A stretch of DNA of 64,000 bases from Prevotella sp. GTDB taxonomy: Bacteria; Bacteroidota; Bacteroidia; Bacteroidales; Bacteroidaceae. Positions 1 to 64,000 of this stretch are shown here, piece by piece. The DNA lies in NCBI GenBank assembly GCA_016281055.1, contig JAEEHW010000082.1, forward strand, positions 62,001 through 126,000, in the 5' to 3' direction. Position 1 is the first letter of the stretch, and every line of letters starts with the position of its first letter. The position numbers and the translations under genes are program-made. Below the pieces are notes generated by a model that worked only from the letters and a program-made list of their open reading frames with translations, was not told the DNA's origin and ran no database searches.

Positions 1-873
1 AAACCATCCGAAGGGCAGCAGCTTTCCATGACTTTTCTTTATTCCGTCAGATATGTCGCGGCATGTCACAGCTACACCGACCAGTTGTCCCTTGTCGTCT
101 TCCACTACGGGTACCATATCCATGTCAACGACAGGAAGAAAGGTGTGAAGCACATCGTCTGCCTGTTCTGGAGAGAATGGTGCAAACCCATAGAGTGGGG
201 TATATGCTTCATTCAGCAGGTCGAAAACCTTCTTGCCGTAACTGTCATAGACTTCTTTCTTCGTCTTTTGCAACACTTTCACGCCGAACTCCTGTTTGGA
301 GTAGTCAGCAACGCGTTGAAAGCGTGGCGGTACTTTTTCGGGTACCTTGAAACGGATTTGCAGCCAGTCGGCAGCTTTTGTGAACCCCAGTCGCTCCATG
401 TGTGTGCGATAGTATGACGGATTCCAGTTCTCCATAAAACAGCCGTCAAGGTCGAAGTCTTCGATGAGCATCCCTTCCTTGTCAAAGTCCGTGATGCCCA
501 TAGGACCTTGTATCTCAGTCATTCCATGTTCGGCTCCCCATTGTTCAACAGTTTTCAGTAATGCCTCAGAGACTGCACAGTCATCTGTGAATTCTATGTG
601 TGTGAACCGAACAATCTTTTTGCTCCATGATTCGTTGGACTTGTGGCTGATAATGGCAGTGATGCGTCCTGCACATTCTCCGTTTTTGTATGCCACAAAA
701 GGTTGTACTTCTGCAAACTGAAGGCTGCGGTTTTTCTTGGGGTTAAAAAAATTGCGAATATCAGCATCCATGTCCGGTACGTATTGTCTTGTATTTCTGT
801 ACAGACGATGCGGTAAGGAGACGAAATCGTTCATCTCTTTCTTCGTGTCGGCTTTTTTTATTAGAATGCTCAT
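1..873 (-). CDS. Hypothetical GNAT-like protein, 3' end truncated by window edge
   Basis: Open minus-strand frame from ATG at 873 to window edge (MSILIKKADTKKEMNDFVSLPHRLYRNTRQYVPDMDADIRNFFNPKKN...); missing from ORF track because it has no stop in the window. Confidence 0.75.
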   Translation of the reverse strand, partial: MSILIKKADTKKEMNDFVSLPHRLYRNTRQYVPDMDADIRNFFNPKKNRSLQFAEVQPFVAYKNGECAGRITAIISHKSNESWSKKIVRFTHIEFTDDCAVSEALLKTVEQWGAEHGMTEIQGPMGITDFDKEGMLIEDFDLDGCFMENWNPSYYRTHMERLGFTKAADWLQIRFKVPEKVPPRFQRVADYSKQEFGVKVLQKTKKEVYDSYGKKVFDLLNEAYTPLYGFAPFSPEQADDVLHTFLPVVDMDMVPVVEDDKGQLVGVAVTCRDISDGIKKSHGKLLPFGWF

Positions 874-981
874 TTCGCAATAAATATTTATTATAGAGTG
901 CAAAATTACAAAAATATTTTCATACGTGCAAGTTTTTTAGTAAATTTGCAAACGTTATTGAATTGAAATAAATATTATAGT

Positions 982-1599
982 ATGGAACAGGATATTATTA
1001 TTAAAATAATTGAATTGTTGGGCACTTTTGCTTTTGCCATTTCAGGAATCCGTCATGCTGCAGCAAAGCAATTTGATTGGTTTGGTGGTTACGTGTGTGG
1101 CATAGCAGTGGCCATAGGAGGCGGTACGATACGTGATTTGATGTTGTCAACAACACCATTCTGGATGACTACACCTATTTATATGATATGCACAGCTGTT
1201 GCTTTATTGACGGTGGTGTGGTTTGGAAAGTGGATGGAACCTTTGAAAAACGCATGGTTCGTTTTTGACACACTGGGTCTTGCCCTGTTCACTATAGCCG
1301 GCATACAGAAGAGCCTGTTATTTGGACAGCCATATTGGATTGCCATTATCATGGGATGTATCACTGGAGCTGCGGGAGGTGTCATACGTGATGTCTTGTT
1401 GAACAATGAACCTGTGATATTCCACAAGGAGATATATGCCATAGCATCGGTTCTGGGTGGACTTGCTTATTGGGCGCTCAATGTGTTTGACTTACAGGTG
1501 GAGTGGTGTGCGGTGACGAGTTTCATCGTAACATGTGTGATACGTTTCCTGGCTGTGAAATATCATATATCGTTGCCTGTGTTGAGAGAAAAGAAGTGA
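982..1599 (+). CDS. Trimeric intracellular cation channel / YicG (UPF0126) family membrane protein
   Basis: GIAVAIGGGTIRDLML and GCITGAAGGVIRDVLLN glycine-rich repeats, about 7 hydrophobic segments, 205 aa. Confidence 0.85.
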   Translation: MEQDIIIKIIELLGTFAFAISGIRHAAAKQFDWFGGYVCGIAVAIGGGTIRDLMLSTTPFWMTTPIYMICTAVALLTVVWFGKWMEPLKNAWFVFDTLGLALFTIAGIQKSLLFGQPYWIAIIMGCITGAAGGVIRDVLLNNEPVIFHKEIYAIASVLGGLAYWALNVFDLQVEWCAVTSFIVTCVIRFLAVKYHISLPVLREKK

Positions 1600-1619
1600 C
1601 TGTTTCTAATGTGATAAAA

Positions 1620-1661
1620 AACAAACGGCGGCTGATGAATTATCGTCAGCCGCCGTTTGTT
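1620..1661. terminator. Bidirectional intrinsic terminator between convergent genes
   Basis: aacaaacggcggctga / tcagccgccgtttgtt 16-bp inverted repeat between convergent CDSs. Confidence 0.8.
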
Positions 1662-1684
1662 AATTGAAATACTTGTAATCGATT

Positions 1685-3181
1685 TTATAGAGTTACTCCG
1701 TTTTTGAAGATGGAGATTTCGCTATAGCCGTTTATTTCGTTGCGTGCTTTTTCCCCAGAAGCCACAGCAAGAACTTTATCAATGAATTCCGGAACCAAAT
1801 CCTTCATCGTCTTTCCACCGTCCACAAGTTGACCGGCGTTGAAGTCTATCCAGTTGGTCTTACGGCGATAAAGGTCGCTGTTGGTGGAGATTTTCATTGT
1901 TGGTACGAATGTTCCGAATGGTGTGCCACGGCCGGTGGTGAAAAGTACCATGTGGCATCCAGCTGATGCTAATGCCGTTGCAGCAACGAGGTCGTTGCCA
2001 GGGGCAGAAAGCAAGTTCAGTCCGTTCTTCTCAAGACGGTCGCCATATTCAAGGACGCCGCTTACAGGAGCACGGCCACATTTCTGTGTGCATCCCAGAG
2101 CTTTGTCTTCAAGTGTGGATATACCTCCAGCTTTGTTGCCTGGTGAAGGATTTTCGCCTACGGGCTCACCATGTGACAAGAAATAGTTCTTGAAATTATT
2201 TATGAGTGAAACTGTTTGATCAAACAATTCTTTTGTCTTGCAACGGTTCATGAGTATTGTTTCTGCACCAAACATCTCTGGAACCTCAGTGAGTATTGAA
2301 GTGCCGCCTTGAGCGACGAGCCAGTCGGAGAACTCTCCTTCCAAAGGGTTGGCAGTGATGCCTGAGAAACCGTCAGAGCCACCACACTTCAGACCTACGC
2401 GCAGTTTGCTGACGGGAACATCCTCACGTTTATCTTCCTTTGCAATGGCATATAATTCGCGAAGCACACGCATACATTCCTCTGTTTCGTCACCTTCAAC
2501 TTTCTGTGTGACAATCAAGCGTACACGGTCTTTGTCATAGTCTCCCAGCATAGCCATGAAATCATCAGGTTGGTTGTTCTCACAGCCAAGCGACAATACC
2601 AGTACTCCTGCTGCATTTGGATGCAATACTATGTCACGAAGTATTTTTCTGGTAGCTTCATGGTCTTCTGAAAGTTGTGAACATCCGTAATTGTGGTGCC
2701 ATGCATGTACCGCATCGATGCCTTCGAGGTTAGTCTCTTTTTCAAGACGTTTCGCAACCTCTTCTGCTATGCCGTTGACACAACCTACCGTTGGGACTAT
2801 CCAAATCTCATTACGTATTCCCACATCACCATTTTTTCGAACATATCCCTTGAATGTACGTTCTTCTTTGGCGATGGAAAGTTTTTCATTTACTGGATTA
2901 TAGGTGTACTCCAGTGTTCCTGAGAGATTTGTTTTCAGGTTGTTTTCATTTACCCATTCACCAGCTTTCAAGGACTTGCGTGCATGTCCTATGGGGTAGC
3001 CATACTTTATTATGTCCTCACCCTCAGTTTTGTCCATAATCAACACCTTGTGACCGGCAGGGGTGTCTTGTAATACGGAGATGTCTTTGCCGTCAACATT
3101 GATTATCTCCCCCTTCTTCATGGCTTGCAAACAAACGACCACGCTGTCTGCCGGGTTGATTTTAAGGAATTTTTGTTCCAT
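1685..3181 (-). CDS. uxaA: Altronate dehydratase (UxaA family)
   Basis: 498 aa with SAF-like N-terminus and UxaA signatures (GYVRKNGDVGIRNEIWIVPTVGCVNG, LKCGGSDGFSGITANP). Confidence 0.92.
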   Translation of the reverse strand: MEQKFLKINPADSVVVCLQAMKKGEIINVDGKDISVLQDTPAGHKVLIMDKTEGEDIIKYGYPIGHARKSLKAGEWVNENNLKTNLSGTLEYTYNPVNEKLSIAKEERTFKGYVRKNGDVGIRNEIWIVPTVGCVNGIAEEVAKRLEKETNLEGIDAVHAWHHNYGCSQLSEDHEATRKILRDIVLHPNAAGVLVLSLGCENNQPDDFMAMLGDYDKDRVRLIVTQKVEGDETEECMRVLRELYAIAKEDKREDVPVSKLRVGLKCGGSDGFSGITANPLEGEFSDWLVAQGGTSILTEVPEMFGAETILMNRCKTKELFDQTVSLINNFKNYFLSHGEPVGENPSPGNKAGGISTLEDKALGCTQKCGRAPVSGVLEYGDRLEKNGLNLLSAPGNDLVAATALASAGCHMVLFTTGRGTPFGTFVPTMKISTNSDLYRRKTNWIDFNAGQLVDGGKTMKDLVPEFIDKVLAVASGEKARNEINGYSEISIFKNGVTL

Positions 3182-3217
3182 AGTTATTGATTTAATGTTA
3201 TTAATGTTTTTATATAG

Positions 3218-4288
3218 TTAGATTTGAGTCCTGCGGTAAAAATCGACGTTTTCCTTTGATAATATCTCAATAGGCATATAGTTTACGGGCGTAACATCCT
3301 TCTTCAATATGATAGCTCGCACGAGTGCATCAACGCTGTAATACCCCTGCTGGTAGCCATGCTGTGCAATCAGGAAAGAGATGCTGCCGTTTCTTACACA
3401 GCGTGCATTTTTCTCAACCATGTCGTATCCCATTATTTGAACATTGCGCCTGTTTGTTTTCAAAAGGAAATCACCAACTAAGTGAGCTTTTGAATTAAGC
3501 GTGATGCAATGGTGAGTGTTGGGGTGCTTCTCGAAATAATCTTCGAGTAACTGTGTGTATAGTTTTCGTGTACTTAAATAAGGAAGGTCAAGAACATGGA
3601 TTTGTACATCGGGGAAGTGGTCTTTCATGTAATGCCTAAAACCTACTTCACGATTGTCTTGTTGCTTGCTTGCAACGTGTATTCCGTCAAGAGTCTGCTT
3701 CATGAGCATGATTTCTTTCTCCTCATGAGCAATGAGCATCAGCATCTTGGCAGCAAAATATCCGCTGGCAAATGAATCCTGCCCATAGAAAGCCAAAGGA
3801 CGGAGATCTGGCAGATATGAGTCCAACATTATAAAAGGAATGTTGCGACTGTGTAATTGATCAGTGAACTGTTTTGTGTAATCAAGTTTCGTGGGCACCA
3901 TGACAACACCATCCGGAGTTGCCTCAAGAATCTTCTCATATTGCTCTTTGAATGACTCTATGTCATTGCGCTTGTAATACTTAAAGGTTACATGCACATG
4001 GAAATCCCGTCTTACATCACAGCATTTCTTCTGTCCCTGTTCCACTTCTTCCCAATATGCCTCACTTTCATGCTTAGGCATAAGACAAAAGAAATCATAC
4101 CTGCGACTGTTGGCCAAAGCACTGGCATAGGCATTTGGCTCATATTTCATTTCTTCGAGAGCCTTGTTTACTTTTTCAAGAGCTTTCTTTGAAACGTTAG
4201 GGCGGTTGTGTAATACACGGTCAACCGTTCCAGCTGATACACCGGCTTTTTCTGCAATGTCCCTGATTGTAATGCGTTCTGTAGGCAT
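3218..4288 (-). CDS. LacI-family transcriptional regulator
   Basis: N-terminal HTH ITIRDIAEKAGVSAGTVDRVLHNRPNVSKKA plus periplasmic-binding-like domain. Confidence 0.92.
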   Translation of the reverse strand: MPTERITIRDIAEKAGVSAGTVDRVLHNRPNVSKKALEKVNKALEEMKYEPNAYASALANSRRYDFFCLMPKHESEAYWEEVEQGQKKCCDVRRDFHVHVTFKYYKRNDIESFKEQYEKILEATPDGVVMVPTKLDYTKQFTDQLHSRNIPFIMLDSYLPDLRPLAFYGQDSFASGYFAAKMLMLIAHEEKEIMLMKQTLDGIHVASKQQDNREVGFRHYMKDHFPDVQIHVLDLPYLSTRKLYTQLLEDYFEKHPNTHHCITLNSKAHLVGDFLLKTNRRNVQIMGYDMVEKNARCVRNGSISFLIAQHGYQQGYYSVDALVRAIILKKDVTPVNYMPIEILSKENVDFYRRTQI

Positions 4289-4462
4289 CTTAATTAGTCC
4301 TTTTGTTCCTTAAATAATCCTATTGTGATTGATTTACGATAAGTTTTGTGTTATTACACACTAAAACAAGTGCAAAAATAGTAAAAAAAAACGAATTGTG
4401 CGAATACACAAGCGTTTTTTTGAAAAAAAACACAAGAAAAGAAAGTTTTTCATCTATTTTTC

Positions 4463-4493
4463 TTTGATATTTCGAAAATAATGTCTAACTTTG
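4463..4493 (+). promoter_or_regulatory. Bacteroidetes-type sigma-ABfr promoter for kdgK-eda
   Basis: TTTG (4463-4466) - 19 nt - TAACTTTG (4486-4493). Confidence 0.7.
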
Positions 4494-4595
4494 TACTCGT
4501 AAAGTATTTTGTCGCGACTTGTGAAAGGTAACAATTATTAGCTTAATGTTAAATCAAATACTATCAATAACAACTAAAAATATAAAAAAAGAACT

Positions 4596-5618
4596 ATGGC
4601 AAAAGTAGTTACATTAGGCGAGATTATGCTTCGTCTTTCCCCGAATGGTCAGGATCGTTTTGTTCAGACCGATGTGTTTCGTATTATCCCTGGTGGCGGT
4701 GAAGCCAATGTGGCAGTGAGCTGCGCAAACTATGGACATGATGCATATCTTGTAACCAAACTTCCTGCTCATGAGATTGGACAGATTGCAGTAAATTCTC
4801 TTCGTCGTTATGGCGTTAACACAAAGTATATTGCTCGTGGTGGTGACCGTGTTGGCTTGTACTATTGTGAGACAGGTGCTTCTATGCGTCCTTCCAAGGT
4901 GATTTATGACCGCGCTCATTCTGCTATTGCAGAGGCTGATCCATCAGATTTTGATTTCGATGCAATAATGGAAGGTGCTGACTGGTTCCACTGGTCTGGT
5001 ATTACACCTGCTATTTCAGACAAGGCTGCAGAACTTACAAAATTGGCTTGCCAGGCTGCAAAGCGTCATGGTGTGACAGTTTCTGTTGACCTCAACTTCC
5101 GTAAGAAGCTGTGGACATCAGAGAAGGCTATATCTATTATGCGCCCACTTATGGAATATGTAGATGTATGTATCGGTAATGAGGAAGATGCAGAACTCTG
5201 CTTAGGTTTCAAGCCAGAGGCTGACGTAGAGGGCGGAGAAACAAACGCTGCTGGTTACGAGGGTATCTTCAAGCAGATGAAGGAGAAGTTTGGATTCAAG
5301 TATGTTGTTTCAACATTGCGTGAGTCTTTCTCTGCTACATTCAACGGCTGGAAGGCTCTCATATATGATGGTAAGGAATTCTATCAGTCAAAGCGTTATG
5401 AAATCAATCCTATCATCGATCGTGTAGGTGGTGGTGACTCTTTCTCTGGTGGACTTATCCATGGCCTGTTGACAAAGGCTACACAGGGTGAGGCTCTGGA
5501 GTTTGCTGTAGCAGCATCAGCGCTGAAGCACACTATCAACGGTGACTATAATCTTGTAGGCGTTTCTGAGGTAGAGTCATTGGCTGGTGGTAACGCTAAT
5601 GGTCGTGTACAGAGATAA
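4596..5618 (+). CDS. kdgK: 2-keto-3-deoxygluconate kinase (PfkB family)
   Basis: PfkB motifs GGGEANVAVSCANYG and DRVGGGDSFSGGLIHGLL; adjacent to eda. Confidence 0.9.
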   Translation: MAKVVTLGEIMLRLSPNGQDRFVQTDVFRIIPGGGEANVAVSCANYGHDAYLVTKLPAHEIGQIAVNSLRRYGVNTKYIARGGDRVGLYYCETGASMRPSKVIYDRAHSAIAEADPSDFDFDAIMEGADWFHWSGITPAISDKAAELTKLACQAAKRHGVTVSVDLNFRKKLWTSEKAISIMRPLMEYVDVCIGNEEDAELCLGFKPEADVEGGETNAAGYEGIFKQMKEKFGFKYVVSTLRESFSATFNGWKALIYDGKEFYQSKRYEINPIIDRVGGGDSFSGGLIHGLLTKATQGEALEFAVAASALKHTINGDYNLVGVSEVESLAGGNANGRVQR

Positions 5619-5640
5619 TATTTCAATCATATAAAAGAAA

Positions 5641-6309
5641 ATGGCAAAGTTTGATAAGTTTCAGGTGATGGCAAAGATTGCCGATGCACCTATGGTTCCT
5701 GTATTCTATAACAAGGACGTTGATGTTTGTAAGAACGTTATCAAGGCTTGTTATGAGGGTGGAGTTCGTGCTTTTGAGTTTACCAATCGAGGTGATTTCG
5801 CTCATGAGGTGTTCGGTGAACTTTCAAAGTGGGCTGTGAAGGAGTGTCCGGAACTTGCTCTTGGTATTGGTTCTGTCGTTGATGCGCCTACAGCATCTCT
5901 GTACATTCAGCTTGGAGCAAACTTCGTGGTAGGTCCGTTGTTTAACCCTGACATCGCAGTTGTATGTAACCGTCGTTGTGTTACATATTGTCCTGGCTGC
6001 CTTACACCATCAGAGATAGGTAAAGCACAGGAAGTCGGCTGTGATTTCACTAAGGTCTTCCCTGGTGACGTTGTAGGTCCAAATCTCATTAAGGGTCTTA
6101 TGGCACCAATGCCATGGTCAAAGATTATGGTTACCGGTGGCGTTGCTCCTGAGGAAGAAAACTTGAAGGGTTGGTTCAAGGCAGGTGTGTTCTGCGTTGG
6201 AATGGGCTCAAAGTTGTTCCCGAAAGACAAAGTGGCTGCAGGTGATTGGCAGTACATAACAGATAAATGTAAAGAAGCACTTGGCTATTGTGCAGCTGCT
6301 AAGGCTTAA
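5641..6309 (+). CDS. eda: KDPG/KHG aldolase
   Basis: [64 protein letters not shown]. Confidence 0.92.
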
Positions 6310-6325
6310 TAATAATAGTTTTAAA

Positions 6326-6367
6326 GGCTCCACAAAGTACATGTTGGCTTTGTGGAGTCTTTTTTTT
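6326..6367 (+). terminator. Intrinsic terminator after eda that contains the likely ATG of the next gene in its loop
   Basis: ggctccacaaag (6326-6337) pairs with ctttgtggagtc (6348-6359), one G-U, then 8 T; loop tacATGttgg. Confidence 0.85.
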
Positions 6368-9184
6368 CTGGCTTTCCTGGTATCTAGTTGTAATAAAAAT
6401 GGAAAGTCGGAAGGTGAAAGCTTGTTTTTGTATGAGGTTGAGCAGATGCATCAATGTCAGCAAAAGGCAGACAACATAGGTTTTTATATTCATAAATACA
6501 GGGCAGAGAATATAGAGGATGAGCCTTCGTTAAGGTATTATCTTGTTCTTGCAGATTATTTGATGCAGGTAGGCAATCGTGCAGAGGCACGTAGGATAAT
6601 GGATAGTCTTGCAGTCGTACCCGTGACGATTACAAACAAGGATACATCTTTATGGCTTGACTATCTGTGTCATCAGGGAGAGGTAAATTACAGACGTTAT
6701 AATATTAAAGAAAATCGTGGTAAAATCCTAAACGGTTTTGATTACTTGATTCAATGCTATATACTGTCATCAAGAAAGGGGTATGACAAATACAAGGCTA
6801 TTTCTATGAAGTTGCTTAGCCAGTATCTGTTGAATGATAGTATATATACAATTATAAAACATGGAGACCCTGCAGGAATAAGATACATAAATGAGGAAAC
6901 AGTGGATGAATCATTGCTTGCAGGAAATCTTGCTGAGCGTGCATTGTGTGAATTTCTGGAAGAAAACGACAGTTATCAAACAGCGGATGCATGGCGTGTG
7001 CTTGCGGTATGCTTCTTCAGTATTGGTAATGCAGAGCGTTCTGTTGAATGTTTGCATAATGCGTTGTCAAATCCTGCTGTTGACTCATTGCCGGCGTTGA
7101 AGGCAAACATTAATCAACTTATGTCAATGTCGTACTCTGCTCTTGATGACAAGAATGCGAGTGACATGTATAGAAATGCCTATCTTGACATACAAGACAG
7201 TATAAGGCAGGATAGGAAATTAGAGGTTCGTGCCATGGAATTGAGTGATTCCATACATGATATTTGGTACAGTGTCTTGGTTGCGATGTGTATGTTTGTT
7301 GCATTGTGCCTGCTTACTGTTTTCTTGAATCACTTGCGTAAAAAGAGAGAGAAAAAGAGCCGTGCATATAATGAGGAAATAGAAAATCTTGAAGAACAGT
7401 TTGGTATTATAAAATACAAATATTCAGAAGCCCTCCGTGCTGCCATAGAACAGAGTGCCCGTATATCATTTGTCAGCAGTATGTTGCCTCTCATTGAACG
7501 TGCAAGAATTGCTGCAGAGAAAGGACAATTTGAATATGTAGGAGAGACTGCGGAATGTATTTCAAAACAGAATGAAATGCTTACCACCTGGATAAAGTTG
7601 CGTCAAGGTAGTGTGCTGCCACAAATAGAAAAGTTCTCGATACAGGATTTATTCTCAATAGTTAGGCAGAATACAGCTAATTTGGCGAATCAGGGTGTGG
7701 AGTTCGAAATAACAGAAGCGGATGCTAATGTGAAAGCAGACCGTGTACTTACCTTGTTTATCTTGAATACTGTTATTGATAATGCAAGAAAATCTCAATC
7801 AAAGCGTATTGTGGTAAACATGATCACAAATACAGACAAACAATATGCAGAGATAACAGTGACCGATGATGGCAAGGGTATGTCACCAGAAGTGGTGGAA
7901 CATCTTTTTGACAAGAAACCTATTTGTGACGGAGATGTCAATGATTACAACAAGTCTCATGGCTTTGGCCTCCAGAATTGTCGTGGTATAATTGATCGTT
8001 ACAAGAAGGTGTCGTCAGTATTCTCGGTATGTGCCATTTGGGCAAAGTCTGTATTAGGTAAGGGAACGACGATAGGTTTCAGATTACCTTTGTCGATGCT
8101 TCTTACTTTATTATTTATGGTAGGTACTTTGCCGGATGCAAGGGCAGATGTGAAAAGATATGCGGACAGTCTGTACTATTTCAATGTAGAGCGTCAGCAT
8201 GTTGAGGCGATGCAATATGCTGATTCGTGTATTGCAGCATTGAATAAAGGAGAAAAGACAGATAGTGCAACATTGTTGTCGATATATAATGAGACTGCGG
8301 TTGCAGCGTTGGCTTTGCATGATTGGAGTAAGTATTCGTTGTATAACTTTCGGTACATGTCCTTGTATCAAGATTGCACGATAGACAGAAGCCTTCCATA
8401 TTACTGCAAGCGATTGGAATCATATAAACTGATTGCAGACATCGCAATGATAATAAGTGTTGTTCTGTTGTTTGCGTTGATACCAATCTTCTGGTTTGTA
8501 TATCTGCGTCATGTTTACAGTGAAAGGAAAGACTTGTTATTACGCAGAAGTCAGACGAAGGACCAGATATCAATTTTTAGAAACAAATATTCTGCGATTC
8601 ATGTCTATAATAACATAACGGATAATCATTTGTCGAGTTTGAAACATGAAACGATGTACTATCCGTCTCGTATCCGACAGATGGTCAAGGATAATGAAAA
8701 TTTGGAGGTTCAGGAATTGACGTCAGTTGTTGGATATTATAGAGAGTTGTATTCATTACTCTTGAAACAGATGACAGGAGATGCAAAGGAAAAACTGTTG
8801 TTTCCTGTTAGAAATAAAAGTCTGTCAGAATGGTTCCATTCAGCAGAAGGTGACGTTGTGGTGAACGAAGAACTGTTGACATACCTTCTTGTGTTGCTTA
8901 AACGTCATAACAGTAACAAGAATCCGATATACTGTGTATCCAGGTATAATGAGAAATATTACAAGATAGAGGCGTCCATGACATCTTTCGATAAGTCAAT
9001 GGACGATTTGGGTGACTTGTTCTCGGTATATACATGTGATACGGATTTCCTGGTTATGCGTCAAATACTGCGTGTTACGGGAAGCGTGAGTGGTTGTTAT
9101 GGATGTGGTATAGGTGTAGAGCCTGGTATTGAGCCTCCCACGCTGTCATTTACTCTGCCATGTGCACATAAAAAAACGCTTTGA
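6341..9184 (+). CDS. DUF5112/DUF5113-like lipoprotein/TPR sensor histidine kinase-like protein with HATPase in the middle
   Basis: Lipobox SLFFLAFLVSSC; HATPase motifs LFILNTVIDNARKS, VTDDGKGM, SHGFGLQNC, GKGTTIGFRLPL; second TM/TPR half with KHETMYYP. In-frame TTG at 6281 is an alternative start. Confidence 0.8.
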   Translation: MLALWSLFFLAFLVSSCNKNGKSEGESLFLYEVEQMHQCQQKADNIGFYIHKYRAENIEDEPSLRYYLVLADYLMQVGNRAEARRIMDSLAVVPVTITNKDTSLWLDYLCHQGEVNYRRYNIKENRGKILNGFDYLIQCYILSSRKGYDKYKAISMKLLSQYLLNDSIYTIIKHGDPAGIRYINEETVDESLLAGNLAERALCEFLEENDSYQTADAWRVLAVCFFSIGNAERSVECLHNALSNPAVDSLPALKANINQLMSMSYSALDDKNASDMYRNAYLDIQDSIRQDRKLEVRAMELSDSIHDIWYSVLVAMCMFVALCLLTVFLNHLRKKREKKSRAYNEEIENLEEQFGIIKYKYSEALRAAIEQSARISFVSSMLPLIERARIAAEKGQFEYVGETAECISKQNEMLTTWIKLRQGSVLPQIEKFSIQDLFSIVRQNTANLANQGVEFEITEADANVKADRVLTLFILNTVIDNARKSQSKRIVVNMITNTDKQYAEITVTDDGKGMSPEVVEHLFDKKPICDGDVNDYNKSHGFGLQNCRGIIDRYKKVSSVFSVCAIWAKSVLGKGTTIGFRLPLSMLLTLLFMVGTLPDARADVKRYADSLYYFNVERQHVEAMQYADSCIAALNKGEKTDSATLLSIYNETAVAALALHDWSKYSLYNFRYMSLYQDCTIDRSLPYYCKRLESYKLIADIAMIISVVLLFALIPIFWFVYLRHVYSERKDLLLRRSQTKDQISIFRNKYSAIHVYNNITDNHLSSLKHETMYYPSRIRQMVKDNENLEVQELTSVVGYYRELYSLLLKQMTGDAKEKLLFPVRNKSLSEWFHSAEGDVVVNEELLTYLLVLLKRHNSNKNPIYCVSRYNEKYYKIEASMTSFDKSMDDLGDLFSVYTCDTDFLVMRQILRVTGSVSGCYGCGIGVEPGIEPPTLSFTLPCAHKKTL

Positions 9185-9185
9185 T

Positions 9186-10283
9186 ATGACACTTACAGAT
9201 ATATCCATATTAAATTATAAAAACATAACAGAAGCAGAATTAAGTTTCTCTCCCAATATCAACTGTTTCATAGGTGACAATGGTGAGGGAAAGACCAATC
9301 TTCTGGATGCTATATATTTCCTATCGTTCACCCATTCAATGTTTTCAAACATTGATTCGCAAATGATGCGCCATGGTTCGGAATTCTTTATGCTGAAAGG
9401 ACATTATTTGCATGATGATGGAGAAACGACGGAAAATATCTGTGCCAGCATGAAACGCGGCGTGAAGAAACAGTTCAAGCGTAATGACAAATTGTATAAA
9501 CGTATGGCTGAGCATATAGGGCTCATTCCGCTTATAATTGTTTCGCCAGATGACGTGATGCTCGTAAACGGTGGAAGTGAAGAACGTCGTCGGTTGTTGG
9601 ACATCGTGATATCACAGTATGATAACGCATATATTGATTATCTCGTAAGATACAACAAGGCGCTTCAGCAACGCAATGCTCTATTGAAGATGGAGGAAGA
9701 ACCTGACGTGTCATTGATGGAGTTGTGGGAGGAGGAGATGGCTCAGAATGGTGAAGAGATATATCGCAGGCGTAATGAATTCGTTGAAAGGTTTATTCCT
9801 GTATTTAATGAGATATATTCACGTATCAGTGGAAGTAAGGAAAAAGTGTCCTTGCGTTATGTCTCTCATTGTCAGCGTGGACCACTGATTGATGTCATAC
9901 AGCGTGACCGCGTCCGTGACCGTGCAGTCGGTTATTCGTTGCATGGCATACATCGTGATGACATGGAGATGTTGATAGGTGAATATCCTATGAAACGTGA
10001 GGGGAGCCAGGGGCAAACAAAGACATACGTGATATCATTGAAACTGGCGCAGTTTGACTTCCTTAAGCGAACAATAAGTAAAACCACGCCTCTGCTTCTG
10101 TTGGACGATATATTCGACAAACTTGACAGACAGCGAGTGGAGAGTATCATTGGAATGGTGAGTGGTGACGCCTTTGGGCAGATATTCATTACCGACACCA
10201 ATAGGGAACACTTAGACCGCATACTTGCAGAGTCACGTTCAGATTATAAGATTTTCAAAGTTAATAATGGGGAATTTAGTTGA
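9186..10283 (+). CDS. recF: DNA replication and repair protein RecF
   Basis: MTLTDISILNYKNITEAELSFSPNINCFIGDNGEGKTNLLDAIYFLSF, QGQTKTYVISLKLAQF, LLLDDIFDKLD; ATG at 9186. Confidence 0.95.
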   Translation: MTLTDISILNYKNITEAELSFSPNINCFIGDNGEGKTNLLDAIYFLSFTHSMFSNIDSQMMRHGSEFFMLKGHYLHDDGETTENICASMKRGVKKQFKRNDKLYKRMAEHIGLIPLIIVSPDDVMLVNGGSEERRRLLDIVISQYDNAYIDYLVRYNKALQQRNALLKMEEEPDVSLMELWEEEMAQNGEEIYRRRNEFVERFIPVFNEIYSRISGSKEKVSLRYVSHCQRGPLIDVIQRDRVRDRAVGYSLHGIHRDDMEMLIGEYPMKREGSQGQTKTYVISLKLAQFDFLKRTISKTTPLLLLDDIFDKLDRQRVESIIGMVSGDAFGQIFITDTNREHLDRILAESRSDYKIFKVNNGEFS

Positions 10284-10288
10284 TAAAT

Positions 10289-10579
10289 ATGTTTAGAAAA
10301 CATCCTCGTGACATATCAGATGTACTATGGGCTTTTCTACGGGCAAATGGTCTGGAGACTCCTTTGATGCAGCATCGACTCATTGATGCGTGGGATGTCG
10401 TCGCAGGGCCTGTAGTGCAAAAATATACGGAAGAGAAGTCAATACGGAACCAGACATTATGGGTAAAGATAGGCAGCCCGGCTCTTCGCTCAGAATTACA
10501 GATGCGTCGTACGGAATTAGTTGCAGAATTGAATGAGAAAGTTGGTTCGCAGGTGATAACAGACATAAGGATATACTAA
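10289..10579 (+). CDS. DUF721 / DciA-like protein
   Basis: VWDVVAGP-like WDVVAGPVVQKYTEEKSIRNQTLWVKIGSPALRSELQMRRTELVAELNEKVG; overlaps/abuts recF. Confidence 0.85.
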   Translation: MFRKHPRDISDVLWAFLRANGLETPLMQHRLIDAWDVVAGPVVQKYTEEKSIRNQTLWVKIGSPALRSELQMRRTELVAELNEKVGSQVITDIRIY

Positions 10580-10602
10580 CCCGCAGTCTTCCCTCTTTTT
10601 GT

Positions 10603-10992
10603 TCAGAATGACACCTGTACAAGGATGTCCTTTGGATTCTTTTCCGAACGGCAGAGGTAGATGAAATGGAAATTAGCTTCCACATAGGGCTTCATACTTG
10701 TGGATTCGCGTACTGATGCTGTCAGGATATTTTCAATCTTCTTTTGGTTCGTAGCAATAATTTCTTTGTCATCCAGAATGTCTCCGAAGGTACAGTGATA
10801 AACAAATGTCCTTGTCTGTATGTCAAACGTGACGCTGTCGGTGCGTATGTAATTGACAAATGGGGTAGGGCAGAATTTCCTTGTGTAGTTGTGAGCATCG
10901 CGTTCTGCACGTTCCTCCATTGACTCCTGACATGAGCAGAAACAGATGAGGAGTAATGATAAAATTGATATAAAATAAGTTTTCTTAGGCAT
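10603..10992 (-). CDS. Hypothetical lipoprotein
   Basis: MPKKTYFISILSLLLICFCSCQES lipobox; ATG at 10992 preferred over 11025. Confidence 0.7.
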   Translation of the reverse strand: MPKKTYFISILSLLLICFCSCQESMEERAERDAHNYTRKFCPTPFVNYIRTDSVTFDIQTRTFVYHCTFGDILDDKEIIATNQKKIENILTASVRESTSMKPYVEANFHFIYLCRSEKNPKDILVQVSF

Positions 10993-11137
10993 TAATGTTC
11001 TGATTTTGTAATTTCGTGAATGCAAAATTACTGTTTTTTTCCAACAAATACAATAAAAAAAGCAAAAAAGTATTGTTTTGCTTGTGTAATATCAAAAAAA
11101 AAGCTATCTTTGCACAATACAAAATATAAATCCTTTA

Positions 11138-12919
11138 ATGAACAACATACGTAACTTCTGTATTATTGCCCACATAGACCACGGAAAGAGCACTATCGCC
11201 GACAGACTGTTGGAATACACCAAGACTATTCAGATAACAGAGGGGCAGATGCTCGATGATATGGATCTTGAGAAAGAGCGTGGCATAACAATCAAGAGTC
11301 ATGCCATACAGATGGAATATGAGAAGGATGGAGAGAAATACATATTGAATCTGATAGACACTCCAGGACATGTTGATTTCTCATACGAGGTCAGTCGCAG
11401 CATTGCGGCCTGTGAGGGTGCGGTTTTGGTGGTCGATGCAACTCAGGGAGTGCAGGCGCAGACCATCTCGAATCTTTATATGGCCATAGAGCATGACCTT
11501 GAGATTATACCGGTCATCAACAAGATAGACATGCCGGCGGCACATCCTGATGAGGTGGAAGATGAGATAGTAGAACTCATTGGTTGTAAGCCAGAGGAGA
11601 TAATACGTGCCAGCGGAAAGACAGGTGAGGGCGTGCAGGAGATTCTTGATGCCGTAGTGGAGCGAATACCTGCTCCAAAAGGTGATACCAAGGCTCCGTT
11701 GCAGGCTTTGATATTTGATTCTGTATTCAACAGCTTCCGTGGTATCATTGCCTATTTCAAGATACAAAACGGCTCCATAAAGAAGGGAGACAAGGTGAAA
11801 TTCTTCAACACCGGTATGGAGTATGATGCTGACGAGATTGGCATATTGAAGATGGACATGGTGCCGAAGAAAGAAATGTCAACCGGTGAGGTTGGATACA
11901 TCATTTCGGGTATCAAGGATGCCAAGGAGGTGAAGGTGGGCGACACCATAACTCACATAGAGCATCCATGCGATAAAGCAATATCGGGTTTCCAGGAGGT
12001 AAAGCCAATGGTCTTTGCCGGTGTTTATCCAATAGATCCTGCAGACTATGAAAACCTGCGTGCATCGCTGGAGAAACTGCAGCTTAACGATGCGTCGTTG
12101 ACTTTCATGCCAGAGTCATCGGTAGCTCTCGGCTTCGGCTTCCGCTGCGGATTCCTGGGATTGCTCCACATGGAGATAGTGCAGGAACGTCTTGATCGTG
12201 AGTTCAACATGGATGTGATTACCACGGTACCTAACGTGTCGTATATGGTATATGACAAGCAGGGCAATGCAAAAGAAGTGCATAATCCCTCGGGGCTGCC
12301 GGAGCAAACCATGATAGATCACATTGAGGAACCTTACATACGTGCCACCATCATTACCGATGCAAACTATATCGGAGGCATAATGAAACTGTGTCTTGAC
12401 AAGCGTGGTGAACTGATAAACCAGGAGTATGTGAGCGGTAACCGCGTGGAATTGCATTTCTACATACCGCTTGGTGAGATAGTGATTGACTTCTATGATA
12501 AACTGAAGTCTATATCCAAGGGATACGCTTCGTTCGATTATCACATCGACTCGTTCCGCCCTTCTAAACTCGCCAAACTTGACATACTGCTCAATGGTGA
12601 ACCTGTTGATGCTCTTTCAACGCTGACGCACAACGATAATGCGGTGACATTCGGCCGTCGTATGTGTGAGAAACTGAAAGAACTCATACCGCGTCAGCAG
12701 TTCGACATAGCCATACAGGCAGCTATCGGTGCAAAGATTATTGCTCGCGAGACTATCAAGTGCGTGCGCAAGGATGTAACTGCGAAATGTTATGGTGGCG
12801 ACGTTAGTCGAAAGCGCAAGTTGCTTGAGAAGCAGAAGAAAGGCAAAAAACGTATGAAACAGATTGGCAATGTTGAGGTGCCGCAGAAAGCGTTCCTCGC
12901 AGTGTTGAAATTAGATTAA
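11138..12919 (+). CDS. lepA: Elongation factor 4 (LepA)
   Basis: [28 protein letters not shown], LepA C-terminal domain. Confidence 0.98.
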
Positions 12920-12946
12920 TCCCAACCTTAAATAAATTAAGAAGAG

Positions 12947-13543
12947 ATGAAAGACCTGACAATTCCCATCAGGGACGTAGCACGCGAACTGGCACGTCGG
13001 TTCAGCACTATGACCTATGAAGAACTCGACGTGCTTGAAGGTATCATACAGCCCATGAAATTCGTAAAGGGCGAGAAGATACTGAAAGAGGGCGAAGTGA
13101 GCAAGTACATATATTTCCTCTATCAGGGACTCATACGCCAGTATTATTTCAAGAACAACAAAGAGATGACTAGCCATCTTGGTGTTGATGGCAGTATGTT
13201 TATGAGTGTAGAGAGTTTGTTCAAGGAAGCTCCATCGCAGGAAACCATCGAAGCTCTTGAGCCGTGTTATGTATATGCCCTGCCTAAGAAACGCCTTGAG
13301 GAGATTGCGTTACACAATCAGAACATTCAGATACTATATCGCAAAATACTTGAGGGTCAGTTGATTGAGGCGCAGGTACATGCCGACCTCGTACGCTTCG
13401 AGACTGCACAGGACCGTTATCGCCGCATCTGTCGTCAGATGCCGAAGGTGGTACTTCGTGCTCCGTTGGTATATATTGCCAGCTATTTGCAGATGACACC
13501 AGAAACGTTGAGCCGTGTACGCTCATCGACACTTATTGATTAA
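12947..13543 (+). CDS. Crp/Fnr-family transcriptional regulator
   Basis: cNMP-binding-like N-terminus, HTH YIASYLQMTPETLSRVRS. Confidence 0.88.
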   Translation: MKDLTIPIRDVARELARRFSTMTYEELDVLEGIIQPMKFVKGEKILKEGEVSKYIYFLYQGLIRQYYFKNNKEMTSHLGVDGSMFMSVESLFKEAPSQETIEALEPCYVYALPKKRLEEIALHNQNIQILYRKILEGQLIEAQVHADLVRFETAQDRYRRICRQMPKVVLRAPLVYIASYLQMTPETLSRVRSSTLID

Positions 13544-13626
13544 TTCACAATTCATAATTCATAATGCATAATTGCCATTCAGTTATGGCTCAGTTATGGA
13601 TTATGAATTTTTAATTTTGAATTGTA
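13544..13626. repeat. Imperfect long intergenic hairpin built from attcata words
   Basis: acaattca..taattcataatgcataa / ttatggattatgaatt..tgaattgt with central tandem cagttatgg. Confidence 0.6.
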
Positions 13627-13636
13627 AAAAATAAAA

Positions 13637-14428
13637 ATGCATACAAGGGAAGAAACACTTAAAGCTTTCTCGCGACTTCTCGACATACAGGATGAGTTGC
13701 GGGAGAAATGTCCTTGGGACCATAAACAGACGAACAGTTCGTTGCGTCCACATACAATAGAAGAGGCTCATGAACTCTGTGATGCCATTATGGATGACGA
13801 CCCGGTAGAGATACAAAAGGAAATGGGTGATGTCATGGAACACCTTGTGTTCTATGCTATGATAGGACGTGAGCAGGGGCGTTTCGACATGTGTGACGTG
13901 CTGACGAAGGAGGCAGACAAACTGGTGTTCCGCCATCCGCATATATATGGTGATGCTTCTGCATCCAATTCTGAGGATGTCAGCAAGATATGGGAACAGG
14001 TGAAGCAAAAGGAAAAAGACGGAAACAAAACCGTCTTGTCAGGTGTGCCTCGTTCTCTTCCGTCGCTCATCAAGGCATACAGAATACAGGACAAGGCCCG
14101 CAACGTAGGGTTTGACTGGGACAAGCGCGAGGATGTTTGGGACAAGGTCTTTGAGGAAATAGGCGAGTTGAAGGCCGAACTGGAGCGTGGCGACCGTGAG
14201 GCGTCAGAAAAAGAACTCGGCGATGTGCTGTTCTCGCTTGTCAATGCTGCACGACTTTACCATATTAATCCTGACACTGCCCTTGAGCGCACCAACCGCA
14301 AGTTCATAAGCCGCTTTACATACGTAGAGCAGAAAGCCAAGGAACAGGGACGTGAATTGAAAGACATGACCCTTGCAGAGATGGATGAATTGTGGAATGA
14401 AGCGAAACGATGCTCTCAATCAGAGTGA
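13637..14428 (+). CDS. mazG: Nucleoside triphosphate pyrophosphohydrolase MazG
   Basis: CPWDHKQTNSSLRPHTIEEAHELCDAI, repeated EEIGELKAEL / EKELGDVLFSLVNAAR. Confidence 0.95.
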   Translation: MHTREETLKAFSRLLDIQDELREKCPWDHKQTNSSLRPHTIEEAHELCDAIMDDDPVEIQKEMGDVMEHLVFYAMIGREQGRFDMCDVLTKEADKLVFRHPHIYGDASASNSEDVSKIWEQVKQKEKDGNKTVLSGVPRSLPSLIKAYRIQDKARNVGFDWDKREDVWDKVFEEIGELKAELERGDREASEKELGDVLFSLVNAARLYHINPDTALERTNRKFISRFTYVEQKAKEQGRELKDMTLAEMDELWNEAKRCSQSE

Positions 14429-14508
14429 AATAAATAGAGAGGAAAGTGATGAATTCAGTACGGATGTAGTTTGCGGAATCCGACATTTAGGCAAATGTTA
14501 AAAATGTA

Positions 14509-14822
14509 AAGTTTTCTTAAATCGTAGTAAAAGCTATCCAAATACCATGTAAAAGCTATCGTATTACAGTGCTATCTGATAGCTATTACATTGTGATATG
14601 GCTGCTTTTACAACATAAAAAGGCACGTTTTAAGTACCAATTGTGGACTAAAACGTGCCTTTTTTGCTTTTTCTTCAAATTTCAGAAAATATCCGACTCC
14701 ATATTTCGCATTTTAAGACTATTTTTAGAGGGGGAACCCCTTTTCTGGACATCATGTCCATCCACTATGTTTTACCTGCCTTAAAATGAGTTTTCTAAAT
14801 AGTGGTGATTTAGAAAAAAACG
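14509..14822. repeat. Composite nested inverted-repeat intergenic element (MITE-like or dispersed-repeat candidate)
   Basis: GTAAAAGCTATC / GATAGCTATTAC and outer GTAAAAGC / GCTTTTAC; 16-bp hairpin aaaaaggcacgtttta / taaaacgtgccttttt; TGGACATCATGTCCA palindrome; imperfect ends gttttcttaaatc / gatttagaaaaaaac. Confidence 0.5.
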
Positions 14823-14858
14823 CATATCCCAAAAATCCATAGAAAAAGACTTATTTCC

Positions 14859-14889
14859 TTTGCAGTTTCAGAAAAAGTTCGTATCTTTG
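14859..14889 (+). promoter_or_regulatory. Bacteroidetes-type promoter
   Basis: TTTG (14859-14862) - 19 nt - TATCTTTG (14882-14889). Confidence 0.75.
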
Positions 14890-14924
14890 CACTCACAAAT
14901 CAATCATACTAATCTGAAGTGAGA

Positions 14925-15485
14925 ATGAAAAGAAATTTTACACTATCTGTGTTGCAGCTGTTCGCTGCGGCATTGCTTATGGTCGGCTGTAATGGAAAGA
15001 CAGACAATGCAAAAGGCGAGAATGCAGACTCTATGATGACTTTTGTGTCTGACACAGCATTGTATGGAACGGTAGGCGAGGGCACTACTATGCATGTGCT
15101 TGAACTGAAAACTGACGGTGGCAAGACATTGTCGTTTGAAATGAATACCGACGAAGAGTCGGCAGTGCAGGGTGGAGTGTTCGCTGGGGATAAGGTGACA
15201 CTTACATTCACCGAGAATGAAAATGGTGAGAAGTTCATCATCCGTATGGTGAACCTTACTTCGTTGTTGGGAAAGTGGACATCGCTCGACCGCAATTTCA
15301 AGATACAAGAAGACGGAGCAGTGGAAAGTGAAGGTACGGCAGAAACGCACCCATACACGCAATGGTCGATGTCAAACGCGCAACTGATACTGAATGCTGA
15401 CACCTTCGATGTGGTGTCGCTTGGTCCTGACAGTATGTCGCTTGAGAATGACAAAGGTATCTTTGTGTATAAAAGACAGAAGTAG
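14925..15485 (+). CDS. Hypothetical lipocalin-like lipoprotein
   Basis: MKRNFTLSVLQLFAAALLMVGCNGK lipobox; ...LTSLLGKWTSLDRNFKIQEDGAV... typical of lipocalin-like domains. Confidence 0.7.
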   Translation: MKRNFTLSVLQLFAAALLMVGCNGKTDNAKGENADSMMTFVSDTALYGTVGEGTTMHVLELKTDGGKTLSFEMNTDEESAVQGGVFAGDKVTLTFTENENGEKFIIRMVNLTSLLGKWTSLDRNFKIQEDGAVESEGTAETHPYTQWSMSNAQLILNADTFDVVSLGPDSMSLENDKGIFVYKRQK

Positions 15486-15636
15486 AGCATAGGGAAATTT
15501 GTTTAGTGTGGTTTGCAATTTGAGGAAAAATTGTGCGTAAACGAAAAAAACACTAAGAAAAATTGTCCTATGTCAAAAAATAATGTTAACTTTACGTCCG
15601 TTTTTGACCAAACAATTATTTAAAATATACTAACTG

Positions 15637-16812
15637 ATGAAGAAAAAACTTCTTTTCCTTGCAAGCGCAATGGCAATGACAGCCTTTGTTGCATGCACCA
15701 ACGACAGTCAGCAGACTGCGTTGAAGTCGGGGCTGGACCCTGCGGCTTTTGACACTGTAATAGCCGGAAAGCCAGTGAAACTCTACACGTTGAAAAACGA
15801 CAACGGCATGGAGGTGTGCATCACCAACTATGGCGGTCGTGTGGTATCGCTTGTGGTGCCTGACAAGGACGGCAAGCCTACAGACGTTGTGCTCGGCTTT
15901 GACAACATTCAGCAGTATGCAGACACACTGAACTCACCGAGCGACTATGGTTCTTCAGTGGGTCGCTATGCCAACCGTATAGCAGGTGGCAAGTTCACAC
16001 TCAACGGCCAGGCATACCAGCTGAAGCAGAACGACGGTCCTAACTGCCTTCACGGCGGTGGCACCACAGGTTGGATGAACCAGGTGTATGACGCTGAGCA
16101 GATAGGTGATTCAATACTGAAACTCACCATCAAGGCTGCTGACGGCGAGAACGGTTTCCCTGGAAACGTGACTGCTACCACCACATATAAGGTGACGTCT
16201 GACAATACCCTCGACATGACATGGGAGGCAACGACAGACAAGGAGACCATCATAAACCAGACCAACCATAACTACTACAACCTCAATGGCGACTTGTCGC
16301 AGGTAGGTACGGATATGGTGCTGTATGTGAATGCTGACAACTTCACTCCGTCAGACAAGTTGTATATACCAACGGGCGAGATTAAACCAGTGGAAGGAAC
16401 CGCAATGGATTTCCGTACACCACATGCTTTCGGTGACTCAATCAACAGCACATTTGACCAGGTGCAGAATGCCGGTGGTTATGACCACAACTACTGCCTG
16501 AATACATTCAAGGACGGCAAGGGCGATGACACACAGGTGTGTGCATCACTGTATTCACCTAAGACAGGTATCTTCATGGAAATGTTCACCAACGAGCCAG
16601 GTGTGCAGGTTTATACCGCAAACTTCCAGGGCGTAGGCAAGGATAAGGATATCGTCCGCAAGGGTGGTCTGAAATACCCTAAGCACGTCAGCGTATGTCT
16701 TGAGAGCCAGAAATTCCCTGACTCACCAAACAAGAAAGACTGGGTGCAGCCGACACTGAAGCCGGGTGAGAAGTATTACAGTCACGCAGCATATAAATTT
16801 TCAATCAAATAA
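15637..16812 (+). CDS. galM: Aldose 1-epimerase (mutarotase), lipoprotein-type
   Basis: GSSVGRYANRIAGGKFTLNGQAYQL, NHNYYNLNG, lipobox MAMTAFVACTND. Confidence 0.93.
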   Translation: MKKKLLFLASAMAMTAFVACTNDSQQTALKSGLDPAAFDTVIAGKPVKLYTLKNDNGMEVCITNYGGRVVSLVVPDKDGKPTDVVLGFDNIQQYADTLNSPSDYGSSVGRYANRIAGGKFTLNGQAYQLKQNDGPNCLHGGGTTGWMNQVYDAEQIGDSILKLTIKAADGENGFPGNVTATTTYKVTSDNTLDMTWEATTDKETIINQTNHNYYNLNGDLSQVGTDMVLYVNADNFTPSDKLYIPTGEIKPVEGTAMDFRTPHAFGDSINSTFDQVQNAGGYDHNYCLNTFKDGKGDDTQVCASLYSPKTGIFMEMFTNEPGVQVYTANFQGVGKDKDIVRKGGLKYPKHVSVCLESQKFPDSPNKKDWVQPTLKPGEKYYSHAAYKFSIK

Positions 16813-16829
16813 ATAAATTAATCAGAAAT

Positions 16830-16926
16830 CTGTAGTTAAGCAGTCTGTAGTTAAGACGAATGTGACAGCCTGTGAGCGCAAACGAAATGTCTTGACTTCT
16901 TGACTCCTTAACTCCTTAACTCTAAG
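16830..16926. repeat. Intergenic inverted repeat of agttaag / cttaact words
   Basis: ctgtagttaag..ctgtagttaagac versus gtcttgacttcttgactccttaactccttaactctaag. Confidence 0.6.
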
Positions 16927-16933
16927 ATAAACA

Positions 16934-18871
16934 ATGAGTATTTTAGACGCACTTAAGAACAATGGTTTCACCACCATTGACTATCTTGTATTCATAGCAT
17001 ACATTGTAATCCTCGTAGGTCTGGGATTCTTCCTCAGCCGCAGCAAGAAGGGCGAGGAGAAATCATCTACCGACTACTTCCTTGCAGGTAACACCTTGAC
17101 ATGGTGGGCTGTGGGTGCATCGCTTATCGCTGCGAATATATCAGCAGAGCAGTTCATCGGAATGTCTGGTTCTGCCTTCAACTCAGGTATTGCCATGGCA
17201 GCATACGAACTTATGGCTGCTGCCACGTTGCTCGTAGTGGGTAAGTTCCTGTTGCCGCTGATGATTGAGAAAAAGGTGTTTACTATACCGCAGTTCCTGC
17301 GCGACCGCTACAATGACGGTGTAGGTCTGTCATTCTCAATTTTCTGGCTGTTCCTCTATGTGTTCATTAACCTTACCTCTGTAGCATGGCTCGGAGCACT
17401 TGCCATCAAGCAGATTCTCGGTCTGCCGGCATCAATGGGAACGCTCGCAGGTATGCAGGTTGACTTCACCCTGCTGACAATCATTCTGGTACTCTTCCTC
17501 ATCGCAGGTCTGTATTCTATATATGGTGGTCTTGCTTCTGTGGCATGGACCGACGTAATGCAGGTGACATTCCTCGTAGGCGGCGGTCTTATCACTGCGT
17601 ACGCAGCACTTGACGTTATCGGTTCAGAACTTAACATTGAGGGTGGTGCCTTCGGTGCCTTCGGAGAAATATTTAATTACTTCAAGGGAATAGAAGGGGA
17701 TAAACATTTCAATCTTGTGGTGACGCGTAATCCGGCCATTGAGAACATTACCGATGACCCATATTTCGATATTCCGGGTATCGTGGTTATCGTTGGTGCA
17801 CTGTGGCTTACCAACCTTGGTTACTGGGGCTTCAACCAGTACATCATCCAGAAAGGTCTGGCTGCCAAGTCTCTGTCAGAGGCTAAGAAGGGTATGATCT
17901 TCGCTGCATTCCTGAAGATTCTCATTCCGTTCATCGTCTGCATACCTGGCGTTTGCGCATACTACATCATGCACTCACCTGACTGTGAGGCACTGCGTGC
18001 AACATTGGCCGGTTCGATAGAGCGTTCTGATGATGCTTATCCATTCCTCATCCGCAACTTCACCCCTGTATTCGTGAAGGGTCTTTCATTCGCTGCACTT
18101 GCTGCCGCTGTTATTTCTTCACTGGCATCAATGTTCAACAGTACTTCAACCATCTTCACGATGGATATCTACAAGCACTACATTGACAAGAAGGCTTCAG
18201 AGCGTAAGCTCGTGAGTGTGGGTCGTATCACTTCTGTATGTGCACTGCTGATGGCTCTCATTGCCGTTTACCCAATCATGGGTGGTGCCGATCAGGCATT
18301 CCAGGTAATTCAGGAGTACTCAGGTTTCGTATATCCAGGTATTGTGGTTATCTTCGGTCTGGGTCTGCTTTGGAAGCGTGCCAGCGGTGCTGCCGCAGTC
18401 GTTGCAGCCATAGGCACATTCGCATTCTCTATCCTGTTCAAGTTCCTGTTGCCAGAGGTTCCATTCCTGCTCCGCATGGGATATGTGTTCATCTGTCTTG
18501 TTGTACTGTTCTTCGGTCTGTCATTCATGTCTAAGAAGACAAAGCCTGCAGAACTGGTGCCAGAGAAGACAAAGCGTACACTGTTCAAGTGGGCACACAT
18601 CTGCCTTGGCCTCGCCGTAGGTTCCTTCGTGCTCGGTATGCTGTGCTTCTTCAATGAAGACTGCCGTCTGTTGGGCTTCGAGGCATTCTTCTTCATGGCA
18701 GCTATGATGTTCTGCATCTATCTCTATCTGGTAAGCAATGCTAAGGACGAAGTCGAGGATGTGAAATCTATTGGCGTTGACATCGCCATCTTCAAGACTG
18801 ACCGCGCATTCAACATCGGTGCTGCTGGTGTCATCTTGATTCTCGTAATCCTTTACTGGGCACTGTGGTAA
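16934..18871 (+). CDS. Sodium:solute (SGLT/SSS family) sugar symporter
   Basis: About 14 TM segments; YFLAGNTLTWWAVGASLIAANISAEQFIGMSGSAF; sits in arabinose locus. Confidence 0.92.
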   Translation: MSILDALKNNGFTTIDYLVFIAYIVILVGLGFFLSRSKKGEEKSSTDYFLAGNTLTWWAVGASLIAANISAEQFIGMSGSAFNSGIAMAAYELMAAATLLVVGKFLLPLMIEKKVFTIPQFLRDRYNDGVGLSFSIFWLFLYVFINLTSVAWLGALAIKQILGLPASMGTLAGMQVDFTLLTIILVLFLIAGLYSIYGGLASVAWTDVMQVTFLVGGGLITAYAALDVIGSELNIEGGAFGAFGEIFNYFKGIEGDKHFNLVVTRNPAIENITDDPYFDIPGIVVIVGALWLTNLGYWGFNQYIIQKGLAAKSLSEAKKGMIFAAFLKILIPFIVCIPGVCAYYIMHSPDCEALRATLAGSIERSDDAYPFLIRNFTPVFVKGLSFAALAAAVISSLASMFNSTSTIFTMDIYKHYIDKKASERKLVSVGRITSVCALLMALIAVYPIMGGADQAFQVIQEYSGFVYPGIVVIFGLGLLWKRASGAAAVVAAIGTFAFSILFKFLLPEVPFLLRMGYVFICLVVLFFGLSFMSKKTKPAELVPEKTKRTLFKWAHICLGLAVGSFVLGMLCFFNEDCRLLGFEAFFFMAAMMFCIYLYLVSNAKDEVEDVKSIGVDIAIFKTDRAFNIGAAGVILILVILYWALW

Positions 18872-18890
18872 TTAATCTATAGTAATCATT

Positions 18891-18974
18891 AGTTAAGGAG
18901 TTAAGTAGTTAAGACATTATGCATAATCAGATGAATGCACTTGTCTTAACTCCTTAACTCCTTAAATTCTTAAT
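18891..18974. repeat. Intergenic inverted repeat, second copy of the agttaag-word hairpin
   Basis: gttaaggagttaagtagttaagac versus gtcttaactccttaactccttaa, about 23 bp with one mismatch. Confidence 0.65.
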
Positions 18975-18985
18975 TCCAAATAAAA

Positions 18986-19696
18986 ATGTTAGAAGAACTC
19001 AAACAGAAAGTATTCAAGGCCAACCTTGACCTTGTAAAGCAGGGACTTGTCATATTCACATGGGGCAATGTTTCTGGTATCGACCGTGAGAAAGGACTTG
19101 TAGTGATAAAGCCGTCGGGCGTAAGTTATGACGACATGAAAGCAGAAGACATGGTAGTCGTAGACCTCGAAACCGGCAAAGTCGTTGAGGGCGACCTCAA
19201 TCCATCGTCAGACACACCTACGCATCTGGTGCTCTACAAGGCGTTCCCCAATATTCAAGGTGTGGTACATACACATTCCACATACGCCACCGCCTTTGCA
19301 CAGGCAGGACAGGATATCCCGAACATCGGCACCACTCATGCAGACTATTTCTACAAGGCAATACCATGTACTCGCGACATGACCAAGGAAGAAGTGGAAG
19401 GTGCATACGAATTGGAAACTGGTAACGTGATAGTTGACGAGATACTCAACATCCGCAAGATCAACCCTGACCACACTCCAGCCGTTCTTGTGAAGAACCA
19501 CGGCCCATTCTCATGGGGCACGTCACCAGACAATGCCGTATATAACGCAAAGGTCATGGAGCAGTGTGCCAAGATGGCATTCATCAGTTTCTCTGTAAAT
19601 CCATTGACTACGATGAATCCACTGCTCATCGAAAAACACTACAATCGCAAACATGGTCCTAATGCCTACTACGGACAGAAGGGGCAGAAACACTAA
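18986..19696 (+). CDS. araD: L-ribulose-5-phosphate 4-epimerase
   Basis: [66 protein letters not shown]-like [12 protein letters not shown]. Confidence 0.95.
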
Positions 19697-19713
19697 ATAT
19701 ATAGTACGAAAAG

Positions 19714-19784
19714 AATTGCCATAATAATCTATAGTTTCTCTTGTATATTGAAATTACAGACTATTATGGCAATTTGATTTCTTT
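19714..19784 (+). terminator. Probable intrinsic terminator after araD
   Basis: aattgccataata ... tattatggcaatt then T-rich tract. Confidence 0.55.
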
Positions 19785-19832
19785 TTCTTTAGATATTTTA
19801 GAATTATGGTTGTTTAATTAATTATGGTATAA

Positions 19833-20288
19833 ATGATATTTGAAGATTCTTTCGTAATAGTGTGTAACGGTGACCCCTTTTATCTCTCTATAGAATATAG
19901 TTATATAATCATAACAATGTTTTTGCCAATATTTGTAGAATTGCTGGTTTTGTTGGCATTACGCGAATATCGCCTAAAAATTCTACTTACATGTTTAGGT
20001 GCAAATTTATTGACAAGGCCTATAGTATTTACATTTCTTTATGCAGATTACGAAATCACTGATTATTTGGAACACTCATTATTTTGGTTTTTCTGGGGTT
20101 CCTTGTTTGTTTTTTCAGGAGAGGCATTAAAAATCTCAATAGACACAGCCTGTTATCGGTGTATTGGAAGAGATAAACGCCACGCCGTAACTTATAGCGT
20201 ATTATGTAATCTCGCTAGTTTTTCATTTGTTATACTTGCTCTTTGTTTCTATGTTATGCAAACAGCATCAAAACCCAGATTCTTATAA
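19833..20288 (+). CDS. Hypothetical multi-pass membrane protein
   Basis: 151 aa, four hydrophobic segments, no recognised family. Confidence 0.6.
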   Translation: MIFEDSFVIVCNGDPFYLSIEYSYIIITMFLPIFVELLVLLALREYRLKILLTCLGANLLTRPIVFTFLYADYEITDYLEHSLFWFFWGSLFVFSGEALKISIDTACYRCIGRDKRHAVTYSVLCNLASFSFVILALCFYVMQTASKPRFL

Positions 20289-20296
20289 ATACATAT

Positions 20297-20452
20297 ATGA
20301 GACTATTAGATGTTATAACCCCTGTTTTAGAAGACATATCAGGGAGTGATGATGGAGCTGCCGTTATACTAATACCCGCCGCAATCGTTGCCATTATATT
20401 TTGTGTCGTAAAGATTATAGAAATACGTGGAGGGAAATCTGACACTTTATAA
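20297..20452 (+). CDS. Small hypothetical single-pass membrane protein
   Basis: MRLLDVITPVLEDISGSDDGAAVILIPAAIVAIIFCVVKIIEIRGGKSDTL, ATG at 20297, 9 bp after previous ORF. Confidence 0.5.
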   Translation: MRLLDVITPVLEDISGSDDGAAVILIPAAIVAIIFCVVKIIEIRGGKSDTL

Positions 20453-20505
20453 TCTACGTTATTATAAAGCATTATTAATGTTTATTCATAAAAATATTAA
20501 ACGGA

Positions 20506-20537
20506 TTTGGTAGTTTGAATAAAAAATCGTAACTTTG
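20506..20537 (+). promoter_or_regulatory. Bacteroidetes-type promoter for araA
   Basis: TTTG (20506-20509) - 20 nt - TAACTTTG (20530-20537). Confidence 0.7.
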
Positions 20538-20592
20538 TATTTCGTAAAGCATAAACGAACTAAACAATTACATTAAATATTTTTTATATACT

Positions 20593-22134
20593 ATGATTAA
20601 AGCTTTTGACAATTTGGAAGTATGGTGGGTGACTGGTGCACAGTTGCTCTACGGAGGTGACGCAGTGGTTGCTGTTGACGGTCACTCTAAGGAAATGGTG
20701 GATGGACTGAACAACAGCGGAATAATCCCCATAAAGGTAGTTTATAAGGGCACAGCCAACAGCTCTAAGGAAGTAGAGGACGTGATGAAGGCTGCCAACA
20801 ATGACGACAAGTGTGTGGGCATCATCACATGGATGCACACATTTTCGCCGGCTAAGATGTGGATAAAGGGCCTGCAGGCTTTGCAGAAGCCATTGCTGCA
20901 TTTCCATACACAGTATAATGCAGAGATTCCATGGGACACCATGGATATGGACTTCATGAACCTCAACCAGTCTGCTCACGGCGATATCGAGTTCGGACAC
21001 ATCTGCACCCGTATGCGTGTGCAGCGTAAGGTGGTTTGTGGCTATTGGAAGAGCGAGGACGTTCAGAAGAAGATTGCCGTTTGGGCACGCGTGGCAGCCG
21101 GTGTTGCCGATGCAAAGAACGTTCGCTGCCTGATGTTCGGTATGAACATGAACAACGTAGCAGTAACCGACGGTGACCGCGTTGAGTTTGAACAGCGCAT
21201 GGGATATCATGTGGATTACTATCCAGTCAGCTCGCTGATGGAATACTTCAAAAAGGTGACAGACGCTGAGGTTGACGAACTTGTAAAAGAATACAAGGAG
21301 CAATATACCATCAAGATAGACGAGAGTGGTATTGATGTATACTGGGAGAAGGTGAAGAATGCCGCCAAGGCAGAGATAGCACTGCGCCGTGTGCTTAAGG
21401 ACGAGGGTGCGACAGCTTTCACAACCAACTTCGACGACCTTGGTGATGCTGACATCAACGATCCTAATTTCGTAGGTTTCGACCAGATTCCAGGTCTTGC
21501 CTCACAGCGCTTGATGGCTGAAGGCTATGGCTTCGGTGCAGAGGGTGACTGGAAGACAGCATGTCTCTATCGCACACTCTGGGTAATCCAGCAGGGAATG
21601 CCGACTGGTTGTTCGTTCCTTGAGGATTATACTCTCAACTTCGCCGGCGACCGCTCATCATGTCTGCAGAGCCACATGCTTGAGGTTTGTCCGCTCATCG
21701 CAGTTGACAAACCGACATTGGAGGTTCATTTCCTCGGTATCGGCATACGCAAACAGCAGACTGCACGTCTTGTGTTCACGTCAAAGGTTGGTCGCGGCAT
21801 CAAGGCTACAGTCGTTGACTTGGGCAACCGTTTCCGCCTGATTTCTCAGGAGGTAGAGTGCATTGAGCCAAAACCAATGCCAAACCTGCCAGTGGCTTCA
21901 GCCCTTTGGGTTCCACAGCCAACATTTGAAATCGGTGCAGGTGCATGGATTCTTGCCGGTGGCACTCACCACAGTGCATTCTCTTACGACATCACAGAGG
22001 AATACTGGGATGATTTCGCAGAGATGCTCGGCATAGAGTATGTGAAGATAAACAAGCAGACAAACATTGCTGACTTCAAGCAGACACTCCGCAACAACGA
22101 AGTGTACTATATGTTGAACAAGGCACTGAAATAA
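20593..22134 (+). CDS. araA: L-arabinose isomerase
   Basis: EVWWVTGAQLLYGGD, GIITWMHTFSPAKMWIKGL, LHFHTQYNAEIPWDTMDMDFMNLNQSAHGDIEFG. Confidence 0.97.
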   Translation: MIKAFDNLEVWWVTGAQLLYGGDAVVAVDGHSKEMVDGLNNSGIIPIKVVYKGTANSSKEVEDVMKAANNDDKCVGIITWMHTFSPAKMWIKGLQALQKPLLHFHTQYNAEIPWDTMDMDFMNLNQSAHGDIEFGHICTRMRVQRKVVCGYWKSEDVQKKIAVWARVAAGVADAKNVRCLMFGMNMNNVAVTDGDRVEFEQRMGYHVDYYPVSSLMEYFKKVTDAEVDELVKEYKEQYTIKIDESGIDVYWEKVKNAAKAEIALRRVLKDEGATAFTTNFDDLGDADINDPNFVGFDQIPGLASQRLMAEGYGFGAEGDWKTACLYRTLWVIQQGMPTGCSFLEDYTLNFAGDRSSCLQSHMLEVCPLIAVDKPTLEVHFLGIGIRKQQTARLVFTSKVGRGIKATVVDLGNRFRLISQEVECIEPKPMPNLPVASALWVPQPTFEIGAGAWILAGGTHHSAFSYDITEEYWDDFAEMLGIEYVKINKQTNIADFKQTLRNNEVYYMLNKALK

Positions 22135-22140
22135 GACAGT

Positions 22141-23730
22141 ATGAGCGCAAAAGAAACAATACAAGCAGGTAAAGCCATTCTCGGTATCGAGTTTGGCTCT
22201 ACCCGTATTAAGGCTGTCCTCATTGATGAGGACAACAAGCCTATCGCCCAAGGCTCACACGAATGGGAGAACCAACTTGTTGACGGACTGTGGACATACA
22301 GTATAGAGGCTATATGGTATGGTCTTCAGGATTGCTATGCCGAACTGCGCAAGGATGTGACAAAACAGTATGACTGTGAGATAGAGAATCTCGCTGCCAT
22401 AGGTTTCTCTGCCATGATGCACGGTTACATGGCTTTCAACGAGCAGCAGCAGATACTTGTGCCATTCCGCACATGGCGCAACACCAACACTGGCAAGGCT
22501 GCGGCAGAACTCTCGCAGTTGTTTAACTATAACATTCCACTGCGCTGGAGTATCAGCCACCTTTATGAGGCTATACTCGACAACGAGGAGCACGTAAAGG
22601 ATATCAAATACCTTACCACTTTGGCTGGTTACGTACACTGGCAGGTGACAGGACAGTTCGTATTGGGTGTTGGTGATGCCTCTGGTATGATTCCAGTTGA
22701 TCCAGCCACCAAGACATACGATGCGGAGATGGTTAAGAAATTCGATGACCTCATCGCTCCGAAAGGATTCTCTTGGAAACTCCTTGATATTCTGCCGAAG
22801 TCATTGAATGCAGGTGAGAATGCAGGATTCCTTTCTCCAGAAGGAGCCAAGAAACTTGACGTGTCAGGCCATCTGAAACCTGGTTGCCCTGTATGTCCTC
22901 CAGAAGGTGATGCAGGAACAGGTATGGTAGCGACAAACGCAGTGAAGCAACGTACAGGTAACGTAAGTGCCGGCACATCTTCATTCTCGATGATTGTCTT
23001 GGAGAAGCCTCTGAGCAAGCCTTACGAAATGATTGACATGGTGACGACCCCCGATGGTTCGTTGGTTGCCATGGTTCACTGCAACAACTGCACCAGCGAC
23101 ATTAATGCTTGGGTAGGGCTATTCAAGGAATACCAGCAGTTGCTCGGCGTGCCAGTGGATATGAACGAGTTGTATGGCAAACTCTTCAACAAGGCTCTTG
23201 AAGGTGATGCTGACTGTGGTGGCCTGATGGCATACAACTATGTCAGCGGTGAGCCGGTGACAGGTCTTGCCGAAGGTCGCCCGATGTTTGTACGTTCAGC
23301 CAATGATAAGTTCAACCTTGCCAATTTCATGCGTGCCCATCTTTATGGTGCTATTGGCGTGCTGAAGATAGGTAACGACATTTTGTTCAAGGATGAAATG
23401 ATACGTGTTGATCGCATCACTGGTCATGGCGGATATTTCAAGACCGCCGGTGTAGGTCAGCGTATGCTTGCCGCTGCACTTAATTCGCCAATCTCTGTCA
23501 TGGAGACAGCAGGTGAAGGTGGTGCATGGGGAATAGCTTTGTTGGCAGCCTATTTGATCAAGAATAATGGCAAGAACCTCGCAGACTATCTTGAAGATGT
23601 CGTCTTTGCAGGCAACACAGGTGTGTCTGTTGCTCCTACAGCAGAAGATGTAGCAGGCTTTGAGAGGTATATAGAGAATTATAAACAGTGTCTGCCTATT
23701 GAGCAGTCTGCTGTAGAAAACAAGAAATAG
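22141..23730 (+). CDS. FGGY-family carbohydrate kinase, probable ribulokinase
   Basis: ILGIEFGSTRIKAVLID, FGGY C-terminal GHGGYFKTAGVGQRMLAAAL; 6 bp after araA. Confidence 0.9.
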   Translation: MSAKETIQAGKAILGIEFGSTRIKAVLIDEDNKPIAQGSHEWENQLVDGLWTYSIEAIWYGLQDCYAELRKDVTKQYDCEIENLAAIGFSAMMHGYMAFNEQQQILVPFRTWRNTNTGKAAAELSQLFNYNIPLRWSISHLYEAILDNEEHVKDIKYLTTLAGYVHWQVTGQFVLGVGDASGMIPVDPATKTYDAEMVKKFDDLIAPKGFSWKLLDILPKSLNAGENAGFLSPEGAKKLDVSGHLKPGCPVCPPEGDAGTGMVATNAVKQRTGNVSAGTSSFSMIVLEKPLSKPYEMIDMVTTPDGSLVAMVHCNNCTSDINAWVGLFKEYQQLLGVPVDMNELYGKLFNKALEGDADCGGLMAYNYVSGEPVTGLAEGRPMFVRSANDKFNLANFMRAHLYGAIGVLKIGNDILFKDEMIRVDRITGHGGYFKTAGVGQRMLAAALNSPISVMETAGEGGAWGIALLAAYLIKNNGKNLADYLEDVVFAGNTGVSVAPTAEDVAGFERYIENYKQCLPIEQSAVENKK

Positions 23731-23744
23731 TATATGCCACAAAT

Positions 23745-23787
23745 AAAAAATCCCGAAGCGTTGATTTCGTAACGTTTCGGGATTTTT
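23745..23787 (+). terminator. Intrinsic terminator after FGGY kinase
   Basis: aaaaaatcccgaagcgtt / aacgtttcgggatttttt stem. Confidence 0.9.
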
Positions 23788-23804
23788 TTATTTGAGAGTT
23801 CGTT

Positions 23805-24515
23805 TTATCGTATTGTTACCATGGTGGCTCCAAAGCCATACTGTTGAAACGAAGCATCCTGCCACTGACAATGACTATAGTCGCGACGCAGTTCTGAGAG
23901 TATGGCGCGACGCAGTACGCCATCACCATTGCCGTGTATGAATACTATGTGGCGTCCTTTGTCTTTCAAATGTTCTTTCATAGTGCGGCGGAATACGTCA
24001 AGTTGGTATTCCTTTATGTCTGTAGCATTCATGCCTGCCGTTGTGTCGAGTAGTTCCGTGGCATGCAGGTCTATCTCCAAGATACCATCAGCAGTGTCCT
24101 GCTTGATATGTTTCTTGGTTTCTGTCACCTTGATATTGCTGTCTTTAAGTCGTTCACGCAGTGATTTTGCACTTTCCAATTCCTCTATGCGTAATTGAAG
24201 TCTCTTTACAGTGCGTTCCAGATGAGCGATGCGCTCCTCTATGTTGATATACGCAGTATGAGGCGTTGGCACATTGTTGGCTTGCTTGTATTCAGAGTCT
24301 TCAGCCTGTTCCGCTACTTTACTGCCTGCATTGCTGTTATTCAGTTTACGTTCGGCAGAATCTACGAGAACCACTTCCTGTTCGCGTACTGGTACTTCAA
24401 AACCATCTTCATCCTCGACCAATACTATGTTTCCTTTTTGGAAACCGCTAATCCTGCCGCCTCCCACATCGTTAAGGAAGCGCACCTTGTCTCCTATATT
24501 AAGAATTTGATTCAT
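23805..24515 (-). CDS. DUF2027/Smr-domain protein
   Basis: GDKVRFLNDVGGGRISGF N-terminus; C-terminal EIDLHATELL...HIVFIHGNGDGVLRRAILSELRRDY. Confidence 0.88.
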   Translation of the reverse strand: MNQILNIGDKVRFLNDVGGGRISGFQKGNIVLVEDEDGFEVPVREQEVVLVDSAERKLNNSNAGSKVAEQAEDSEYKQANNVPTPHTAYINIEERIAHLERTVKRLQLRIEELESAKSLRERLKDSNIKVTETKKHIKQDTADGILEIDLHATELLDTTAGMNATDIKEYQLDVFRRTMKEHLKDKGRHIVFIHGNGDGVLRRAILSELRRDYSHCQWQDASFQQYGFGATMVTIR

Positions 24516-24541
24516 CTCCTTTATTGTCTATTGTATATTGA

Positions 24542-25306
24542 CTACATGAACAATCTGCTTGAATCGAATACGGGACCCTCAGTACATACACATACGTTGC
24601 CCTTGTCTTTAGTCTTTTCTACACAACAGAGACAGGCACCAAGCCCACATGCCATCTTGTTCTCAAGACTTACTTCGCAAGATATATTTAGTTGTTCTGC
24701 CAGTCGTGCTACAGCCTTCATCATAGGCATTGGACCGCAGGTAGAGATGAACTTGAATTTTTCTTGTTGCCAGATGCTGTGATTGGTGACGAAGCCTTTT
24801 TCTCCCTCTGTACCATCTTCTGTGGTTATGAATACGCGGCCGTATTCAATAAAACGGTCAAGCATCAGCAGGTCTTTCTTGGAACGTGCACCGAGCAAAA
24901 AGGTTGGTTTGCCGCCTGCTTCGCATATTTTCTTGCCGAGATAGAGTAGGGGGGCAACACCTACACCGCCGCCTACCAGCAGTCTGTCTTCTGCTGGTGA
25001 CAAACTAAATCCATTTCCTAATGGCAACATTACGTTCAGTGTGTCACCACTTTTCAGTTGTGCCATATGGCGTGTGCCGTCACCAACCACGGCTACCAGT
25101 AGATGCAACTCATTCTTTTCTTCGTCAACATTATTTATAGAAATGGGGCGACGCAAGAAAGTGTTGGGTGAATCGTCAACCCTGACTTCTACAAATTGTC
25201 CTGGTAGCATTTGTGGCAGAGGCTCTGAATGCGTCAGACGTATTAGTACATATTTCTCGTTAATGTGTTCAACGGCCTTCACCGTGAGATCTTTACAATA
25301 TTTCAT
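24542..25306 (-). CDS. pyrK: Dihydroorotate dehydrogenase electron transfer subunit
   Basis: FLRRPISINNVD; LLVGGGVGVAPLLYLGKKI; CGLGACLCCVEKT Fe-S motif. Confidence 0.9.
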   Translation of the reverse strand: MKYCKDLTVKAVEHINEKYVLIRLTHSEPLPQMLPGQFVEVRVDDSPNTFLRRPISINNVDEEKNELHLLVAVVGDGTRHMAQLKSGDTLNVMLPLGNGFSLSPAEDRLLVGGGVGVAPLLYLGKKICEAGGKPTFLLGARSKKDLLMLDRFIEYGRVFITTEDGTEGEKGFVTNHSIWQQEKFKFISTCGPMPMMKAVARLAEQLNISCEVSLENKMACGLGACLCCVEKTKDKGNVCVCTEGPVFDSSRLFM

Positions 25307-25393
25307 TTTTATTTAAGAGTTATGAATTAAGGTTGTCATATTTCGTTTTCTCTCGGATTTGTTAATCGTACAGTCTTAACTCTTTATTTATAA

Positions 25394-26845
25394 TCATATT
25401 TTTTTGATTATTTCTGTAACCAATTGCCATATTTTGTCAACGGTAGGGATGAGCAGTCGCTCATCGGGTGAGTGTACGCCGCGCATTGTGGGGCCGAGGG
25501 ACAGCATGTCGAGGTTGGGGTATCGTTCAGCGAACAATCCGCACTCCAAACCAGCATGTATGCCTATTACCTTTGGTGCTTTTCCAAACAAATCATTGTA
25601 GCACTGTACAGCAACTGAGCGCAGATGACTTTCGGTGCGCATCTTCCATGCAGGATAACCGTCGCTATGGGTTATGGTGTCGGCGCCTGCCAGTTCGAAC
25701 ACAGAACGTATGGTGTTTACAATGTTTTCAAGGTTGCTCATTACGCTGGAACGCTGACTGCATACTATAGAGCATGATGTTTCGGTGGTACAAATGGAAG
25801 CAAGGTTGCTTGACGTTTCAGTGATGTCGCCCAATATGGTGTCCTGTACTACAGAGTACACTCCGTTATCTACAGCCTGCAAGGCAAGGATGATGCGCTT
25901 ACTGAGGTCTGCAGGCATTACAGGTGTTGTATCTGTGCTTTCCATGTGCCATTGTATGGATGGTTCTGTAACGTGAAATTCCTCTTCAACCTCTGTGGAG
26001 AACACGTTCCAGTCCACTCTTGCTGTTTCTTTTTCACTGAATGGCACGGCGAAGGTTATGCTTCCGTCGCGTGGTATGGCGTTGTGCAGTTTGCCGCTGT
26101 TGAACTGTGCCAGCAATACAGGCATCTTCTTTTGTTCTTTATAAAGGAAACGCGCCAGTAATTTGATGGCATTTGCACGCTTCTTGTTAATGTCGTCACC
26201 AGAGTGTCCTCCTGTCAGTCCTTTGACGGATGCTTTGAGAAAGAAATAATCTTTTCCAACACTCATGTACGAAGTATTCCATGTAGCGGTGGTCGTTTTT
26301 CCACCTGCACATGAAACATAGAACAGTCCCTCATCTTCAGAATCAAGATTGAGCAGCATATTGCCTTTCAGCATATCTCCCTTCAAGCTGTGCGCTCCGG
26401 TCAGACCAGTTTCTTCGTCGCGTGTGAAAAGACACTCCAAGGGACCATGCTCTATGTCGCTTGCATCAAGCAGTGCCAGTTCGATAGCGCAGCCTATGCC
26501 GTCATCAGCGCCGAGTGTGGTTCCCTCGGCCTTCAGCCATTCTCCGTCAATGTACGACTTTATAGGGTCTTTGAGAAAGTCTATATCGTAATCTACGAGT
26601 TTGTCGCACACCATATCCATGTGACTCTGTAATATAATGGTGGGACGTTCCTCCATGCCTTTGGTGGCAGGTTTGCGTATCAGTACGTTGCCGGCATCGT
26701 CAATAATGGTTTCCAATGATCGGCTCTCGCCAAAAGCTTTGAGGTAAGCAATCATCTGCTCCTCATGCTTTGATGGACGCGGTATATTGTTTATCTCTGA
26801 GAAAAAATGAAAGACTCTTTCGGGTTTTAAGTCTTTTTTAGTCAT
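25394..26845 (-). CDS. pepD: Aminoacyl-histidine dipeptidase (PepD family)
   Basis: ILQSHMDMVCDK, GTTLGADDGIGCAI, IHAGLECGLF. Confidence 0.95.
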   Translation of the reverse strand: MTKKDLKPERVFHFFSEINNIPRPSKHEEQMIAYLKAFGESRSLETIIDDAGNVLIRKPATKGMEERPTIILQSHMDMVCDKLVDYDIDFLKDPIKSYIDGEWLKAEGTTLGADDGIGCAIELALLDASDIEHGPLECLFTRDEETGLTGAHSLKGDMLKGNMLLNLDSEDEGLFYVSCAGGKTTTATWNTSYMSVGKDYFFLKASVKGLTGGHSGDDINKKRANAIKLLARFLYKEQKKMPVLLAQFNSGKLHNAIPRDGSITFAVPFSEKETARVDWNVFSTEVEEEFHVTEPSIQWHMESTDTTPVMPADLSKRIILALQAVDNGVYSVVQDTILGDITETSSNLASICTTETSCSIVCSQRSSVMSNLENIVNTIRSVFELAGADTITHSDGYPAWKMRTESHLRSVAVQCYNDLFGKAPKVIGIHAGLECGLFAERYPNLDMLSLGPTMRGVHSPDERLLIPTVDKIWQLVTEIIKKI

Positions 26846-26940
26846 AATTTACTTTTTTTATAATACTAAATTCAGTTTTTATTACTAACTTTGCAAAATT
26901 AATAAAAAAAACGAAAACAAACAAACTTTATAACGATAAA

Positions 26941-27558
26941 ATGACAAAGAAAAATCTTTATGGTGTGATTGCTGTAGCAGCAGTTGCCCTTGTTTCGCTC
27001 AACTCATGTGACAAATCTCCAAAGGCTGATAAGCCGGAAGCTAAGCAAACTGCTCCAACTGAGCTTAAGATTGCATATGTGGAGGTAGATTCGCTCATGA
27101 CGCAGTATGAGTTCTGCAAGGAGTACTCTTTGATTCTTGAGAAGAAGAGTCAGAATATTCAGGCAACCTTGCAGCAGAAGGGACAGGCTCTGCAGTCTGC
27201 AGCAGCAAATTTCCAGCAGAAACTGCAGCAGAATGCTTATACCCGAGAGCAGGCAGAGCAGATACAGGCAGGCCTGCAGAAGCAAAATGCTGATATTGAA
27301 GCTTTGCAGCAGCGTCTGGGTGCTGAGTTCCAAGAGGAAACAAACAAGTTCAATGCCGCTTTGCATGACTCTCTGCAGCATTTCATTGCTAAGTATAATA
27401 AAGATAAGAAATATACCATGATTCTGTCTAAGTCTGGAGATAATATCCTTTATGCCGACAAGGGCATTGACATCACCAACGAAGTAATCGCTGGTTTGAA
27501 CAAGGGGTATAAGAAAGGCGCAACGAAGACAGAAGACAAGGCTAAGACAAAGAAGTGA
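26941..27558 (+). CDS. OmpH/Skp-family periplasmic chaperone-like lipoprotein
   Basis: MTKKNLYGVIAVAAVALVSLNSCDK; coiled-coil Q-rich; KIAYVEVDSLMTQYEFCKEYS. Confidence 0.88.
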   Translation: MTKKNLYGVIAVAAVALVSLNSCDKSPKADKPEAKQTAPTELKIAYVEVDSLMTQYEFCKEYSLILEKKSQNIQATLQQKGQALQSAAANFQQKLQQNAYTREQAEQIQAGLQKQNADIEALQQRLGAEFQEETNKFNAALHDSLQHFIAKYNKDKKYTMILSKSGDNILYADKGIDITNEVIAGLNKGYKKGATKTEDKAKTKK

Positions 27559-28538
27559 AGGAGATTCACTGGGGCTTCATCGGATGTGGTGAAGTGACGG
27601 AGAAGAAGAGTGGACCGGCGTTCAATGTAGTCGAGGGTTCGCGTGTCGTTGCGGTGATGAGTCGCAATGCCGATAAGGCACGTTCATATGCTGAACGGCG
27701 CGGTATCCCGCGATGGTATGCTGATGCGCAGGCATTGGTAGACGACCCAGATGTGAATGCCGTGTATATTGCAACACCACCATCAAGCCATGCCACGTAT
27801 GCCATTATGGCTATGCGTGCAGGTAAACCTGTCTATATAGAGAAACCTTTGGCGGCATCGTATGATGACTGTGCACGTGTGAATCATGTTTCAAAAGAAA
27901 CTGGTGTGCCGTGTTTTGTGGCATACTATCGTCGCTATCTGCCTTATTTCTTGCGAGTGGGAGAGATATTGCAGAAAGGAATCATCGGTAAGGTGTTGAA
28001 TGTCCAGATTCGTTTTGCCTGTCCGCCGCGTCAGGTAGACTACAATGCTCCGGAGGAACGTCCGTGGCGCATACAGCCGGATATTGCCGGAGGAGGTTAT
28101 TTCTATGATCTCGCACCACATCAACTGGATCTATTGCAACAGTATTTCGGCGTTATTGTACATGCAGAAGGTTTTTCTGCCAATCTCGGAGGACTGTATC
28201 AGGCAGAAGACACAGTCAGCGCCAGTTTCGTTTTCGAAAATGGTTTGCCGGGTAGCGGTTCGTGGTGCTTTGCCGGTCATGAGGCTGGTCGTGAAGATCG
28301 CATAGAATTGATAGGTACGGAAGGCATATTGTGCTTCTCTGTGTTTGATTACGATCCCATTCGATTGCATACCTCTGATGGAATCATGGAAATTGCTGTG
28401 GAGAATCCTCCATACGTGCAGTTGCCGCTCATACGTGCGGTTGTTGAGACTCTGCAAGGACGTGGTGACTGTCAGTGTACAGCACTTAGTGCAACACCCA
28501 CCAACTGGGTGCTTGACAGGATATTGGGTAAATTTTAA
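27555..28538 (+). CDS. Gfo/Idh/MocA-family oxidoreductase
   Basis: WGFIGCGEVTEKKSGPAFN, VYIATPPSSHATYAIMAMRAGKPVYIEKPLA; GTGA overlap with upstream gene. Confidence 0.92.
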   Translation: MKEIHWGFIGCGEVTEKKSGPAFNVVEGSRVVAVMSRNADKARSYAERRGIPRWYADAQALVDDPDVNAVYIATPPSSHATYAIMAMRAGKPVYIEKPLAASYDDCARVNHVSKETGVPCFVAYYRRYLPYFLRVGEILQKGIIGKVLNVQIRFACPPRQVDYNAPEERPWRIQPDIAGGGYFYDLAPHQLDLLQQYFGVIVHAEGFSANLGGLYQAEDTVSASFVFENGLPGSGSWCFAGHEAGREDRIELIGTEGILCFSVFDYDPIRLHTSDGIMEIAVENPPYVQLPLIRAVVETLQGRGDCQCTALSATPTNWVLDRILGKF

Positions 28539-28542
28539 GGTT

Positions 28543-29655
28543 TTGAGGATAGCGCTTTTAAATATTATGTTAATAGCAACGCTCACACTGTCTGCTCAAA
28601 CAGACAGCGTGGGCGTTGTCGCTAATGACACTTTACCAAAAAAGAAATTGAACTGGTTTAAACGTGCCTATATGTTTGCAGATCGTGTGTTGTCACCGCC
28701 TCGTGATACTAATTATGTGGATACGCAGCAGCAATACAACTGGTGTGCAGAGGTACAGTTGTCGGGGCGCTTTGAACAGTTTCAACTTGATGCCGGTGAT
28801 GATTTTAATCTGAGGGTTACGCCGAAGTGGCGTACTCGCATTGGACCGTTCTTTGGTTGGCGTTTTGCTTTCCTCGGATACAACATTGACTTGAAATCCA
28901 TATTTCTGAACGATGACGACACAGACCTTAGTGCTTCCATATATTCCGCTGCTTTCGGTCTTGATTTGTTCTATCGTCGTGTTGGTGGAAACTACAATGT
29001 CAAGAATTTGACAATCAAGGGCAAAGACTACAGTCCCTTGTTGCATGACCATCCCTTTGACGGCATCAAGGTGGGCATGACACGAATAAGTTTCTACTAT
29101 GTCATGAACTACAAACATTTCTCGCATCAGGCGGCCTACAGTCAGGCGAATCGTCAGTTGCGCTCCGCTGGCTCACCAATAGTAGGCATATCATATGCCC
29201 ATAACCGTATGAGTATGGATTGGGATAAGTTTGCAAATATGGTGAGTGACATTAACAAGACCGAGTACACTTCGAATACCTTGTATGGTCAGCAGAAAAA
29301 CGATGAGTTTTCGCTGACTGGTGGTTATGGGTATAACTGGGTGTTTGCCAAGAACTGGCTTGCAGGCGCAGAACTGACAGGTTCGTTAGGGTATCTACTT
29401 CAGCATACTGCTACGAAGACTAAAGACTATAGTGAAGAGGGAAACGAACAAGGTAACTTCATAAAGTCGTTTGAGGACTTCAGCAAAAAGAATATTGCTT
29501 TCAATGGCACGTTGCGCATGGTCGTTCTCTACAATAATGGCCCGTGGTTCTTTGGTACACAGGGCTATCTATTCTATTATCAATATGGTAATGGCCTTAT
29601 GATGACTCGCAATATGCTCGGATCAGTGTACCTGTATGTCGGTTTCAATTTCTGA
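28543..29655 (+). CDS. DUF4421-like secreted protein
   Basis: MRIALLNIMLIATLTLSAQTD signal peptide from TTG 28543 (ATG 28567 alternative); beta-barrel-like C-terminus YLYVGFNF. Confidence 0.7.
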   Translation: MRIALLNIMLIATLTLSAQTDSVGVVANDTLPKKKLNWFKRAYMFADRVLSPPRDTNYVDTQQQYNWCAEVQLSGRFEQFQLDAGDDFNLRVTPKWRTRIGPFFGWRFAFLGYNIDLKSIFLNDDDTDLSASIYSAAFGLDLFYRRVGGNYNVKNLTIKGKDYSPLLHDHPFDGIKVGMTRISFYYVMNYKHFSHQAAYSQANRQLRSAGSPIVGISYAHNRMSMDWDKFANMVSDINKTEYTSNTLYGQQKNDEFSLTGGYGYNWVFAKNWLAGAELTGSLGYLLQHTATKTKDYSEEGNEQGNFIKSFEDFSKKNIAFNGTLRMVVLYNNGPWFFGTQGYLFYYQYGNGLMMTRNMLGSVYLYVGFNF

Positions 29656-29705
29656 TATTTAGATGCATAAAAATGCGAAAAGGCGCATAGGCGTTTTCTA
29701 TAATG

Positions 29706-31001
29706 TTAATCAGAAGCGATACTGTCGCATTTGTTTAGTTCTCCCATGAAAGTTTGTGGTTGTAATGCATGGAGACAGAAATTGTCTTGCCATGCTCTGC
29801 CGTTTTCTACACCGCAACCATTGTTCATGATGGCATAGGCTATGAGATGGTTGTCTTTTCCTATGAAATACCCTGCAAGTGTACTGATACCGCCCTCACG
29901 GGTAAGAGTGCCTGTCTTTCCGCGCAACTTGCCCATGATGTCAGGATGGTGCATGCGTTTATACAGTGTGCCATCAACACCAGCCAATGGCATGTCGTTA
30001 ATGACTTCGTTGTATATATATGGTCGTTCATAACAATATATTAATAGTTTTACAAGCAGGTCGGTGGTAAGCTTGTCGTTAGGACATAAACCGCATCCGT
30101 CATCTATATTGCATACCATTGATGGTTCAACATTCAATTCGTTGCGCAGGAATGTGAGTAGTTGCAATTTACCGTTTTCGCGATAATGACCATTCTTGTC
30201 ATATAAGTATCCTAGAGGATATAGCAGCGCTTCTGCATTAATGTTTGATGATACCTTTAGTGATTTCTCTACCATGGAGTGCAGGCTGTTTCTGTTCTCT
30301 GCAATAAGGTTGGTTTTTTTCGGATTGAGTTTGCCATACATTATTTCTCCGTCAATATGTGTAATGCCTCGTGCATGCATGGCTGATGCCATTTCTTTTT
30401 TGACACGTTCAAAACCATGTAATAATATTCCCATGTATCGTGTGCGCAGATCTCCTATAACCCAGTGCTCCTCATGATTCATTGGACTAGTGAACATCAA
30501 GTCCAAAAGAACGTCCCCCTTGACGTATGAGATTCCTTTGTGTTTTAGTTCGTCAAGGAGTAGGTTTAATGTGTCACGGTTGAAAGCGGCGTCAAATTGT
30601 GTCTTGAGAATTAGATTTCCTACTAGTGTGTCGCCTTTGACATCGCCTGATATGTATAATCTGTTGCGCAGTGGCATATTGGCACCCATATAACGTAATA
30701 CTGCGGTGCAGGTGAGAATTTTCATACATGATGCAGGGCTCATAAGTGAGTCTTTGTTGTATGAATATATTTCTTTTTGCGCTGTTATGTCATAAACCTC
30801 TATGCCAAGGCAACCGTCTATGGGATTGTTGATGAGAAATGAGTCTATTCTACTTTTCAGATTTATGTCAATAGGCGGTAGTGTGATGGTATCTGCTTTT
30901 TTACCCCATAATTTTTCGCCGCAACTTTTCGTATTTAAGAATGCAGTTACGGCGAGAAGTGTAATTACTAAAACAATTAGGAATGATATAATTTTTTTCA
31001 A
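29706..31001 (-). CDS. dacB: D-alanyl-D-alanine carboxypeptidase / PBP4 (DacB, S13)
   Basis: DSLMSPASCMKILTCTAVL (SxxK), VSSNINAEALL, GKLRGKTGTLT. Confidence 0.88.
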   Translation of the reverse strand: MKKIISFLIVLVITLLAVTAFLNTKSCGEKLWGKKADTITLPPIDINLKSRIDSFLINNPIDGCLGIEVYDITAQKEIYSYNKDSLMSPASCMKILTCTAVLRYMGANMPLRNRLYISGDVKGDTLVGNLILKTQFDAAFNRDTLNLLLDELKHKGISYVKGDVLLDLMFTSPMNHEEHWVIGDLRTRYMGILLHGFERVKKEMASAMHARGITHIDGEIMYGKLNPKKTNLIAENRNSLHSMVEKSLKVSSNINAEALLYPLGYLYDKNGHYRENGKLQLLTFLRNELNVEPSMVCNIDDGCGLCPNDKLTTDLLVKLLIYCYERPYIYNEVINDMPLAGVDGTLYKRMHHPDIMGKLRGKTGTLTREGGISTLAGYFIGKDNHLIAYAIMNNGCGVENGRAWQDNFCLHALQPQTFMGELNKCDSIASD

Positions 31002-31037
31002 TCTATTCTCCTTTCACGTTTTGACTATGACAAAAAA

Positions 31038-31072
31038 AAGTAGGGGCAAATATCAATTATTTGCCCCTACTT
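31038..31072 (-). terminator. Intrinsic terminator
   Basis: aagtaggggcaaat / atttgcccctactt. Confidence 0.75.
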
Positions 31073-31078
31073 ATACTA

Positions 31079-31639
31079 TTATTTCTTGAAATAGCGGTTG
31101 TAGAGACCTTCGAAGCCTTTTCCATGGCGTGCCTCGTCTTTTGCCATTTCGTGTACGGTGTCATGTATTGCATCCCAGCCCTGTGCTTTAGCATTCTTGG
31201 CGATGCGGAACTTGTCTTCGCATGCTCCAGCCTCAGCGTTCATGCGCTTCTCGACATTGGTCTTTGTGTCCCATACTACGTCGCCCAACAGTTCAGCAAA
31301 TTTGCTGGCATGTTCAGCTTCCTCCCATGCGTAGCGTTTGAACGCTTCTGCAATCTCCGGGTAGCCTTCCCGGTCAGCCTGACGGCTCATGGCAAGATAC
31401 ATACCTACTTCGGTGCATTCTCCCATCCAGTGAGCGTTGAGGTCTTTGCGCATCTCGTCATCGATGCCATATTCATTGGCTATGCCTATTACATGCTCTT
31501 GTACGAATTTTATGCCGCCTTCTGCAGCTTCTAGTTCCTTGAACTTTGATGCAGGAACTTTACATTGTGGACATCTTTCAGGTGGTTCTGGTCCTTCGTG
31601 TATGTATCCACATACGGTGCAGATGAATTTTTTGTTCAT
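31079..31639 (-). CDS. Reverse rubrerythrin-type (N-terminal rubredoxin) peroxidase
   Basis: [22 protein letters not shown] at N-terminus, then EHVIG...[13 protein letters not shown] and [13 protein letters not shown]. Confidence 0.92.
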
Positions 31640-31803
31640 AATGTTTTAGTGTTTTTGTTAGTTGTTAATAATATGGTTATATTTTTGTATTCCTTACTTT
31701 AATGCAAACTTAGTTAAAAGAAATGGAATAACAAAATGTATAGCCTTTTAATTAACAAACTTTATCTACTGTTAACAAAGATGTGTATGTATGAAACCTC
31801 AAA

Positions 31804-32268
31804 TTATCTTTGAGGTTTCTTGTCTGTCGTGTGTTTTTTGAATTGTTTTTGTTCAGACATCTTGTACATAATCTGGTGTTTGAAGCGTTCTTCAGCATAT
31901 AAGCAAAGAAATACCTTTGATGCAGGAATGACTTTACAGAATTTTGTATGATATGCCATTTGAATCTTCTTCAGTTCCATGTCAATCTTGTCCATGTCTG
32001 ATATTAGTTTTGCAGCATCCTTGTCATTCATCGGTTTTGAACGAACCCACTGACGTTGTTTGTGAAACAGTGCTCTCTGTTTGTTCTTCATTTCGCGGAA
32101 GACAGGGAAGAACTTCTCTGCTTCTTGAGGAGAAAGTCTTGCCTCTTTTGCAATGAAAGCCTCTTGTTCACGTGAGAATTTCTCTGGGTCAAACTTCTTT
32201 GGGGTTTGCGCAGAGAGTGTTACTGCGGATGTGAGTAGCAAAATTATGTAAAACAATTTCTTTATCAT
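31804..32268 (-). CDS. Spy/CpxP- or CnrX-like periplasmic helical protein
   Basis: MIKKLFYIILLLTSAVTLSAQ signal; LSPQEAEKFFPVFREMKNKQRALFHKQ...; ATG at 32268, longer ORF start rejected. Confidence 0.6.
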   Translation of the reverse strand: MIKKLFYIILLLTSAVTLSAQTPKKFDPEKFSREQEAFIAKEARLSPQEAEKFFPVFREMKNKQRALFHKQRQWVRSKPMNDKDAAKLISDMDKIDMELKKIQMAYHTKFCKVIPASKVFLCLYAEERFKHQIMYKMSEQKQFKKHTTDKKPQR

Positions 32269-32284
32269 ATCTGCTTTCTTTTTA

Positions 32285-32668
32285 TTACTGTTCTGCCAAA
32301 TAAGTATAGATATCGTCGTTGTCAACCATTGCATATTCCATACAGTCGTTATAGTACTGCTCTGTGATGACTGCATCCTGCTGCTCTGCAATGTGGTTTT
32401 CTTTGTCATTCTGATGATAGAATACACCAATACCCAATATTGATACGGCCGCAACCAAACAAGCTGCCGCAGCATATTTGAACCAGGGCTTCATGGAGAA
32501 GACCTTCATTTTTGTGGTGGATGTCACGGTTGAGTTTTTAGAACATAATGATTCTTTGTCAACACGTTCCATGATTCTATCATGCAATGTATTGAAATAC
32601 CCGTTGGGAACGGTGTAACTACCGTTGTCAACGTATGGTCTTTCTAATATGTTGTTGATGTTTGTCAT
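32285..32668 (-). CDS. Putative membrane anti-sigma-like protein
   Basis: One TM segment (FKYAAAACLVAAVSILGIGVFYH), directly downstream of ECF sigma gene. Confidence 0.55.
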   Translation of the reverse strand: MTNINNILERPYVDNGSYTVPNGYFNTLHDRIMERVDKESLCSKNSTVTSTTKMKVFSMKPWFKYAAAACLVAAVSILGIGVFYHQNDKENHIAEQQDAVITEQYYNDCMEYAMVDNDDIYTYLAEQ

Positions 32669-32739
32669 ATTTCTATATTAGTTATCTATCCTATTGACGT
32701 AATAAAAAGATATAGGTTTAATTAATTGAATTGAAATAT

Positions 32740-33282
32740 TCACGCATTATTGTTATGAGCGTCAAAGAATTTCCGAATTTTTTCTACTGCATAATGGTAG
32801 TTCGCTTTTAATCCACCTTCTGATGTTCCGAGTATCTGACTTATCTCTGAGTATTTCTTGTTGTCGAAATATTTAAGTGAGAAAACAGCCCTTTGTGCTT
32901 CAGGCAAGGTTTCAATAGCATCACGTAATAGTCTTTCAACTTCGTCACCATCAAAATATGTGTCAGCAAAAGCTCCCGCAAGGTTGGATACCTCTACATC
33001 GTTTTCATTGTGTTTTTTCTCTCGTCGCAGATGATCCAAAGCTTCATTTACGGCAATGCGATGTAGCCAAGTGGAAATTTTCGAGTCACCACGGAAATCG
33101 TCTAATTTGTTCCATACTTTGATGAATGTTTCCTGAATAACATCGTCGGCATCTTCATGAGTACCAACTATATGACGAACAGTCCAATACAACTTTTCGC
33201 TATATTGGTTAACAATTTCAGAGAAAGCCGTGTGGCGTGTCTCTGGAGAATGTAGTTTTTTGAGTAATAGTTGCTCGTCCAT
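32740..33282 (-). CDS. ECF RNA polymerase sigma factor
   Basis: HEDADDVIQETFIKVWNKLDDFRGDSKISTWLHRIAVNEALDHLRR; YSEISQILGTSEGGLKANYHYAVEKIRK. Confidence 0.96.
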   Translation of the reverse strand: MDEQLLLKKLHSPETRHTAFSEIVNQYSEKLYWTVRHIVGTHEDADDVIQETFIKVWNKLDDFRGDSKISTWLHRIAVNEALDHLRREKKHNENDVEVSNLAGAFADTYFDGDEVERLLRDAIETLPEAQRAVFSLKYFDNKKYSEISQILGTSEGGLKANYHYAVEKIRKFFDAHNNNA

Positions 33283-33285
33283 TAT

Positions 33286-33606
33286 CTATCTGCTGAGCAG
33301 ATTGATTTTTTTAGAAATGTTACCTATCTTTACTATGTGAACAACTTTCTTTAGATTGCTTAAGTCTATATTCTTTTCAGCACTATCTATCTTTATGGAT
33401 AATACAGGCATACCCACAAGGTTATATATATATATGGTTTTGCCTGCAGCTCCAGAAACAGTTAGAGTATTGCCATTAAGCACAATTTTAATTTGTTGAG
33501 TATCTATTTCGCTCAATTCAATTCTTGCTGATGCAGAAGTCACCATTGCAGGGACAAAAGTCAGTGTCAATGCGAGTAATATTGTTGTGTATATTCTTTT
33601 TGCCAT
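33286..33606 (-). CDS. Small secreted protein resembling a stand-alone T9SS-type C-terminal domain
   Basis: Signal AKRIYTTILLALTLTFVPAMVTSASA; NTLTVSGAAGKTIYIYNLVGMPVLSIKIDSAEKNIDLSNLKKVVHIVKIGNISKKINL. Confidence 0.55.
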   Translation of the reverse strand: MAKRIYTTILLALTLTFVPAMVTSASARIELSEIDTQQIKIVLNGNTLTVSGAAGKTIYIYNLVGMPVLSIKIDSAEKNIDLSNLKKVVHIVKIGNISKKINLLSR

Positions 33607-33707
33607 ATAAATCAAGTGTTTTCGCATTTGTTATCTTTCTGCAAAGATACAAAAAATATCTTATATAGAGTTTTTTTACGTTACAGATGCATCTTCTTTA
33701 TATTTTT

Positions 33708-34475
33708 TTAACATCTTCGCCTGAATTCTGAACATATAATTGCTGTTGCAATAGCCACATTTAGGCTTTCTGCTGTAGGACTATTGTCAGGGTAGGGAGG
33801 GATAAGCAGATGTTTTGTAAGTCGTTGTCTTATTTCTTGGGAAATGCCGTTGCCTTCATTTCCCATTATTATTATTCCATTGTTTGACAATTCGCTGTTG
33901 TAGATGTTTTCTCCGTCAAGTAGAGTCCCGTATATAGGAATAGACTTGTCTAGTGTGTCTAGAAAATTTGTTAGGTCTGTATAATAAATGTTGACTCTGG
34001 CTATGCTTCCCATTGTTGCTTGTACTGTCTTGGGACTATATGCGTCAGCAGTTTTTTCGCTACAGATGATATGGCGTATTCCAAACCAGTCGGCGGTTCG
34101 TATTATTGTGCCGAGGTTGCCAGGGTCTTGTATGCCATCGAGACATAGGCACAAGTCCTTGGAGATGATGTCATTCAGATCATTTTTGATATTGATGTCT
34201 GGTATTTGAAATATGCCTAGGACTTGTTGGGGGTGGGGGAGAAGGCTTGCTTTGCGTAGTTCCTCATCAGTGACTTCGATGTATTCTGTCTGCTGTGATT
34301 TTTGAATAGGTGATTTCCAATTTTGCGTAGCTATTATTGTTTTAGCTTGGAAACCCTCCTTCAGTAGTTCTCCTACACACTTGAATCCTTCCGCAATAAA
34401 TGATTGTGTGGATGTTCTGAATTTTTTAAGTTCGAGTGAGTGTATTTGTTTTATTTTGTTTTTGCTGAGTACCAT
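33708..34475 (-). CDS. SpoU/TrmH-family RNA methyltransferase
   Basis: LDGIQDPGNLGTIIRTADWFGI, IIMGNEGNGISQEI, ESLNVAIATAI. Confidence 0.94.
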   Translation of the reverse strand: MVLSKNKIKQIHSLELKKFRTSTQSFIAEGFKCVGELLKEGFQAKTIIATQNWKSPIQKSQQTEYIEVTDEELRKASLLPHPQQVLGIFQIPDINIKNDLNDIISKDLCLCLDGIQDPGNLGTIIRTADWFGIRHIICSEKTADAYSPKTVQATMGSIARVNIYYTDLTNFLDTLDKSIPIYGTLLDGENIYNSELSNNGIIIMGNEGNGISQEIRQRLTKHLLIPPYPDNSPTAESLNVAIATAIICSEFRRRC

Positions 34476-34510
34476 TTTGTATATAAAGTATCAGTTTTAT
34501 GTCATTATTG

Positions 34511-36334
34511 TTATGCTATTTCTGATAGTTCCAGCCATCTTAGTTCTTTCTCGTCAAGTTCTTGATTGAGTATGGGAAGACGTTTGCTTAAGGCAGTGAT
34601 TTCATCAACACTGATTTCACCGCTGCTAAGTTTGTTCTCGATGTCTTTCTTCTCAGATGTCAGAGTGTCTATGTCTTTCTCCAACTGTTCAAATTCTCTT
34701 TTCTCTTTAAATGTCATTCTACGTTTCTGGATGGCATTTGGATCACGAGGACCTGATGTTTTGGTCGAGACACTGTTTTCTGTAGTTGTTTTTATTTGTA
34801 TGGGCTTTGGTATTGTTTTAAGCCATTCTCTATATTGGGAGTAATTGCCTGGGAAATCTTTTATTACTCCTTCACCCTTGAATACCAGGAGGTGATCAAC
34901 AACTCTGTCCATGAAATAGCGATCATGGCTGATCACTATCACACAGCCAGGAAAATCATATAGATATTCCTCTAATATCTGCAGTGTCTTTATGTCAAGG
35001 TCGTTTGTCGGTTCATCCAATACAAGAAAGTTTGGGTTGCGCATCAGCACAGTACACAGGTAAAGTTTGCGTTTCTCTCCACCGGATAGTTTGTAAACAT
35101 AATTATGTTGTTGTTCTGGTGTGAAGAGGAAATGCTGCAGAAATTGTGATGCGGATAGATGTCGCCCCTGTCCAAGGTCAATGTATTCTGCAATGTCCCG
35201 TATTATGTCTATGACTTTCTGGTCTTCTCTGAATTTTAAACCTTCTTGTGAGTAATATCCGAATTTGACGGTTTCGCCAATGTCGAAGTGTCCTTCATCA
35301 GGTGGAATGATGCCAAGTAATAGTTTTATGAATGTGGATTTTCCAGTACCATTGTTACCGACTATGCCCATCTTTTCGTATCGGGCAAAGTTATAATAGA
35401 AATTGTCGAGTATTATTTTTCCTTCGTCTGTTTTATCAGAGTTGTTGTTGCGTGGAGGAAACTTTTTTGATACGTATTGGCACTCGAATATCTTTGAACC
35501 TATATATACGTTGCTTGACTTTAGCCTTAGTTGTCTGTCTTCTATCCGTTGTTTTGCAATCTTTTCTAATTCGTAAAAAGCATCCTCTCTGTATTTTGCT
35601 TTGTGACCGCGAGCTTGAGGTTGTCTACGCATCCATTCTAACTCTTTCCTATAGCGGTTGTTTGCATGTTGTATGTTTGCGGTGAGAGTATCGATACGTT
35701 CTTGTCTTTTTTCAAGGAAGTATGAGTAAGACCCTTTGTAGCGGTATATGGTCTGGTTGTCAAGTTCAAGTATTGTATCACAAATGTTGTCAAGAAAGAA
35801 ACGGTCATGTGTGACAAGTAATAATGTTTTATTTCCACGTTGCAAAAACCCTTCCAGCCATTCTACCATTTCCAAATCTAAATGGTTGGTAGGCTCGTCA
35901 AGTATGAGCATGTCGGGATTGGATATGAGAACTTGTGCCAAAGCAACCCTTTTTTGTTGACCACCACTTAGTTGGGCAATGGGTTGTTCCATATCTTTTA
36001 TGCGCAATTGTGTGAGTATTTGTTTGGCTTTTAATTGCGACTCATCCGAGGGACTCTTTTCTGAGAAACAGGCTTCAATGACAGTCTCTCCATCTTTAAA
36101 TTGAGGGTCTTGTCTTAAATATCCAATGCTGATGTCATTGCGAAAGATTATGTCGCCACTGTCTGCGTTTTCTTTTCCCGTAAGCATTGACAGCAAGGTG
36201 GTTTTTCCTGTGCCATTCTGTGCTATCAGGCCGATGTGTTGCCCCTCAGCTACGCTAAAAGATATATTATGGAAGAGCGTACGTTCTCCGAAACTTTTAG
36301 ATACGTTCTGTACGTCAAGAAATGGTGTTGGCAT
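34511..36334 (-). CDS. ABC-F family ATP-binding protein (Uup-like)
   Basis: Two Walker A (AQNGTGKTTL, GNNGTGKSTF), two LSGG signatures, C-terminal coiled coil. Confidence 0.93.
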   Translation of the reverse strand: MPTPFLDVQNVSKSFGERTLFHNISFSVAEGQHIGLIAQNGTGKTTLLSMLTGKENADSGDIIFRNDISIGYLRQDPQFKDGETVIEACFSEKSPSDESQLKAKQILTQLRIKDMEQPIAQLSGGQQKRVALAQVLISNPDMLILDEPTNHLDLEMVEWLEGFLQRGNKTLLLVTHDRFFLDNICDTILELDNQTIYRYKGSYSYFLEKRQERIDTLTANIQHANNRYRKELEWMRRQPQARGHKAKYREDAFYELEKIAKQRIEDRQLRLKSSNVYIGSKIFECQYVSKKFPPRNNNSDKTDEGKIILDNFYYNFARYEKMGIVGNNGTGKSTFIKLLLGIIPPDEGHFDIGETVKFGYYSQEGLKFREDQKVIDIIRDIAEYIDLGQGRHLSASQFLQHFLFTPEQQHNYVYKLSGGEKRKLYLCTVLMRNPNFLVLDEPTNDLDIKTLQILEEYLYDFPGCVIVISHDRYFMDRVVDHLLVFKGEGVIKDFPGNYSQYREWLKTIPKPIQIKTTTENSVSTKTSGPRDPNAIQKRRMTFKEKREFEQLEKDIDTLTSEKKDIENKLSSGEISVDEITALSKRLPILNQELDEKELRWLELSEIA

Positions 36335-36344
36335 GATTCTTTCT

Positions 36345-36932
36345 TTATAGTATGCTTTCGATGTAGTTTAGAAGTTCGTCACGTCCTTGTCTTTTTTCGG
36401 AACTGGTTATGAAATATGGTGGTAGTTCTTCCCATGCGTCAAGCAGAGTGTTCATGTATTTTTGTGCATTGCTTTTTGCTTTTGTGGGAGTGAGTTTGTC
36501 TGCTTTCGTGAAGACGATGGAGAATGGGATTCCATTCTCGCCGAGCCATTCCATAAACTCACGATCGATTTTCTGTGGATCGTGTCTGATATCTATCAGC
36601 AGAAAAACATTGGCACATTGTTCACGCTTCAGAATGTATGAGGAAATCATTTTCTCTATATCTTCTTGTATTTTTTTGGAGCGTTTGGCAAATCCGTAGC
36701 CAGGCAGGTCGACAATGTACCATTCGTCATTTATGTTGAAATGATTTATCAATAATGTCTTACCTGGCGTAGCGCTGGTTTTGGCTAACCCTTTTCTGTT
36801 TGTGAGCATGTTTATCAGACTTGATTTACCCACATTGCTGCGTCCAATAAATGCGAATTCAACTTTCGTGTCATTTGGGCATTGAGACAATTTCGCTGAA
36901 CTTATGAGAAACTCTGCTTTCTTTATTTCCAT
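36345..36932 (-). CDS. engB: Ribosome biogenesis GTP-binding protein YsxC/EngB
   Basis: [47 protein letters not shown]. Confidence 0.96.
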
Positions 36933-36969
36933 ATATCAATTAGCAGTTTGTGTTAAATATACAGGGGCG

Positions 36970-38643
36970 TTAGATATTTGTTTTGTTATGTTCTAAGAGT
37001 ACCTTTGCATTGGCTTTTGCTGCTTCGGTGATGTCAGAACCACTGAGCATTTGTGCTATTTCCTGAACTCGCTCGTTGTCATCAAGCTTTCGCATAACAG
37101 ATGTAGAACCTTCTGCTGTGTCATGCTTCTCAACTTTGTAATGGTATGTTCCTGAAGCAGCTATTTGTGGCAAGTGAGTGATGCTGATGACTTGGCGTTC
37201 TGCATGTCCCATTTCTTGCATAATGAGTGCCATTTGTTCTGCTACCTTTCCACTTACTCCAGTATCAATCTCATCAAATATTATAGTAGGCAACTTCACC
37301 GTGCCGCTGATGATGGCTTTTAATGTAAGCATTAGTCTCGCTATTTCTCCACCAGAAGCGACCTGCTCTACAGGGCGTGTCTGCATTCCCTTGTTTGCAG
37401 AGAAGAGAAACTGTACTTTGTCTTGACCATCAGAACCAAGTTCAACTGTCTGCATATCAACGTTAAAAACAGCATTCGGGATACCAAGAGCATTAAGGTA
37501 TTTCGTTGTCTGATTTTCCAGTGTTGATATGGCTTTTCTGCGTATTTTTGTTAGAGCATCTGCTTTTTTCTGTGCATCATTGAGTAATAATTGAACCTCT
37601 GCCTCTTTTTCTGTCAATACGTTGTCCATATTGTCAATGTTGTCTATAGCATTGGCGAGTGAATCACGCATTTTGCATAATTCAGTAATGTTGTCATAAC
37701 CGTATTTCCGTTCTAAAGAATAAATGAGATCAAGTCTGTTATTTATGTATGTAAGACGCTCAGGGTCATATTCTACATTTTCCGATTCAGAAGCACATTC
37801 TTGTGCAATGTCTTTTATATCAATGAATGAAGTATTTAGTCTTTCTGCCAGAGTTTGTATCTTGGGATATATGGCAGATGCAGATGTCAGCTTTTGGCTT
37901 GCCTGCCGTAGAAGTGATACTATTCCATTATTGTCATTATTTAGAATGGAGTCGGTCTCATACAACATTCCTTTGATTTCCTCTGTGTGTGATGCTACCT
38001 CCTGTTCTTGTTCCAGTTGCTCTTGCTCTCCTTCTGATAATTCTGCGTTGTTTAGTTCATTAAGTTGAAAACGCATATAATCCTCTTTTTCTTTAGAATC
38101 AGCAATGTCAGTCTTTAATTGTTTTAGTTCCACATTTGCTTTGTGATAGGTGCTGTATGCTTTTCGAAACAATGCAAGCTCTTTCTCGTCATCGGCAATG
38201 ATGTCAAGTACGTTTAGCTGAAAATCCTCTTTTTGTAGCAGTAGGTTTTTATGTTGTGAGTGGATGTCAAGAAGTTTTTCCCCCAACTCTTTCATTTGGT
38301 TGAGTGTAGCGGGGGTATCGTTAATGAAACCACGGCTTTTTCCTGTTGCTGTAATTTCGCGACGTATAATACATGTGTTGTCATCGCTGTCAAGATCGTT
38401 CTCGTTGAGCCATTCTTTTATACCTTGCTCTACAATGTCAAAAGTTGCCTCTATTGTGCATTTCTGAGAATCACTCTTTATACTCTTAGTGTCTGCTCTT
38501 TGTCCGAGTAATAATCCAATTGCACCGAGAATGATACTTTTTCCCGCTCCAGTTTCTCCGGTTATTACGGAAAAGCCAGAATGGAAGTCTATGTCCAGTA
38601 CGTCTATTAATGCGTAGTTCTTTATATATAAATGTTTAAGCAT
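36970..38643 (-). CDS. recN: DNA repair protein RecN
   Basis: MLKHLYIKNYALID...ITGETGAGKSIILGAIGLLLG; SGGEIARLMLTLK; FDEIDTGVSGKVA. Confidence 0.97.
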   Translation of the reverse strand: MLKHLYIKNYALIDVLDIDFHSGFSVITGETGAGKSIILGAIGLLLGQRADTKSIKSDSQKCTIEATFDIVEQGIKEWLNENDLDSDDNTCIIRREITATGKSRGFINDTPATLNQMKELGEKLLDIHSQHKNLLLQKEDFQLNVLDIIADDEKELALFRKAYSTYHKANVELKQLKTDIADSKEKEDYMRFQLNELNNAELSEGEQEQLEQEQEVASHTEEIKGMLYETDSILNNDNNGIVSLLRQASQKLTSASAIYPKIQTLAERLNTSFIDIKDIAQECASESENVEYDPERLTYINNRLDLIYSLERKYGYDNITELCKMRDSLANAIDNIDNMDNVLTEKEAEVQLLLNDAQKKADALTKIRRKAISTLENQTTKYLNALGIPNAVFNVDMQTVELGSDGQDKVQFLFSANKGMQTRPVEQVASGGEIARLMLTLKAIISGTVKLPTIIFDEIDTGVSGKVAEQMALIMQEMGHAERQVISITHLPQIAASGTYHYKVEKHDTAEGSTSVMRKLDDNERVQEIAQMLSGSDITEAAKANAKVLLEHNKTNI

Positions 38644-39573
38644 TCAGTTTTCTTTTATCTGATTCCAGGCATTGTTTTGTGATGGATTTATTTTGAAAAG
38701 GACATCATACACAGATTCTTTTTCTTTTGAAGTGCCTTTGCTCTTGTATATGTTTGCTATTTCATCTTTTTTGTAATCTGTCCATATCTGTGGCAATAGA
38801 CTGGTAGGTCTGTCCTCATGTGCTTTTTTTAAGTCTTCTGTAATTGTGGTTGTTATTTCTGTTCTGCCGCGTTCTGTATTGTTTGCCATTTCGTCAAGCC
38901 CCTTGCGGTAATAGTTGTATTGTAATGTTCGTAATGGTTCGAGTGCTCCATCCAAATAGTCATTGATAATGGCGAATCTGTTTTTGTCGCTATCAAAAGC
39001 TTTCCATCCTGGATAGTCTAAATTTTGTGCGTTGTTTGTCAAATTCATGCATCGTTGTAGAATGTCTTCTCCGCCTTTTGGTGAAAAGCTGTCCAAATCC
39101 AAACCAATAATAAGGTATGCATAATATGCAAAGAGTGCCATTAGTTGGTTGTCTATCATCTCTTCATTAAATTCCAACTTGTCAAATTGGTTGAATGTGA
39201 ATGTGAAGTCATTGTCTTGAAACTGAAAAAGAGTACTGTTGTATGTAGAGTTGTATATCGGTCTGTTTGCCTGGATAATACAGGAACACCCCCATGTACC
39301 TTCATTCTTCTTGTATTCTTTGACAGTAATGTTGAAACTGCATGAGATACGTTCATTTTCTTGGAATTTTAAAGACGTCCATTGTTGTTGATTGACGAAC
39401 TCTTCCAATTTCTCCTTCAATTCCTCAAAGACTGATGTTTCAGTACCTTGTATCTGTGAATGGTTGATGTTTATCTTTGCTGTCAGTTCCTGTGCGCTCG
39501 TATATATTACTATTGCCCATGACATAAAGGTCATGAGCAATAGTCTTAATTTTATGTTGTTTTTGTAAATCAT
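38644..39573 (-). CDS. DUF4835-family secreted protein
   Basis: ELTAKININHSQIQGTETSVFEELKEKLEEFVNQQQWT; FLKM...; typical Bacteroidetes position upstream of recN. Confidence 0.85.
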   Translation of the reverse strand: MIYKNNIKLRLLLMTFMSWAIVIYTSAQELTAKININHSQIQGTETSVFEELKEKLEEFVNQQQWTSLKFQENERISCSFNITVKEYKKNEGTWGCSCIIQANRPIYNSTYNSTLFQFQDNDFTFTFNQFDKLEFNEEMIDNQLMALFAYYAYLIIGLDLDSFSPKGGEDILQRCMNLTNNAQNLDYPGWKAFDSDKNRFAIINDYLDGALEPLRTLQYNYYRKGLDEMANNTERGRTEITTTITEDLKKAHEDRPTSLLPQIWTDYKKDEIANIYKSKGTSKEKESVYDVLFKINPSQNNAWNQIKEN

Positions 39574-40439
39574 GAGAATAAGGTTCCATTAGTTTTAGCC
39601 TCGCGTAGTCTGATTCTTGTCAGTACTTGCTTGGTTTCTAATGTAAAGTCACTTGACAGCATCCAGCTGAAATATCCAGGGTCTCTTTTCAGAACATCTA
39701 CGACTCCCCAACCTTTGTATTTGCCGAAATTAAATTCTTCGCGCAACTGTTCTTTACCATTGGCATCCAGAATTGGCTTGCCGTCCGCTCCTTTGATTGG
39801 CGCCCATATGATTCTGCCTGCAAGATCCACATTCTTGCGTTGGTTACTGATTGCATTCAGTATGTCCATGTCGTTTGCAAGGATGCGGTCGGGTTCGGTT
39901 TGTCTTTCCGGGCTATACATGTCAAGTTGGCCTTGTAATACCCTGTATGTGGCTTCTGTATCTTCATCAGCCAAATGTGCTTGGAAATCATCCTCCATTT
40001 TTCTGCCGCAGTAGAATTTATATGCTGCAGCAAGATTGTGGCGTTCCATATATCGGAATATGGAACAGGCATCTATGGTCCTGCACTGACTGAAATCAAA
40101 TGATACACCAGCACGCAGAAATTCTTCAGCCAATAGTGGAATGTCGAAATTGTTGGAGTTGTAACCAGCAAAGTCACATCCTATGAAATCATTGGCGAGG
40201 GTATTTGCTATTTCCTTGAAAGACGGAGCATCTTTTACCATTTCATCTGTAATGTGCGTTAATTCCGTTACTTCAGCAGGGATTGGCTTGCCGGGATTGA
40301 TGAAATAGTTTTTCCTTTCTTCTTTTCCGTCAGGGTAAACCTTGATGTAGCTGAGTTGGATTATGTTGTCCTTTGCTAAATCAAGTCCTGTACTTTCAAG
40401 GTCAAATATTACGAGTGGTTTGGTAAGATTGAGTTTCAT
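39570..40439 (-). CDS. 3'-5' exonuclease (DNA polymerase III epsilon-like)
   Basis: LVIFDLESTGLDLAKDNIIQLSYIKV; GYNSNNFDIPLLAEEF; HLADEDTEATYRVL. Confidence 0.9.
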   Translation of the reverse strand: MKLNLTKPLVIFDLESTGLDLAKDNIIQLSYIKVYPDGKEERKNYFINPGKPIPAEVTELTHITDEMVKDAPSFKEIANTLANDFIGCDFAGYNSNNFDIPLLAEEFLRAGVSFDFSQCRTIDACSIFRYMERHNLAAAYKFYCGRKMEDDFQAHLADEDTEATYRVLQGQLDMYSPERQTEPDRILANDMDILNAISNQRKNVDLAGRIIWAPIKGADGKPILDANGKEQLREEFNFGKYKGWGVVDVLKRDPGYFSWMLSSDFTLETKQVLTRIRLREAKTNGTLFS

Positions 40440-40442
40440 CGT

Positions 40443-41570
40443 TTATTCATTTAAAAGCATAGGCATAATGAGCATCAGCACATCTTCTCCTTCTGGCTGT
40501 GTAACGGGACGAACAAGTCCTGCTCTACTTGGATCACCCAATTCTACAATTATGTCTTCGCTGGAAATGTTGTTGAGAATATCATACATGGCAGTACCTT
40601 TGAAACCGATGCTCATAGGAACTCCATTGTATTCGCATACAACGTCCTCGTGTGCAGAAGTTGCAAAATTGATATCCTGTGCACTCAATTCTATATTGTT
40701 GAGTGACAGGCGGAATTTAACCAGTCCTGTTGCTTCGTTTGTGAATGGAAGTACATGGCGTAATGCACTCATGAAACTTTTGCGGTCAATTGTTACGACA
40801 TTTGGATTGTCCGTAGGAATAACATTGTTGTATTTTGGATAGCGTCCTTCAAGCAGGGTGCATGACAAGAATCCATCCTCAGTATTGAATTCTGCTTGTC
40901 TTTCGTTGAATTTGATGATTACTGAATTCTCATCTGCGGTATCAAGCATGCTGCGTAATAATGCCGCTGTTCTCTTTGGAAGAAGGAATGATGCCGGCAA
41001 TTCTGTCTTTGAACTGTACAATATATTTCTGACAAGTTTGTATCCATCGCTTGCTACGATGTTCATGCTGTCTTCCTTTAAATCGAAATAAATGCCGTTC
41101 ATGACCATGTGCAGTTCATCGTTAGATGTAGCGAACAGAGAACGCTGTATGTTCATAGCCAATACATTTGTAGGCAATGTCGCCTCTGTGTATGGACTGT
41201 CGAGTGGTTGAATGCGTGGGAAATCATCTGCGCTCTGACCAACGAAATGGTACTTGCCGTTTTGGTATTCCATTTCAATACTGTTGTCATTTGTATTGAC
41301 ATTGAATGATATAGGCTGGTCTGCCATTTCTTTTACGGCTGCCTGTATTATTCTGTTAGGTATGCAAAATGCTCCATTACCATCGCATTCATTAAGTTCT
41401 ATGCGACATTTCATCATGTTGGCATTATCTGTGGCTGTTATTAAAAGATTTCCTTCATTTATTTCAAAGAGGAAACAGTCTAATATCTGCATAGAGTTTT
41501 TGGAACTAATTGCTTTTGCAAGTATTCCTAACTTGCTGTTTAGAATTGAAGAAGAAAGTGTGAATCTCAT
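40443..41570 (-). CDS. dnaN: DNA polymerase III beta clamp
   Basis: MRFTLSSSILNSKLGILAKAISSKNSMQILDCFLFE; three clamp repeats; C-term VLMLIMPMLLN. Confidence 0.97.
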   Translation of the reverse strand: MRFTLSSSILNSKLGILAKAISSKNSMQILDCFLFEINEGNLLITATDNANMMKCRIELNECDGNGAFCIPNRIIQAAVKEMADQPISFNVNTNDNSIEMEYQNGKYHFVGQSADDFPRIQPLDSPYTEATLPTNVLAMNIQRSLFATSNDELHMVMNGIYFDLKEDSMNIVASDGYKLVRNILYSSKTELPASFLLPKRTAALLRSMLDTADENSVIIKFNERQAEFNTEDGFLSCTLLEGRYPKYNNVIPTDNPNVVTIDRKSFMSALRHVLPFTNEATGLVKFRLSLNNIELSAQDINFATSAHEDVVCEYNGVPMSIGFKGTAMYDILNNISSEDIIVELGDPSRAGLVRPVTQPEGEDVLMLIMPMLLNE

Positions 41571-41765
41571 ATTTATTTTGAATTAATTGTTTTCTATGAT
41601 TGTTTAGTTACTTTTTGTGCAATTTATTTGAAAAAGTATTGCAAAAATACAAAAAACTTGTGTCTTAAACAAAAAAAAACACAAAAACTTTCATGATTTA
41701 CCATTTTTTTTGTAATTTCGCAGAAGAATTTAAAAAAATATAAATAAGAAACGAGAAAAACAGAA

Positions 41766-42188
41766 ATGGAATTACAAGGTAGAATTATCGCCGCTCTTCC
41801 CGAGCGTGGCGGAGTTAGTCAGCGTGGTACTGAATGGAAAGTTCAGGAGTTCGTATTGGAAACTCATGAGCAATATCCAAAGAAAATGGTTTTTGAGGTA
41901 TTTGGAGCTGACAGACTTTCGCGTTTCAATATTCAAATAGGTCAGGAGGTGTTGGTCGCATTTGATATTGATGCTCGTGAGTGGAATGGACGTTGGTTTA
42001 ACAGTATTCGTGCTTTCGATGTACGTCCATACGATGCTACCCAGATGCCATCTGCATCGGCTGGAACAGTACAGCCTGCTGCTGTCGCTCCTGATGTATC
42101 TGTTTCTGCACAGCCATCAGATAATGCAGTTGCAAGTGCAAGTCCTGTAGTTGCAGATGATGGCAATACGGAAGAATTGCCATTCTAA
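41766..42188 (+). CDS. DUF3127 family protein
   Basis: MELQGRIIAALPERGGVSQRGTEWKVQEFVLETHEQYPKKMVFEVFG. Confidence 0.9.
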   Translation: MELQGRIIAALPERGGVSQRGTEWKVQEFVLETHEQYPKKMVFEVFGADRLSRFNIQIGQEVLVAFDIDAREWNGRWFNSIRAFDVRPYDATQMPSASAGTVQPAAVAPDVSVSAQPSDNAVASASPVVADDGNTEELPF

Positions 42189-42195
42189 TAATAAT

Positions 42196-42816
42196 ATGAC
42201 AGAATTATCTATATACAAGAAAAATCTCAAGCCTGCCATTCTTGAAGAAGCAATGAAAGACTTCAGGGAATTTGGTATTCGTGCTGTGAAGATGGATGAT
42301 ATAGCCAGGAATATGGGTATATCAAAGCGTACTTTGTATGAAGTATATTCCAACAAGGAAGATTTGTTGGTTGATGTCGTCGAGAGTATGCTTGTCAAGC
42401 GTGATGAGTACATGAAGGATTTTGCAGCGGGATGTACTGACACAATAGATATCCTTCTTGAGGTTTTGAGATTGCAGATAGAATTTTCTGTTAGTACCCA
42501 TGCCGATTTCTTTAAGGATCTGCAGCGTTATCCTGCGGCAGAAAAACAATTGGCTCAATTCCATAAGGGACAAGAGCAGGATGCAAAGAAATTCTTTCAA
42601 AATGGGGTAAATCAGGGATTCTTCCGATCAAATATAGATTATTCTATTTTTCTGAAAATCACTGCTGGTGCGATGCGCATGATAAGGACAGAGAAACAAT
42701 ATAAGAATCTAACTTATCAGCAGTTGTTCATAAATTATCTATGTGTTGTTATTCGTGGAATATGCACATTGAAGGGGCTAGAACGCCTTGACACGTTTAT
42801 TGACCAGCACGTATGA
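42196..42816 (+). CDS. TetR-family transcriptional regulator
   Basis: HTH EFGIRAVKMDDIARNMGISKRTLYEVYSNKEDLL; ATG 42196. Confidence 0.93.
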   Translation: MTELSIYKKNLKPAILEEAMKDFREFGIRAVKMDDIARNMGISKRTLYEVYSNKEDLLVDVVESMLVKRDEYMKDFAAGCTDTIDILLEVLRLQIEFSVSTHADFFKDLQRYPAAEKQLAQFHKGQEQDAKKFFQNGVNQGFFRSNIDYSIFLKITAGAMRMIRTEKQYKNLTYQQLFINYLCVVIRGICTLKGLERLDTFIDQHV

Positions 42817-42840
42817 TACTTTCAATACTTAAGATATAAT

Positions 42841-42874
42841 AAATAAAGGTGAAGGATTTCCTTCACCTTTATTT
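42841..42874. terminator. Bidirectional terminator between convergent TetR and SulP genes
   Basis: aaataaaggtgaagga tt tccttcacctttattt. Confidence 0.85.
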
Positions 42875-42884
42875 ATTTGTTTAT

Positions 42885-44582
42885 TTATTTCTTTAGGTAA
42901 TCAATGCAATCCTCGAAGGTCTTGAATGTTTGCTCCTCGGAAATCAGTGTTGGTATTATATGTGTTTTGTGCAGTATTGCATCAGCTTGCGGCTGAATGA
43001 TTGTCATTAATACTTCAATGCCTTGGGCCTGCAAGTCTTTGATGGCTGTTTCCAGTGCGTATGCACCAGACTGATCCATGAACGTTACTCGCTTCATTCG
43101 TATAACCACGGTTTTTATTCCTTCAGTAGGAACTTCGTGCATTACTTTGTTGAATCCTGTTATAGAAGCGAAGAATACCGGGCCTCCAAGACGCATGATG
43201 TATATATGTTTTTTCATCTCGTCTGTTACTCCAGTTTCGTCTTCCCATGGCGTGTTGTGGTCGAAACCGTCGTTGAGTATGCCGCCTTCGTATTCCTTTT
43301 CTACGAGGTCACCAGCACGTTTCATAAACAATACTGCTGCTATAACCATGCCAATGCCTACGGCGGTGAGCAGGTCCACGAAAACAGTCATAAGGAATAC
43401 TACGATAAGAACGAATGCATCAGCCTTAGGTATGTGGGTTAAATCGCGGAAGCCGCGAAAATCGATAATTCCCCAACCAACGGTTATCAAGATGCCGGCA
43501 AGTACTGACAATGGCACAAACTTGACGAGAGAACCTAATCCGAGAAGAATAGCCAATAGGAACAGAGCATGTGTCATACCAGAGAATTGGGTACGACCGC
43601 CGCTTTTTACATTTACTACAGTACGCATGGTTGCACCTGCTCCTGCAATGCCACAGAACAATCCGGCAATTGCATTGCCTATGCCCTGGCCAATCAGTTC
43701 TTTGTTGGAATTGTGTTTTGTCTTTGTTATATTGTCAGCTACGACAGATGTCAGCAGCGTGTCAATGGAACCTAATCCAGCCAATGTCAGTCCAGGAATG
43801 ATAGCGGCTTCAATGGTTTGCCACCAGTTTATTTCTGCCAGGTTGATTCCATCCTTTATAAAGAATGGCATCGGAAGGCCAGTTGGGATGTTGCCAATAG
43901 TCAGTGCCGCATCAAACGAACATAGCAAAGAAACAATGGTCATAGCTATGAGGGCGACAAGTGTGGCAGGTATCTTCTTTGTCAATCGTGGCAGTAACAA
44001 TATAATGGCAATGGTGCATACACCTAATATAAGTGCCATCCAACTGATGTCGTTTCCCAATGCGGCAGGGAATCCCAATATCATGTCCACGGTGCTGATT
44101 GGTGACTTCTTGCCTATGAGTGGGTATATCTGTTGTAATATTATGATTACGCCGATGCCGCTCATGAATCCGGATAACACAGGGTAGGGAATATAGCGCA
44201 CGTATTTACCTATGCGTATTATTCCAAAAAGTATTTGGAACAGTCCGCAGAATATTCCCGCCATAGCCATAGCTATCAGTACGGCAGTAAAGTTTCCACT
44301 GCTTGTGGTCCATGCAGCACTGATGAGAGAGGCGGTTATGACAGTCATCGGACCTGTCGGGCCACTGATTTGCGAATGAGTACCGCCGAAGAGTGCAGCG
44401 AAGAATCCGAGCAGAGTCGCTCCCACTAAACCGGCCAATGCTCCCATAGGGGCTGCGGCAGGATCATTGATGCCTCCGAATGCTTGGATGCCGAATGCCA
44501 ATGCTAATGGTAATGCGACGATACCAGCAGTTACACCACCAAAGAGATCGCCTTTGATGTTGCTTGTGTCAATAAGTTTCAT
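42885..44582 (-). CDS. SulP-family anion transporter with C-terminal STAS domain
   Basis: SulP TM core; STAS MKRVTFMDQSGAYALETAIKDL. Confidence 0.93.
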   Translation of the reverse strand: MKLIDTSNIKGDLFGGVTAGIVALPLALAFGIQAFGGINDPAAAPMGALAGLVGATLLGFFAALFGGTHSQISGPTGPMTVITASLISAAWTTSSGNFTAVLIAMAMAGIFCGLFQILFGIIRIGKYVRYIPYPVLSGFMSGIGVIIILQQIYPLIGKKSPISTVDMILGFPAALGNDISWMALILGVCTIAIILLLPRLTKKIPATLVALIAMTIVSLLCSFDAALTIGNIPTGLPMPFFIKDGINLAEINWWQTIEAAIIPGLTLAGLGSIDTLLTSVVADNITKTKHNSNKELIGQGIGNAIAGLFCGIAGAGATMRTVVNVKSGGRTQFSGMTHALFLLAILLGLGSLVKFVPLSVLAGILITVGWGIIDFRGFRDLTHIPKADAFVLIVVFLMTVFVDLLTAVGIGMVIAAVLFMKRAGDLVEKEYEGGILNDGFDHNTPWEDETGVTDEMKKHIYIMRLGGPVFFASITGFNKVMHEVPTEGIKTVVIRMKRVTFMDQSGAYALETAIKDLQAQGIEVLMTIIQPQADAILHKTHIIPTLISEEQTFKTFEDCIDYLKK

Positions 44583-44754
44583 TGTTGTTTGTTTAATCCA
44601 ATCTTTTTTAATATGTCACCCTTTATAAAAAGAAAGTGCAAAGTTACAAAAAAAAACTGAAATAAAGAAATAAAATGCACAAAAAGTTATGTTGTGTGAT
44701 TTTAACGGTTCTGTATTGGTAATTGACTATAAACTTTTTGTACCTTTGCAGTAA

Positions 44755-44996
44755 CATGAGGGTCGCACTGGTTCGATTGGGATACTCATCAATTAATAGA
44801 AAACCGAGAGCACGCTTCTCTTGTCAATGGCGGGCCACAATGCAGATTGGTCATGATGGTCAATAGTGAGTCCTTTTACGGCATTTGGCTATATCACAGT
44901 CTGGAAACCATTAGGTCGGTGGATTACAAAGGCGGAGAGCACTCTAATATTCAATACTCGGAGTTTTCATCACATCACCAGTGCGGCCCTTTTTTT
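44755..44996 (+). ncRNA. Structured ncRNA, candidate Bacteroidales 6S-like RNA
   Basis: TACCTTTG -7 element (44741-44748); 13-bp closing stem GGGTCGCACTGGT (44760-44772) / ACCAGTGCGGCCC (44977-44989) followed by T7; interior gaaaaCCGAG / CTCGGagttttc helix; no plausible CDS. Confidence 0.6.
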
Positions 44997-45170
44997 GTGT
45001 ATATGCGTGATTTTATGATTATTTAAGGAATATTTTGGAAGAAAAACTTTCGTGATTGAGGTTTTTTTGCTAATTTTGTGGCAATTTCGCGTTTGTTGCA
45101 CGAAATTGCCACAAATCTTTTATTTGAACGACACTATATACTAACAACATTTTAATATTAATCAATAATT

Positions 45171-45416
45171 ATGAATATAGGCATTACATTGATGATAGTG
45201 GGCATGGTGACGGTATTCGCTGTGCTGCTTATCATTATTAATTTGAGCAAACTACTTATAAGCGTAGTTAACAAGGTGGCTCCAGAAGAAGAGGCCAAGT
45301 CCAAAGTCGTATCTCAGGCACCAGCGATAGCTGCTGATGTTATGGAGGTGATACGTCAGACCGTCAGTCAGGTGACCGGCGGCAGGGGAAAAGTTGTTAA
45401 CGTAGTAAAAATATAA
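45171..45416 (+). CDS. Sodium-pump decarboxylase gamma subunit (OadG-like)
   Basis: 81 aa, single N-terminal TM, directly upstream of alpha and beta subunits. Confidence 0.85.
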   Translation: MNIGITLMIVGMVTVFAVLLIIINLSKLLISVVNKVAPEEEAKSKVVSQAPAIAADVMEVIRQTVSQVTGGRGKVVNVVKI

Positions 45417-45437
45417 ATACAAAACATATATAACATT

Positions 45438-47273
45438 ATGGGCAAAGAGATTAAATTCAGTTTAGTCTTCAGGGATATGTGGCAGAGTGCGGGTAAGTAC
45501 CAGCCACGTGTAGACCAATTGGTCAAGGTGGCACCCGCAATCATCAAGATGGGTTGCTTTGACCGTGTAGAAACAAATGGTGGCGGATTCGAACAGGTGA
45601 ACCTGCTTTATGGTGAGAATCCAAATAAAGCCGTGCGTGAGTGGACAAAGCCTTTTCATGAGGCTGGCATACAGACACACATGCTTGACCGTGCTCTGAA
45701 CGCATTGCGTATGAGTCCTTGTCCGAAGGACCTGCGTCAGTTGTTCTACAAAGTAAAGAAAGCACAGGGTACAGACATTACCCGTATTTTCTGCGGACTT
45801 AATGATCCGCGTAATGTCATACCTTCTATCAAATATGCAAAGGATGCGGGAATGATAGCTCAGGCATCGCTCTGTATTACACATTCTCCTATTCATACTG
45901 TTGATTATTACATCAATCTTGCCAAGACATTCATTGATGCTGGTGCCGACGAGATCTGTCTGAAGGACATGGCTGGCATCGGACGTCCGCAGACTTTGGG
46001 CAAGATTGTTGCAGGTATAAAGGAATACAAGGAAGACATTATCGTTCAGTATCACTCACATGCTGGTCCTGGTTTCAACATGGCTTCTATACTGGAGGTG
46101 GCACGTGGTGGTTGTGACTATATTGACACTGCTGTCGCTCCATTGTCATGGGGTACCGGCCACGCCGATATCATTGCTGTTCAAGAGATGCTGAAGGATG
46201 CCGGTTTCAAGGTGAAGGATATCAACATGGAGGCTTACATGGAGGTGCGTACGCAGATCCAGGAAATGATGGATGATTTCCTCGGCTATTATATTCCTGC
46301 ACTGAACCATCTGAACAATTCGTTGCTCATCAAACCTGGACTGCCGGGCGGTATGATGGGTTCGCTGATGACAGACCTTGAGGACAACCTACGTTCTCTT
46401 AACAAGTGGAAGATGAAGAATGACCAGCCAATTCTTTCTACCGACCAGTTGCTTGTGAAACTCTTTGACGAGGTGGCTTACGTATGGCCGAAGGTGGGTT
46501 ATCCATGTCTTGTCACTCCGTTCTCTCAGTATGTGAAGAATCTCGCCCTGATGAATGTAATGCAGTTGGAGAAGGGCAAGGAACGCTGGTCTATGATTGC
46601 GGAGAATATATGGGATATGATTCTCGGTAAGAGCGGTCAGCTGCCTGGACCTGTTGATCCATTGTTTGTAGAGATGGCTCAGAAGGAAGGCCGCCAGTTC
46701 ATGACTACCGATCCACAGGAGAATTACCCTGACGACCTTGAGACCTACCGTCTGCGTATGTCGCAGCAGGGATGGGAACTCGGTGAAGACAACGAGGAAC
46801 TCTTTGAGTATGCCATGCACCCACAGCAGTATGAGGCATACAAGAGTGGCGCTGCTAAGGCTGCATTTGAGAAAGACCTTGCAGAGCGTAAGGCAAAGAA
46901 GATGCAGGGTGGGGCAGCTGCAGAACCTCAGAAACTTACAGTCACGGTTAACGGACAGTCGTATGTGGTTGACGTGGCATATGGTGAGCAGGCTCCAAAA
47001 GCACAGGAGAATGGCAATGCTGCTTCTGCAGCAGCAGGCGAAGGCCTGGAGGTGCTTGCGCCACTTGAGGGTAAGGCATACCTCGTGCAGTCGTCAAGTG
47101 AGACTCCAAAGAAGGTTGGCGACCATGTGGAGGAAGGTGAAGTGATTTGCTACATCGAAGCCATGAAGGTGTTCAACCGTATCAAGGCAGAGAAATCAGG
47201 TACTATCACAAGCATTTGCTTCTCATCTGGCGATTCTGTTGCTGAGGATGATGTACTGATGACGATTGGATAA
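45438..47273 (+). CDS. oadA: Oxaloacetate decarboxylase-type alpha subunit with C-terminal biotinyl domain
   Basis: Carboxyltransferase core (FRDMWQSAG..., CLKDMAGIGRP, QYHSHAGPGFNMAS) and biotin site EAMKVFNRIKAEKSGTI. Confidence 0.93.
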   Translation: MGKEIKFSLVFRDMWQSAGKYQPRVDQLVKVAPAIIKMGCFDRVETNGGGFEQVNLLYGENPNKAVREWTKPFHEAGIQTHMLDRALNALRMSPCPKDLRQLFYKVKKAQGTDITRIFCGLNDPRNVIPSIKYAKDAGMIAQASLCITHSPIHTVDYYINLAKTFIDAGADEICLKDMAGIGRPQTLGKIVAGIKEYKEDIIVQYHSHAGPGFNMASILEVARGGCDYIDTAVAPLSWGTGHADIIAVQEMLKDAGFKVKDINMEAYMEVRTQIQEMMDDFLGYYIPALNHLNNSLLIKPGLPGGMMGSLMTDLEDNLRSLNKWKMKNDQPILSTDQLLVKLFDEVAYVWPKVGYPCLVTPFSQYVKNLALMNVMQLEKGKERWSMIAENIWDMILGKSGQLPGPVDPLFVEMAQKEGRQFMTTDPQENYPDDLETYRLRMSQQGWELGEDNEELFEYAMHPQQYEAYKSGAAKAAFEKDLAERKAKKMQGGAAAEPQKLTVTVNGQSYVVDVAYGEQAPKAQENGNAASAAAGEGLEVLAPLEGKAYLVQSSSETPKKVGDHVEEGEVICYIEAMKVFNRIKAEKSGTITSICFSSGDSVAEDDVLMTIG

Positions 47274-47291
47274 TTACAATAGTAAATAACG

Positions 47292-48527
47292 ATGGAAATA
47301 CTGAATAAAATATGGGATATGACAGCGTTCGCACAGACAGGCGGCGACTGGTCGTTCCTCATAATGATAGTGATAGCCTGCGTATTGCTTTATCTGGGTA
47401 TTGTCAAGAAGTATGAGCCGTTGTTGCTTGTGCCTATCGGCATGGGTGTACTGCTTGCTAATTTCCCAGGTGGCGGTATGGGCGTGGCTCAGGCTACGTC
47501 GGAGGGATATGTGACATTGCCTGACGGAACGAAAGAGATTATATGGGATATGCCGTTGCATAAGATTGCCCATGATCTCGGATTGATGAACTTCATATAT
47601 TATATGTGCATCAAGACCGGTTTCATTCCGCCAATAATCTTTATGGGTGTAGGTGCATTGACAGACTTCGGTCCGATGTTGCGCAACCTTCGTCTGTCTA
47701 TCTTTGGAGCTGGGGCACAGTTTGGCATCTTTGCTGTATTGCTGGCCGCATTGGCAATGGGCTTTACTCCACAGCAGGCAGCTTCGTTGGGTATCATCGG
47801 TGGTGCCGACGGTCCTACGGCCATCTTCACTACAATCAAGCTTGCTCCGGAACTTCTTGGACCTATTGCCATTGCAGCATACAGTTACATGGCATTGGTG
47901 CCAGTCATCATTCCGTTAGTAGTGAAATGCCTTTGCACCAAGAAGGAACTCCTTATTAACATGAAGGAGCAGGACAAGAAGTATCCTAACAAGACGGAGA
48001 TAAAGAATATGCGTGTGCTGAAGATTCTGTTCCCTATCAGCGTTACCATTATCGTGGCATTGCTCGTACCTACAGCAGTAAGTCTTGTTGGTATGCTGAT
48101 GTTCGGTAACTTGATAAAGGAACTGGGTAGCATGACCAGCCGTCTGTTTGATACGGCCAGCAATGCTATTATGAACACCGCCACCATCTTCCTCGGTCTT
48201 TCCGTAGGAGCAACGATGACGGCTGAGGCTTTCCTCAACCTTCAGACCATTGGCATAGTCGTTGGCGGTTTCCTCGCCTTCGCACTGTCCATATCAGCAG
48301 GTATCTGCATGGTGAAGATTTTCAACCTGTTCGTAAAGAAGAAGGTGAATCCGCTTGTAGGCGCCACAGGTTTGTCTGCCGTGCCGATGGCTTCGCGTGT
48401 AGCAAACGAGATTGCTACGAAGTATGATCCGAAAAACCATGTACTCAACTACTGCATGGCGTCAAACATCTCAGGTGTCATTGGTTCTGCCGTGGCCGCT
48501 GGTGTGTTGATTTCTTTCCTGCAATAA
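47292..48527 (+). CDS. oadB: Sodium ion-translocating decarboxylase beta subunit
   Basis: FPGGGMG..., ASLGIIGGADGPTAIFTT, MASNISGVIGSAVAAGVLI. Confidence 0.95.
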   Translation: MEILNKIWDMTAFAQTGGDWSFLIMIVIACVLLYLGIVKKYEPLLLVPIGMGVLLANFPGGGMGVAQATSEGYVTLPDGTKEIIWDMPLHKIAHDLGLMNFIYYMCIKTGFIPPIIFMGVGALTDFGPMLRNLRLSIFGAGAQFGIFAVLLAALAMGFTPQQAASLGIIGGADGPTAIFTTIKLAPELLGPIAIAAYSYMALVPVIIPLVVKCLCTKKELLINMKEQDKKYPNKTEIKNMRVLKILFPISVTIIVALLVPTAVSLVGMLMFGNLIKELGSMTSRLFDTASNAIMNTATIFLGLSVGATMTAEAFLNLQTIGIVVGGFLAFALSISAGICMVKIFNLFVKKKVNPLVGATGLSAVPMASRVANEIATKYDPKNHVLNYCMASNISGVIGSAVAAGVLISFLQ

Positions 48528-48555
48528 GGAGATATCATGTTTGAATAATAAATAA

Positions 48556-48595
48556 GACAATCTCTGACATTAGAAAAATAACGTCAGAGATTGTT
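48556..48595 (+). terminator. Intrinsic terminator after oadB
   Basis: acaatctctgac / gtcagagattgttt. Confidence 0.8.
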
Positions 48596-48614
48596 TTCGT
48601 AAATACAATAAGAT

Positions 48615-49517
48615 ATGATAAAGCTATTATTGTTTTTTGTCTGCATGCTGGCGAGTGGTGTCACAAATGCAGATAATGTCACATACACAGATGCAGACAG
48701 CATTAAGGTGGTGTCATTGCTTACTGAAGGAAATAAGGCATACGCCAAGAATCCTCAGCTGAATCTTATGCTGTATTATGGTAAGCAATTACAAGGCGTG
48801 CCGTATGTTGCTCATACGCTCGAAGTGAACAAGACGGAGCAACTGGTTGTCAACTTGCGCCAGTTGGACTGCACCACTTTCGTTGAAACCGTCTTTGCTT
48901 TAAGTCTGACAACAAAGTCCGGGTCGGTGAAATGGACAGACTATTGCCGCAATCTGCAGACAATCCGTTATGCGGGAGGCAAACCGGAGGGCTATACGAG
49001 CCGCAACCACTATTTCCTTTGGTGGGTAGAGAAAAACAAGGAGAAAGGACTGGTGTCAACACCCATGCATGATGCAATGGTGAAGATTGCGTCTTCTGGT
49101 AAACAGTTGCCGTCATATATCAGAAAACAGACGATAGACATCGACTATATGAGTACGCACTCATCTGCGTATTCCATGCTTGATGGCAACAAACAGGATA
49201 TAGCCATCATTAAAGATAAGGAAAAAAAGTCAAAGGGAGAGATTGTGTATTACATTCCGCCTACGAAAATCGGATTGTCAAAGAAACAACTTGGTGGTTA
49301 TGTCAACGATGGCGATATTCTTGCCATAGCGACTAAGAAAAAAGGTCTTGATACGACACATATAGGAATAGCATCATGGGGAAAGGATGGCAAACTGCAC
49401 TTACTCAATGCATCGCAGGTTAGAAAGAAAGTAGTGCTTGAAACAATGACGCTGCAGCAGTATATGAAAAAACATCCCACTCAACTTGGCATCTGGGTGA
49501 TACATCCTGAATTATAA
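48615..49517 (+). CDS. DUF1460 family (NlpC/P60-like amidase) secreted protein
   Basis: LRQLDCTTFVETVFAL; GDILAIATKKKGLDTTHIGIA; signal peptide. Confidence 0.88.
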   Translation: MIKLLLFFVCMLASGVTNADNVTYTDADSIKVVSLLTEGNKAYAKNPQLNLMLYYGKQLQGVPYVAHTLEVNKTEQLVVNLRQLDCTTFVETVFALSLTTKSGSVKWTDYCRNLQTIRYAGGKPEGYTSRNHYFLWWVEKNKEKGLVSTPMHDAMVKIASSGKQLPSYIRKQTIDIDYMSTHSSAYSMLDGNKQDIAIIKDKEKKSKGEIVYYIPPTKIGLSKKQLGGYVNDGDILAIATKKKGLDTTHIGIASWGKDGKLHLLNASQVRKKVVLETMTLQQYMKKHPTQLGIWVIHPEL

Positions 49518-49524
49518 AATGAAG

Positions 49525-49558
49525 ATAGGTGTGATTTGATATATCAAATCACACCTAT
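49525..49558. terminator. 34-bp perfect palindrome, bidirectional terminator overlapping 3' end of pyrD
   Basis: ataggtgtgatttgata / tatcaaatcacacctat between convergent genes. Confidence 0.85.
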
Positions 49559-50449
49559 TATTTCTTCCACACTTTGACAGCCGTGGCTGTCAAGCCATTG
49601 GTTGATGCCGTCGCGTACCTTTATTGTTACTGCAGGGTCGAGGAAGTTTGCTGTTCCTATTTCTATGGCAGATGCTCCTGCCATCAGAAACTCTATTGCA
49701 TCTTTATGGTTGCATATACCTCCCAGACCGATTACTGGTATCTTTACTGCTTTGCTCACCTGGTGCACCATACGCAGGGCAACGGGTTTTACGGCAGGGC
49801 CAGACAGTCCACCAGTGCCGATAGACAGTAGCGACTGGCGTTTCTCTATGTCGATGGCCATGCCCATCAGTGTGTTTATCAGTGACACACTGTCTGCTCC
49901 CTCAGCCTCCACAGCCTGCGCTATCTCGGCAATGTTGGTGACGTTGGGTGACAGTTTCACTATCAACGTCTTGTCATAGCGTTTGCGCACTTCGCGCACT
50001 ACACTAGCAGCTCCTGCGCAGGTTGTACCGAATGCCATGCCGCCGTCTTTTACGTTCGGGCATGAAATGTTTAGTTCGATGGCAGGGATACGCTCCAGTC
50101 CGTTTATGCGTGCGGCACACTCGCCATAATCTTCGGGTGAAGAACCACTGACGTTGACGATGAAGTTTGTCTTGATGTCTTTTATCTCGGGGTAGATATG
50201 TTCACAGAAGTAGTCCACACCCTTGTTTTGTAATCCCACGCAGTTGAGCATACCGCTGGCGGTCTCCGCCATGCGTGGGTAGTCGTTACCCTCGCGGTGC
50301 TTGAGGGTAGTGCCTTTCACTATTATTCCGCCTATTTCATCCAGCGGCACGAAATCCTGAAACTCCACTCCGTAACCAAATGTACCAGAAGCGGTCATTA
50401 CGGGGTTTTTCATTTCGAGGTTTCCTATTTTTACATTTAGTTTTGCCAT
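49544..50449 (-). CDS. pyrD: Dihydroorotate dehydrogenase catalytic subunit (class 1B)
   Basis: [38 protein letters not shown]. Confidence 0.96.
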
Positions 50450-50459
50450 AGTCTTTTAT

Positions 50460-51120
50460 TTCTTACTAAATGCAAAGTTACTTATTTTTTCTCTGTTGGC
50501 AAAATTTTTAGCCTGAATTATTCATGGAATTAAAATCATTCTCTGTGAGGTACCATAAATTCTTGTGCTCCGTAGGTGCTCAGGCGCTCCGTGGAGTCTC
50601 TCATAAATTTAATTTATGGAGAAATTAATGACAATTCAGGAGAATTCATGGTACGCCGTAGGCAAGGATAAATTTCCGTGAATTATGTAGGTTAGAGTGT
50701 TTTTGCCTATTCTTAACGTCAACTCGATGAATTTTGATAAACATAAAATATTTATGATAATTGACTTCGTCGAGCTAAACCTTTGTGGTAATTCATGGTG
50801 ATTCGTGTTTCTTTCAACATTAATGCCCATGAATTTTCCATGAATTATTTTCGTCGAACTCACGTTAATGTTTTTCATCGTTAATGCCATCAATATAGAC
50901 CATTAATGTCATTAATAATCTTAGGGCAAAGCATTAATGTTATTAATGAATGAAATTAGCGGCATTAACGTAAAAAGGAAAATTTTGAAGACAACTTAGG
51001 ACAACGAGGACAACTTTTTTCTAGCATATAATTTCTGTCATACAGCGTTGTCATTGTTGTCTGTGTTGTCTTCTATTCAAATAGACTCTTAAAAATTTCC
51101 ACTTTCGTTATTCATAATTG
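50460..51120. repeat. Intergenic cluster of short-word inverted and direct repeats
   Basis: Repeated AATTCATGG/CCATGAATT, ATTAATG and GACAAC words; hairpin gaagacaac..gacaac..gacaac (50987-51014) / gttgtc..gttgtc..gttgtcttc (51047-51073). Confidence 0.65.
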
Positions 51121-51329
51121 ATTGTTTCGTAAGAAATCTTTTAAAAATCTAAACTAAAATCTTATAGAAGAAATATTTCTGGCGAAGCCCAAATATTATG
51201 AAGCAGATTTTTGGGGATTTCTAACCGAAGGTTATAATAATACATATGGAAGTTGGATGAAGGGGGTGGGGAACTGTGTCCATTTGTGTTCGCACACAGC
51301 GTTGTCGTTTACATTTTTTCATAATTTTC

Positions 51330-51361
51330 TTTGTTCATTCCATAATTTTTTCTTAACTTTG
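51330..51361 (+). promoter_or_regulatory. Bacteroidetes-type promoter upstream of orphan RNA candidate
   Basis: TTTG (51330-51333) - 20 nt - TAACTTTG (51354-51361). Confidence 0.7.
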
Positions 51362-51365
51362 CCCT

Positions 51366-51757
51366 TGAAAGCAGTTAGTCCACGAGTTGGGCATGTGTTT
51401 TCAAGACATATTGGTTTGATGTTCATGCGGACATGTCTCGTGAAGACACCACTGCCGTGACATCAGAAAAGGGCGTTTATTTGACGTTTTATCTTCTACT
51501 CTTGAAAGTCTGGTAAATTTTCATTATGTTGTAAGAAGATGACGCAACCGAAACGTCTACGTGGGTGATTATTATGACAGATCGCTCACTCTGTAGGTAT
51601 ATATACACTGTGTATATGTATCGTGTAAAGGGTGCAGTGTATCTATTTGTAATTATCTCTTCGGCGTGGGCTAACTGGTTGCTTATCCTTACAACATAGG
51701 TTTACCAGAGCCTCAAGAGTGGGATAAGCAGAAGGTACAGCAACCCACGTCTTTTTC
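51366..51757 (+). ncRNA. Orphan structured RNA candidate (about 390 nt) or long structured leader of the GIY-YIG gene
   Basis: Consensus promoter; multiple helices; long-range pairing 51498-51505/51713-51720 and 51509-51517/51701-51709; 3' hairpin ggcgtggg..gcttatcc / ggataagc..cccacgtc then TTTTT; no long ORF. Confidence 0.45.
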
Positions 51758-51824
51758 ATTCCCTAAATTTATTATTAACCGCCGACTCCGAGGGTGCTAT
51801 AGGCAAGGAAAAACTTATTAGCGT

Positions 51825-52211
51825 ATGGAGAAGAAAATTAAAAAAGAGTGTCTATTTGAGATTTTGTTGACAAAATTGAAGGAAATGCAACATGTCACAA
51901 GAGTTTATATCGGCAAAACCAATGACGTAAAGCGTAGAGGTCAGGAGCACTTGGAGGAAGAGGGGTTTGCACATACAGTAGAAATAGCACATGGACTTCC
52001 TGAGGTTATTTCTGAAGCTGAGAAATATATGATAAACAGATTCAAAACTACAGAAAGAGTAAATTGGAAGTTTTGCAATAATAGTGATGGAGGCGAAGGA
52101 GAGCCTAATAAGAAACTCTATGTTTCCTACGATTATGATCGCTCTACAATGAAATGTGATGCTGACGTAAATGATGACGTATTAGATATTGATAGTTATG
52201 AACTCAATTAA
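51825..52211 (+). CDS. Small stand-alone GIY-YIG nuclease-like protein
   Basis: RVYIGKTNDVKRRGQEHLEEEGF...AEKYMINRF fits the GIY-YIG N-terminal motif pattern. Confidence 0.6.
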   Translation: MEKKIKKECLFEILLTKLKEMQHVTRVYIGKTNDVKRRGQEHLEEEGFAHTVEIAHGLPEVISEAEKYMINRFKTTERVNWKFCNNSDGGEGEPNKKLYVSYDYDRSTMKCDADVNDDVLDIDSYELN

Positions 52212-52223
52212 CACAGAACTAGC

Positions 52224-54077
52224 ATGAAACACATTAACATAACAATTCTCCTTACTACGCTAATGTGTATGTTTGGAGTACAGACTTTTGCTCATCATTT
52301 CGAAGCAAAAAACAATGACGGAGTTACCATATATTATGCTTATACTAACAACAATAGCAATAGCTCAACTGTGTATGTGACATTTCGTGGTAGCACCTAT
52401 ACAGCGTCTTCAGGAGAATACAGAAATGATGTAGTTATACCAGAAACTGTCACATACAATGGCAAAACATACAAAGTGACGAGTATCCGCAGTTATGCAT
52501 TCTATGATTGTAGTGGTCTTACCTCAGTAACCATTCCCAAGAGTGTGACGTCAATTGGTGAAAGAGCGTTCAATGGTTGCAGCGGTCTTACCTCAGTAAC
52601 TATTTCCGAGGGTGTGACGTCAATTGGTGAAAGAGCGTTCGCAGGCTGCAAGGCTCTTGTTTCTTTGACAATTCCCAATAGCGTGACGTCAATAAGTGAT
52701 TATGCGTTCCTGGATTGTAGTGGATTAAAAAGGATGAGAGTGTCAGATAATGTTGAGGTTATAAATGAAACCATTTTTAATAGTTGCAATTTTGAAACAC
52801 TTATTTTAGGCAAGAAAACATGTTACATTGATATTAATTCTTTGAGTGCTTCGAAGTTTTTAATGGTTTACGCCGAAATTCCTCCCAAAATAATTAGTTC
52901 AAATGGAACAATCAAAGTGCAGAATACTGCATTGATTTTAGTTCCATACAATAAATTGGAAGAATACAAACATGAATGGATTGATTATTATCCTTCATAT
53001 CTAGGATACAAGTATTTACCCATAGTCGATGCGGATATTTGTTTTTATGACCAAGCCACTCTGCAGGATTATCTTGTGGAAACTGAGAAATATGACATGG
53101 ATACCATAACTTCTGTGGCATTCTATAATGGAAAGGATGATTACTTGACAGACAAATGGCTGAGAACAGGAATGAATCCTAACTGCTTGTTTTATGTTTA
53201 TCCAGATGATATCATGACTGGAGACAATGTGGTTAATATATCAAACAGCACAGCGGAAAACATTGTATTACAAGACGGATATTCTTTCAGATGTCCTACG
53301 GCATTCAACGCTAAAAACATTTTATACTCTTACACCCCCAATGTGTGGGCTGATGGAAAGAAAGGTTGGGATGCACTATGTCTGCCGTTCAGGGTGTCTC
53401 AGTTCAAAGCAAGTACAAAAGGCTCTATATCGCCAATCTTGCTGGGAGCAAACGGAGACTTCTGGCTTCGCAAATTCGTCGGAGCATCAAGCGAAGAACT
53501 GTATTTCACCTCTACATACGATGGAATAATGGAAGCTAACACTCCATACATCGTGGCATTCCCTGGAAAAGGAATGGGCAGCGGAAATTTAGAGGGCCAA
53601 AGCATTTCATTTATAGGAAAGGATATAGAAGTGGGAGTTTCTGAAGAAAAAGAAATACAGCGAAATGAGTATATCTTCAAAGCAAACTATAACACCGCAG
53701 CCGACGGTCACACCGGATGGGTATTGAATTCTGCGGGAGATGGCTTCGATGAAAGTCAAACTGTAGGTAACAAACCATTCAGGGCGTATTTCTACACAGA
53801 CGACGGAAATGCAGCAGGAGCAAAGAGTCTTTGTATTGGATATATTGGTGATGAGGAGATGACTGCCATAGATGAATTACTAATGGAAAAAGAATCAATA
53901 AAGGTAAATGCAGATGGTTCTGTAGAGGTTGTTTCTTCCAAAGATGGTGTCATCAATGTGTTTGGAGTAAATGGTACTCTTGTATGTAGCCAAAAGGTGA
54001 CGAAGGGAATCAATTATATTGGTGGCCTTCCTAAAGGACTTTATATAATAAACAAGCAGAAAATTATTATACCATGA
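52224..54077 (+). CDS. BspA-type leucine-rich-repeat (LRR_5) surface protein with T9SS-type C-terminus
   Basis: Repeats CSGLTSVTIPKSVTSIGERAFNG; C-term VFGVNGTLVCSQKVTKGINYIGGLPKGLYIINKQKIIIP. Confidence 0.88.
   Translation: MKHINITILLTTLMCMFGVQTFAHHFEAKNNDGVTIYYAYTNNNSNSSTVYVTFRGSTYTASSGEYRNDVVIPETVTYNGKTYKVTSIRSYAFYDCSGLTSVTIPKSVTSIGERAFNGCSGLTSVTISEGVTSIGERAFAGCKALVSLTIPNSVTSISDYAFLDCSGLKRMRVSDNVEVINETIFNSCNFETLILGKKTCYIDINSLSASKFLMVYAEIPPKIISSNGTIKVQNTALILVPYNKLEEYKHEWIDYYPSYLGYKYLPIVDADICFYDQATLQDYLVETEKYDMDTITSVAFYNGKDDYLTDKWLRTGMNPNCLFYVYPDDIMTGDNVVNISNSTAENIVLQDGYSFRCPTAFNAKNILYSYTPNVWADGKKGWDALCLPFRVSQFKASTKGSISPILLGANGDFWLRKFVGASSEELYFTSTYDGIMEANTPYIVAFPGKGMGSGNLEGQSISFIGKDIEVGVSEEKEIQRNEYIFKANYNTAADGHTGWVLNSAGDGFDESQTVGNKPFRAYFYTDDGNAAGAKSLCIGYIGDEEMTAIDELLMEKESIKVNADGSVEVVSSKDGVINVFGVNGTLVCSQKVTKGINYIGGLPKGLYIINKQKIIIP
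52505..52715 (+). repeat. 69-bp tandem LRR-coding repeats
   Basis: ggtgtgacgtcaattggtgaaagagcgttc-type units repeated in register at 69-bp spacing. Confidence 0.75.
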
Positions 54078-54478
54078 GAATTATACATCGAAAAAGCGTT
54101 ATATTGATAGGTTTGTCATTATTCACTTTTTTAATGATACCAACCCCTGTAGCTGGTTCTGATGACAATACTCAGAAAAGCCCATCTATGGGTGGTTCTG
54201 GACTCAGTGATCAGGAACAGGAAAGCCCTTCAATGGGTGGAACTGGACACAGTGACCAGGAGCAGGACAGTCCGTCTGTAAACAAGTTTTTGTTGGGTGA
54301 CGTGAACCACGATGGTTATATCACCATGGCAGATGCAAATATGGTGGTGAACTATTTCCTTGCTACAAATAAGCCAGAGGACTTCGATGTGAAAGCCGCC
54401 GACGTGAATGGTGACGGCTCAATCACCATGGCGGATGCAAACCAGATAGTGAATATGTTCCTGGGTAGTGCACAGTGA
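54074..54478 (+). CDS. Small secreted type I dockerin-like protein
   Basis: ATGA overlap with upstream gene; signal peptide; GDVNHDGYITMADANMVVNYFL and ADVNGDGSITMADANQIVNMFL calcium-loop repeats. Confidence 0.85.
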   Translation: MRIIHRKSVILIGLSLFTFLMIPTPVAGSDDNTQKSPSMGGSGLSDQEQESPSMGGTGHSDQEQDSPSVNKFLLGDVNHDGYITMADANMVVNYFLATNKPEDFDVKAADVNGDGSITMADANQIVNMFLGSAQ

Positions 54479-54559
54479 TACCAACGGTTGGTATTGTTCG
54501 TACCAAGACCAGGTATTGTTTGTACCAATGGTTGGTATATGTTGTACCAACCGTTGGTA
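54479..54559. repeat. Array of four 15-bp palindromes at exact 22-bp period
   Basis: TACCAACGGTTGGTA 54479, TACCAAGACCAGGTA 54501, TACCAATGGTTGGTA 54523, TACCAACCGTTGGTA 54545. Confidence 0.9.
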
Positions 54560-54646
54560 TCAATGCGTAATTCGTAAATTGGGGTTTGCAAAATGCAGGA
54601 ATTATAAGAAATAATTATTGTTTGTTCCTTTTTTTATAAAGAATAT

Positions 54647-54678
54647 TTTGCGTATATAAAAAAAATAATGTAACTTTG
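54647..54678 (+). promoter_or_regulatory. Bacteroidetes-type promoter for tkt
   Basis: TTTG (54647-54650) - 20 nt - TAACTTTG (54671-54678). Confidence 0.7.
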
Positions 54679-54723
54679 CAAAAGTCTAAACAAGCAATAT
54701 TATTTTCTAAACTATTATTTATA

Positions 54724-56751
54724 ATGGCAAACGACATCAAAGTATTGAATCATGCTGCTGACAATATCAGAATATTGGCAGCAGCATCAGTTGAGAAAGC
54801 TAAGTCGGGACACCCAGGCGGAGCCATGGGCGGTGCCGACTTTATTAATGTACTTTATTCTGAATATCTGCAGTACGACCCAAAGAACCCGGAGTGGGTT
54901 GGTCGCGACCGCTTCTTCCTCGACCCTGGTCATATGGCACCGATGCTTTATTCACAGTTGTGCCTTGCTGGCAAGTTCTCGCTTGATGAGTTGGCACAGT
55001 TGCGTCAGTGGGGTTCACCTACAACAGGACACCCTGAGTTTGAGATAGCACGTGGCATAGAAAATACCTCTGGTCCTCTCGGACAGGGACACGTATTCGC
55101 TATAGGTGCAGCCATCGCAGCCAAGTTCCTTGCTGCGCATACCGGCAACCCAACATTCGCAAAGGAAACCATCTATGCATACATCTCTGACGGTGGCATT
55201 GAGGAGGAAATCTCACAGGGTGGTGCACGTGTGGCTTCTACTCTTGGACTTGACAACCTCATCATGTTCTATGACTCTAACGACATCCAGCTCTCTACTG
55301 AGACTAAGGAGGTTATGAATGAGGATACAGCAGCCAAGTATCGTGCACTCGGTTGGTATGTAATTGAAATCAACGGTAACGATGCAGCTCAGATTCGCAA
55401 GGCTATCGAAGAGGCAAAGGCAGTCAAGGGACAGCCTGCACTCATCATAGGTAAGTGTATCATGGGTAAGGGCGCACTGAAGGAAGACGGTACATCATAC
55501 GAGGCAAACTGCAAGACTCACGGTGCACCTCTCGGTGGTGGCGCTTTCGTCAACACAATAAAGAATCTCGGTGGTGACCCAGAGAATCCATTCCAGATTT
55601 TCGATGACGTTAAGGAACTCTATGCAAATCGTGCTAAGGAGCTTGAGGCAATCGCTGCAGAGCGTTATGCAGAGGAAAAGGCATGGGCTGACGCCAACCC
55701 AGACAAGGCAGCACAGTTGAAGGACTGGTTCGCAGGCAAGGCACCAAAGGTTGACTGGTCTGTTGTTTCTCAGAAGGCCAACGATGCTACACGTTCTGCA
55801 TCTGCAGCATGTCTGAGCGCATTGGCAGAGCAGGTGCCAAACATGATTTGTGCATCAGCCGACCTCTCAAATTCTGACAAGACCGACGGCTTCCTGAAGA
55901 AGACACGCGCCCTGACCAAGGACGACTTCGGTGGCGCATTCTTCCAGGCAGGTGTGGCAGAGCTTACCATGGCATGCTGCTGCATAGGTATGGCACTTCA
56001 CGGAGGTGTAATACCAGCATGTGGAACATTCTTCGTATTCTCAGATTATATGAAGCCAGCAGTGCGTATGGCTGCCCTGATGCAGTTGCCAGTGAAGTTC
56101 ATCTGGACACACGACGCATTCCGTGTTGGTGAGGACGGTCCTACACATGAGCCTGTTGAGCAGGAGGCACAGATTCGCCTTATGGAGAAACTGCACAACC
56201 ACGCAGGCAAGCCATCTGTTCTCGTACTCCGCCCGGCAGAGGCAAAGGAGACAACAGAAGCTTGGAAACTCGCTATCGAGAATACTGCAACTCCTACGGC
56301 TCTTATCTTCTCACGCCAGAATATCAACGACCTGCCAGAGGGCAACGACTATTCACAGGTTGCCAAGGGCGCATACGTTGTTGCAGGTTCTGACGAAAAC
56401 CCAGACGTTGTGTGCGTAGCTTCAGGTTCTGAGGTTTCTACACTCGTCAGCGGTGCAGAACTGCTTCGCAAGGATGGTGTGAAGGTTCGCATTGTCAGCG
56501 TTCCTTCAGAGGGCCTGTTCCGTGAGCAGTCAGCAGAGTATCAGCAGAGCGTTATCCCAGCTGGTGCAAAGGTATTCGGCATGACAGCCGGACTGCCAGT
56601 AAACCTGCAGGGCTTCCTCATCGGTGCTGATCCTAAGTCAAAGATCTGGGGTCTGGAGAGCTTCGGTTTCTCTGCACCATACAAGGTGCTTGACGAGAAG
56701 CTGGGTTACACCGCTGAGAACGTTTACAAGCAAGTGAAATCTATTTTATAA
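54724..56751 (+). CDS. tkt: Transketolase
   Basis: NHAADNIRILAAASVEKAKSGHPGGAMGGADF; start ATG 54724 because a promoter overlaps the longer ORF. Confidence 0.97.
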   Translation: MANDIKVLNHAADNIRILAAASVEKAKSGHPGGAMGGADFINVLYSEYLQYDPKNPEWVGRDRFFLDPGHMAPMLYSQLCLAGKFSLDELAQLRQWGSPTTGHPEFEIARGIENTSGPLGQGHVFAIGAAIAAKFLAAHTGNPTFAKETIYAYISDGGIEEEISQGGARVASTLGLDNLIMFYDSNDIQLSTETKEVMNEDTAAKYRALGWYVIEINGNDAAQIRKAIEEAKAVKGQPALIIGKCIMGKGALKEDGTSYEANCKTHGAPLGGGAFVNTIKNLGGDPENPFQIFDDVKELYANRAKELEAIAAERYAEEKAWADANPDKAAQLKDWFAGKAPKVDWSVVSQKANDATRSASAACLSALAEQVPNMICASADLSNSDKTDGFLKKTRALTKDDFGGAFFQAGVAELTMACCCIGMALHGGVIPACGTFFVFSDYMKPAVRMAALMQLPVKFIWTHDAFRVGEDGPTHEPVEQEAQIRLMEKLHNHAGKPSVLVLRPAEAKETTEAWKLAIENTATPTALIFSRQNINDLPEGNDYSQVAKGAYVVAGSDENPDVVCVASGSEVSTLVSGAELLRKDGVKVRIVSVPSEGLFREQSAEYQQSVIPAGAKVFGMTAGLPVNLQGFLIGADPKSKIWGLESFGFSAPYKVLDEKLGYTAENVYKQVKSIL

Positions 56752-56758
56752 ATTCTGG

Positions 56759-56831
56759 GTTATTAGTTATTAGTCATTAATTGTCGGGTTGTCATGAATA
56801 CACCCGCAATTGATGGCTGATGACTGGTAAC
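56759..56831 (+). repeat. Long intergenic RNA hairpin between tkt and rpiB
   Basis: gttattagttattagtcattaattg t cgggt / acccg caattgatggctgatgactggtaac, about 30 bp with U-G wobbles only. Confidence 0.75.
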
Positions 56832-56859
56832 AATATACTAACAACTTAAATATAAGCCT

Positions 56860-57291
56860 ATGAACAACAAGATTATCGGTATTGCCAGCGATCACGCAGG
56901 CTTCCCACTTAAGCAGTTTGTATTACAGTACCTTGAGGAGAAAGGTATAGAGTATAAGGATTTTGGCACATATAGTGACCGTTCGTGTGACTATCCAGAT
57001 TTTGCACATCCTCTGGCAGACGACATTGAGTCAGGTGTGGTATCGTGCGGCATAGGCATTTGCGGTTCAGGCGAGGGTATGGCAATGACGCTCAACAAGC
57101 ACCACGGTGTGCGTGCCGGATTGGCATGGAATGTTGAGATAGCACATCTTATCCGCCAGCACAATGATTCCAACTGTCTTGTATTGCCAGGACGCTTCAT
57201 CACCAACCGTGAGGCAGCAGTCATCATTGACGAGTTCCTCAAGACTCCGTTTGAGGCAGGTCGTCATCAGTTGCGCATCGACAAGATGTAA
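56860..57291 (+). CDS. rpiB: Ribose-5-phosphate isomerase B
   Basis: IGIASDHAGFPLKQFV; GIGICGSGEGMAMTLNKHHGVRAGLAWN. Confidence 0.96.
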   Translation: MNNKIIGIASDHAGFPLKQFVLQYLEEKGIEYKDFGTYSDRSCDYPDFAHPLADDIESGVVSCGIGICGSGEGMAMTLNKHHGVRAGLAWNVEIAHLIRQHNDSNCLVLPGRFITNREAAVIIDEFLKTPFEAGRHQLRIDKM

Positions 57292-57317
57292 GGATATAAT
57301 CCTGAGATAAAGAATAT

Positions 57318-57353
57318 AAAACGGTGGAAAGAAACTCTTTTCACCGTTTTATT
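57318..57353 (+). terminator. Intrinsic terminator after rpiB
   Basis: aaaacggtggaaag aaact cttttcaccgtttta. Confidence 0.8.
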
Positions 57354-57417
57354 ATGTATGTAAAAATATAGAAATATCATACAAATACATTCAGTTGATA
57401 AAAAAACGTGTTAAACG

Positions 57418-57449
57418 TTTGTGAATTCAAAAAGTTATTGTTACCTTTG
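57418..57449 (+). promoter_or_regulatory. Bacteroidetes-type promoter
   Basis: TTTG (57418-57421) - 20 nt - TACCTTTG (57442-57449). Confidence 0.7.
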
Positions 57450-57486
57450 CAAGGAAATTGTTTTGAATAGGATATTATAAAAAAAA

Positions 57487-58335
57487 ATGAAAAAAGCTAT
57501 TTTCCTTTTGATGGGAATTATTGTGTCAGCTCTGTTCTTTTCTACAGGTTGTACAAACAAGAATGCAGAAGCTGCTGACAGCATAGGTGCAGATACGCTT
57601 GTGGAAGACACCGCTGCCAATGATTCACTGTCGGAAATGATAGCCGAAGAGGAAATGCCCGCTTCGGCCGATGAGTTGTTTGATGATTTCTTCTTCAATT
57701 ATGCAGCCAGCCGCAAGGTGCAGAAGGAACGTACCGTATTTCCTCTGCCGGTAAACTCTTGGGGAAAAGAAAGCAAGATTGAAGAAAAAGCTTGGAAGCG
57801 CGAGCATTTCTTCATGCAGCAAGGGTATTACACCCTTATTTTCCATAAGGCATCGCAGATGAATATGGTAAAAGACACTGCTGTAAGTGACGTTACCGTA
57901 GAGAAGATCATGGTAAACAAAAACATGGTGACACGATGGCACTTCGCTCGCACTCGTGGCCTGTGGTATATGGATGGAATGTCACATATTTCATTGGGAC
58001 AGCATCCTGATGCCGGATTCATACGTTTCTATCAGCGCTTTGTCACTGACAGTGCCTTCCAGCATCGCTCACTTGCAGAGAGCATTGCCTTCACGGGGCC
58101 TGATCCCGATGATGATTTCTCAACAATGTCTGGTGTGATAATGCCAGAACAGTGGCCTATGTTCGTGCCATGGATGCCTTCTGGAACATTGTATAATATA
58201 ATATACGGTAAGAATCCGTATCCAGCATCAAACACCCGTTTGTTCTATGTACGTGGCATAGCCAACGGATTGCAGATGGATATGGTGTTTACAAAGAAAG
58301 GAAAGGGTTGGAAATTAGAAAAGGTAAACACATAA
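57487..58335 (+). CDS. DUF4348-like lipoprotein
   Basis: MKKAIFLLMGIIVSALFFSTGCTN lipobox; DELFDDFFFNYAASRKVQKERTVFPLP. Confidence 0.8.
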   Translation: MKKAIFLLMGIIVSALFFSTGCTNKNAEAADSIGADTLVEDTAANDSLSEMIAEEEMPASADELFDDFFFNYAASRKVQKERTVFPLPVNSWGKESKIEEKAWKREHFFMQQGYYTLIFHKASQMNMVKDTAVSDVTVEKIMVNKNMVTRWHFARTRGLWYMDGMSHISLGQHPDAGFIRFYQRFVTDSAFQHRSLAESIAFTGPDPDDDFSTMSGVIMPEQWPMFVPWMPSGTLYNIIYGKNPYPASNTRLFYVRGIANGLQMDMVFTKKGKGWKLEKVNT

Positions 58336-59330
58336 TGCAGAGTCTGTTAAACTATAATACCTTTGGTATAGACCATTCCTGCAAGAAGATATACGAGCCC
58401 CGCACTGTGGCAGAATTGCAGGAAATGCTGCCTATGCTTCGCAAAGAGCCATTGCTGATAGTCGGTGGGGGCAGCAATCTGTTGCTCACCCGTGACTTTG
58501 AAGGTAATGTGCTGCATCCCATGATAAAGGGAATAGAAAGAGATAGCCAGGGTGACGGTGGCTGTACCTTGCGCATTGGTGCAGGAGAGGTATGGGATGA
58601 TGTGGTGCAGTGTACTGTAGAAGAAAACCTTTCAGGTATGGAAAACTTGTCGCTGATACCTGGTGATGTAGGCGCATCGGCAGTACAGAATATCGGTGCA
58701 TACGGGGTAGAAGCGAAAGATTTGATATGTCTTATAGAAGCAGTAGAGATTGCAACGGGTGAGATAGTCAAGATTTCGCCGTCAGAGTGCAATTATGGAT
58801 ATCGCTACAGCCGTTTCAAGGATGAATGGAAGGGAAAGTATGTCATTACCCATGTAACATATAAGTTGAGCGAAAAGTTTGAACCGCGACTTGATTATGG
58901 AAACCTGAGGTCAGTGCTGCAGGAACGCGGCATAAATAATCCATCGTTGCGTGATGTCAGGGATGTTATTATAGAAATACGCAATGCTAAATTGCCCGAT
59001 CCGAAGGTGGAAGGCAATGCCGGCTCTTTCTTCATGAATCCCATCGTAAGTAAAGAAAAGGCTGAGAATCTGATAAAGGAATATCCCAATATGCCTCATT
59101 ACAATATCAGTGAGACAGAAGAAAAGATACCAGCCGGTTGGTTGATAGAACAGAGCGGATGGAAAGGCAAAACGCTTGGAAGGGCCGGTGTTCATGCCAA
59201 ACAGGCACTCGTATTGGTGAATAAGGGAGGTGCAACAGGAAAGGAAATCCTGGCACTGTCAGATGCGGTATGCAAAACGGTGAGAGAGAAATTCGGAATA
59301 GAGTTGAAACCAGAAGTGAACATTATATGA
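58335..59330 (+). CDS. murB: UDP-N-acetylenolpyruvoylglucosamine reductase
   Basis: LLIVGGGSNLLLTRDF, GVEAKDLI, GSFFMNPIVS, AGWLIEQSGWKGKTLG; TAATG overlap with upstream gene. Confidence 0.96.
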   Translation: MQSLLNYNTFGIDHSCKKIYEPRTVAELQEMLPMLRKEPLLIVGGGSNLLLTRDFEGNVLHPMIKGIERDSQGDGGCTLRIGAGEVWDDVVQCTVEENLSGMENLSLIPGDVGASAVQNIGAYGVEAKDLICLIEAVEIATGEIVKISPSECNYGYRYSRFKDEWKGKYVITHVTYKLSEKFEPRLDYGNLRSVLQERGINNPSLRDVRDVIIEIRNAKLPDPKVEGNAGSFFMNPIVSKEKAENLIKEYPNMPHYNISETEEKIPAGWLIEQSGWKGKTLGRAGVHAKQALVLVNKGGATGKEILALSDAVCKTVREKFGIELKPEVNII

Positions 59331-60193
59331 AACTGACATTTCTTGGCACAGGAACATCGGTAGGCGTTCCAGCTATAGGATGCCAGTGTGAGGTGTGCCG
59401 CAGTAACAACCCAAAAGACAAACGGTTGCGTGCATCGGCAATGCTGGAAACCAACGAGGGACTGCGAGTGCTTATAGATTGCGGTCCAGACTTCAGGCAA
59501 CAGATATTACGACTGCCATTTGGCAAGTTGGATGCGGTGCTCATAACCCACATTCACTATGACCATGTGGGAGGTGCAGATGATTTGCGGCCTTTTGCGT
59601 TGTTTGGAGATGTTGACGTATATGCACAGCAGGATGTAATAGATGGCTTGCACCGAACCATGCCATATTGTTTCAAGAAAGAGCTGTATCCAGGTGTGCC
59701 GCACCTGCATCTGCATGAAATACGTACAGGTAAGCCTTTTCATGTGTCAAGACCGCATGACATAATAGCCAAGATGCCTCCCAGTGGAGCAACACTGGAA
59801 GGTGTGATGCACAAAAGTTGGCAAACGGTGACAATACCTGCAGTGAAAGAGAAATTAGAGATATTGCCGGTCCGCGTGATGCACGGAAAACTACCCATCG
59901 TTGGATACAGATTCGGACGATTGGCATACATCACGGACATGAAGAGTATGGATGAAGAATCCATGAAACTGCTTGAAGGCATTGAGATACTGGTGCTGAA
60001 TGCCCTGCGATTTGAGAAAGAACACCATAGTCACCAGTTGGTTGACGATGCAGTAAAATTTGCTGGCAGGGTAGGGGCGAAACGTACATACCTTACCCAT
60101 CTGACTCATGACATAGGTACGCATGACATTGCAAACAGCCGTCTGCCGAAGGGCTTTTGGTTTGCATACGATGGTCAGGAGATAGAGTGTTGA
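59327..60193 (+). CDS. MBL-fold metallohydrolase (PhnP-like)
   Basis: MKLTFLGTGTSVGVPAIGCQCEVCRSNNPKDKRLRAS; ITHIHYDHVGGADDLRPF; ATG 59327. Confidence 0.92.
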   Translation: MKLTFLGTGTSVGVPAIGCQCEVCRSNNPKDKRLRASAMLETNEGLRVLIDCGPDFRQQILRLPFGKLDAVLITHIHYDHVGGADDLRPFALFGDVDVYAQQDVIDGLHRTMPYCFKKELYPGVPHLHLHEIRTGKPFHVSRPHDIIAKMPPSGATLEGVMHKSWQTVTIPAVKEKLEILPVRVMHGKLPIVGYRFGRLAYITDMKSMDEESMKLLEGIEILVLNALRFEKEHHSHQLVDDAVKFAGRVGAKRTYLTHLTHDIGTHDIANSRLPKGFWFAYDGQEIEC

Positions 60194-60251
60194 AACTTTG
60201 GCACATACTTTGTTTTTAGGATGACGCTAATATAAAAGGAACAAGATTATA

Positions 60252-62798
60252 ATGCACAATAATTATTCAGAAAGTGTCACGACATTGCTTGATGACAGCA
60301 AAAAAGAAGCACGCAGACATAGAAGCCGTTCTGTGAGGCCGGAGCATCTGCTCATGGCTATACTGAAACGGCGAGGTACGGTGGCTGACAAAATCATTGA
60401 TGAACTGCACGTAAACAAGGCAGACCTCACCATAGATTGTGAAAACAAACTTCTGCATGATGTAGAAGATGATGCTTCGCAGGCAGTCACTTCACCAGAA
60501 CTGGATGAAAACACAAATAATATAATGATACTGGCTGCGCTGGAAGCACGAATGGCAAAAGAAAACACAGTAGAAATAGAGCATCTGTTGTTGGCAATCC
60601 TGCATGATACCAACAACAATCCAGCACGTGCCATATTAGAGAAGAACAATATGAATTACGATAATGTGACTCAGTGCCTTTTTGACAAGAAGGACAAAGA
60701 CAATACTCCTGTTAATAAGGAAGCGGATCATTCTGTCATACTTGATGGCATGGAACTCTCAGAGGATGAGGATGAGAATGACGAAGGCAATGATGACAAT
60801 AAGAATGACACCAAAACAGAAGAAAAATCCAAGACCAAAGGTGGCGGCAAGACTCCTGTCATAGATGCCTTTGCCATAGACCTGACAAAAGTGGCAGGTG
60901 AAGGAAAGATGGACCCTGTAGTCGGTAGGGAAAAAGAAATAATCCGTCTTCAGGAGATATTGTGTCGCAGGAAGAAAAACAATCCTGTTCTCATAGGCGA
61001 GCCAGGTGTAGGAAAGAGTGCCATCGTAGAAGGATTGGCTCAAATGATAGCATCGGGCAAGACCTCTTCCGTGCTTCACAACAAACGTCTGGTAGCTCTT
61101 GATATGGCAAGCATGGTGGCAGGAACAAAATACCGTGGCCAGTTTGAGGAACGTATCAAGAATCTCATTAAAGAGTTAGAGGCAAATCCTGACATCATAA
61201 TATTCATAGACGAGATACATACCATCATCGGTGCAGGCAGTGCAGCAGGAACCATGGATGCTGCAAACATGCTCAAACCGGCGTTGGCGCGTGGCGCAGT
61301 GCAGTGCATAGGTGCCACCACGCTTGACGAATACCGTAAATCAATAGAAAAAGACGGTGCTCTTGAAAGAAGATTCCAGAAAATTATCGTGGAACCGTCA
61401 ACGCCAGAGCAGACAATGCACATACTGTCAAATATCAAGGATAAGTATGAAGAATATCACCATGTGACATATTCGGACGATGCTTTGGTGTCATGTGTAA
61501 AACTGTCAGAGAGATATATCACAGACCGCGCATTCCCAGATAAAGCCATAGACGTAATGGATGAGGTGGGAGCGAGAATACACCTGCATCATGTAGAGGT
61601 GCCTTCCAGTATCACAGAGTTGGAAGACAAGATATCAACGACGAAGCAGAAGAAGCTGGATGCTGTGCAGAATCAGAATTTTGAACTGGCAGCCAACTAC
61701 CGTGACATGCAGACCAAGTATGAAGAAGAACTCGTGAAACTCAATAATAGCTGGGAGAAAGGAGATACAGGGTCTCGCAAGTCTGTTTCTGTGGATGATG
61801 TAGCTGATGTGGTAGCCAATATGACCGGCATCCCCGTTCAGCGTGTGGCGGGCAACGAAGGAGAGCGTCTGCGTAATATGTCGTCAAAACTTAAGGAGAG
61901 CGTTATCTCGCAAGACAAGGCGATAGATAAAATAGTTAGGGCAATACAACGTAACAGGGTTGGCATACATGACCCCAATCACCCAATAGGCGCATTTATG
62001 TTCTTGGGTCCGACGGGTGTGGGCAAAACATACCTGGCAAAAAAACTTGCAGAGGAAATGTTTGGCTCTGCTGACGACCTGATACGCATTGACATGAGCG
62101 AATATTCAGAGAGCTTCAATACGTCAAGATTGGTTGGAGCACCTCCGGGATATGTCGGTTATGAAGAAGGTGGACAGTTGACCGAGCGTGTGCGTAGGAA
62201 ACCATATTCCATAGTATTGCTCGACGAGATAGAAAAGGCTAACAGCAGTGTCTTTAACATGTTGTTGCAAGTGCTTGACGAAGGCAGACTTACGGACGGA
62301 AACGGACGTCTTATTGATTTCCGCAATACGGTTATAATCATGACCTCAAACACAGGAACGAGACAACTGAAAGAGTTTGCGCACGGTGTGGGCTTCAATG
62401 CAGCCAACGGCACTGGTGGTTCTATGAATGAGAAAGACAAGGAATATGCTCGTTCTATCATTCAGAAAAGCCTCAGCAAACAGTTTGCCCCTGAGTTTCT
62501 GAACCGATTGGACGAGATAATAACATTCGACCAGCTCGATCAGGATGCAATAAGGAAGATTGTCGACATAGAATTGAAAGGCTTATGTAAGCGTATAGAG
62601 AATATAGGCTATAAGTTGGTAATAACAGATGAAATCAAGAACAAACTGGCAGAGAAAGGCTATGATGTACAGTATGGTGCAAGACCGCTGAAACGTGCCA
62701 TACAGACATACGTCGAGGATGTGGTTTGTGAGAGAATACTGTCAAATACCCTTTCTGTCGGTGATGAAATCATAATAGACACTTTGGTGGAAGCATAA
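60252..62798 (+). CDS. clpC: ClpC-type AAA+ unfoldase
   Basis: Clp N repeats, two AAA+ modules ([36 protein letters not shown]). Confidence 0.95.
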
Positions 62799-62874
62799 GC
62801 ATGACAAATTAAAAAACATTGTGCAAACAAGGTCACCATTATGATGGGAAACATCATTGGCTACCTTATCGTGT

Positions 62875-62926
62875 ACTCCCTCTTTTCTTTCGATAAACAG
62901 TGTGTTTTCGGGAAAAGAGGGAGTAT
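62875..62926 (+). terminator. Intrinsic terminator after clpC
   Basis: tactccctcttttc ... gggaaaagagggagta then T-rich. Confidence 0.8.
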
Positions 62927-62960
62927 TTTATTTAAAAAGCACAAAAAGTGCAGGAAAAAT

Positions 62961-62991
62961 TTTGCTATTTATAAATAAATGATTAACTTTG
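62961..62991 (+). promoter_or_regulatory. Bacteroidetes-type promoter for glycogen-debranching-like gene
   Basis: TTTG (62961-62964) - 19 nt - TAACTTTG (62984-62991). Confidence 0.75.
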
Positions 62992-63102
62992 CGAAAGAAA
63001 CCTACGTGACGAAAGTCAAACAACAAATAGATTTGTTGACATAGTTCAATTAAATATATATAATACAAACCATAAACATAATTAGTAACCTTAAAAATAT
63101 CT

Positions 63103-64000
63103 ATGAGTTATATCAAATTCGATAAGGCACTGATGACAAATCTTCAGGAGAGTATCCAAAAGGAAGTTCTTCGTACGAGCCGTTCTGGTGCTTATGCCAG
63201 CAGTACAGTGGTAGAGTGCAATATTCGCAAGTATCATGGACTGTTGGTTGTTCCTATTCCGTCTATTGATGATGAAAACCATGTATTGCTGTCGTCGCTT
63301 GATGCCACGGTGGTGCAGCATGGAGCCGAGTTCAATCTCGGACTGCATTTCTATAAGGGTGGGGCAGTGAGCCCTAATGGACATAAATATATACGCGGTT
63401 TTAACTGCGACATAATTCCTACAACGATATACAGGGTAGGAGGAGTACTGTTGCGTAAGGAAATGATATTCCAGACATACACAGACAGAGTGCTGATTCG
63501 TTATACCATAGAAGATGCCCATTCTCCGGTGACCCTTCGTCTGCGTCCGTATCTTGCTTTCCGTCGTGCTGACGAACTGACACATGAGAACTATCAGGCA
63601 TTGCGTGATTATCAGGAAGTAAGTGGCGGTATTAGTACCACGATGTACAAAGAATATCCACAGTTGTATATGCAGCTCTCCAAAAAGAACAAATTCGTAT
63701 ATCAGCCAAACTGGTATAAGGGATTTGAGTATTATAAGGAAGCAGAGCGTGGATATGACTGCCATGAGGATTTGTATGTTCCTGGTTACTTTGAGATAGA
63801 ATGTAAGAAAGGAGACGAAATCGTATTTACGGCTTCTTTAAGCGAGTGTAAGCCAAGCACCTTGAAACAAACATTCAAGGATGCCGTTGATGCACGTATT
63901 CCACGTGATAATTTCTTCCATACATTGGTGACAGCAGCACATCAGTTCCACAACAACAAAGGAAGTGATCGTTATCTGCTGGCAGGTTATCCTTGGTTCA
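63103..64000 (+). CDS. Glycogen debranching enzyme-like (amylo-alpha-1,6-glucosidase N-terminal domain), truncated by window end
   Basis: Open plus frame from ATG 63103: MSYIKFDKALMTNLQESIQKEVLRTSRSGAYASSTVVECNIRKYHGLLVVPIP...; absent from ORF track because no stop in window. Confidence 0.85.
   Translation, partial: MSYIKFDKALMTNLQESIQKEVLRTSRSGAYASSTVVECNIRKYHGLLVVPIPSIDDENHVLLSSLDATVVQHGAEFNLGLHFYKGGAVSPNGHKYIRGFNCDIIPTTIYRVGGVLLRKEMIFQTYTDRVLIRYTIEDAHSPVTLRLRPYLAFRRADELTHENYQALRDYQEVSGGISTTMYKEYPQLYMQLSKKNKFVYQPNWYKGFEYYKEAERGYDCHEDLYVPGYFEIECKKGDEIVFTASLSECKPSTLKQTFKDAVDARIPRDNFFHTLVTAAHQFHNNKGSDRYLLAGYPWF

Follow-up and report, generated by a model that had tools for sequence, protein, structure and literature searches.

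The gene considered here occupies positions 6341-9184 of the window (i.e., the whole 64,000-nucleotide stretch of Prevotella sp. DNA analysed), translation of which yields an uninterrupted open reading frame of 947 amino acids. It is preceded at 4596-6309 by genes for a kdgK-like sugar kinase and a KDPG aldolase-like protein (names given by sequence reading only), which likewise lie 5' of the kinase in most Prevotella-group loci (L086-L165); these neighbours may point to a connection with sugar-acid metabolism. A terminator-like hairpin with a T-run after the aldolase gene (6323-6370) overlaps the kinase start: the ATG at 6341 is situated inside the hairpin loop, and the T-run encodes the WSLFF part of the signal sequence. 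The kinase start of L088 shows a similar hairpin and T-run, and that of L087 a shorter inverted repeat followed by T-rich codons. The features assigned to the gene are as follows.

6341-9184, plus strand: predicted split-in-one-chain sensor histidine kinase, 947 aa, stop codon within the coordinates
6341-6391, plus strand: lipoprotein-type signal sequence, lipobox VSSC with Cys17 (translation)
6428-6955, plus strand: periplasmic DUF5112 domain of TPR-like helices (Pfam; all-helical in the model)
7262-7336, plus strand: TM1, running on into a long signalling helix, residues 293-379 (hydrophobic stretch; model helices)
7373-7615, plus strand: DHp1, helical hairpin without a phospho-accepting His, with V378 at the H-box position and P383 and R387 conserved (alignment, model)
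7622-8095, plus strand: CA1, intact ATP-binding domain with N481, D509, G511, G513, G541 and G543 (Pfam, alignment)
8096-8146, plus strand: TM2, signal-like hydrophobic segment taking the chain back to the periplasm (translation; topology inferred)
8147-8440, plus strand: DUF5113 lobe, the second on the periplasmic side; homologous to the first half's TPR-TM region (Pfam, profile comparison)
8441-8506, plus strand: TM3 (hydrophobic stretch; model helix 684-771)
8543-8776, plus strand: DHp2, with invariant K-H-E and P775 (KHETMYYP) and the putative phospho-acceptor His769, codon 8645-8647 (alignment, model)
8777-9163, plus strand: CA2, HATPase-like fold without the G1 (DxGxG) and G2 (GxGL) boxes (alignment, profiles, model)

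The motifs named in the original prediction were all recovered on the translation, including the N box (7754-7795), G1 (7859-7882), G2 (7958-7981) and G3 (8057-8092), the His-free helix claimed for the first half (ARISFVSSMLPLIERA at 7457-7504) and KHETMYYP, whose His codon lies where it had been placed. The suspected resemblance to DUF5112/DUF5113 proteins is likewise borne out, both Pfam profiles scoring above their curated cut-offs: DUF5112 (PF17139) over residues 30-205 with 69.6 bits against 29.4, and DUF5113 (PF17140) best over residues 638-723 with 89.4 bits against 27.1. DUF5113 matches outside the window's family were set aside, those inspected being TPR or unrelated proteins. Pfam HATPase_c is matched in the first half only (residues 474-585, E 1.9e-13), the second half having no such match of its own, and HisKA found no Pfam match anywhere in the 947-aa kinase. 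The kinase is present in the window's genome as a single copy; a second, weak match elsewhere covers just part of the catalytic domain.

Of the 251 genomes sampled from the window's family, 193 contain homologs, in 25 of 30 genera; the open frames measure ~950 to 1500 aa. Forty homologs from this sample were aligned jointly with 80 more, mostly from Prevotella and Prevotellaceae (e.g., Hoylesella oralis, Prevotella denticola, Xylanibacter ruminicola), giving an alignment with n = 121. Lys768, His769, Glu770 and Pro775 are invariant in all 121 aligned homologs, as are Asn481, Asp509, Gly511, Gly513, Gly541 and Gly543 of CA1. Columns 377, 378 and 380 of the first half, i.e., the possible H-box registers, hold His in none of the 121 homologs, and the neighbouring column 379 holds it in two rows. 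Thus, the pattern that the original prediction had left to be checked in homologs, no His in the first H-box and a conserved one in the second, is found in 121/121. The longer homologs, e.g., L080, carry an insert between TM3 and DHp2 which is absent from the window protein and in which Pfam names no domain.

It is barely conceivable that the first half uses another acceptor, e.g., a His seven residues after P383: this residue is encountered in 65 of the 121 homologs, with Glu in the next column in 103, but in the window protein the position is occupied by Ile, and many other homologs have Asn or Tyr there. This His is not conserved, and as the acceptor of the first half it is excluded by sequence for the window protein.

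In the C-terminal domain of the second half, the CA shape is retained but G1 and G2 are gone; in L085, for instance, GTEYLVCKQIIRDHDEFAGRRGCRINAE is read at the site of the kinase GFGL motif. Most of the GxGI matches in CA2 fall on the GCGI of the strand that follows the helix rather than on the G2 lid, and in two rows DxGxG is matched close to G3; both kinds of match were discounted. The usual H-box of histidine kinases has its His at P-5 and Thr or Asn at H+4. In KHETMYYP, His769 is at P-6 and the H+4 residue is Tyr.

Profile-profile comparison relates the two halves with E 1e-28 over their whole lengths, 7e-11 for the periplasmic/TM part and 2e-15 for CA1 versus CA2; DHp1 and DHp2 alone gave no detectable signal in the profile alignment. 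On this evidence, the halves of the kinase are homologous. Across the order, the half-2 profile also picks up the catalytic cores of ordinary kinases (E down to 1e-17), and among the best matches those extending end to end belong to the window's family only. In the full-length single-chain model (mean pLDDT 84, pTM 0.52, at which the domain packing remains unresolved), both halves contain a long helix leading from the TM up to a helix break close to the conserved proline, then a second helix, then a CA fold. In this model, His769 is situated two residues before the end of helix 684-771, in the place that residue 377 takes in helix 293-379; the best PDB matches are HK853, WalK and ZraS. Modelled alone, the second half (pLDDT 87) yielded 48 PDB matches at E <= 0.001 (Foldseek), nearly all of them histidine-kinase cores or proteins built on such cores, with WalK, CpxA, HK853 and further kinase cores matched over its length. 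Since an HMM search of the second half against PDB sequences found no kinase match, the evidence for its fold consists of the predicted model and the order-wide profile matches.

Overall, the second half is DHp+CA-like, with CA2 related to HATPase_c by profile and by structure and devoid of the catalytic boxes. A DHp-like nature of the C-terminal half, on which the original prediction depended, is supported by the matches of its profile and of its stand-alone model to kinase cores. The segment after the His had been described as having no DxGxG or GxGL; the boxes are indeed absent, but a degenerate catalytic domain homologous to CA1 is present there.

Directly downstream of the kinase, most relatives carry a gene for a receiver-DUF5932 response regulator, which was found in 111 of 120 stretches around kinase homologs. 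In 64 of 80 loci, the second gene downstream, after the regulator, codes for a small membrane protein matched by Pfam ABG_transport (AbgT), e.g., L117:11556-12164. In the window, recF directly follows the kinase in place of both genes. The earlier statement that recF follows at once and no regulator is nearby therefore holds within the window, but the genome does possess the regulator: a single, unlinked copy on another contig (G000:C25:41913-42632), 69% identical to the query, in which the phosphorylation residues E10, D11, D57, T87 and K110 are kept, as judged by inspection of the sequence. The regulator is displaced in the window's closest relatives as well, with none within 8 kb downstream in L088 and L091 and a match ~7.4 kb further on in L089. 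Across the same 251 genomes, the kinase occurs in 193 and DUF5932 in 192; by comparison of the lists by eye, the sole difference appears to be G244, in which the kinase sits on a 3.1 kb contig. From this adjacency and co-occurrence, the receiver-DUF5932 protein is inferred to be the cognate partner of the kinase.

An inactive pseudokinase, merely scaffolding or dephosphorylating this regulator, would be in keeping with the lack of a His in DHp1, and pseudo-histidine kinases such as DivL are known (PMC4211667). This option is unlikely in view of the phosphorylation residues retained in the regulator and of the invariance of His769 and the CA1 ATP-site residues in 121 homologs. Still less support can be given to the suggestion that His769 is charged by a different kinase, the second half acting as a phosphotransfer domain and the first as a separate ATP-dependent switch. 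Phosphotransfer (HPt) relay proteins exist and CA2 is degenerate, but one chain holds both halves in 121/121 homologs and the kinase is single-copy in the window's genome.

The best explanation is a membrane sensor histidine kinase composed of two homologous halves with complementary losses in one polypeptide. The definition of an ordinary HisKA kinase is not met: the first half has a CA without the His, the second a His without G1 and G2, and no HisKA is recognized. The definition of a split histidine kinase, in which the ATP site and the acceptor are separated so that both parts are needed, is met, albeit by sequence only. The separation of the ATPase and the phospho-acceptor into opposite halves of one polypeptide, inferred in the original prediction, is supported by alignment, profiles and model. 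Since the first half has no acceptor His and the second no ATP site, the halves probably work only together.

Under this explanation, the first half, with its lipoprotein anchor, periplasmic DUF5112, TM1, His-less DHp1 and intact CA1, would be the ATP-using one, and the second, with TM2, the periplasmic DUF5113 lobe, TM3, DHp2 with His769 and degenerate CA2, the phospho-accepting one. CA1 would phosphorylate His769 of DHp2, most likely inside a DHp1/DHp2 pseudo-dimer (an inferred geometry), and the phosphate would presumably pass from His769 to Asp57 of the dedicated receiver-DUF5932 regulator. CA2 may serve as a regulatory domain without ATP binding. The route from CA1 via His769 to the regulator, in whichever geometry, is assigned a probability of roughly 0.8; phosphotransfer is inferred here, with no biochemistry behind it. 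The unresolved domain packing in the model, the absence of an alignment signal between DHp1 and DHp2, the P-6 His, the Tyr at H+4 and the regulator being unlinked in this genome count against it.

The same chemistry could also operate across two chains, i.e., in a homodimer with DHp1-DHp1 and DHp2-DHp2 bundles, where CA1 would reach a His769 elsewhere in the dimer. This is a variant of the best explanation and does not exclude its chemistry. Ordinary histidine kinases act as homodimers, and the model gives either half a TM and a long helix of its own; there is no decisive counter-evidence, the prediction having covered a single chain only. The arrangement is possible but less likely than not.

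Outside the window's family, DUF5932 was detected only in G350 and G533 among 295 genomes of the order. In G350, the regulator adjoins an undivided 717-aa lipoprotein TPR sensor kinase in which the His of RHDMSP and an intact CA occur together; both split halves align to it, the second His on His. This undivided kinase (L195, family f101 of the same order) has in common with the split one a lipoprotein-type signal, a TPR-like region, a TM, a related catalytic core and a neighbouring DUF5932 regulator, and differs in its 717-aa length, its one DHp with His and its one intact CA. In CA trees, CA1, CA2 and the undivided kinase group against 11 other kinases (93/90, not starred), and CA1 and CA2 as sisters are not rejected (p-AU 0.66). 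The undivided kinase suits duplication followed by complementary loss; because of long branches, the trees do not settle between this and a fusion of two related kinases.

The fullest form of the preferred explanation, an obligate one-chain pseudo-heterodimeric kinase which arose by internal duplication and complementary loss, is relied on family-wide, performs one directed transfer per molecule owing to its single ATP site and single acceptor, and acts as an AND gate in which two different periplasmic sensor lobes control one half each, can be advanced only as a conjecture, somewhat doubtful as a whole. A one-chain split kinase would bring together in a single polypeptide what is known from pairs of separate proteins, and would be part of the standard signalling equipment of a major group of gut bacteria. 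As either half comes with a periplasmic lobe of its own, one output may require two inputs; with the regulator now named, the pathway is directly testable. DUF5112, DUF5113 and DUF5932 are named in no paper of the searched literature, and the titles and abstracts retrieved on split, tandem or pseudo-histidine kinases contain no description of a one-chain split kinase.

Among comparable systems, the kinases of HK1-HK2-TcrA of Mycobacterium tuberculosis are incomplete, and DivL, unlike the window kinase, is not known to have a complementary acceptor half in its chain. Split kinases made of separate proteins are established (PMC3591291, PMC7656254). In Rhodobacter sphaeroides, the P1 acceptor domain is missing from CheA4, and CheA3 is without the domains for dimerisation and catalysis (PMC3591291); as proposed for the window kinase, ATP binding and phospho-acceptance reside in different partners, neither of which works alone, but CheA3 and CheA4 are two separate proteins, whereas the window kinase unites two homologous DHp+CA units in one membrane polypeptide. 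Hik36-Hik43/Rre6 is a split kinase of Synechocystis (PMC7656254), and HK1-HK2-TcrA is listed in PMC8965865. Both combine two incomplete kinases with one regulator; they are encoded by separate genes, unlike the single chain of two homologous halves seen here. DivL, a pseudo-histidine kinase (PMC4211667), resembles the first half in joining a DHp without a phospho-accepting His to a CA domain. As a design, though with unrelated fold and chemistry, the arrangement is analogous to C1/C2 of mammalian membrane adenylyl cyclases, where duplicated membrane and catalytic units with complementary degenerate sites are united in one chain.
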